Source of the DNA: Nitrospiraceae bacterium | Lineage (GTDB): Bacteria > Nitrospirota > Nitrospiria > Nitrospirales > Nitrospiraceae | Assembly (NCBI GenBank): GCA_900299325.1 | Contig: OMJK01000122.1 | Coordinates: 1-32,328 of the forward strand | Length of the DNA: 32,328 nucleotides | Direction of reading: 5' to 3' | Part shown: piece by piece, positions 1 to 32,328 of the stretch | Layout of the letters: every line of letters starts with the position of its first letter | How positions within the stretch are numbered: position 1 is the stretch's first letter | Made by a program: the position numbers and the translations under genes | The notes under the pieces: model-generated | What the model saw: only the letters and a program-made list of their open reading frames with translations | Told to the model about the DNA's origin: nothing | The model's database searches: none

Positions 1-1
1 C

Positions 2-211
2 CATTATGGTGTGCGCATCTGTCCGGAGCCGGATTATTGGGGCGGGTTGAGCGGCTGCACGTACCAGGAAGGCATCTCGTGGGGCAAATTCGTGTCGCCG
101 CGCGACGGCGGGCGGTTTGCCGAAGTGCTGAGCGATGCCACGGTCGTCTGGCCGCTCTTGATGATGGGGCTCCTGGAACGCAAGAAGGCCCGCGCCACAT
201 CCCGCCCATGA
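2..211 (+). CDS. C-terminal fragment of an unrecognised protein
   Basis: An open frame enters from outside the window and ends at a TGA at 209-211. The visible 69 residues are rich in Gly, Trp and Cys (two Cys in a PEPDYWGGLSGCTYQEG-type stretch) and finish with a short hydrophobic run followed by a basic tail. I do not recognise the family. The stop overlaps the ATG of the next gene (ATGA at 208-211), so the two are probably translationally coupled and in one operon. No start is visible. Confidence 0.55.
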   Translation, partial: HYGVRICPEPDYWGGLSGCTYQEGISWGKFVSPRDGGRFAEVLSDATVVWPLLMMGLLERKKARATSRP

Positions 212-870
212 ACCGGCGAGCTGCACACGTTGGACGTTGGGCCCTCGCCGGACTGTTGTTCCTCGGCGGCGCCGCGTGGGCGGGCGAGGCTGCCGAGACG
301 GAGGGGCGGGCGAGGGGTCAGGCGACTGCGCCGGTCACGCTGATCGAATATTCCGACTTTACCTGCGGGTACTGCCTGAAGTTTTTCAGAGAAACCTGGC
401 CGCGGTTACAGGCGCAGTACGTCGAGTCGGGGAAACTTCGCTTCCTGTATCGGGACTATCCGCGGGCCGATCGGGGGCCGGGGTTGGATGCGGCCGTTGC
501 GGCCCGGTGCGGCGGCGCGCAGGGAAAATACTGGGCGATGCACGACCGCCTGTTTGCCGCAGGCGGCCGGCTGGAGAAGGCGGTCTTCATGCAGCAGGCG
601 GCCGCTATCGGGCTCGATCAACCGGCGTTCGAGCGATGTCTGAAAGAGGGGAAGTACCTCGCGTCGATCTTCGACGACAAGCAGGAAGCGACGCGGTGGG
701 GCTTTCGCGGGACGCCGGGATTTATTTTGATGCACACGGTCGGCGGCGCGACCGACAAGGAGCCGGCCATCGCGATTCCAGGCGCGTTTCCATTCGAGAT
801 GTTTGCGGAGGAAATCGACCGGTTGCTCGCGAGCGCTCCCAGGGAGAACAACGGTCCGCGGGCCGAATGA
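208..870 (+). CDS. Exported DsbA-like thioredoxin-fold protein
   Basis: This encodes a 220-residue protein of the DsbA/thioredoxin_4 type. A signal peptide covers about residues 1-25 (basic start, hydrophobic LAGLLFLGGAAWA, then GEA). The redox motif CGYC lies at residues 53-56 after the strand VTLIEYSDFT, and a Thr-Pro in the stretch FRGTPGFIL supplies the cis-proline loop typical of the fold. It should act in the periplasm as a thiol-disulfide oxidoreductase; the substrate is unknown. The ATG at 208 was chosen over longer upstream frames because it begins directly before the signal peptide and overlaps the previous stop by ATGA. Confidence 0.85.
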   Translation: MNRRAAHVGRWALAGLLFLGGAAWAGEAAETEGRARGQATAPVTLIEYSDFTCGYCLKFFRETWPRLQAQYVESGKLRFLYRDYPRADRGPGLDAAVAARCGGAQGKYWAMHDRLFAAGGRLEKAVFMQQAAAIGLDQPAFERCLKEGKYLASIFDDKQEATRWGFRGTPGFILMHTVGGATDKEPAIAIPGAFPFEMFAEEIDRLLASAPRENNGPRAE

Positions 871-936
871 CCGGCCGGCGGGTGCAGCACAACGTCACAC
901 GACCACACTCACGATCATTCTATAGAGGGAATTGTC

Positions 937-1221
937 ATGGCTTCCACGCAGTCGTTCTGGGCCGTCGCGCATCGTGACGGCGATCCCGATTTCTGGGTCT
1001 GCATGTCCTGTCTCGAAGAGGTCTATTATCGGAAAGTGCCGATGCCGGACTGCCCGTCGTGTCACGGCGTGTCGACCTACGAAGGCTTTACCCTGGATGC
1101 TATCAAAGACTGGGGATCGGAGGCGTTGATCGCCAAGGCGTCGGCTGCCCAGCAGACCCAGGCGGTCGAGGCCGTCCCGCCTGCGGCTGAGTTCGCCCCG
1201 TCCGTCGAAGCCGTCGAGTAG
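937..1221 (+). CDS. Small zinc-ribbon protein
   Basis: A 94-residue protein. Residues 1-50 hold two CxxC knuckles (Cys22/25 in VCMSC and Cys39/42 in DCPSC) that would bind one zinc ion. The C-terminal half is an Ala/Val/Glu-rich tail with no predicted fold. There is no signal peptide, so it is probably cytoplasmic. A ribosome binding site AGAGGGA lies six bases before the ATG. The function is unknown; zinc-ribbon proteins of this size often bind nucleic acid or a protein partner, but nothing here shows which. The aldehyde dehydrogenase follows after 23 bases, so co-transcription is likely. Confidence 0.75.
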   Translation: MASTQSFWAVAHRDGDPDFWVCMSCLEEVYYRKVPMPDCPSCHGVSTYEGFTLDAIKDWGSEALIAKASAAQQTQAVEAVPPAAEFAPSVEAVE

Positions 1222-1244
1222 CCGCTCACCGGAGACTGCCTGTT

Positions 1245-2684
1245 TTGTCAGGACCACGCCCCTTTCTCATCCACGGCGAATGGAAGCAGGGACCGGCCGT
1301 GGTGCGCGTCACCAATCCCTTCAACGGACAACCGGTTGCCGACGTCAGCCAGGCCGGCGAGTTTGAGGCCGAGCACGCCGTCGTTTCGACAGCTGGCGCT
1401 GCGCCGGTCATGGGCGCCTTGCCGTCCCATCAGCGGTATCGGATGCTCCAGGAGATTGCCGCCGGACTGGCTCGCCGTCGCGACGAGTTTGCCGCCACCA
1501 TTACGGCGGAAGCCGGTAAACCGGTCGTCGATGCCAAGCGGGAGGTCAATCGAGCGATCCAGACCTTTATCATCGCGGCGGAAGAAGCGAAGCGCATTCC
1601 GGGCGAGGTGATTCCGCTCGACTGGACGCCGAACACGGACTCTCATCTGGGGATGCTCCGGCGGTTTCCGATCGGGCCGATCCTCGGTATCACCCCCTTC
1701 AACTTCCCGTTGAATCTCGTTGCGCATAAAGTTGCGCCGGCGCTGGCCGCCGGCAATCCCATTCTGATCAAGCCGGCGCCGCAAACGCCGCTCACGGCGC
1801 TGTTGCTGGGCGAGGTGGCGCTGGAGGCGGGCGTGCCGTCCGGCGGGTTGAACGTGGTGCCGTGCGACAACGCGCAGGCCGAACGCTTCGTCACCGATCC
1901 CCGGTTCAAGCTGTTGAGTTTCACCGGCAGCGCTGCGGTCGGATGGATGTTGAAGGCCAAGTGCGGAAAGAAAAAAGTCACGCTTGAACTGGGCGGCAAT
2001 GCCGGCGTCATCGTCGAGCCGGACGCGGATTTGGAACTGGCGGCGCAGCGCTGTGCCGCCGGCGGATTCGGCTATGCCGGACAAACCTGCATTTCCGTCC
2101 AGCGGATCTTCGCGCACCAGGCGATCGCGGACCTGTTCACCACCAAGCTGCTGATGCACGTCGCCCGGCTCAGGGCCGGCGATCCGACCGATGAAACCAC
2201 GACGATCGGGCCGTTGATCGACGCCACTGCCGCCCAGCGGGTGGAAGGCTGGATCGGCGAAGCCGTGGCGCAGGGCGCGACGGTGCTGTTGGGCGGCAAG
2301 CGGACCGGGTCCGTCGTCGAGGCCACGGTGCTGACCAACGTCAAACCGGAGATGAAGGTGTCGTGCCAGGAAGTCTTCGGGCCGGTCGTCACGGTGACAC
2401 GGTATCGCCAGCTCGATGAGGCGGTCGCCGCGCTGAACCAGTCTGCGTACGGGCTGCAGGCGGGTGTCTTTACGCAGGACGTGAACAAGATCTTCCACGC
2501 GTTCCGGCACCTGGAAGTCGGCGCCGTGCTCGCGAACGAGATTCCGACGTTCCGCGCCGATCACATGCCGTACGGCGGCGTCAAAGATTCCGGACTGGGG
2601 CGGGAAGGCATTCGCGCGGCGATCGAAGACATGACCGAACCGCGTGTGCTGGTTTTGAATCTGAAGGACCCGACCGGCGCGTAA
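1245..2684 (+). CDS. NAD(P)-dependent aldehyde dehydrogenase
   Basis: A 479-residue member of the aldehyde dehydrogenase superfamily, oxidising an aldehyde to the acid with NAD(P)+. The catalytic set is complete: Asn153 in TPFNFP, Glu248 in LELGGNAG, Cys282 in GQTC, and the coenzyme loop SFTGSAAVG. The length is usual for the family. The start is a TTG (1245-1247) preceded by GGAGA at 1231-1235; it places the usual N-terminal strand (FLIHGEWK) right at the beginning. Overall character resembles cytosolic NADP-glyceraldehyde-3-phosphate or lactaldehyde-type enzymes, but the substrate cannot be read from the sequence. No terminator is evident downstream. Confidence 0.92.
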   Translation: MSGPRPFLIHGEWKQGPAVVRVTNPFNGQPVADVSQAGEFEAEHAVVSTAGAAPVMGALPSHQRYRMLQEIAAGLARRRDEFAATITAEAGKPVVDAKREVNRAIQTFIIAAEEAKRIPGEVIPLDWTPNTDSHLGMLRRFPIGPILGITPFNFPLNLVAHKVAPALAAGNPILIKPAPQTPLTALLLGEVALEAGVPSGGLNVVPCDNAQAERFVTDPRFKLLSFTGSAAVGWMLKAKCGKKKVTLELGGNAGVIVEPDADLELAAQRCAAGGFGYAGQTCISVQRIFAHQAIADLFTTKLLMHVARLRAGDPTDETTTIGPLIDATAAQRVEGWIGEAVAQGATVLLGGKRTGSVVEATVLTNVKPEMKVSCQEVFGPVVTVTRYRQLDEAVAALNQSAYGLQAGVFTQDVNKIFHAFRHLEVGAVLANEIPTFRADHMPYGGVKDSGLGREGIRAAIEDMTEPRVLVLNLKDPTGA

Positions 2685-2809
2685 CGAAAAAATTGCGTCG
2701 GGATATTGCGCAATCGCTGCCATTCTTGATACAACAGCGACCCTATATACCGTCGTACGGCACGCGCCACCGAGCCGTCATCACCGTTTACCGTTGAGCG
2801 AGGGAAAAG
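2685..2809. other. Intergenic region before the arginine decarboxylase
   Basis: This 125-base gap contains a 10-bp perfect palindrome ATTGCGCAAT (2705-2714) and an AT-rich patch CTATATAC (2743-2750). A possible but poor promoter is TTGCGC (2706-2711) with TACAAC (2730-2735), spacing 18. I see no clear hairpin terminator for the aldehyde dehydrogenase. The gap probably carries the promoter of the two polyamine genes that follow. Confidence 0.3.
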
Positions 2810-3379
2810 ATGGTACCTACGCACATGTTTTTGACGAGAGGGGTCGGCGTGCATCGCGAGAAGCTGGCGTCTTTCGAGCAGGCCTTGCGCAGCGCCGGCG
2901 TCGCGTATTGCAATCTCGTCAGCGTGTCCTCGATTCTTCCGCCGAACTGCAAAATCATTCCCCGCAAGCGCGGTGAGAAGCTCCTGAATCCCGGCGAAAT
3001 TACCCATTGCGTCATGGCGCGGTCCGAGACCAACGAGCGGAACCGCCTCGTCTCCGCCTCGATCGGACTGGCGATCCCGACCGACCGGCGGACCTACGGC
3101 TATCTGTCCGAACACCATGCGCACGGCGAGACCGACGAGGAGACGGGTGAATACACCGAGGACCTCGCGGCGCAGATGTTGGCCACGACGCTGGGCGTCG
3201 AATTCGATCCCACCGCGGCCTGGAAAGAACGGGAGCAGGTGTTCAAGATGGGCGGCAAGATCGTCCGCACCTTGAACATTACGCAATCGGCCATCGGCAA
3301 GCCCGGTAAATGGACCACGGTCGTGGCGCTGGCGGTGTTCATCCCTCTGGAGAACCTGCCGAAGCGGGCCCGCCGCTAG
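2810..3379 (+). CDS. Pyruvoyl-dependent arginine decarboxylase
   Basis: A 189-residue PvlArgDC-family protein that would convert arginine to agmatine and CO2 in the cytoplasm. Members are made as a proenzyme that cuts itself between two serines, turning the second into a pyruvoyl cofactor. The cleavage region is visible as [13 protein letters not shown], with Ser40-Ser41 the expected scissile pair. The N-terminus [17 protein letters not shown] and the GYLSEHHA segment are typical of the family. A GAGGGAAAAG stretch just precedes the ATG. The next gene encodes an agmatinase, so the pair forms a complete arginine-to-putrescine route that bypasses ornithine. Confidence 0.93.
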
Positions 3380-3437
3380 CCGGATTCCGGCGAGCGGGGG
3401 ACGGCATGACCGGTCCTCTCTTGATCAGGACACGCGC

Positions 3438-4370
3438 ATGACGCTTCCCGTCGGATGGGAAGGCCCGGACCGGAATTTTCTCGGCGTCGAGGAGCCCTGG
3501 TCCCATCCCGACCGTGCCGGCGTCTACGTGCTCCCGGCACCCTACGAGCACACTTCCAGTTACATTCTCGGATCGGATGAAGGTCCCTCCGCCATCATCG
3601 AAGCCTCCCATCAGGTCGAGTTTTACGACGAGCAACTGGGGTTCGAACCGTTCCGTGAGTGGGGCGGCATCGCGACCGCGTCGCCGCTGGATCTCCACGG
3701 CAGGGTCGATGGGGCCGCCGTCGACGCCATTGAAGCCTTCGTCGCCCCGCACGTCGGCACCGGCCGGTTTCTCGTCACGCTCACCGGCGAGCACACCGGC
3801 GCGCTCGGCGCTATTCGCGCCCATGCGAAACGGTATCCGAATCTCTGCGTCGTGCAGATCGATGCGCACGGCGATCTGCGCCAGGCCTATCAAGGCAATC
3901 CCTTCAGCCACGCCAGTGTCATGGCGCGGGTTGTGGACGCCGGGCTCCCGCTGGTGCAGGTGGGCATTCGCTCGATCTGTCCGGAGGAGATCGACCGGAT
4001 CAAGAAGTCGGACGCCATCACCACGTTTTTTGCGGCGAACATTCTGGATCCGTCCGGCCCCTACGAAGGCAAAGGTGCGCGCTGGATTCCCGATGTCGTG
4101 GCGGCGTGCCGCGGGCCGGTGTATCTGACCTTCGACTGCGACGGGTTGGATGCGTCGATCGTCCCGGCGCTGGGCACGCCGGAGCCGGGCGGGTTGGGCT
4201 GGTACGACACCCTGAACCTCGTGACCGCGTTGGCCAACGGGCCCGGCATTCTCGGCATGGACGTGAGTGAGATTGCGCCGATCGAGGGATTCGTCGCGCC
4301 GCAATTTTCCATCGCCCGGCTGATCTACCGTATTCTAGGCCGCGTCAAGGCGGGCCGCCGCGTCCATTAG
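3438..4370 (+). CDS. speB: Agmatinase (arginase/ureohydrolase family)
   Basis: A 310-residue ureohydrolase that should hydrolyse agmatine to putrescine and urea. The binuclear manganese ligands are all visible: His in LTGEHTG, the DAHGD triad in QIDAHGDLR, and the two Asp residues in TFDCDGLD; the substrate-side GTPEPGG loop and the MDVSEIAP segment follow. It lies 58 bases after the arginine decarboxylase, which argues for agmatine rather than arginine as substrate. Urea would be a by-product. Agmatinase is preferred over arginase or guanidinobutyrase on gene context; the sequence alone does not fully exclude those. Confidence 0.9.
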   Translation: MTLPVGWEGPDRNFLGVEEPWSHPDRAGVYVLPAPYEHTSSYILGSDEGPSAIIEASHQVEFYDEQLGFEPFREWGGIATASPLDLHGRVDGAAVDAIEAFVAPHVGTGRFLVTLTGEHTGALGAIRAHAKRYPNLCVVQIDAHGDLRQAYQGNPFSHASVMARVVDAGLPLVQVGIRSICPEEIDRIKKSDAITTFFAANILDPSGPYEGKGARWIPDVVAACRGPVYLTFDCDGLDASIVPALGTPEPGGLGWYDTLNLVTALANGPGILGMDVSEIAPIEGFVAPQFSIARLIYRILGRVKAGRRVH

Positions 4371-4396
4371 TAGAAGGCTGAAAAAGGCGAGCGTTC

Positions 4397-5152
4397 TTGG
4401 CTGACTCACCCCGTCACTCGTCATCCGTCACTCGTCACGGCGTTCCGCGCATCCGCATCAACAAGTTCTTCACGCAGCACGGCGTCTGCTCGCGCCGCGA
4501 AGCCGACCGGCTCGTCGAAACGGGCCGGGTCACGATCAACGGCCGTGTGGCCCGGCTCGGCGATCAGGTCGGTCCTGACGATGCCGTGGCGCGCGACGGC
4601 CAGGTCATTCCCTGGGGCGCGACGCCGGTCTACATCAAGTACCACAAGCCGGTGGGTGTGACGACGACCAGCGAGTCGCACGTGTACCGCAACATCATCG
4701 CCGAGATCGGACACGAGGAACGGATTTTCCCGATCGGGCGCCTCGATAAAGATTCGTCGGGCCTGATTCTCCTGACCAACGACGGCGACATCGTCAACGA
4801 CATCCTGCGCACGGAGTTCGGGCATGAGCGCGAGTACGTCGTGGATGTGGATCGCCCCTTCGACGATGCGTTTTTGGATCGACTGTCGCAAGGAGTCGAG
4901 ATTGTAGGCAGCCGGACGAAGCCCTGCCGGACCGAGCGCATGGGGCGCCAGCGGTTCCGGATCGTGCTGACGGAAGGCCGGAACCGCCAGATCCGGCGGA
5001 TGTGCCAGGCCATCGGCTATCGCGTGACGGATCTGCACCGGGTCCGGATCATGCACATTACGATTGCAGGATTGAGCGTCGGCGTCTGGAAAGATTTGAC
5101 GCACGAGGAGCGCACGACACTACTGCGGGCGGTGGGGCGGAAAGTAATTTAG
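4397..5152 (+). CDS. RluF-like 23S rRNA pseudouridine synthase
   Basis: A 251-residue RsuA/RluB/E/F-family enzyme. An S4 RNA-binding domain spans about residues 17-70 (RINKFFTQHGVCSRREADRLVETG). The catalytic domain follows, with the active Asp in FPIGRLDKDSSGL and the NRQIRRMC motif. The stretch ending VTDLHRVRIMHITIAGLSVGVWKDLT closely resembles RluF, which modifies U2604 of E. coli 23S rRNA. The start is a TTG at 4397 with AAGG upstream; no ATG lies before the S4 domain. Its stop overlaps by four bases the stop of the convergent gene. Confidence 0.88.
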   Translation: MADSPRHSSSVTRHGVPRIRINKFFTQHGVCSRREADRLVETGRVTINGRVARLGDQVGPDDAVARDGQVIPWGATPVYIKYHKPVGVTTTSESHVYRNIIAEIGHEERIFPIGRLDKDSSGLILLTNDGDIVNDILRTEFGHEREYVVDVDRPFDDAFLDRLSQGVEIVGSRTKPCRTERMGRQRFRIVLTEGRNRQIRRMCQAIGYRVTDLHRVRIMHITIAGLSVGVWKDLTHEERTTLLRAVGRKVI

Positions 5153-5931
5153 CGAACGTCGCCGGGCATCGGCGCGGGTGACGGCGCTGCGTATGCGGTC
5201 TGCGGAGCCTGATCGGAGGCCGGTTCGTCGTTCGTTTCGGGTTCCTGCCTGCTGCGGCGTTTGCCGAGAAACAGATTGAGAAAAGCGATGAAGAAGCTGC
5301 CGCCGAGGAGCAGCAGGCTGCTGAACTGAATCGTTTTGGTCCCTTCGTCGCGCATGTCTTTTGCGACGTCGGCGACCGTGTCCAGCAACCGGTCGAGCGC
5401 GAGGCTGACCTGAATCATCTTGGGGCCCGCGTTGTCCGACGCGTGCTCTTCGGCTTTCCGCCGCAGTTTATCCCGCTCCGTGACCGAGGTGGCGTTCCAC
5501 TCCTGCGTCAGCAACTGTTCGGTGGTGCTGGCGACCGAGAAATATTGGTCGAGGCTGCGCCGGACGGCTTCGATGTCTTCCGGTTCGCTGCGCCCGCTGC
5601 GGGAGACGCGCAATCCCGCGGCTGCGTACCGGTCGACGGCGTGCTGGATGCGGGCGCGCTGGGCCGGCAGCGATTCGGTGATGCGCTCATACTCTTTTTT
5701 GCTGTCCGCCTGAAGGGCCCGGATCAGCGTGTTGCGGTAGCGCATGACGTCCGCGGAGATGTGGGCCAGATCCGCCGCGCCGAGCGTGTATTCCGTGTAC
5801 ATGATCCGCAGGTCCTGGTCGATCTGGCTCAACGCCTGGCCGCTGTACCAGCCCAGTCCGGCGATCAGCAGGCTGATGAATACCTGGGTGCCCGTCGGCT
5901 TCGGGATCGGCATGCGATTCAACAGGCCCAC
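5149..5931 (-). CDS. Membrane protein with chemoreceptor-like four-helix bundle
   Basis: A 260-residue protein with two membrane helices (about residues 15-32 and 201-222) enclosing a helical, charged periplasmic region of about 165 residues. That region resembles the 4HB_MCP sensor bundle of chemoreceptors and kinases, but no HAMP, kinase or methyl-accepting domain follows; the C-terminus is a 38-residue Pro/Ala/Glu-rich cytoplasmic tail. The GTG at 5929-5931 was chosen because GGGAGGA lies directly before it; a longer frame would run into the preceding gene. It starts 11 bases after the ABC protein and is surely in its operon. A role as an accessory or sensor of that system is an inference. 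Confidence 0.72.
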   Translation of the reverse strand: MGLLNRMPIPKPTGTQVFISLLIAGLGWYSGQALSQIDQDLRIMYTEYTLGAADLAHISADVMRYRNTLIRALQADSKKEYERITESLPAQRARIQHAVDRYAAAGLRVSRSGRSEPEDIEAVRRSLDQYFSVASTTEQLLTQEWNATSVTERDKLRRKAEEHASDNAGPKMIQVSLALDRLLDTVADVAKDMRDEGTKTIQFSSLLLLGGSFFIAFLNLFLGKRRSRQEPETNDEPASDQAPQTAYAAPSPAPMPGDVR

Positions 5932-5942
5932 GCGGTCCTCCC

Positions 5943-7610
5943 TTATTCCAGAATAATCCGGCGATCCACGTGCGGCGTCAGGTTCGGGTCGTTCGACACG
6001 AAGACCGTCGACCACGGTTCGTCTTTGCTGCAGAGACGCCGCAGAATGGTTTCCCGCATGGCGGGCGGCAGGTTATGGAGAATGCCGTCGAAAATCAACA
6101 GCTGCGGCCGTGCCAGAATCGCCCGGGCCAGCAGAATGCGCATGATGTGCGTGGGAGCGAGGATGCGGTCCGGCGCCCGTACGTGCGTTTTGATGCCCTG
6201 CGGCATCGCATCGACTTCCTCTTCGAGCTCGGTGAACCGGAGCGCCCACCGGATGTCGGCGTAGGGCACGTACGACCGGCCCAGCACGATGTTGTCCTCG
6301 ATCGTGCCCTCGAACAGCGCGAGTTGCGAGTCGAGCATGAACCCGCGCCAGCGGTTGATGGTATCGAGGTTCAGGTGCCGGAGGTCCACGCCGTTGTACC
6401 GGATGACGCCCGCCGTCGGGGCTTCGAGGCCCGCCAGCACCCGGGCCAGCGCCGTTTTGGCCGCTGTTGTGCTGGCGTAGATGCCGATCTTTTCTCCGGG
6501 CGTAATCTCCAGATCGAAATGCTGAAAGATCGGCGGGGCGTCGCCGCGGGCCACCGTCAGGTCCTTGCAGGTCAGGCGGATGCCGTGAATCATTGGGTCG
6601 GGCAGCTGGACGGACAGCTGGGCCGACTGCTGATCTTTCGGCAGAGAGAAGAACTCGTTGAGTTCCGCCAGGGCGGTCAAAAAGTAGTAGACGTGCCCCA
6701 TCTTTTTCACGACGGCGTCGAAGTTGAGCAGCAGGTTGCTCACGACGACCTCCGCGGCGACCAATTGCCCGATCGTCAGCTGGCCGATCGACAGGAGCCA
6801 GCCGGCCGTCGCCAGCACGCCGCTGTGGGCGATCGCCTGCCAGCCGACCGAGCCCAGATACTGCTGGAAGAGAATACCGAACCGCTCGCGGCGCGTTTCG
6901 ACGTAGCGGTCGACCAGCTCGTCGGTCTTGCGCATCAACAGCGGCTGGCTGTCGGTCGCTTTGAAGTGCAGCAGGTTGTAGGAGATTTCCTGGATCCAGT
7001 GCAGGACCGAGTATTTGGCCTGCGACATCTCGATCGTGGTCCGGAGGCCGCCGTGGGACAGCATGAAGAAGATGACGTTGAAACCGGCCAGGAGCAGCGC
7101 GTCGAAGAGGAGAAAGTACGGATGATAAAACACGAGAATCGTCATGCCCACCGCGCCGCCGACGACGACGTTGATCAGGTCGACGAGCAGCACGGAGAGG
7201 GCGCGCTGCATCAGGACCGTTTCCATGAAATAGTTCGCAAACCGGGGCTTGAACCGCTGGAACTGGAAATGGGGGAGCTGCTGCGTCATGGCGATGGTGA
7301 CCCGGGCGAACAACCGCCGCTCGAGCACCTCGACGGCATAGTATTGCAGGGCTTTGAACGCGCCGACGAACCCCAGCGCGATGACCATGATGCCGGCCAG
7401 GGTGACGATGGTGATGGGCTGAATGGCGAACGCGAACGTGTTGACCAGTTCCTGGACGGTCAGCGGGACGATCAGGGAGAACAGTCCGATGGCGAGCGAG
7501 TACGAGAAGATCAGCGCCAGCACTCGGCGTTCCAGGCGGAAGAGGAGCCCGAGATGGCCCAACATCGCCGAGAACAGATGGGGCTGCTGCTCAGGAGGGT
7601 CCTGTGCCAT
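5943..7610 (-). CDS. ABC exporter-like protein with degenerate ATPase domain
   Basis: A 555-residue fusion of an exporter membrane domain (residues about 1-330, with several hydrophobic segments starting near 30) and a nucleotide-binding domain (about 345-555). The frame is intact and the fold is easily aligned, yet nearly every catalytic motif is altered. Walker A reads YASTTAAKTA (Lys385 kept, all three glycines lost). The signature LSGGQ is replaced by LAPTH. Walker B is LLIFDGI, with Asp508 kept and the catalytic Glu replaced by Gly509. The switch His is replaced by Asn in FVSNDP. It lies between a TolC-like gene and a helical-bundle gene, after an HlyD-like gene. It is probably a non-hydrolysing relative of type I secretion exporters; its transport activity is uncertain. 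Confidence 0.85.
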   Translation of the reverse strand: MAQDPPEQQPHLFSAMLGHLGLLFRLERRVLALIFSYSLAIGLFSLIVPLTVQELVNTFAFAIQPITIVTLAGIMVIALGFVGAFKALQYYAVEVLERRLFARVTIAMTQQLPHFQFQRFKPRFANYFMETVLMQRALSVLLVDLINVVVGGAVGMTILVFYHPYFLLFDALLLAGFNVIFFMLSHGGLRTTIEMSQAKYSVLHWIQEISYNLLHFKATDSQPLLMRKTDELVDRYVETRRERFGILFQQYLGSVGWQAIAHSGVLATAGWLLSIGQLTIGQLVAAEVVVSNLLLNFDAVVKKMGHVYYFLTALAELNEFFSLPKDQQSAQLSVQLPDPMIHGIRLTCKDLTVARGDAPPIFQHFDLEITPGEKIGIYASTTAAKTALARVLAGLEAPTAGVIRYNGVDLRHLNLDTINRWRGFMLDSQLALFEGTIEDNIVLGRSYVPYADIRWALRFTELEEEVDAMPQGIKTHVRAPDRILAPTHIMRILLARAILARPQLLIFDGILHNLPPAMRETILRRLCSKDEPWSTVFVSNDPNLTPHVDRRIILE

Positions 7611-7723
7611 GCCGACCGATCCTTGCCTGGCCGTGGCGGAGCCGTTAACCCGTGCCCGCGCCGGCCATGGTCCAATCTCTCAACCCTAGCAAATTCCAGG
7701 GTGAATTGCCACGTTCTGCCGAC

Positions 7724-9208
7724 TTAGTCGCGGGCCCGGTAATTGACCGGCACCGCGCTGGGACTGCTTTTCGCCCAGGCGCCGATCGCCCACTGATAGA
7801 GCGCCAGAGCTTTGTGGTAATCGGCTTTGGCGCGGATGACCTGGTTTTCCGAGTCGACCGTGTTCCGTTCTCTGAGATTCACGAACAGCACGCTTGTGGC
7901 GCCCAGGCCGAACCGGAACCGTTCGCCGTCCTCCAGCGTCTTGGCCAGTCGCAGCGACTGCACGGCCACTTCCACCCGCTCCTTCGCCCGCTCGATGGCC
8001 GACAAGGCATTGTCGACGTCGACGACGACCTGCTGCTCGCGGAACTTCTGTACCATCACCAGGCGGTCCGCCTGCGCCTGCGCTTCCAGCACTTCGCCGC
8101 GGCTCTTGCGCTGCAGAATGGGAACCCGCAGTTCCAGGCCGAACCGGTAGCCCAGGCCGAGGACGAATTTCTCCGGCGCCCGGGCCGGCGCCGCTTCGGC
8201 GTCGAGACTGGGAAGCAGATTATTTTTGGCCAGAGCCAGGTCGATGTTATTGATCTTCGCTTCGATGTCGATTTCCTTGATCTCCGGCCGCTCCTGCTTG
8301 GCCTGCAGCTTGTGCGCCGTGACTGTTTCGACGGTCGGCACCAGCACCTGGCCTGGAAAGTCCGGCATCCGGTCCATGGACGGCATCGTCGGGGTCCCCT
8401 GATCCCAGAGGAACATCGAGAGCTTGAACTGCTCCTGCTCCACGGTGCGCTGGGCGGCGATGGCGACTTCGCGGCGCCGCTGCACTTCCTGGTTGGCTTC
8501 GACGACATCAAGCGGGGCGATGGCGCCGGCCTTCGAACGGCCTTCGACCTGACCGAGCCGGTCCTCGGCCACTTTGAGCGCCCGGCGTTGCACGTCCAGC
8601 AGTTTGCCGGCTGCGACCCAGTCCCAGAATTGCGCTGCGCTGGCGAGGAACAGGTCCTGCCGGGTCTGCGCGATCTTGACGTCGGCGCGGGGATCGGCCA
8701 GCTCCGACCGTTGCAACTCGGCATTTTCCGGGTTCATCAGCAGGCCTTTGAGCAACGGCATCGATCCGCCGAGCAGCCACTGGCCGTTGCCATTGTTGAA
8801 GGACAAGTCGGGAATCTTGGCGGGGCCGTTAATTACTTCCCGGATACCTGCGGCGCCCTTGAATCCCCAGGGGTGACGCGCTTCGATGAGCGTGTCGTTG
8901 AATCCTTTTGTTTGCGTGCCGGCGGCGGGATTGGTGCTCGAAATGAAGCGCTCCACCTCGGTATCGTTCACCAGCACGGGCTCGAACGCGCCTAAAGCTT
9001 TGAGCATTTTCCCGCGGGCCATGGCTTTGTCGGTGCCGGCCCCTTTCAAGAGCGGATGGGAACGGTCGATCCAGGCCTGGATTTCGTCCAGGCTCAGTTG
9101 GATGGCCGGCAGCGGTTTGGACGCGGGAGGATCCGCCGGCGCGGCGGCCAGCGCAGCGGCCGGCCACCAGGCCAGCCAGGCGACAACGCACAGTCTCAAC
9201 ACGTTCAT
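7724..9208 (-). CDS. TolC-family outer membrane efflux protein
   Basis: A 494-residue protein with a signal peptide (MNVLRLCVVAWLAWWPAAALA) and the long heptad-rich helices of the TolC/OEP family. In its second half, segments such as KINNIDLALAKNNLLPSLDAEA and LGYRFGLELRVPIL match the strand-helix repeats that form the barrel and periplasmic tunnel. It would form the outer membrane channel for the HlyD-like adaptor encoded just upstream. AAGGAG lies eight bases before the ATG. It is separated from its neighbours on both sides by about 115 bases. Confidence 0.88.
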   Translation of the reverse strand: MNVLRLCVVAWLAWWPAAALAAAPADPPASKPLPAIQLSLDEIQAWIDRSHPLLKGAGTDKAMARGKMLKALGAFEPVLVNDTEVERFISSTNPAAGTQTKGFNDTLIEARHPWGFKGAAGIREVINGPAKIPDLSFNNGNGQWLLGGSMPLLKGLLMNPENAELQRSELADPRADVKIAQTRQDLFLASAAQFWDWVAAGKLLDVQRRALKVAEDRLGQVEGRSKAGAIAPLDVVEANQEVQRRREVAIAAQRTVEQEQFKLSMFLWDQGTPTMPSMDRMPDFPGQVLVPTVETVTAHKLQAKQERPEIKEIDIEAKINNIDLALAKNNLLPSLDAEAAPARAPEKFVLGLGYRFGLELRVPILQRKSRGEVLEAQAQADRLVMVQKFREQQVVVDVDNALSAIERAKERVEVAVQSLRLAKTLEDGERFRFGLGATSVLFVNLRERNTVDSENQVIRAKADYHKALALYQWAIGAWAKSSPSAVPVNYRARD

Positions 9209-9245
9209 GATGCGACTCCTTTCGGGGTTAGGAAGACGAGTGCAT

Positions 9246-9270
9246 GCCCGCGGCGAACTCCGTCGCGGGC
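9246..9270 (-). other. Intercistronic hairpin
   Basis: GCCCGCGGCG and CGTCGCGGGC pair over ten positions (one G-T wobble) around the loop AACTC. It lies between the HlyD-like and TolC-like genes of the minus-strand operon. There is no T tract, so it is more likely an mRNA processing or stability element than an intrinsic terminator. Confidence 0.4.
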
Positions 9271-9325
9271 CGGAAATAATCGTGTCTTACACGGGGAACA
9301 CGCAGCCGGATGCGCACCGAGGCGG

Positions 9326-10762
9326 TTACTTCGCACCTCGTCCTGCTTTAGGCAAGATCGTGTCGATCAGGCTCGGCGGCCGATCCTGATAATCGGGGGG
9401 GAAGAGATTGAAGCGCCGCCACAGTTCGTACCAGAGCGGCACCCGGTTGAGAATGACCCAGCCCATCGCTTTCGTGCCCTGTCGCACGTGGGCCTGTTCG
9501 GGCCAGGGACGGTCTTCAAGGTCCGGCACGACCCAGAAACGGAAATTGCCCTTGCCGTCGTCCACCTGGTCGATCACTTTGATCACGCCGGTGTACGTGC
9601 CGGCCATCAGTTCGGGCCAGGCCGGAAGCGGAATCGCCGGAATGCCGTAGAAGAGAATTTTTACCTTCCGGCCGACGTTGAGCAGCGGGGCGTCCAGTCC
9701 GTCCGCCGTCATTTCGATTGCCTTGTCCATGCTCAAGGGAGAGAGGCGAACGATCTTGTCGCCCTGGCGGACGGTTTCTCCGGCGCCGGCTTCGGCCATC
9801 TTGACGACGGTGCCATCGATGGGGGCCAGAATGCGGCTGGCGATGCGCCGTTGCTCGGCATTCGATTGGCGCAAGCTTACGTCGGCCAGCTGATCGCTGG
9901 CTTTGGCGGCTTCAGCGACGGAGGCGTCGCGGGCCGCGTCGGCATCCAACAGCCGCTGGAGGACTTCGGCGTTGACCTGTTCGCGGCCGAAGCTCAAGGC
10001 CTTCATCGCCTGCTCGGCGGCTTTCAAGTTGGCCTGGGCTCCCTGAAGGTCGGCTTTGGTCGCGATGGCAGCTTGAATCGTCAGTTCCAATTCACGTTGG
10101 GACACGAGCCCCTGCTCGGCCAGTTGTTTGTGCCGGTCGACGTTGAGTTCAGCGGTGGCGACGGCGATTTTCGCGGCCTCTACTTTCTGATGCGCTTCCC
10201 GGACTTTGTTCTCGGCTTCGACGACCCGGGCTTGCGCAGAGGGTACGGCCGCTTTAACGAGGTTCTGCATTTCCTGGATGCGCTTGTCCAACTGTTCGGC
10301 GCGGGCCAGCGCCGCTTTGCGCGTCTGCTCCAGCGCCTTTTTCCGTTGTTCCAGGAACGTCAGCAACTCCGGGGACATGAAATTGGGGTCGTAGTCATCC
10401 AGTTCGAGAATCAGGTCGCCTTGTTTGACGCGCACGCCTTCGAAGACGTGCCATTTCTTGATGCGGCCGGTAATCTGCGATTCGATGTCCTGCGGCCGCT
10501 CGTACGGCGTATAGGCCGAGAGCTGGCCAGTGACGGTGATGGTTTGGGTCCAGGGGACGAAGGCTACGATCAGCAAAAACAAGAGAATGAGCTTGAGCGC
10601 AAGCTTGGAGGAAAACTTGAGGCGTTCCGGGATTTCGACGGCTTCCCAGGATTGGAGTTTGGCCGAGGTGGCCAGATCGTCAACGGAGATTTCGTCCAGC
10701 CCGGTTTCCTGGCGCACCAGCGACCGGACTTTGTTGCGGATCCCCAGATCCAGACGGGCCAC
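9326..10762 (-). CDS. HlyD-family membrane fusion protein
   Basis: A 478-residue periplasmic adaptor. It has a short cytoplasmic N-terminus (about 50 residues), one membrane helix at about 54-71, a biotinyl-lipoyl half-motif around 100-123 (KKWHVFEGVRVKQGDLIL), a long coiled coil to about residue 300, a second lipoyl half (ILAPIDGTVVKMA) and a beta-barrel region. This order is typical of type I secretion adaptors bridging an inner membrane ABC exporter and TolC. The start is GTG (10760-10762) with AAGGAG upstream. It is the first gene of the minus-strand operon and has a good promoter upstream. Confidence 0.9.
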   Translation of the reverse strand: MARLDLGIRNKVRSLVRQETGLDEISVDDLATSAKLQSWEAVEIPERLKFSSKLALKLILLFLLIVAFVPWTQTITVTGQLSAYTPYERPQDIESQITGRIKKWHVFEGVRVKQGDLILELDDYDPNFMSPELLTFLEQRKKALEQTRKAALARAEQLDKRIQEMQNLVKAAVPSAQARVVEAENKVREAHQKVEAAKIAVATAELNVDRHKQLAEQGLVSQRELELTIQAAIATKADLQGAQANLKAAEQAMKALSFGREQVNAEVLQRLLDADAARDASVAEAAKASDQLADVSLRQSNAEQRRIASRILAPIDGTVVKMAEAGAGETVRQGDKIVRLSPLSMDKAIEMTADGLDAPLLNVGRKVKILFYGIPAIPLPAWPELMAGTYTGVIKVIDQVDDGKGNFRFWVVPDLEDRPWPEQAHVRQGTKAMGWVILNRVPLWYELWRRFNLFPPDYQDRPPSLIDTILPKAGRGAK

Positions 10763-10809
10763 AGGACTCCTTGCGCAGGACAGCCGACAGGAGGACAGAT
10801 ACTCCGTTT

Positions 10810-10839
10810 ATCATAGAAGAAACGGGGCTATCCGGTCAA
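10810..10839 (-). promoter_or_regulatory. Promoter of the HlyD-TolC-ABC operon
   Basis: On the minus strand, TTGACC (complement of 10834-10839) and TATGAT (complement of 10810-10815) are 18 bases apart, each matching five of six positions of the sigma-70 consensus. They lie about 50 bases before the GTG of the HlyD-like gene. Confidence 0.6.
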
Positions 10840-10875
10840 TTTGAGGCGGGAATTCACCCGAACCGCCTGCGTGCC

Positions 10876-10903
10876 TTGACCCTGGATTGCGGAATCGCAT
10901 AAG
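10876..10903 (+). promoter_or_regulatory. Promoter of purEK
   Basis: TTGACC (10876-10881) and CATAAG (10898-10903) are 16 bases apart, a fair sigma-70 match about 55 bases before purE. It is back to back with the promoter of the minus-strand secretion-like operon. Confidence 0.45.
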
Positions 10904-10957
10904 GTGGAGCGCACGCGCCGGAATGTGTCGGTCGAACGTAATGGGGATTAGGCAGAT

Positions 10958-11518
10958 ATGGCCAAAACGACAAGAAAATCAGCCCATAAGAAGGCGCCGC
11001 TGGTCGGGGTGTTAGGCGGCAGCAAATCCGATTTTCCGGTTCTGGAAAAGGCCGGCGCGATCCTGGACGAGTTGGACGTTCCCTACGAACTGCTGGTCGT
11101 GTCGGCGCACCGGACGCCGGACCGGCTATTCGAGTATGCCGAGAGCGCGGCGGGGCGGGGTATCGAGATCATCATTGCGGGCGCCGGCGGCGCGGCGCAT
11201 CTGCCCGGCATGTTGGCAGCGAAAACCCATCTGCCGGTGATCGGGGTGCCCATTCCAACGGAAAATCTCCGCGGGCTCGATTCGCTGCTCTCCATCGTGC
11301 AAATGCCGAAAGGCATTCCTGTTGCGACGGTCGCGATTGGCGGCGCGGAAAATGCCGGCCTGCTGGCGGCGCAGATTCTCGGCGGCCGGTACGCCGGTAT
11401 TGCCGATCGGGTGAAGGCCTTTCGGAAAACCCAAACCGAAGGCGTGTTGAACTCCCCTGAAGCGAAGGGCACCAGCCTGGGCAACCTCCAAGCCGATCGG
11501 ACGAGCCGGTCATCGTGA
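10958..11518 (+). CDS. purE: 5-(carboxyamino)imidazole ribonucleotide mutase
   Basis: A 186-residue class I PurE that moves the carboxylate of N5-CAIR to C4, giving CAIR in purine synthesis. The nucleotide-binding start [14 protein letters not shown], the SAHRTP motif and the [11 protein letters not shown] segment are all present. A 14-residue basic N-terminal extension and a C-terminal tail of about 25 residues lengthen it relative to the usual 160-170. Its stop overlaps the GTG of purK (GTGA at 11515-11518), so the two are translationally coupled, as expected since PurK makes the PurE substrate. Confidence 0.95.
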
Positions 11519-12666
11519 CAGGCGCAAGCCTCGAACCCGGGGCGGTGCTTGGTGTCTTAGGCGGCGGGCAACTGGGCGCCATGTTCGCCGGCGCGGCCCG
11601 GCGTATGGGCTATCCGGTTGCGATCTGGGATCCGGACCCGGACGCGCCGGCGCTGAAGCTGGCCGAACTGCCGCTCGTTGCGTCGTTTACCGACAAGCCT
11701 GCCTTCGAGAAGTTCTCGACATCGATCAACGCCGCGACCTACGAATGGGAAAATATTCCCGCCTCAATGGTTCAGGCGCTGGAGCATCGCGTTCCAGTCC
11801 GTCCAGCGGCGCGCATTCTCCGGATCATCCAGAACCGGCTCGAGCAGAAAAACTTTCTGGCGAGCTGCAACATTCCTGTCGCGCCTTTTCATGCGGTCAC
11901 GTCATCGGATCAGTTGGCTGTTCCTCAATCCATCGGGTTTCCCGCGCTCTGCAAGACCGCCACGCTGGGCTATGACGGCAAAGGCCAGTGGCAGCTCTCG
12001 GATCAGGAGGATGTTCGCCGCACGCAGAATGAACTGGCAGGGCAGGCGCAGCACACCTGGATCGTCGAGCGGTTCCTTCCGTTTGAGAAGGAACTGTCCG
12101 TGCTGGTCGTACGCGGAGCCAACGGGGATCGCCGGCTCTATCCGGTCGTCGAGAACGTGCATGAAGGGGGCATTCTCAAGACAACCCGTGTGCCGGCGGC
12201 GATTGACGACAAGACCGCCGGGCAGGCGGCGGCGCTGGCCGGCGCAACAATCGATGCGCTCGATGGTGTCGGCGTCTTCTGCGTGGAGCTGTTTCTGATG
12301 AACGACGGCCGGCTCTTCGTTAACGAAGTGGCGCCGCGTCCGCATAACTCCGGGCACTACACACTCGATGCCTGCACGGTCTCGCAGTTCGAACAGCAGG
12401 TGCGGGCTGTCTGCGGCCTGCCGCTGGGCGACGTGAAGCTGACGAGCCCGGCTGCGATGGTGAATTTAATCGGCGAGGATTTTACGAAAGCGACGACCGA
12501 TGCCGGTATCCAGACGTTTCTTCGCGATGCCGGCGCCACGCTGTACGTCTACGGCAAGAAATCCGTCCGCCCCGGCCGCAAGATGGGCCACGTGACGTTT
12601 CTGGCTGATCGTCGGGAGATTGCGGCCGAGCGCGCCACCTCTCTCATCAGTCGCCTTGCCGGCTGA
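11515..12666 (+). CDS. purK: 5-(carboxyamino)imidazole ribonucleotide synthase
   Basis: A 383-residue ATP-grasp enzyme that forms N5-CAIR from AIR, ATP and bicarbonate. It starts with the nucleotide-fold segment [22 protein letters not shown]. The ATP-grasp core shows [13 protein letters not shown], the [12 protein letters not shown] strand and the metal-binding segment [16 protein letters not shown]. The GTG start overlaps the purE stop by four bases. The length is typical of the family. Confidence 0.95.
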
Positions 12667-12696
12667 AGCCGATCGATCCGGTCTTCGTCTCTATCT

Positions 12697-13401
12697 CTAC
12701 CGGCCCCACCGCGGTCTCTGCCCCGGTGAAAAGAACGGCACCTCCGGCCGTTTGAAAATCCCGATCAGCGCCATGCCGGCGAGAAAGCCTCCAATGTGGG
12801 CGAAGAAGGCGACCCCTCCGCCCTGTGCGCCGATGCTCAGTCCGCCGCTCACGAGCTGCGTCACAAACCACATGCCCAGCACGATGCCGGCCGCGACCTG
12901 CGTGATGCCGATGCCGGGAATGAAGACGAGGACGTTCGCGCGGGGGAACAGCAGCACATAGGCCCCCAGCACGGCCGAGATCGCGCCGCTGGCGCCTACC
13001 ATAGGCACCTGCGACGAAAGGTCGGTGACGGCGTGGCTTATGGCGGCCAGCACGCCGCAGAGGAGATAAAACACGACGAAGCGGGCGTGGCCCATGACGT
13101 CTTCGATGTTGTTGCCGAAGATCCAGAGGTACAGCATGTTGCCGATCAAGTGCATCCAGCCGCCGTGCAGAAACATGCTGGTGAGTAGCGTGGCCATCGG
13201 CGGGATCGCGACGGCTTCGTCCGGCAACGCGGCGTGGCCGAAGAGCAAAGAGGGGATGGCGCCGTAGTGATAGACGAACAGTTCGCCCGGCTCTTTCGGT
13301 AAGCTGGCCTGATAGAGAAACACGAGCACGCAGGCGGCGATGAACGCAATCGTCACGACCGGCGGTCGTTCGGTGGGGTTATCGTCGTGAAGCGGAATCA
13401 C
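12697..13401 (-). CDS. Rhomboid-family intramembrane serine protease
   Basis: A 234-residue polytopic membrane protein. The catalytic Ser138 lies in VGASGAISAV and the catalytic His202 in FAHIGGFLAGM, with the conserved HGGWMHLIGNM segment in the first half. It would cut membrane-spanning segments of unknown substrates. The start is a GTG (13399-13401), giving the usual beginning VIPLHDDNPT; no clear ribosome binding site precedes it, but the stop of the upstream DHH gene is only 11 bases away, so re-initiation is plausible. A much longer upstream frame only shadows the DHH gene. Confidence 0.9.
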   Translation of the reverse strand: MIPLHDDNPTERPPVVTIAFIAACVLVFLYQASLPKEPGELFVYHYGAIPSLLFGHAALPDEAVAIPPMATLLTSMFLHGGWMHLIGNMLYLWIFGNNIEDVMGHARFVVFYLLCGVLAAISHAVTDLSSQVPMVGASGAISAVLGAYVLLFPRANVLVFIPGIGITQVAAGIVLGMWFVTQLVSGGLSIGAQGGGVAFFAHIGGFLAGMALIGIFKRPEVPFFSPGQRPRWGR

Positions 13402-13412
13402 GAGGGACCGGC

Positions 13413-14285
13413 TTACGGGGTGCGGCGGCGGTCGGTCACGGGACGCGGGAGCGCGAGGTTGGAGGGGGCGGTCCCGTCCGGTCCCAGCGGAACGGAAAAT
13501 CCCGCCGCGTGGGTATGGCCGCCCCCGCCGAATGACGCGGCGATGGCGCCGACGTCCGTGCCATCTTCGCGCGAGCGCATGCTGTAGTAGCGCCGGCCGT
13601 CGCGGTCGTGCCAAATCAGGCAGAACGGATAATGCGGCGAGAGACGCTCGCCGATCTGGCTGGTGAGAACGGCGCTCTGCACCGCCGGCACGACGGCGCC
13701 CTGAAATTCCATCATCACGGCCTGGGCGGCGAGTTTTCCGACCAGTTCCTGCTCGTACCGGAGGATGGCCCGCCCTTCTTCCTCGAGCTGTTTTTGCGAA
13801 AAGCGGTTCCACAATTCGAACTCGAACGGGTAAGAGGCCAGCGCGGCGTTGATCTCGCGGCTGCCGGGCAGTTGCCAGGTCCATAAATCTTTGTCTTGCA
13901 CGTATTGCAGCAGCCACGGGGCGTCGCTGCCGTGCGCCCATTCCCAGCCGAGCACGGCGCCCGACTTCTGCTGATCGAAGTAGGCGTAGGGCAGGCCGGT
14001 CAGCGCCTGTTCAGCTGTGATGTGATGGTCAAGGACGAGCAGTTCCTTGGTGTCGGCGGCCAGCGTTTCCAGAATCGGCCGGGCATAGCTGAAGTCGACG
14101 ATGACGACGCGCTGATCCGTCAGGCCGGCCGGCGGCGGCGTGCCGTGTTTGACGGGAAGAAAACGGGTGGCGGGAAACTGTTTCCAGATGGCCCAGGCCG
14201 CGCCGAACCCGTCGGCACATTCGGCATGGTACAGAACGGTGCTGGGCGGGCTGTGAAACCGGCGTGCGTGTGGAGAGTCGTTCAT
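13413..14285 (-). CDS. DHH-family phosphoesterase
   Basis: A 290-residue DHH/DHHA1 protein. The metal-binding motifs are in order: HAECADG (residues 20-26), VDFS with Asp64, DHH at 86-88 and the C-terminal substrate loop GGGGHTHAAG (253-262). Relatives hydrolyse phosphodiester bonds in nanoRNA, cyclic dinucleotides, pAp or polyphosphate; the exact substrate cannot be told here. No membrane segment or PAS/GGDEF domain is present, so it is not GdpP-like. The ribosome binding site is weak. It probably shares a transcript with the rhomboid gene downstream. Confidence 0.85.
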   Translation of the reverse strand: MNDSPHARRFHSPPSTVLYHAECADGFGAAWAIWKQFPATRFLPVKHGTPPPAGLTDQRVVIVDFSYARPILETLAADTKELLVLDHHITAEQALTGLPYAYFDQQKSGAVLGWEWAHGSDAPWLLQYVQDKDLWTWQLPGSREINAALASYPFEFELWNRFSQKQLEEEGRAILRYEQELVGKLAAQAVMMEFQGAVVPAVQSAVLTSQIGERLSPHYPFCLIWHDRDGRRYYSMRSREDGTDVGAIAASFGGGGHTHAAGFSVPLGPDGTAPSNLALPRPVTDRRRTP

Positions 14286-14360
14286 GGAGGGGCCGAGAAT
14301 AACACGTCCTGTCTCACGGACTAAAGAGGATTTGTCGGCCGTTCCGGGGCCGGGACTGGG

Positions 14361-15416
14361 CTACAGGCGGTTCAGGTGATCGATGAGCTGCCGCAGGCGG
14401 CCGGCGCTCCGGCGGTCGAAGTTGAAGACGAGGCGGGGCAGCTCGCGCAAGGCCGGCTCGTCCAGTTCTTCGGGCAGCGGGCCCCGCAGCTCGAACCGGC
14501 CGTCGGTCAGCAGATCGCCGAACCGGTCCTGCACCTGTTCGAGTTGCGCCGGAGTAAGCGGCTGGGTCAACCGCATGGCCAGCTGTCCGCCCACGAACCG
14601 GATGGAGTGGTAGCGGCGGTAGAACCGCAGAATCTCCTCCACGGCGTCTTCGGCGGAGTTTACGATCTTGAACAGGCTCAAATCTTCGTCGTTGATCAGT
14701 TTGCGCGAGAGCAGTTGCTTCGTAATGAAGTCGGCCCAGTCGTCCCAATAGTCGCAGCCGGGCGCCTGCAGACAGACGATGGGCTGGGGATCGTTCTTAC
14801 CGGTCTGGGTGAGGGTTAGGACCTCGAAGCCCTCGTCATGGGTGCCGTAGCCGCCCGGAAAGAGCGCGATGGCGTTGGCCTCTTTCTGGAACATCAGCTT
14901 GCGGGTGAAGAAATATTTGAAGGTGATGAGCTTCGGGTCGTCGGCGATGATCGGATTGGCGCCCTGCTCGAACGGCAGCATGATGTTGACGCCGAAGCTG
15001 TTCTCGCGGCCGGCTCCTTCCTGACAGGCGCGCATGATGCCGTCGGCGCCGCCGGTGATGACCATGAACCCTGCTTCCACGATCCGCCGGGCAAACTCGA
15101 CGGCCAGCTGATAGTTCGGGTCGTCGACGGGCGTGCGCGCCGAGCCGAAGATGCTCACCTTCCGGCGGTCGCGGTAGCCGCGGAAGACGCCGAAGGCGTG
15201 GCGGAGTTCCTTGAAAGCCCGGTTGAAGATTTTTAAGTCCAGCAGGTCCAGATCGGCATCGTGCAGCTTGAGCAGGCCGGTCAGCAACTCTTTCGTCATC
15301 GCGGCCTGGAGGTCGTCCTCCGGGCGGTCCAATAAGGCGCCGATCTGCTGGAGGATCTCGTGCTTGGAGAGGACGGGGCGCGGGCGGCTGTGGCGTGATT
15401 TGGTCGGGCGGCTCAT
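14361..15416 (-). CDS. LOG-family (Rossmann-fold) nucleotide-hydrolase-like protein
   Basis: A 351-residue protein with the LOG/'lysine decarboxylase-like' core: SIFGSAR near residue 90, VITGGADGIM, and the signature PGGYGTHDE at residues 187-195. Studied members release cytokinin bases from nucleotide monophosphates or cleave purine nucleotides; the family is not a true lysine decarboxylase. It is longer than minimal LOG proteins, with about 80 helical residues before the core and about 110 after it, the latter including a QPLTPAQLEQVQDRFGDLL segment. The substrate is unknown. Confidence 0.82.
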   Translation of the reverse strand: MSRPTKSRHSRPRPVLSKHEILQQIGALLDRPEDDLQAAMTKELLTGLLKLHDADLDLLDLKIFNRAFKELRHAFGVFRGYRDRRKVSIFGSARTPVDDPNYQLAVEFARRIVEAGFMVITGGADGIMRACQEGAGRENSFGVNIMLPFEQGANPIIADDPKLITFKYFFTRKLMFQKEANAIALFPGGYGTHDEGFEVLTLTQTGKNDPQPIVCLQAPGCDYWDDWADFITKQLLSRKLINDEDLSLFKIVNSAEDAVEEILRFYRRYHSIRFVGGQLAMRLTQPLTPAQLEQVQDRFGDLLTDGRFELRGPLPEELDEPALRELPRLVFNFDRRSAGRLRQLIDHLNRL

Positions 15417-15504
15417 GGTCTGCGCAATCGGTCGTAATGAATTCGAAGGAAATTCTAGCAGCCGATTCCCGATCGGTCAAAGGACGTCGAGATTGCGGTG
15501 TGGC

Positions 15505-16275
15505 TTACACTTGATCGGACAGCTTGGGCGAATTCTGAAGCACCCAGGCTTTGATGCGGGACTGATCCGTCGGAGACAGGTGGGTGAACTGGATGTCCAC
15601 GCCGGGGGCGGACAGAGACGGTGGGGTGCCTGTCTGCACGATCTGCTCGTAATCGTTCAGGATCGTACCCCGCACCGACAACTCCAGCTTTACGTCGGGC
15701 AGGGTGAAATCGATCAGAACTTTGGTCCCCGGCAGCAGCAACGCGGGCGATTCCACCATGGCGCCCACGTGGCTCAACTGCAGAATGGTGGCCTGGTGCG
15801 GAGCCCCCGGGCCGTGCTCGCCGATGACGCGGATTGTAGCCGGTACGCGGGTCCGGCACCGTTTCGGCGACAGAACCAGATCGCGGGCCGTCAGCACGCC
15901 GACCGGCTGATTCTGTTTGGTGACGATCAGGATCGGGGCGCCGGTGGACATCATCAGCGTCGAGGCGTCTTCCACGATGCTGTCGTACTCGATAAAATGC
16001 ACGGAGCGTGTCATGATCGTATGGACTTCGACGTCGCCCGGCTCGAGTCCCTGGGCAAGCACTTTTTTGACGATGTCCGTCGGCGTCATGAGGCCGAAGC
16101 AGGTGTCCGTGTCTTTCACGAGCAGACAGGGCATGTGTTCCCGCTCCAGCAGCGCGGCCGCTTCGGTCACCGAAACATCACCGGGGATTTGTACGACGCC
16201 AGGTGTCATCATATGGGCAACCAGAGTGAGTTGGGGATGCGGTGTTTTTCGATGTTGCTCGTCGGCATTCGGCAT
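15505..16275 (-). CDS. CBS-pair and PilZ-domain protein
   Basis: A 256-residue cytoplasmic protein. Two CBS motifs lie at about residues 22-73 and 85-136 (MMTPGVVQI and IMTRSVHFI at their starts) and would bind an adenine nucleotide. A PilZ-like domain follows from about 139: an RxxxR motif (Arg139, Arg143) and, 22 residues on, QLSHVG (166-171). Canonical c-di-GMP binders have Asp or Asn where this has Gln166, so c-di-GMP binding is likely but not assured. It probably links nucleotide state to c-di-GMP signalling; the output partner is not visible. It is divergent from the MNIO-like gene. Confidence 0.8.
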   Translation of the reverse strand: MPNADEQHRKTPHPQLTLVAHMMTPGVVQIPGDVSVTEAAALLEREHMPCLLVKDTDTCFGLMTPTDIVKKVLAQGLEPGDVEVHTIMTRSVHFIEYDSIVEDASTLMMSTGAPILIVTKQNQPVGVLTARDLVLSPKRCRTRVPATIRVIGEHGPGAPHQATILQLSHVGAMVESPALLLPGTKVLIDFTLPDVKLELSVRGTILNDYEQIVQTGTPPSLSAPGVDIQFTHLSPTDQSRIKAWVLQNSPKLSDQV

Positions 16276-16335
16276 CGCGCGGCTCGCTCCCTAGAAATTG
16301 TGACACGCACTGTGAAACCGTCGCGACGTAAGCCA

Positions 16336-16344
16336 AGTATAGCA
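16336..16344 (-). promoter_or_regulatory. Extended -10 promoter of the CBS-PilZ gene
   Basis: On the minus strand the sequence reads TGCTATACT, an extended -10 element (TGn plus TATACT, five of six). No good -35 lies 16-18 bases upstream, which is common for extended -10 promoters. It is about 60 bases before the ATG. Confidence 0.35.
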
Positions 16345-16378
16345 GAGCGTTCCGGATGCCTTGATTCCGTGAAAAGCC

Positions 16379-16408
16379 TTGTCACACAACGGTTTGCCGG
16401 CATATTCT
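16379..16408 (+). promoter_or_regulatory. Promoter of the MNIO-dus-maf transcript
   Basis: TTGTCA (16379-16384) and TATTCT (16403-16408) are 18 bases apart, matching the sigma-70 consensus at five and four positions. They lie about 45 bases before the ATG at 16453. Confidence 0.45.
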
Positions 16409-16452
16409 AGGTGCACAATTTGGTCGGTTTTTGAGCGAAAAAAGAACGCCCG

Positions 16453-17931
16453 ATGAACGTGATGGATCGAGCCTTTCGTGAACGCTGTGCGGTGGTACCG
16501 GCCCATGGTCTGGGACTCTCCGTAGATGTGTATTCGCCGGACCTGTCTAGCTTGCTCGGATCGCTGCAACGGCGTCAAGTCCTGCCGGCCTACCTGGAAG
16601 TGTTTCAGGCTGCGCCGGCGGCCCTGGCCGCCGTGAAACAACGGGCCGGCGATGTGCCGCTGACGTATCATGGCGAGGGGATCTGGCTGACCCGGTCTGA
16701 TGCGATCGACGATCCGGTGTTCAGCCGTGATGTGTCGGAGGTCGCCGGGCAGCTCAGGATTCTGAACAGCGCCTGGTCGAATCACGAATGCGCGACCAAA
16801 CAGCTCGCCGGCTATTCGTTCGGCACGTACCTCCCTCCCTTATATACGCCGGCCGGCGCCGACGTGGTGGCAGCCAACGCACGCTATGTTCAAGCCCGGC
16901 TGGACCGGGAGGTTGTGTTACCTCATGGCGCATCGCCCCTGCTGCTCTTGGAGATGCCGCCGCTGACGTATTTTTCAGCGGGCACCATCTCGATCGCGGA
17001 ATTTTTCCGTTGCGTGACCGAGCAGGCGCCCTGCGGACTGGTATTGGACATGGGCCATCTCTGGACGGTGTATCGATACGGCGGTGCGTGGAAGAGGCGG
17101 GGGCTGGCACAATTCGTCGGCGAGTTTCTCGACGCGTTTCCCCTCGAGCGCGTCATCGAGATGCATGTGGCCGGACTGGCGATTCACGAATCGGATTCAG
17201 CCGAGTCGATGCCGGATAGAAAGGGACATCGTCTGCCGGCTTGGACGGACGCGCACATGGCCCCGATTCCGCCCGTCCTATTCGACCTGCTGGACCAGGT
17301 ACTCGACCATCCGCGGCTGACGGCTCTTAAGGGCCTTGCGCTGGAGGTCGACACGAAGCCCGTCGATCTGATCGTCGAAGAGTTCGCGATCTTTCAGCGC
17401 CGCTATGGCGCGGTGCTGCCTGTGCAGGGCGCGCCGGTTTCCACGGAGCGAGCCGGGCCCCAACTTCGAGTTGCCGATCTACCGATGTGCGAGCCGGCTG
17501 TACGCAACGAGGTCCAGGCCGGGTACGACCGCTACGCGCGCATCGTGTCCGGTCGTATGGACCCGGCCGGCGAGGAATGGACCGGACCCTACGCCTGCCT
17601 CGATGAACTGGACCGGTATCGGTCGGTGTATCTGCCGCACGAAATTCTGCATTGGGGCGGCGATGTGGACGCAATGTTTCCCGCCACGTGCCGGGAGTTG
17701 GCGGCGCGGGCGGTTGCCCTGTCGCGGTTTGTATCCTTCTGGTTTCACGCTCCCCGTGCGATCGCCGGCGCATACGATTTTTTCTTGATCAAGATCGAAC
17801 GTTTCGTCGAGTTTGTGCACGACGTTGCGCCGGAACTGGACACCGTCGTCTCCGGCGAGGCCGAGGCACTCCGGCGGGCCTATGCAGCCGCGAACGAACC
17901 CGTTGCTTCGACCATGCAGGAGGTCCGATGA
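16453..17931 (+). CDS. DUF692/MNIO-like protein with C-terminal extension
   Basis: A 492-residue protein whose first ~305 residues follow the pattern of DUF692, the multinuclear non-haem iron oxidase family that includes MbnB and TglH. Candidate metal ligands occur in family order: His73 (TYHGEG), His111 (SNHE), Glu167 (LLLEMPP), Asp199 and His202 (LDMGH), His238 (EMHVAG), Asp266 and His268 (DAHMAPIPP), Glu298 (ALEVD). Residues about 306-492 form an extension of unknown fold. Known family members modify peptide substrates using a partner protein; no precursor or partner gene is adjacent. It overlaps the dihydrouridine synthase gene by ATGA. Assignment is by motif reading and the family link is probable, not certain. 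Confidence 0.65.
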   Translation: MNVMDRAFRERCAVVPAHGLGLSVDVYSPDLSSLLGSLQRRQVLPAYLEVFQAAPAALAAVKQRAGDVPLTYHGEGIWLTRSDAIDDPVFSRDVSEVAGQLRILNSAWSNHECATKQLAGYSFGTYLPPLYTPAGADVVAANARYVQARLDREVVLPHGASPLLLLEMPPLTYFSAGTISIAEFFRCVTEQAPCGLVLDMGHLWTVYRYGGAWKRRGLAQFVGEFLDAFPLERVIEMHVAGLAIHESDSAESMPDRKGHRLPAWTDAHMAPIPPVLFDLLDQVLDHPRLTALKGLALEVDTKPVDLIVEEFAIFQRRYGAVLPVQGAPVSTERAGPQLRVADLPMCEPAVRNEVQAGYDRYARIVSGRMDPAGEEWTGPYACLDELDRYRSVYLPHEILHWGGDVDAMFPATCRELAARAVALSRFVSFWFHAPRAIAGAYDFFLIKIERFVEFVHDVAPELDTVVSGEAEALRRAYAAANEPVASTMQEVR

Positions 17932-19100
17932 GTTTCTGGCCGACTCTGCCGCGCCCGTTGTTCGGTCTCTCGCCCATGGACGGCGTGACGGATGCCTGTT
18001 TCCGCCGCGTGATTGCCCAGCAGGGCAAGCCCGATGTCGCGTTCACGGAATTTACCCATGTGCATGACGTCTGCCGCGGGCCGGAGATTCTGCTGGAGAC
18101 GCTCGTCTACAGCGAACTCGAACGGCCGATCGTCGCGCAACTCTACGGCAAGGATCCGGATCTGTTCTATCAAGCCGCCCAGGCGGCGTGCGTGCTGGGA
18201 TTCGACGGCATCGATGTGAACATGGGTTGTCCGTCGAAGAACGTGGCCTCATCGGGTTCCGGGGCTGCGCTCATCCGCACGCCGGATCTGGCGCGCGCGA
18301 TTCTCCAGGCCACGCGGCAGGGAATTGCCGATTGGGCCGGCGGCCAGACGCTGGAGCAGGCGGGGTTCAAGCCGGCGCGCATAGCGGCGTTCCATCGGCT
18401 GAATGATCAGCGCAGCGAGTCCGGAGAAATCAAACGGACACGGTTGCCATTGTCGATTAAAACCCGGCTGGGGTTCGACTGTGTGACGGTCGAACCGTGG
18501 ATCGAGCATCTTCTCGCAGAACAGCCGGCGGCGATCTCGCTGCATGGCCGGACGCTGCAGCAGATGTATAAGGGGGCGGCGGACTGGTCGGCAATCGGAC
18601 GGGCCGCAGCGCTCGTGAAGGGAACCGGAACGTTGCTGCTCGGGAACGGCGATGTGCAAAGTCTCGACGAGGCGGTCCGGCGCATTCGCGAGACCGGCGT
18701 CGACGGCGTCTTGGTGGGACGGGCCGTACTCGGCGCACCGTGGTTCTTTCGCGACAAAGAGCGGGCGCGGACAGCCATTCGGGACGGTGTGCATGCCGAT
18801 GCCGGTCTGCACGAGAGCGGTCCGCCGCTCGATCGGCGGTTTGCCGTGCTGCTCGACCATGCCCGGCAGTTCGAAGCGCTCTATGGCCGGGACCAGTTCC
18901 ATCGCATGCGCAAACACCTGGGGTGGTATTGCAAAGGGTTCCCGCATGCCGCGGCGTTGCGCGCGCGCCTGTTCCGCGTCTCCTCGGTGGAAGAACTGCT
19001 CGCCGTTCTCGCCGAGCACCATCTATCTTCCGCTCTATCCTCATCCGATGCCGAACCGGCTGACGACCTCTCGACGTTGGTTTCACGATGCAGCAGTTGA
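17928..19100 (+). CDS. dus: tRNA-dihydrouridine synthase
   Basis: A 390-residue FMN enzyme that reduces uridine in tRNA to dihydrouridine. It shows the FGLSPMDGVTDACFR start, the catalytic Cys101 in NMGCPSK, the SIKTRLGFD strand, the LHGRT segment and the phosphate-binding GVLVGRAVLGAPWFF. About 40 residues (133-172, including WAGGQTLEQAGF and RLNDQRSESGEIK) are inserted before SIKTRLG compared with E. coli Dus proteins. The ATG at 17928 follows CAGGAGGT and overlaps the preceding stop; the frame extending further upstream is a shadow. Its end overlaps maf by 13 bases. Which tRNA position it targets cannot be decided. Confidence 0.9.
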   Translation: MSFWPTLPRPLFGLSPMDGVTDACFRRVIAQQGKPDVAFTEFTHVHDVCRGPEILLETLVYSELERPIVAQLYGKDPDLFYQAAQAACVLGFDGIDVNMGCPSKNVASSGSGAALIRTPDLARAILQATRQGIADWAGGQTLEQAGFKPARIAAFHRLNDQRSESGEIKRTRLPLSIKTRLGFDCVTVEPWIEHLLAEQPAAISLHGRTLQQMYKGAADWSAIGRAAALVKGTGTLLLGNGDVQSLDEAVRRIRETGVDGVLVGRAVLGAPWFFRDKERARTAIRDGVHADAGLHESGPPLDRRFAVLLDHARQFEALYGRDQFHRMRKHLGWYCKGFPHAAALRARLFRVSSVEELLAVLAEHHLSSALSSSDAEPADDLSTLVSRCSS

Positions 19101-19732
19101 TTCTCGCGTCGACCTCTCCCCGTCGTCGTGATTTGCTGGCCCTGTTGGGACTGTCGTTTGAAATCTGTGCCCCATCGTTTGAAGAGCAGCCGGTCGCGGG
19201 CTTGTTGCCGATTCAACAGGCGGAGCGGTTCGCGCTGGAGAAAGCCCGGTCGGTGGCGGCGCAGCAGCCCGAGCATCTCGTGCTGGGCAGCGACACTGTC
19301 ATCGAACTCGACGGCCGGATGCTGGGGAAGCCGGCGGATCTGGCCGATGCCGGGGCGATGCTCGCTCAGTTGGCGGGCCGTGCCCATCGGGTGCATTCGA
19401 CGGTCGCGCTCTGTTGCACGGCCCGGCGGTTCGAACGGGTGGGTGTGGAGACTGCCACGGTGTGGATGAAGTCCGGCCGGGAATTTGAGCTGGCCTCGTA
19501 TCTCCGGTCCGGTGAATCGCTGGGAAAAGCCGGGGCCTATTCTATTCAGGGAGAGGGAAGCCGGCTCATCGCCAGGATCGACGGCGACTATACGGCGGTG
19601 GTCGGGCTTCCGTTGCGGCTGGTCGCGCGCCTGCTGACCGAAGCCGGACAATCCGTGCCGGTCGATCTCGACGCGGTGTATCGAGCGACGCCCTATCCCA
19701 ACTGGGCGGCGTTTTCCTCCTCATTGAAATAG
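19088..19732 (+). CDS. maf: Maf-family nucleoside triphosphate pyrophosphatase
   Basis: A 214-residue Maf/YhdE-type enzyme that hydrolyses nucleoside triphosphates, typically dTTP/UTP or modified nucleotides, to the monophosphate. It has the ILASTSPRRRDLLALLG start, the catalytic Asp in LGSDTVIELDGRMLGKP and the late GKAGAYSIQGEGSRLI segment. It overlaps the dus gene by 13 bases, so expression is probably coupled. The exact nucleotide preference is not clear. Its last two codons double as the -35 element of the next promoter. Confidence 0.92.
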   Translation: MQQLILASTSPRRRDLLALLGLSFEICAPSFEEQPVAGLLPIQQAERFALEKARSVAAQQPEHLVLGSDTVIELDGRMLGKPADLADAGAMLAQLAGRAHRVHSTVALCCTARRFERVGVETATVWMKSGREFELASYLRSGESLGKAGAYSIQGEGSRLIARIDGDYTAVVGLPLRLVARLLTEAGQSVPVDLDAVYRATPYPNWAAFSSSLK

Positions 19733-19752
19733 CTCCATCGTTCCCCTACAAT
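19724..19752 (+). promoter_or_regulatory. Promoter of the exported-protein gene at 19786
   Basis: TTGAAA (19724-19729) and TACAAT (19747-19752) are 17 bases apart, each matching five of six consensus positions. The -35 hexamer is formed by the last two sense codons of maf. This is among the best promoter matches in the window. Confidence 0.6.
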
Positions 19753-19785
19753 GCGCCGTTCCGTTGTCCTGAGAGGGAGGGTGTC

Positions 19786-20445
19786 ATGGGACTTGCTGCG
19801 ATGACACGTCGGTCGATTGTGCCGGTCGGTGTGGTAGTGGGGATGTTGGGGTTGTCCGTCCCCGCAGTGGCGATCGACGTCAAGTTGTCTCCGGAGGAAG
19901 CACAGAAGGCGCTGGAGGCGGGCCGGATGCCGATGGACAAAGCCAACACGCCCGAAGAAGTGAAAAAAGTGCTGCAGCAGGCCTCGTTGACGACGCGCGT
20001 CGGCGCCGATCCCGAAAAAGATCTGTGCGGAGCGAGCGCGATTCTCCGGACCAAGCGGTACCGCCTGGAGGCGTTCGGACGTCAGGAGGCCATGGAGTCC
20101 AAGAAGCAGAAGAAAGATGTGCGGATGCCCGACGAGTTCATCAAAAAAGTGATCGACATGCCGAACATGGAAGTCGAAGTGCAGCTCTGCGGCGACGACG
20201 AGTATTTCGCCGAAGGCGCCCAGATTGCGTTTCAGCAGGGCAGCAAGACGGTGAAACCGGTCGACGTCAGTCCGGCCGAGCGGGGCCGCAAGAACGACGG
20301 CGGCAGCGGGCCGGCCTACCGCTCCCGGTTTACCGCGCGATTCGCCTATGAAAGCTTCGATCCGAACGCCAAAACCAAAGTAGTCGTCTTTTTCCCCGAC
20401 GGCAAGATGAACGAATTCGACGCCGACTTCTCCAAGGTGAAATAG
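19786..20445 (+). CDS. Exported protein of unknown function
   Basis: A 219-residue protein with a signal peptide (about residues 1-28, ending SVPAVA). The mature part is rich in Lys, Glu and Asp, has two cysteines (in KDLCGAS and VQLCGDD) that could form a disulfide, and ends with a beta-rich segment (RFTARFAYESFD, KVVVFFPDGKMNEF). I do not recognise the family. GAGGGAGGG precedes the ATG and its own promoter lies in the end of maf. A later start at 19801 would still leave a signal peptide. Confidence 0.75.
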   Translation: MGLAAMTRRSIVPVGVVVGMLGLSVPAVAIDVKLSPEEAQKALEAGRMPMDKANTPEEVKKVLQQASLTTRVGADPEKDLCGASAILRTKRYRLEAFGRQEAMESKKQKKDVRMPDEFIKKVIDMPNMEVEVQLCGDDEYFAEGAQIAFQQGSKTVKPVDVSPAERGRKNDGGSGPAYRSRFTARFAYESFDPNAKTKVVVFFPDGKMNEFDADFSKVK

Positions 20446-20486
20446 CGCCCGCCTGCGATGTAAGGCTTCGATCCCTACCACGACCT

Positions 20487-20981
20487 ATGCCCATGCGATA
20501 TACCATCGGACTCCTGATCCTTGCGCTGAGCGGATGCCAGACGGCCGGCCTCGTGACGGGCCAGCCGGCGGATCCGAGCGCGTCGATCATGACCTTGTGG
20601 GCACGGTACCAACAGTGTCAGACCGCGTCCGATTCCGTGGAATTGCTCCAGCTCGTGCAACAGTTCGACCGGCCCATCGCATCCGGCTCCGAGCCGCCGG
20701 CGTGGCTGGTTCGATGGGGCAGCCATGTGGCGAAACAGCCGCTCCGTCTGGCGGTGGATCCTCGGGCGCTCGGCGCGTCCTGCACGCTTCGGGCGGCGCA
20801 AGTGCTGAGCGAAACAGATCGTGTCGCAGATGCGCAGGCACTCTACGAGTACCTCCTTGCCAACTATTCAAGTCCCGAATGGGCGTACTATCGCCAGGAA
20901 GTCCGCGAGGGATTAGATCGTTTATCGAATGTCCATCGCGCCGTGCTTTCCCTTCGTACGACCGATTCCTTGCCTCGCTGA
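20487..20981 (+). CDS. Putative lipoprotein of unknown function
   Basis: A 164-residue protein with a short basic start, a hydrophobic stretch and a lipobox ALSGC with Cys17 as the expected lipidation site. The mature part is helical with no recognised domain; a segment around VADAQALYEYLLANYSSPEWAYY is reminiscent of a TPR-like helix pair. It starts 41 bases after the preceding exported protein and is probably co-transcribed with it. Retention in the inner or outer membrane cannot be judged. Confidence 0.68.
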   Translation: MPMRYTIGLLILALSGCQTAGLVTGQPADPSASIMTLWARYQQCQTASDSVELLQLVQQFDRPIASGSEPPAWLVRWGSHVAKQPLRLAVDPRALGASCTLRAAQVLSETDRVADAQALYEYLLANYSSPEWAYYRQEVREGLDRLSNVHRAVLSLRTTDSLPR

Positions 20982-21094
20982 TTCGCGTTCCTTCCTCGCG
21001 TCGTTCTTCTCCACCGCATCGCCCGGTCCATCGCCTCATTCCGTGTAAGGTTTGTTGGCTTCCTACGACCCACCGGCAGAAGGTGAGGTGGCCG

Positions 21095-21301
21095 ATGAAG
21101 ACCATGCTCTATTGGACAATCCAGCATCTCCGGCGCGCCGCGCACGACATCCGGTTCGCGTTGTCCTGCTGGTGGTTGACGCAGCAAGTGGAGTTTTTAG
21201 AGTGGCGGATGCGCCTGGAGGTGCTAATCCCGCAGACGCAGGCGGTGCCGGTTCCCGTGTTGCCGGAGCAGGGAGGTCGCTATGCCGTGCGAACGGTGTA
21301 A
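21095..21301 (+). CDS. Small basic/aromatic protein, first of three mini-genes
   Basis: A 68-residue protein. Residues 1-45 form a likely amphipathic helix with several Trp and Arg (MLYWTIQHLRR, CWWLTQQVEFLEWRMRLE); the rest is Pro/Val-rich. There is no clear signal peptide. GAGGTG lies a few bases before the ATG. Its end overlaps the next mini-gene by 20 bases. I do not recognise the family; it is called because of the ribosome binding site and the tight overlap, not because of similarity. Confidence 0.5.
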   Translation: MKTMLYWTIQHLRRAAHDIRFALSCWWLTQQVEFLEWRMRLEVLIPQTQAVPVPVLPEQGGRYAVRTV

Positions 21302-21494
21302 CGGGATCGTGGTGGATGAACGGTTCCACGACCGCGTCGATGAGCAGGGCGTGTTGCGTTTGGGTGCCTGGCGGTGGGCGTCGTGGTGTGCAGTGTGCCA
21401 ACACATGGTCGAGGAGCGTCCGGTTGCCGAAGCTGTTCCTGCGAGTGGTCCCGCCATGCGAACGGCATCGGCCCGACGGTTCATGATGTTCTAG
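21282..21494 (+). CDS. Zinc-ribbon mini-protein 1
   Basis: A 70-residue protein with CERC (Cys3-Cys6) and CAVC (Cys36-Cys39) knuckles spaced as in a rubredoxin-like zinc ribbon, and aromatic residues WRWASW directly before the second knuckle. A strong ribosome binding site GGGAGG precedes the ATG, inside the end of the previous gene. A single zinc ion is the expected ligand. Function unknown; its architecture parallels the next gene, suggesting they are diverged duplicates or partners. Confidence 0.65.
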   Translation: MPCERCNGIVVDERFHDRVDEQGVLRLGAWRWASWCAVCQHMVEERPVAEAVPASGPAMRTASARRFMMF

Positions 21495-21509
21495 CCCAAG
21501 GAGGGTTCG

Positions 21510-21764
21510 ATGCACTGTCCAAGCTGTCGCCGAACAATGATCAGCACCAGCAGCCAGGCGATCGAAGATGCTCAGGGTGCGATGACGATCACGCGCTGGC
21601 GGTGCCGCCCCTGTCACGAGACTGCAGAGGAAATCTGGATGAGCGCCGACTATCGTGGATCCGCTCCGGCCAGGATTCGGTATGCGGTCGCGCCGCCGGT
21701 TGTCTCGTGGGTTTCGAGACGCCTGCCTGATCGGGGAGTTCAAGCCCATGCGGGCGCCTGCTGA
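21510..21764 (+). CDS. Zinc-ribbon mini-protein 2
   Basis: An 84-residue protein with CPSC (Cys3-Cys6) and CRPC (Cys32-Cys35) knuckles, the second preceded by TITRWR. The layout matches the mini-protein just upstream. AAGGAGGG lies at a good distance from the ATG. The last 17 bases overlap the start of the aquaporin gene. The C-terminal 40 residues are basic and unlike known domains. Function is unknown. Confidence 0.65.
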   Translation: MHCPSCRRTMISTSSQAIEDAQGAMTITRWRCRPCHETAEEIWMSADYRGSAPARIRYAVAPPVVSWVSRRLPDRGVQAHAGAC

Positions 21765-22539
21765 GATCCTCCGCGATCACTGGCCTGAGTATCTGATGGA
21801 GGCGGCGGGACTCGGCCTGTTCATGGTCTCGGCTGCCCTCGTCACGACTCTCCTTGAATATCCCCATTCGCCGGTGCATGCGGCTATTCCCGATCCGGTC
21901 GTCCGCCGCATCCTCATCGGTCTCTGCATGGGACTGACGGCGATCGGCATCATCTATTCTCCGTGGGGCAAGCGATCTGGGGCGCATCTGAATCCCGCCG
22001 TAACCGCGACGTTTTTCCGGTTGGGGAAAATCGAGCGGATTGATGCGCTGTGTTATGTCGCGGCACAGTGTATGGGAGGACTGATCGGCTTGGTGTTGGC
22101 CGCTACCGTCATCGGCATGGCAATTGAGCATCCCGCAGTGAACTATGTGACGACGGTGCCGGGATCAGGAGGCGCGGCTGTGGCGTTTGTAGCGGAGTTC
22201 GCCATTTCTTTCGGGCTCATGCTGGTGGTGCTGATTGTTTCGAACACGAAGTCGCTCAATGCCTGGACCGGTCTCTTCGCCGGCGGTCTTGTCGCCACCT
22301 ATATTAGTCTCGAAGCGCCGTTCTCGGGGATGAGCATGAATCCCGCACGCACCTTCGCGTCGGCACTACCGGCGAATCTCTGGACCGCCTTCTGGGTGTA
22401 CCTGACTGCGCCGCTCGTCGGCATGTTGTCGGCGGCCGAGGTCTACGTGCGTGTAGCGGGCGCGCGCCGCGTCCTCTGCGCGAAACTGCATCATCACAAT
22501 TCGGCGCGCTGTATTTTCCGCTGCGGTTATATGGCCTGA
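21748..22539 (+). CDS. Aquaporin / MIP-family channel
   Basis: A 263-residue six-helix channel protein with both half-helix motifs: NPA at 82-84 in SGAHLNPAVT and at 198-200 in SGMSMNPARTF. It would conduct water or small neutral solutes such as glycerol or ammonia across the inner membrane; the selectivity filter cannot be assigned safely from reading. The ATG at 21748 follows CGGGGAG and leads straight into the first helix; longer upstream frames overlap the zinc-ribbon gene entirely. The C-terminus is unusual, with KLHHHNSARC followed by a short Cys-containing tail. Confidence 0.9.
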   Translation: MRAPAEILRDHWPEYLMEAAGLGLFMVSAALVTTLLEYPHSPVHAAIPDPVVRRILIGLCMGLTAIGIIYSPWGKRSGAHLNPAVTATFFRLGKIERIDALCYVAAQCMGGLIGLVLAATVIGMAIEHPAVNYVTTVPGSGGAAVAFVAEFAISFGLMLVVLIVSNTKSLNAWTGLFAGGLVATYISLEAPFSGMSMNPARTFASALPANLWTAFWVYLTAPLVGMLSAAEVYVRVAGARRVLCAKLHHHNSARCIFRCGYMA

Positions 22540-22598
22540 CGCCCGCTCGTGTCACGTCTGTTGTAAGAACATTCCTCGACACTCGACTGATCTGCAGA

Positions 22599-22634
22599 GC
22601 GGGATGATCCCGCCGAGCTGAGAAACGACTCAGC
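22599..22634 (+). promoter_or_regulatory. Palindrome and hairpin in the leader of the DM13 gene
   Basis: Two inverted repeats stand side by side: GCGGGATGATCCCGC (22599-22613), a perfect palindrome around a central G, and GCTGAG-N6-CTCAGC (22617-22634), a six-pair hairpin. They end 22 bases before the AAGGAGG of the next gene. The first looks like an operator for a dimeric repressor or the stem of a weak terminator; no T tract follows either one. Confidence 0.4.
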
Positions 22635-22668
22635 ACAATCGCTCACCATACTCACAAGGAGGATCGTT

Positions 22669-23118
22669 ATGAGCGCGCAGAGTGTATTCAAACTTGGATT
22701 GTTGTCGATGGTCGCGGCGACCGGTTTGTTCGTTGCGGCGAACGCTTTTGCCGGCGACGCCCACACCACCTCGAAGTTCGAGGGGGTGAAGGCAAACAGC
22801 GGCACGGCCACGCACGGCCGGTCGGGGAACAACGACACGTTGACCTGGTCGGAGGATTTCAAGATTCCCGACACCCCGGCGCCGCACTGGCAGGTGGTGG
22901 ACACCAAGGGCAACGTGTATCTGCTGCAGCGTCTGGCTATCAAGGGCGACAAGCAGAATCGTACGATCACGATTCCGTCCTATGTCCATGACGTGGCGAA
23001 AGTGCAGATCTGGTGCGCCTACGCCGAAGTGTTGCTCGGCGAAGCGTCCTTCCCGAAGCCGATTCAAACAGCCTCCGGCGAGCGGATGCACAACGACAGC
23101 ATGGCGATGAGCCGGTAA
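22669..23118 (+). CDS. Exported DM13-domain-like protein
   Basis: A 149-residue protein with a signal peptide (about residues 1-28, ending ANAFA). The mature part follows the DM13 pattern: GTATHGRSGN near the start, a central DFKIPDTPAPHWQVVDTKG, and VQIWCAYAEVLLGEASF near the end, with the invariant-type Cys of the IWC motif. DM13 domains have been proposed to take part in electron transfer or redox reactions outside the cell. AAGGAGG precedes the ATG. It is the first gene of the run that includes the HbpS-like genes. Confidence 0.75.
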   Translation: MSAQSVFKLGLLSMVAATGLFVAANAFAGDAHTTSKFEGVKANSGTATHGRSGNNDTLTWSEDFKIPDTPAPHWQVVDTKGNVYLLQRLAIKGDKQNRTITIPSYVHDVAKVQIWCAYAEVLLGEASFPKPIQTASGERMHNDSMAMSR

Positions 23119-23124
23119 GGGAAA

Positions 23125-23208
23125 GCGGTCAGCTGTCAGCGATCAGCATTCAGCTTCCGACGAAGACTGAGTCTGACCGCTGATGGCTGAAAGCTGACAG
23201 CTGATAGC
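23125..23208. repeat. Intergenic inverted array of TCAGC/GCTGA units, copy 1
   Basis: The left half carries spaced TCAGC units and the right half GCTGA units. TCAGCTGTCAGC (23129-23140) pairs perfectly with GCTGACAGCTGA (23193-23204), and GCGGTCAG (23125-23132) with CTGACCGC (23173-23180). A related array lies at 23713-23787. The units are about 7-8 bases apart. It is a non-coding repeat family that could fold in RNA. Confidence 0.7.
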
Positions 23209-23228
23209 TCAGGCCCAGGAGAACGACA

Positions 23229-23711
23229 ATGATTCGATCAATGATGTTGGCAGCGATGACAATGGTATTGGTGGTTGGTGTCGCCAATGCGCAACTGATC
23301 GAGAAGACTGCGCTGACGTTGGACGGCGCGAAGAAGATTGCGGCAGCAGCCGAGGCGAAGGCCAAGGCCGAGGGCGCACGAGTCGTGATCGCGGTCGTCG
23401 ATGACAGTGGCAACCTCCTACTGCTGGAACGGCTCGACGATACCCAAGTCGCCAGTGTGAATGTGGGCATCGACAAAGCACGCACGGCGGCAATTTATCG
23501 CCGACCCAGCAAGGTATTCGAGGACCAGGTGAAGAACGGCCGGGTGTCGGCCCTCGCACTCCACGGCGCCGTGGCGTTGCAAGGCGGCGTCCCGATCACC
23601 GTGAACGGAAAAGTGATCGGTGCGATCGGCGTGAGCGGAGAAACCCCTCAGCAGGATGAGGACATTGCCGTGGCTGGAGCTGCAGTCGCGGCGTCGTTTG
23701 CGAAACAGTAG
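23229..23711 (+). CDS. Exported HbpS/GlcG-like (DUF336) haem-binding family protein
   Basis: A 160-residue protein: signal peptide (about 1-21, ending VANA), then a complete HbpS/GlcG domain recognised by LTLDGAKKIAAAAEAKA, VVIAVVDDSGNLLLLERLD, VGIDKARTAA and GKVIGAIGVSG. HbpS of Streptomyces binds haem and senses iron or peroxide stress outside the cell; a similar extracytoplasmic role is inferred. AGGAGA precedes the ATG. It lies between two copies of the intergenic repeat and is followed by a longer paralogue. Confidence 0.85.
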   Translation: MIRSMMLAAMTMVLVVGVANAQLIEKTALTLDGAKKIAAAAEAKAKAEGARVVIAVVDDSGNLLLLERLDDTQVASVNVGIDKARTAAIYRRPSKVFEDQVKNGRVSALALHGAVALQGGVPITVNGKVIGAIGVSGETPQQDEDIAVAGAAVAASFAKQ

Positions 23712-23712
23712 C

Positions 23713-23787
23713 CATCAGTCTTCAGCCGTCAGCTGTCGTGCCATAAAGATGAAAGCTGATTGCTGAACGCTGATCGCCCAATCAGAG
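23713..23787. repeat. Intergenic inverted array of TCAGC/GCTGA units, copy 2
   Basis: The left half contains CATCAGTCTTCAGCCGTCAG and the right half AAAGCTGATTGCTGAACGCTG, the same alternating layout as copy 1. Pairing is less perfect. The two copies bracket the first HbpS-like gene. Confidence 0.65.
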
Positions 23788-23802
23788 GAAAGGAGAAGCA
23801 TC

Positions 23803-24714
23803 ATGAAACAGATCCTCTCAACAATCAGCATGGTCACACTGTTGCTCGCTTCCACAAGTTACGCCGGTTCCGTCTCGGACAAACAAGGGCTCACGCTCGA
23901 CGGAGCGAAGAAAGTCATCGCCGCCACCGTGGCGGAAGCCAAGCGCGTCAATGCACCAGGCGGGTCCATTGCCGTGGTGGATGATGGCGGAAACCTATTG
24001 GCACTCGAACGGCTAGATGGCTCCTTCGCCGCCAGCGCGAACATCTCCATCGGCAAGGCGCGAACGTCGGCCCTGTTCAAAAAGCCGACAAAAGTCTTCG
24101 AAGATGTCATCAAAGGCGGGCGCACGTCGATGGTGACGCTCGGTGGTGACCTCCAGAACTTCACGCCCTTGCAAGGCGGGATTCCGCTGGAATGGGAAGG
24201 GAAGGTTGTCGGGGCGATCGGTGTCAGCGGGGCGGCCAGTGCGCAGCAGGATGAAGAACTCGCTATTGTCGGGGCAAAGGCATTGGACAGCATGGAAATG
24301 GCGGGGATGGTGAACGGCCATAGTCCGCTCCCGGTGACGTACATCGAGAACCAGAAAGTCGCAGCCTCGTTTGCGAAAGGGGCGGTGCTCGTCGGCGAAG
24401 ATGAAAACATGATGCACGCCTCGCATAATTATATGGTGCATGCGAGCCACCGGGACAAGCCGGGCGTGGTCGAGATTCACGAATTCGACACGGACATTGT
24501 CTATGTCTTGAAAGGTTCTGCTCAATTGATTACAGGAGGCACACCGGTCGGGACAAAGACGATTGCGCCGCATGAGTTTCGCGCACCGACGGTCACCGGC
24601 GGTGAAACGCGCACGCTCGTGCCGGGCGATGTCGTCATCATTCCGAATGGCGTGCCGCACTGGTTTAAAGAGGTCGAGGCCCCCTTCGACTACTACGTCG
24701 TCAAGGTAAGGTAA
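23803..24714 (+). CDS. Exported HbpS-like domain fused to a cupin
   Basis: A 303-residue protein: signal peptide (about 1-21, ending SYA), an HbpS/GlcG domain (about 27-200; LTLDGAKKVIAATVAEAK, IAVVDDGGNLLALERLD, GKVVGAIGVSG) and a C-terminal cupin (about 215-303; VEIHEFDTDIVYVLKG and PGDVVIIPNGVPHWF). The first half is a paralogue of the preceding gene. Cupin His/Glu residues could hold a metal, but the HxH part of the first cupin motif is only partly kept. The fusion suggests haem or small-ligand handling coupled to a metal-dependent site. AAGGAG precedes the ATG; the TAA overlaps the next ATG by one base. Confidence 0.85.
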   Translation: MKQILSTISMVTLLLASTSYAGSVSDKQGLTLDGAKKVIAATVAEAKRVNAPGGSIAVVDDGGNLLALERLDGSFAASANISIGKARTSALFKKPTKVFEDVIKGGRTSMVTLGGDLQNFTPLQGGIPLEWEGKVVGAIGVSGAASAQQDEELAIVGAKALDSMEMAGMVNGHSPLPVTYIENQKVAASFAKGAVLVGEDENMMHASHNYMVHASHRDKPGVVEIHEFDTDIVYVLKGSAQLITGGTPVGTKTIAPHEFRAPTVTGGETRTLVPGDVVIIPNGVPHWFKEVEAPFDYYVVKVR

Positions 24715-26342
24715 TGAAGAGTTGGGGAGTGCTGGTCACAGCGGCTCTGGTGCTGGTTGCACATCCAACCTATGCCCAAGTTACCGGCGATGCGCCGGGG
24801 GTGCGGCCGGATGCGATCGTCGATCTGAAGACCGATGAAGGGATCACGCTCATCAAAGGGCAGTGGCGGTACAGCAACGCCAAGGTCGTCGACGTCGATC
24901 ACCATGGTCCCGGTGTTGATCTCGCTCCGTCTGGGCCTCCCAATCGCACGCAGGACATCGATCTTCATGCCGGAGCGGCGGACTTCGACGACTCGAAGTG
25001 GGAGCAGCTCAAGCCGGTTCAGTTGGAAGAACGACGTTCCACGGGGCGTCTTTGCTTCAACTGGTATCGAATCACCGTCACGATTCCTGAAAAGATCGGC
25101 TCATTCGATCCGGCCGGCTCGACCGTCGTCTTCGAAATCGTCATTGACGACTATGCGGAGGTCTGGGTCGACGGAAAATTGCCGTTGGTGTTGGGCCAGC
25201 CTGGCGGGCAGCTGATCAAGGGCTTCAATGCGCCGAATCGCGTTGTCCTCACCAAGAACGCGAAACCAGGAAAGAAGATTCAGCTCGCGGTCTTCGGCAT
25301 CAACGGGCCGCTCTCGAATCCACCCGGCAACTTCATTTGGGTCCGCTCGGCCACGCTTGATTTTTACAAGAGCACTCGGATCGGCCCCACACAATTTGTG
25401 AAAACCGAGATCGTCAAAACCGATCCGGCTCTCGATGAACTTGTCACGCCAGGTACACAGCTTGAAAAACTCGCTGGTGGCTTTCTCTTCACCGAGGGAC
25501 CGGTGTGGGTCCCGGCCACCGCCAACAGTCCGGGGTATCTCCTCTTCAGCGACCCCAACGCCAATACCATCTATCGTTGGTCACCCGAAGGGCAGGTCTC
25601 CGTCTTTCGCACGAAGAGCGGCTACAGCGGATTCAACGTCGGCGAGTATCATCAGCCGGGGTCCAACGGCCTGACCCTCGACGCCAAAGGCCGGCTGACG
25701 ATCAATCAGCATGGCAACCGTCGCGTGATTCGTGTCGAACCCCGAGGCAACATTACCGTGCTGGCGGATCGTTATGACGGCCAGCGCCTCAACAGCCCCA
25801 ACGATCTCGTCTACCGCTCCGATGGTGCGCTCTATTTCACCGATCCGCCGTTCGGTCTGCCGAACGTGTTCGATGATCCACGCAAGGAGCTGCCGTACAG
25901 CGGCGTCTATTGCGTGAAGGACGGGCAGGTCAAGCTCGTCAGCACCGATCTGGATGCGCCGAACGGAATCGCGCTCTCGCCGGATGAGAAGGCGCTCTAT
26001 GTGAATAACTGGAACGATACGAAGAAGGTCATCCTCCGCTATGACGTGAATGCCGACTGCACGCTATCCAACGGCACACTCTTTTTCGATATGACGCATG
26101 CGCCTGGTGAAGACGCACTTGACGGCCTTAAAGTCGATCGCAAAGGGAACGTCTATTCGACGGGCCCAGGTGGGTTGTGGATTGTGTCTCCGGAAGGGAA
26201 GCAGCTTGGATTGATCAAGGGCACCGAAGATCCGCACAACATGGCCTCGGGCGACGACGACGGCAAGACGCTCTACATCACGGCGCTGACTGGCATTTAT
26301 CGGATCAAGATGAACATTGGGGGCGTGCGGCCCTCTTCTTAG
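24714..26342 (+). CDS. Exported SMP-30/gluconolactonase-like protein with N-terminal domain
   Basis: A 542-residue protein: signal peptide (about 1-21, ending TYA), an N-terminal beta-rich region of about 200 residues that resembles a galactose-binding-like fold (VVFEIVIDDYAEVWVDGK), and a C-terminal SMP-30-type beta-propeller. Propeller marks are Glu261 in FTEGPVW, the SPNDLV segment, YFTDPPFGLPNVFDDP and APNGIALSPDE, which supply the usual calcium/zinc ligands of lactonases. It is probably a periplasmic lactonase or esterase; the substrate is unknown. It begins by TAATG coupling to the cupin fusion and its stop overlaps that of oxyR by four bases. Confidence 0.85.
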   Translation: MKSWGVLVTAALVLVAHPTYAQVTGDAPGVRPDAIVDLKTDEGITLIKGQWRYSNAKVVDVDHHGPGVDLAPSGPPNRTQDIDLHAGAADFDDSKWEQLKPVQLEERRSTGRLCFNWYRITVTIPEKIGSFDPAGSTVVFEIVIDDYAEVWVDGKLPLVLGQPGGQLIKGFNAPNRVVLTKNAKPGKKIQLAVFGINGPLSNPPGNFIWVRSATLDFYKSTRIGPTQFVKTEIVKTDPALDELVTPGTQLEKLAGGFLFTEGPVWVPATANSPGYLLFSDPNANTIYRWSPEGQVSVFRTKSGYSGFNVGEYHQPGSNGLTLDAKGRLTINQHGNRRVIRVEPRGNITVLADRYDGQRLNSPNDLVYRSDGALYFTDPPFGLPNVFDDPRKELPYSGVYCVKDGQVKLVSTDLDAPNGIALSPDEKALYVNNWNDTKKVILRYDVNADCTLSNGTLFFDMTHAPGEDALDGLKVDRKGNVYSTGPGGLWIVSPEGKQLGLIKGTEDPHNMASGDDDGKTLYITALTGIYRIKMNIGGVRPSS

Positions 26343-27256
26343 TGTTCCTTGACCGCCAACATCGTCAATCCGGGAATCTTCAGTGCCTGCATGGCTTCGA
26401 CAATGGCATCGAGCGCTGCCGGCCTTGAAAATCCTTTGCGCCAGGCCAAGCCGATTTGCCGTTCAGGAACCGGATCGTGAAATGGAATGGTCGCCAGGCG
26501 CTTGTGCTGGTGTTTGGGAGACAGTGCGCTGCAGGGCAGGACGGTAATGCCGAGACCGGAAGCAACCATCTGCCGGATAGTTTCGAGCGAGTTGCCCTGC
26601 ACCCCTTCCCGGTCGGATTGGCTGATGTCGGGGCACTGCTCCAGCACGTGCCGCCGAAAACAATGGCCGGCATGGGGCAAGATCACTTTCTCGCGGCCGA
26701 GATCGTCGGTGTCGACGCGCTTCTTTTTCGACCACGGGTGGGTAATCGGGACGACGGCTTTGAATGGCTCGTCATAGAGCGGCCTCGTCAGCACGCCGGA
26801 TTCTTCATGGGGGAGGGCGATGACGATGGCGTCCAGTTTTCCGTGCAGCAGCATCCGGTTCAGATTCGCGGTCAGATTCTCTTCGATCTCCAACGGCATC
26901 GCCGGCGCCCGTTTATGCAGGAGCGGGATGAGGTCGGGCAGGATGTAGGGGCCGACGGTGGCGATCACGCCCAGCTTGAGCGGCCCGGCGAGCTGGTCTT
27001 TGCCCCGGGCCACAATCAGATTGATCTGCTCCACCTCCTCCAGTACGCGCTGCGCCTGCCGGACCACCTGCTCGCCGAGCGGTGTGAGCGTAATCTGGTT
27101 TTTCCGCCGCTCGAAGAGCGTCGCGCCTAAGTGCGCTTCCAGTTTTTGAATGGCCAGGCTCAACGCGGGTTGCGTGACGAAACAGCGGTCTGCCGCGCGG
27201 CCGAAATGGCGTTCCTGCGCAACCGTCACGATGTACCGCAATTCCGTCAGCGTCAT
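26339..27256 (-). CDS. oxyR: Hydrogen peroxide-sensing LysR-type regulator
   Basis: A 305-residue LysR-family activator. The N-terminal helix-turn-helix (about 1-60: LTELRYIVTVAQERHFGRAADRCFVTQPALS) is followed by an effector domain. Cys199 and Cys208 lie in GHCFRRHVLEQC, at the same numbers and spacing as the two redox cysteines of E. coli OxyR that form a disulfide with peroxide. AGGAGA lies eight bases before the ATG. It is divergent from a cytochrome c peroxidase gene across a gap holding an inverted repeat, so it probably controls that gene and itself. Confidence 0.94.
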   Translation of the reverse strand: MTLTELRYIVTVAQERHFGRAADRCFVTQPALSLAIQKLEAHLGATLFERRKNQITLTPLGEQVVRQAQRVLEEVEQINLIVARGKDQLAGPLKLGVIATVGPYILPDLIPLLHKRAPAMPLEIEENLTANLNRMLLHGKLDAIVIALPHEESGVLTRPLYDEPFKAVVPITHPWSKKKRVDTDDLGREKVILPHAGHCFRRHVLEQCPDISQSDREGVQGNSLETIRQMVASGLGITVLPCSALSPKHQHKRLATIPFHDPVPERQIGLAWRKGFSRPAALDAIVEAMQALKIPGLTMLAVKEH

Positions 27257-27268
27257 GGGGCGTTTCTC

Positions 27269-27308
27269 CTATTCGATAAGTACTATAAATCGAATAGATT
27301 AGAATTAT
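27269..27308. promoter_or_regulatory. Probable OxyR operator (LysR T-N11-A box)
   Basis: CTATTCGAT (27269-27277) and ATCGAATAG (27289-27297) form a perfect nine-base inverted repeat with an 11-base spacer, containing the LysR T-N11-A core. Read against the OxyR tetramer pattern (ATAG-N7-CTAT-N7-ATAG-N7-CTAT), the four blocks are TTCG, CTAT (27283-27286), ATAG (27294-27297) and TTAT (27305-27308), 13 of 16 matches. Confidence 0.75.
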
Positions 27309-27311
27309 CAA
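27282..27311 (-). promoter_or_regulatory. oxyR promoter
   Basis: On the minus strand TTGATA (complement of 27306-27311) and TATAGT (complement of 27282-27287) are 18 bases apart, a good sigma-70 match. The -10 element is in the centre of the inverted repeat, which would give negative autoregulation, as is common for LysR-type genes. Confidence 0.55.
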
Positions 27312-27312
27312 T

Positions 27313-27341
27313 TTGACTAATTGATCGGGTCCGGGTAGGTT
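27313..27341 (+). promoter_or_regulatory. Promoter of the cytochrome c peroxidase gene
   Basis: TTGACT (27313-27318) and a weak TAGGTT (27336-27341) are 17 bases apart. The inverted repeat ends a few bases before the -35, the usual place for activation by OxyR; the poor -10 fits an activator-dependent promoter. Confidence 0.45.
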
Positions 27342-27374
27342 TGCTCCAGGTTATTTAACGAAAGGAGCAACGCC

Positions 27375-28439
27375 ATGAACATCGTCGTCGCAATCGCAGG
27401 GACCATCGCGGTGGGACTCTCGGCCATCGGTCTCAACGGATGGGTACAGCCGGCGTTCGGCGCATCGGGCGCGAACCAGGCCAGGGGCTACCAACTGCCG
27501 CAACTCCAGGGACTTGAGGACCCGAACACCTTTGTGCCGGCGGATAATCCGCTCACCGCGCAGAAAGTCGAGTTGGGACGGCTTCTGTTCTTCGATAAAC
27601 GCCTGTCGAAGAACAATACCATTGCCTGCGCCAGTTGCCATCTGCCCGGAAAGGGATTCACTGATGGAAAGCCGGTGTCCACCGGCATCCACAATCTGAA
27701 AGGGGGCCGCAGCGCGCCGGCTTCGCTGAACCGCGTGTTCAGCAAGGCCCAGTTCTGGGACGGCCGGGCGGACACCCTTGAAGTGCAGTCCATCGGCCCC
27801 TTCGTGAGCCCGGTCGAGCATGGATTCGTCACGCATGACGAGATGGTTGCGAAGATGCGAAAAATTGCGGGCTATCGGACCCTGTTCAAGCAGGTGTTCG
27901 GCCGCGAGATCGTCATCGAAGACGTGGGCAACGCCATCGCCAGCTTTCAGCGGACGATTCTCTCCGGCAACAGCGCCATGGACCGGTTCGATGTGGGCGG
28001 CGAGGCCGCTGCGCTGACCGAGTCGGCGCAGCGCGGGCTGGAATTGTTCAGGGGGAAGGCCCGCTGCACGCGGTGCCACTCGGGGTTCAACTTCACCGAC
28101 GAGAAGTTTCACAACCTCGGCATCGGATGGGACACCAACACGGTCGACTTGGGCCGCTACATGGTGACGAAGAATCCCGAGGACATCGGCGCGTTCAAAA
28201 CGCCGACGTTGCGGGAGATCGCGCGCACGGCGCCGTACATGCACGACGGGCGGTTCAAGACGCTGGAGGAGGTCGTGGCGTTTTACAACCGGGGCGGTAT
28301 CAAGAATCCGCACCAGGACAACACGATCATCCCGTTGGAACTCACCGACCAGGAACAGCAGGACGTGGTGGCGTTGCTCCGCTCGCTCAACGGCGAAGGC
28401 TGGCAGCACGTCACGGCGCCAAAGTCGTTTCCCAAGTAA
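27375..28439 (+). CDS. Periplasmic di-haem cytochrome c peroxidase
   Basis: A 354-residue member of the CcpA/MauG family that reduces hydrogen peroxide to water with electrons from cytochrome c. A signal peptide (about 1-30, ending PAFG) precedes two haem c sites: CASCH (Cys85, Cys88, His89) and CTRCH (Cys231, Cys234, His235). The segments FVSPVEHGFVTHDEM and FKTPTLREIARTAPYMHDG are family hallmarks. AAAGGAG precedes the ATG. It is transcribed divergently from oxyR. True peroxidase is preferred over a MauG-like maturation role because of that context. Confidence 0.93.
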   Translation: MNIVVAIAGTIAVGLSAIGLNGWVQPAFGASGANQARGYQLPQLQGLEDPNTFVPADNPLTAQKVELGRLLFFDKRLSKNNTIACASCHLPGKGFTDGKPVSTGIHNLKGGRSAPASLNRVFSKAQFWDGRADTLEVQSIGPFVSPVEHGFVTHDEMVAKMRKIAGYRTLFKQVFGREIVIEDVGNAIASFQRTILSGNSAMDRFDVGGEAAALTESAQRGLELFRGKARCTRCHSGFNFTDEKFHNLGIGWDTNTVDLGRYMVTKNPEDIGAFKTPTLREIARTAPYMHDGRFKTLEEVVAFYNRGGIKNPHQDNTIIPLELTDQEQQDVVALLRSLNGEGWQHVTAPKSFPK

Positions 28440-28460
28440 GGGGTCGGGTTGTAAGGATCG

Positions 28461-28494
28461 GGAGCCCTCTCTGACTACCGTCAGGGAGGGCTCC
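28461..28494 (+). promoter_or_regulatory. Hairpin burying the ribosome binding site of the lactonase-like gene
   Basis: GGAGCCCTCTCTGAC (28461-28475) and GTCAGGGAGGGCTCC (28480-28494) pair over 15 positions with one G-T wobble around the loop TACC. The 3' arm contains the GGGAGGG that would serve the ATG at 28498. No T tract follows, so translation control or mRNA protection is more likely than intrinsic termination. Confidence 0.65.
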
Positions 28495-28497
28495 GCC

Positions 28498-29523
28498 ATG
28501 TTGGGTGTCCGTTGGTTTGTCTTTGCTGTCGCCACGGTCGCGTCGTGTCTTGTGTTTGCCGACAGGGCCTTGTCAGGACAGGCTTCGTCGGCCGTCCGGG
28601 CTGAGATTATCCGCCTCGATCCGCGCATCGACCGACTCGTTCCCAAAGATGCCACGCTCGAAAAAATCGCCGATGGGTTTACGTGGGTTGAAGGCCCGGT
28701 GTGGAGTAAGCAGGGCGGCTATCTCCTCTTTTCCGATATTCCCGCAAATGCCGTGTATCAATGGAAACCAGGCGAAGAGACCACAGTTTTTCTGAAGAAC
28801 AGCGGGTACAGCGGCGCCACACCGTTTGGCGGCAAGGAGCCGGGGTCGAACGGGCTCACCTTCGATGCCGACGGACACCTTGTCCTCTGCCGGCATGGCG
28901 ATCGGCAAATCGGACGTCTCGACAGCGACGGCGTTATCCGTGTGGTCGCCGACCGCTACGATGGGTACAGAATCAACAGCCCGAACGATCTCGTGTTCAC
29001 ATCCAACGGCGATCTGTATTTCACCGATCCGCCGTTCGGGCTTCCCAACGTGTTCGACGATCCGCAGAAGGCTCCAGTGCAGGGCGTGTACCGGGTTGGG
29101 AAAGACGGTACGGTCACGCGCCTGATTGCCGACATCAAGGCCCCGAACGGCATCGCCTTTTCCCCTGACGAAAAGACGCTGTATGTGTCCGATGTCGATC
29201 CGAAACGTGCCGCCTGGCTGGCGTATGACGTCAAAGCCGACGGGACGGTGGCCAATGGCCGGGTGTTCTTCGATGCCACGCGCTGGCGCAAAGATCCCTT
29301 CTTCGGGCCTGACGGGTTCAAGGTCGATCAGCAGGGCAATCTGTTCGGAGCGCGTCCAGGCGGCATCAGCATCATTGCGCCGGACGGGACGCTGCTCGGC
29401 GCCATCGAAACCGGTCAACCGACGTCCAACGTGGCCTGGGGCGAGGATGGCCGGACCCTGTTCGTAACAGGCGGGAGTGCTGTGTACCGGATCAGGCTTA
29501 CGACGACAGGTGCCGGCTACTAA
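28498..29523 (+). CDS. Exported SMP-30/gluconolactonase-like protein
   Basis: A 341-residue protein: signal peptide (about 1-27), then an SMP-30-type propeller with Glu65 in WVEGPVW, SPNDLVF, YFTDPPFGLPNVFDDP, APNGIAFSPDEKTLYV and a late GPDGFKVDQQGNLF. It is a shorter paralogue of the 542-residue protein upstream and lacks its N-terminal domain. It probably hydrolyses a lactone or related ester in the periplasm; the substrate is unknown. It starts 58 bases after the peroxidase gene, with its ribosome binding site inside a strong hairpin. Confidence 0.86.
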   Translation: MLGVRWFVFAVATVASCLVFADRALSGQASSAVRAEIIRLDPRIDRLVPKDATLEKIADGFTWVEGPVWSKQGGYLLFSDIPANAVYQWKPGEETTVFLKNSGYSGATPFGGKEPGSNGLTFDADGHLVLCRHGDRQIGRLDSDGVIRVVADRYDGYRINSPNDLVFTSNGDLYFTDPPFGLPNVFDDPQKAPVQGVYRVGKDGTVTRLIADIKAPNGIAFSPDEKTLYVSDVDPKRAAWLAYDVKADGTVANGRVFFDATRWRKDPFFGPDGFKVDQQGNLFGARPGGISIIAPDGTLLGAIETGQPTSNVAWGEDGRTLFVTGGSAVYRIRLTTTGAGY

Positions 29524-29534
29524 GCGGCTCGCGG

Positions 29535-30179
29535 CTACTGCGTGCCCGGGACCGATTTGCGGTTGGCCGTGCCCTGCAGATCCATGTCGAACATAACCGG
29601 GCCATTCGTATTTTTCGGATCGAGCCGGACCGGCATGCGGTCGACCATCAGCTTCACCAGCGGCACAGCGGCGATGAACGGCGCCTTTTCGGAAGGATTG
29701 GAATAGAGTGCGATGCGGATATGATGCGGCCGGTTGGCCGGCGTCACCTGCGGAATGAGGTCTTTCGCGATGAATCCGACGAGCAACCCGCTGCCGTCGG
29801 CCAGCTTGTGGATCTCGTACGCGTTGGCGGTCGACGGAGCCCGTTCCAGTCCGAGATCGGGGCTCTGCGTGACCAAGGCCATGCCCAGCTGCTGCGGGGC
29901 GATGAATCCGTAGCTGCCCGTGGGGGCCGACGAGAATCGTGCACTGGCTGTAGATAATTCCGTCACACCGTTCTTTGTCCGGAGCTGTTTTCGCAAATCC
30001 TGCTCACTGCCGGCCGATTCGATCGCCACGGCCGTCGGCGCGGATTTCTGAACGGGCAAGACTTCCGTTTTGCCGCCCGGGGCCGCCTGCAGTGCAAGGG
30101 GACCGGTGAGCAGGGCAAGGCCGGCGATAGCGAGGCCGACCGCCCGTCCGAAGAGATAGCCTGTCGCTGAACGTGTCAT
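29535..30179 (-). CDS. Exported protein of unknown function
   Basis: A 214-residue protein with a signal peptide (about 1-33: FGRAVGLAIAGLALLTGPLALQA). The mature part is alternating charged and hydrophobic with segments YGFIAPQQLGMALVTQ, SGLLVGFIAKDLIPQVT and HHIRIALYSN that suggest a beta-rich fold. I do not recognise the family. The ATG at 30177-30179 overlaps the stop of the upstream gene by ATGA; the longer upstream frame shadows that gene. It is convergent with the lactonase-like gene, 11 bases apart. Confidence 0.72.
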   Translation of the reverse strand: MTRSATGYLFGRAVGLAIAGLALLTGPLALQAAPGGKTEVLPVQKSAPTAVAIESAGSEQDLRKQLRTKNGVTELSTASARFSSAPTGSYGFIAPQQLGMALVTQSPDLGLERAPSTANAYEIHKLADGSGLLVGFIAKDLIPQVTPANRPHHIRIALYSNPSEKAPFIAAVPLVKLMVDRMPVRLDPKNTNGPVMFDMDLQGTANRKSVPGTQ

Positions 30180-30736
30180 GCGCGCTCCATCTGTTCCTGT
30201 GTCGAGGCGGTCTGCAGCAGCTTCCATCGTTCCCACAGCGAGGGGTTCGGTTCCGTGCGGTCCGGGTTCGCCAGGTCCACCTGAATAGTGTAGAGCGGCG
30301 AAGCCCCGTGTTTCTGTTGGGAGACCGGATACCAACATTCGTACAGCAGGCCCCACCGGTCCCGATAGCGCAGGCGGAGGTAGCCGTTGCTCATCGGTTT
30401 GGTGCGGATCGGCGCCTCGGGCCCCAGCACAATGGCGATCGTTTGTTTCGGGGTTCGCGAGTTGCGCGGATAGATATGATTGACCGCAAAGCTGCCATCC
30501 CAGCCGCCCAGTTGCAGGAGGCAATCGTAGGCCACGCCGCCGCCGATATTGTCCAATTCGGGGGCGAGGGTCAACGTGTCGCCCGACGTCATGGCCGACA
30601 GATTGGTCACGCGGAGAGACGGCTGCTGGGCGCGAAAGTCGCTCTGCGTGCGGGCTTCAAACCGATACAACAGCACCAGGCCGGCCACGCCGGCCAGGAG
30701 TAACGCCGAGAGTTCAAGCCAGATTGACCAATCCAT
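30176..30736 (-). CDS. Membrane-anchored protein of unknown function
   Basis: A 186-residue protein if it starts at the ATG at 30736. One membrane helix (about residues 6-24, IWLELSALLLAGVAGLVLLY) is followed by a probably extracytoplasmic domain rich in beta segments (DTLTLAPELDNIGGGVAYDCLLQLGGW, GYLRLRYRDRWGLLYECWYPV) with two Cys. I do not recognise it. An in-frame GTG at 30799 would add 21 residues; neither start has a good ribosome binding site, so the start is uncertain. It is translationally coupled to the next gene. Confidence 0.65.
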   Translation of the reverse strand: MDWSIWLELSALLLAGVAGLVLLYRFEARTQSDFRAQQPSLRVTNLSAMTSGDTLTLAPELDNIGGGVAYDCLLQLGGWDGSFAVNHIYPRNSRTPKQTIAIVLGPEAPIRTKPMSNGYLRLRYRDRWGLLYECWYPVSQQKHGASPLYTIQVDLANPDRTEPNPSLWERWKLLQTASTQEQMERA

Positions 30737-30836
30737 AGATCCGGTGCCCGTGCGATTGAGTGACGATCCGAAACGGGGAGAGGCTACGGCCTCGCGCACG
30801 AAGAGTCAACTGGCAATGAGGGGACGCGGGGCGGGG

Positions 30837-31097
30837 TTACGGTGTCTGCGGCGGGGCCTCGGTTTTCTGCTCGCGTTTTTCGCGCTCGACCCGGCACTCG
30901 CCGTCACTGCAGGTTTTCAGTTGCTCGTCCCGCCGGTCTTCGCAAGTGGTCTTGTCGTCCACGCTGATCGCGCTATCCAGGCAGGACTTCAGCGCCTCTT
31001 CGGCGCTCCGGAAACAGTCCGAGCAGGGCGATCCGGCATAGGCCAGCGCAGCCAGCAATAACAAGCAGGGGAGCGCAAGAATCAGGCGAATCGTCAT
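30837..31097 (-). CDS. Small cysteine-rich exported protein
   Basis: An 86-residue protein: signal peptide (about 1-21, LILALPCLLLLAALAYA), then a 65-residue mature chain with six cysteines (CSDC near the start, then four singles spaced through a helical, charged segment) and a Glu/Lys/Pro-rich tail. The spacing of the last four Cys suggests two disulfide-linked helices, as in a helical hairpin. The ATG at 31097 was chosen because GGAGA lies five bases before it; an upstream ATG at 31160 lacks a ribosome binding site and would bury the signal. The family is unknown. Confidence 0.7.
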   Translation of the reverse strand: MTIRLILALPCLLLLAALAYAGSPCSDCFRSAEEALKSCLDSAISVDDKTTCEDRRDEQLKTCSDGECRVEREKREQKTEAPPQTP

Positions 31098-31210
31098 GCG
31101 TATCTCCGTGTCGGGGTTCATACCGGCGCCAGTGTGAAATGAGGGATGTGCGAAAGTCAACGCCGGTCGTCAGGACCCACAGCATTTGAAAACTCGAAAA
31201 CTCGTGAACT

Positions 31211-31255
31211 CAAAAACGACAATCGGGGTACCGCTTCATAGCGATACCCCGATTG
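31211..31255 (-). terminator. Intrinsic terminator of the gene at 31272
   Basis: On the minus strand CAATCGGGGTA pairs with TACCCCGATTG over 11 bases, and the interior CGCT-ATGA-AGCG extends the stem; a GTTTTTG run follows (A tract at 31212-31216). It lies 16 bases beyond the stop. Confidence 0.85.
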
Positions 31256-31271
31256 GAGCGATGCGAGAGGA

Positions 31272-32225
31272 CTACTCTTCGATGCTGACGATCGGGCAGT
31301 TCACCACCACGCCGATTGGACCCCAGGACATTCCGCCCGGGCCGGTGATTTGACCGGCATAGGCTTTCTTCTCGACGTCGTGAAAGTCCGTCAGTTGGAC
31401 GTTCGTCGAAGCATGCATCGGCACCTGCGCCCAGACCGTCGCATGAACGTCCCACATCGGGCTGTAGGCCAACGCGCGGGGACCGTACGGGATCTCCTGC
31501 ACGATGTTCAGCGGATCGCCTTCCCCCATGAGCGCGGAGCTGAGGCCTTGCCGCTGCGGATTGCCTTTTCCGGTCGGGCCGTTCACGACCGGCGCCAAGC
31601 CGGTCAAGCCGGAGCCGGGGCCGTTCGAACCCTTGTTCGGCAGCGCCTTCAAGTTCGGCGTGTAGTTCGCGGCTTCGAGCGCGGCCACCGCCGGATCGGA
31701 GGCATTGAACGAAGTGTAATGCACGCGGCGGCCTTCGTAGAAGCCATCCGTCATCTTAAAGGTTGCGGTGCGCTTCTGCAGATCGATGCGGACCAGGCGG
31801 TCGTGTGTGCCGCTGTTGTTCTTGATCTGCGGCGCGTTCAACACGATGCCGTTCGGCAATTGGATCAACGGCGTGTAGAGCGCTTCGCCAATGGCGCCCG
31901 GCTTCGCTTCCTTCGGGGGGAAGCCGGTCTCGCTCGGGACCACCACGCGATCCGGCGCAAAATCGACGCTGCCGAGGAAGATGACTTTGCCGTTCACCAT
32001 GCCGACGGTCTGCACGGCCAGCGTGCCTTTGCCGTTCGCCATCTTCGGGCTGTAGTGCACACCGCGCGATTCGGCATCGGCCTTGTCCGACGATTCCGTC
32101 ACCACGTACCACACGGTCTCACCGCTGCGTTGCCCTTCGAAAATCGGCAGCGTGACTTCCGTATAGTCCGCATTCTCAACGGCGCTCTTCAGCAAGAGCC
32201 GGTGGCCCTGCTGCTTCGTCGCCAT
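31272..32225 (-). CDS. Unknown protein, 5' end probably lost at an IS junction
   Basis: A 317-residue reading frame of unknown family. It is rich in Gly, Asn, Thr and Val and looks like a secreted or surface beta-protein (YTEVTLPIFEGQRSGETVWYVV, VHYSPKMANGKGTLAV, WDVHATVWAQVP), yet no signal peptide is present at the visible start. The in-frame codons upstream of the ATG reach a TAG at 32235-32237, inside what looks like the terminal repeat of an IS. No ribosome binding site is well placed. I infer that the native start lay beyond the insertion, so this may be a 5'-truncated gene. A terminator follows it. Confidence 0.6.
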   Translation of the reverse strand: MATKQQGHRLLLKSAVENADYTEVTLPIFEGQRSGETVWYVVTESSDKADAESRGVHYSPKMANGKGTLAVQTVGMVNGKVIFLGSVDFAPDRVVVPSETGFPPKEAKPGAIGEALYTPLIQLPNGIVLNAPQIKNNSGTHDRLVRIDLQKRTATFKMTDGFYEGRRVHYTSFNASDPAVAALEAANYTPNLKALPNKGSNGPGSGLTGLAPVVNGPTGKGNPQRQGLSSALMGEGDPLNIVQEIPYGPRALAYSPMWDVHATVWAQVPMHASTNVQLTDFHDVEKKAYAGQITGPGGMSWGPIGVVVNCPIVSIEE

Positions 32226-32230
32226 CGCGT

Positions 32231-32328
32231 TGACCTAGCCCCCTTAAACGGGTCCAGATCCTATGTTAGGGTCGGGCCGAAAGGAGGGTCGCATGCCACG
32301 GTTGCGTCACACCGTTGAACAGATTCTC
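32231..32328 (+). mobile_element. Left end of a putative IS3-family insertion sequence
   Basis: The stretch beginning TGACCTAGCCCCCTTAAACG at 32231 has the 5'-TG start and CCCC-type terminal repeat common among IS3 elements, and a transposase-like start codon follows 62 bases later. The right end lies outside the window, so the inverted repeat and target duplication cannot be checked. Confidence 0.55.
32293..32328 (+). CDS. Start of IS3-family transposase OrfA (partial)
   Basis: An AAAGGAGGG ribosome binding site precedes ATG at 32293. The 12 visible residues read MPRLRHTVEQIL, closely resembling the beginning of IS3-family OrfA proteins (helix-turn-helix transposase subunit), which often start MPRKRHTxEQII. 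The window ends here, so only the family resemblance of the first residues supports the call. Confidence 0.55.
   Translation, partial: MPRLRHTVEQIL

Follow-up and report, generated by a model that had tools for sequence, protein, structure and literature searches.

The window analysed here, a stretch of 32,328 nucleotides from a Nitrospira genome, encodes an ABC exporter that has kept its fold and lost the motifs of an ATPase, and that, judging from its sequence, would carry out no conventional ATP hydrolysis. Because the ATPase parts were lost while the protein remained under selection, and the nucleotide-binding domain (NBD) was dropped in several lineages, some other mode of working or source of power is required for this pump-like machine. 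We consider it fairly probable (roughly 0.58) that a type-I-secretion-like ABC exporter now serves HlyD and TolC as an inner-membrane partner independent of ATP, with the NBD kept as a docking piece. Open-licence papers yielded no account of the family, in either Nitrospira or Bacteroidota.

The gene, its motifs and its operon

The exporter gene belongs to a minus-strand operon with the order HlyD, TolC, ABC exporter and 4HB protein. The features of the operon and of the exporter are as follows.

10762..9326, minus strand: HlyD-like membrane fusion protein, with which the operon begins (Pfam HlyD_3, TIGR01843; conserved neighbour)
9208..7724, minus strand: TolC-like outer-membrane factor (Pfam OEP, 3.8e-35; conserved neighbour)
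7610..5943 including the stop codon, minus strand: pseudo-ATPase ABC exporter (pseudo-ABC), a transmembrane domain (TMD) plus a degenerate NBD, 555 amino acids
6606..7610, minus strand: TMD, residues 1-335 (AlphaFold2 model; TMD-only relatives stop at the same boundary)
7449..7451, minus strand: Glu54 in TM1, invariant among Nitrospirales homologues
5946..6605, minus strand: degenerate NBD, residues 336-555 (Pfam ABC_tran at 363-508; AlphaFold2 model)
6450..6479, minus strand: former Walker A, YASTTAAKTA, residues 378-387
6147..6161, minus strand: former ABC signature, LAPTH in place of LSGGQ, residues 484-488
6075..6089, minus strand: Walker B Asp508, Gly509 in place of the catalytic Glu, and the new invariant His512
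5988..5993, minus strand: Asn540 in place of the switch His, followed by the new invariant Asp541
About 5913..5149, minus strand: two-TM membrane protein of the 4HB_MCP/TarH type that lacks an output domain and closes the operon

The original prediction had described an intact exporter with degenerate motifs, and reading of the ORF, which starts with ATG and contains no internal stop over its 555 codons, confirmed the four replacements (YASTTAAKTA, LAPTH, Gly509 and Asn540). The D-loop and the A-loop aromatic residue are also missing, and Lys385 of Walker A and Asp508 of Walker B are retained. The claim that the membrane domain and the NBD fold are both kept was likewise borne out: Pfam ABC_tran was still detected (37 bits against a gathering cut-off of 25), and the AlphaFold2 model (pLDDT 86.9) showed a complete type IV exporter fold, NBD included, its TMD consisting of the elbow helix, six long helices and the coupling-helix region. 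The closest PDB structure was ATP-bound HlyB (8dck_A; Z 29.2, 2.3 Å over 535 residues).

The protein thus resembles the transporters of type I secretion systems (T1SS; the HlyB, PrtD and LssB families) in its exporter fold, and further in its HlyD-like and TolC-like operon partners and in an ancestry common with canonical ABC-HlyD-TolC loci. However, it lacks the catalytic Glu, the signature, the switch His and the Walker A glycines, and so falls outside the definition of these transporters as ATPases. It also lacks an N-terminal C39-like domain, and all its NCBIfam scores were far below the cut-offs (best TIGR03796, 130 against 853 bits), including those of every T1SS family (84-112 bits against 510-726 for TIGR01846, TIGR03375 and TIGR01842). 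No cargo gene was recognised beside the exporter within the operon.

The ordered operon proposed originally was supported by the Pfam and TIGR matches of both partner genes and by their conservation as neighbours in relatives, and gene content shows HlyD and TolC to be the stable partners of the pseudo-ABC protein. Divergent purE and purK genes are found upstream of HlyD, and most relatives share this neighbourhood. The 4HB protein, whose start we placed at an ATG within a GTG ORF beginning at 6015, contains a periplasmic, sensor-like module and is a conserved downstream neighbour in the same operon context. Near the operon, on the plus strand (2810-4370), sequence reading indicated two ORFs for a putative pyruvoyl-dependent arginine decarboxylase and a putative agmatinase.

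Conservation and selection in Nitrospirales

Homologues of the pseudo-ABC gene were present in 66 of 99 near relatives and, across the phylum, in 116 of 396 genomes; the matches listed all came from genomes that share the genus, family or order of the window. Of 120 full-length Nitrospirales homologues, none had the first Walker A glycine, the catalytic Glu or the switch His, and 119 had Gly at the site of the catalytic Glu. Since every Nitrospirales homologue examined is in this same state, the motif loss lies far beyond chance. By contrast, the replacement residues His512 and Asp541 were each invariant (120/120), as was Glu54 (120/120), where canonical relatives have Ala, Thr or Val. Walker A has been eroded variously: deep branches keep GKT, the clade of the window has AKT, and ARM, SQRL or TGH occur elsewhere.

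We compared substitution rates among 38 pairs, limited to dS below about 1.3 since dS was near saturation for many pairs, and obtained median dN/dS values of 0.099 for the TMD, 0.109 for the NBD, 0.063 for HlyD, 0.063 for TolC and 0.090 for the 4HB protein. The exporter was originally taken to be a selected pseudo-ATPase, a reading that canonical motifs in related genomes or relaxed selection would have turned into decay. None of the Nitrospira or order-level homologues carried canonical motifs, and both domains evolve at a dN/dS of about 0.1, near the values of their operon partners, so that selection is not relaxed. A decaying pseudogene would account for the loss of all catalytic motifs, and a few broken copies do exist: in L175 (3619-4662 in operon-strand coordinates) the first of two tandem genes is frameshifted at the start of the NBD, leaving only the TMD in frame, and one TAA interrupts a copy in L042. 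Nevertheless, family-wide conservation, intact frames, low dN/dS and new invariant residues leave this explanation practically no room. Sequencing error was rejected as well, on the grounds of this conservation, the low dN/dS and intact copies in isolates, among them N. moscoviensis (L081), whose orthologue is 84% identical.

We then examined which part of the NBD is conserved. In the Nitrospirales family, ATP-contact columns had a mean entropy of 1.42 bits, compared with 1.20 for other NBD columns, and were the least conserved class, whereas in 13 canonical relatives they were the most conserved (0.52 bits compared with 1.22 elsewhere in the NBD); the argument rests on this ranking within each group and not on the absolute values, as the canonical relatives are few and differ in their phylogenetic make-up. 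Because the columns that are most conserved in canonical relatives are the most variable here, ATP binding is no longer the selected trait. Outside the ATP contacts, the NBD of the Nitrospirales family is as conserved as the TMD. These patterns indicate that the NBD is maintained by selection, but not for ATP.

Ancestry and loss of the ATPase domain

In a tree built from the TMD only, all Nitrospirales members formed one clade (support 100) on a stem of about 2 changes per site, outside which lay the canonical ABC-HlyD-TolC systems found in Obscuribacterales, Acidobacteria, Methylomonas and Myxococcota. Canonical relatives occurred only in other phyla, at 30-34% identity, and share the partners HlyD (35-39%) and TolC; the whole system was therefore inherited together and the ATPase lost in place. 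The protein thus goes back to an exporter of the ABC type that was powered by ATP and served HlyD and TolC in a type-I-secretion-like manner. The sequences show that the Nitrospirales ancestor lost the catalytic Glu, the switch His, the signature and the first Walker A glycine, and that purifying selection has acted on the protein ever since, the ATP pocket drifting while the remainder of the NBD was conserved. Later, the NBD disappeared completely from one Nitrospirales sub-lineage and, in a separate event, from Bacteroidota; HlyD and TolC were kept every time, in one case with HlyD fused to the TMD.

The Nitrospirales sub-lineage is represented by three order-level relatives (L056-L058) whose genes encode the TMD only (337-346 amino acids, with a clean end at the linker) and are still accompanied by HlyD and TolC. 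No separate NBD gene of this kind was found elsewhere in these genomes, which are 95-100% complete; a split NBD gene was rejected as a candidate, since the ABC NBDs detected were all of the ordinary kind, with identities of ≤35%. These TMD-only genes had a higher dN/dS (0.23-0.30), and the branch could be under relaxing selection.

A TMD-only protein of about 334-341 amino acids was also found in 16 Bacteroidota genomes, encoded directly upstream of HlyD, and TolC came next after HlyD wherever the flank was long enough to see. Six Bacteroidota genomes (L336-L341) carried a TMD-HlyD fusion in a single ORF of 752-784 amino acids, in which the membrane domain runs straight into HlyD and no ATPase is present. 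A single clade of the Nitrospirales and Bacteroidota stand-alone TMD-only proteins was rejected by the AU test (p about 1e-74), and the NBD was accordingly lost at least twice. Other Bacteroidota homologues within ABC-HlyD-TolC loci (L236-L295 and L300-L315) mostly keep Walker A and lack the signature, the catalytic Glu and the switch His, which from their sequences appears to be a second, partial kind of degeneration. The phylum of these genomes was inferred from the search centre (L098 and L099 being Bacteroidota records).

The exporter fold was preserved in the model of a TMD-only protein (Z 26.7 to TmrAB and 26.2 to HlyB), which lacks TM0 and has an elbow helix at residues 12-21 and coupling helices at 113-116 and 213-217; SbmA was absent from the profile matches in the PDB and from the matches listed for this model. 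A coarse search for a proton-relay residue common to all ATP-less lineages found none, Glu54 being confined to Nitrospirales. Taken at the level of sequence, these lineages show that the family can dispense with the NBD.

Possible modes of action

Since HlyD and TolC were retained where the NBD was lost, we infer that the membrane domain would be the working inner-membrane partner of the HlyD-TolC conduit, with no need of ATP hydrolysis. The remaining NBD may sit on the coupling helices and serve there as a structural cap or for docking. With less certainty, an ion gradient may, as in SbmA, drive alternating access and so move the substrate, or the substrate may pass through a ligand-gated conduit; by analogy, ion-gradient coupling of the SbmA type would be the simplest way to keep transport. 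SecA_DEAD ATPase loci near HlyD-like genes have been reported in Nitrospirae (PMC4452313), and we dismissed this ATPase as an alternative motor because those loci lack ABC homologues and represent a different system.

The closest precedent for an ABC exporter membrane domain freed from ATPase dependence is SbmA/BacA. Transport by these proteins (SLiPT) is proton-driven and involves a glutamate ladder. SbmA, an ABC-fold transporter, arose by NBD loss and is driven by protons, and SLiPT proteins possess an extra TM0 domain and have lost the elbow and coupling helices (PMC13316013). The pseudo-ABC family is an independent lineage that has, in contrast, kept the elbow and coupling helices, has no TM0 and is found beside HlyD and TolC, which SbmA/BacA lacks. 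Moreover, SLiPT proteins have no NBD, whereas the window protein and most Nitrospirales members carry a degenerate one, although NBD-less relatives exist. On the proposed reading, the system would also resemble EmrAB-TolC and other ion-driven tripartite pumps, in which a HlyD-type adaptor and TolC serve an ATP-free inner-membrane transporter; EmrB, however, is an MFS protein and not an ABC exporter fold.

The main rival is that the protein transports nothing, and instead senses a membrane or periplasmic ligand and signals, or just holds the HlyD-TolC assembly. In a paralogue clade (B; L042, L043, L167, L169, L176, L177, L178 and L183), genes for a PAS histidine kinase with two TM helices and for an NtrC-type regulator come after the pseudo-ABC gene at 8/8 loci, and HlyD and TolC are absent from the vicinity; this context suggests a sensory use, and also suggests that some family members do not transport. 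In the window, the next gene after the pseudo-ABC gene encodes a 4HB_MCP-type protein, whose fold is sensory, and signalling by ABC transporters through intramembrane-sensing kinases is known (PMC3023708, PMC7828314). BceAB-type transporters, for instance, do the sensing for histidine kinases whose loops are short. The co-encoded kinase and response regulator of clade B recall such Bce modules, which nevertheless have another ABC fold, an active ATPase and another class of regulator, and their arrangement differs from that of the window, whose operon has no histidine kinase or response regulator, these being present only with clade B. Homology between the 4HB protein and the clade B histidine kinase was rejected, the similarity being no better than chance. 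Because the window and most loci have full HlyD and TolC partners, because the TMD is fused to HlyD in some Bacteroidota, all of which points to a conduit, and because the 4HB protein is missing from sister clades with three TolC genes, we regard a sensor or scaffold as rather unlikely for the window protein.

It is still less probable that the NBDs bind ATP and dimerize without hydrolysis to open or close a gate. The protein could bind nucleotide weakly, since the Walker A Lys385 persists in 98/120 and the Walker B Asp508 in 107/120 full-length Nitrospirales homologues, and such a switch is plausible in the Bacteroidota homologues that keep Walker A despite losing the signature, Glu and His. 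In Nitrospirales, however, the ATP contacts are the most variable class of NBD columns, the Walker A Lys is gone too in some clades, and the whole NBD in some lineages; the original suggestion that the protein may bind but not split ATP is weakened accordingly. Very improbable, in our estimate, is a dead half of a heterodimer whose canonical ABC half-transporter is encoded elsewhere. There are many heterodimers in which one site is degenerate (TmrAB, BmrCD and MsRv1273c/72c; PMC12038006); they and TM287/288 likewise carry degenerate nucleotide motifs in an intact exporter, and two pseudo-ABC genes are adjacent in some genera (L166, L168, L170, L171, L172 and L187). In those heterodimers, though, one of the two sites stays active, whereas both adjacent copies here are degenerate. 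A profile search of five complete or near-complete genomes for the second, canonical ATPase partner envisaged originally found only degenerate full-length family members, and the canonical exporters of these genomes matched only from about residue 222 onward.

If the ATP-independent partner of HlyD and TolC is the correct reading, the family may tentatively be regarded as a further energetic class of tripartite exporter, with an ABC fold that is ATP-free (probably ion-driven) and works through HlyD and TolC; we rate this wider proposal somewhat below even odds. Such a class would have arisen at least twice, in Nitrospirales and Bacteroidota, by stepwise ATPase loss, with active, Walker-A-only, motif-less, NBD-less and HlyD-fused stages surviving, so that every evolutionary stage would be available for comparison. 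Cycling driven by ATP is what defines ABC transporters, with SbmA/BacA as the recognised exception that has an ABC exporter fold. The present family would be a second, widespread and convergent ATP-free case in two phyla, including nitrifiers important to the nitrogen cycle. It opens to test how an ABC exporter becomes uncoupled from ATP, what coupling helices do without an NBD, and whether an ATP-free ABC fold is able to serve HlyD-TolC. The annotation 'type I secretion ATPase' would be wrong for the whole family.

Operon composition varies further among Nitrospirales relatives. Members of another paralogue clade (C; L045, L047, L048, L055, L059, L060 and L174) lie with a Na+/H+ exchanger and with GT2 and PMT-type glycosyltransferases. 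In one large Nitrospira clade, the operon consists of three TolC genes, the pseudo-ABC gene and HlyD, adjoining purEK. Two or three tandem, diverged TolC-like genes before the pseudo-ABC and HlyD genes were observed in a Nitrospira clade (L034-L041, L062-L067, L069, L070, L193, L202 and L204).
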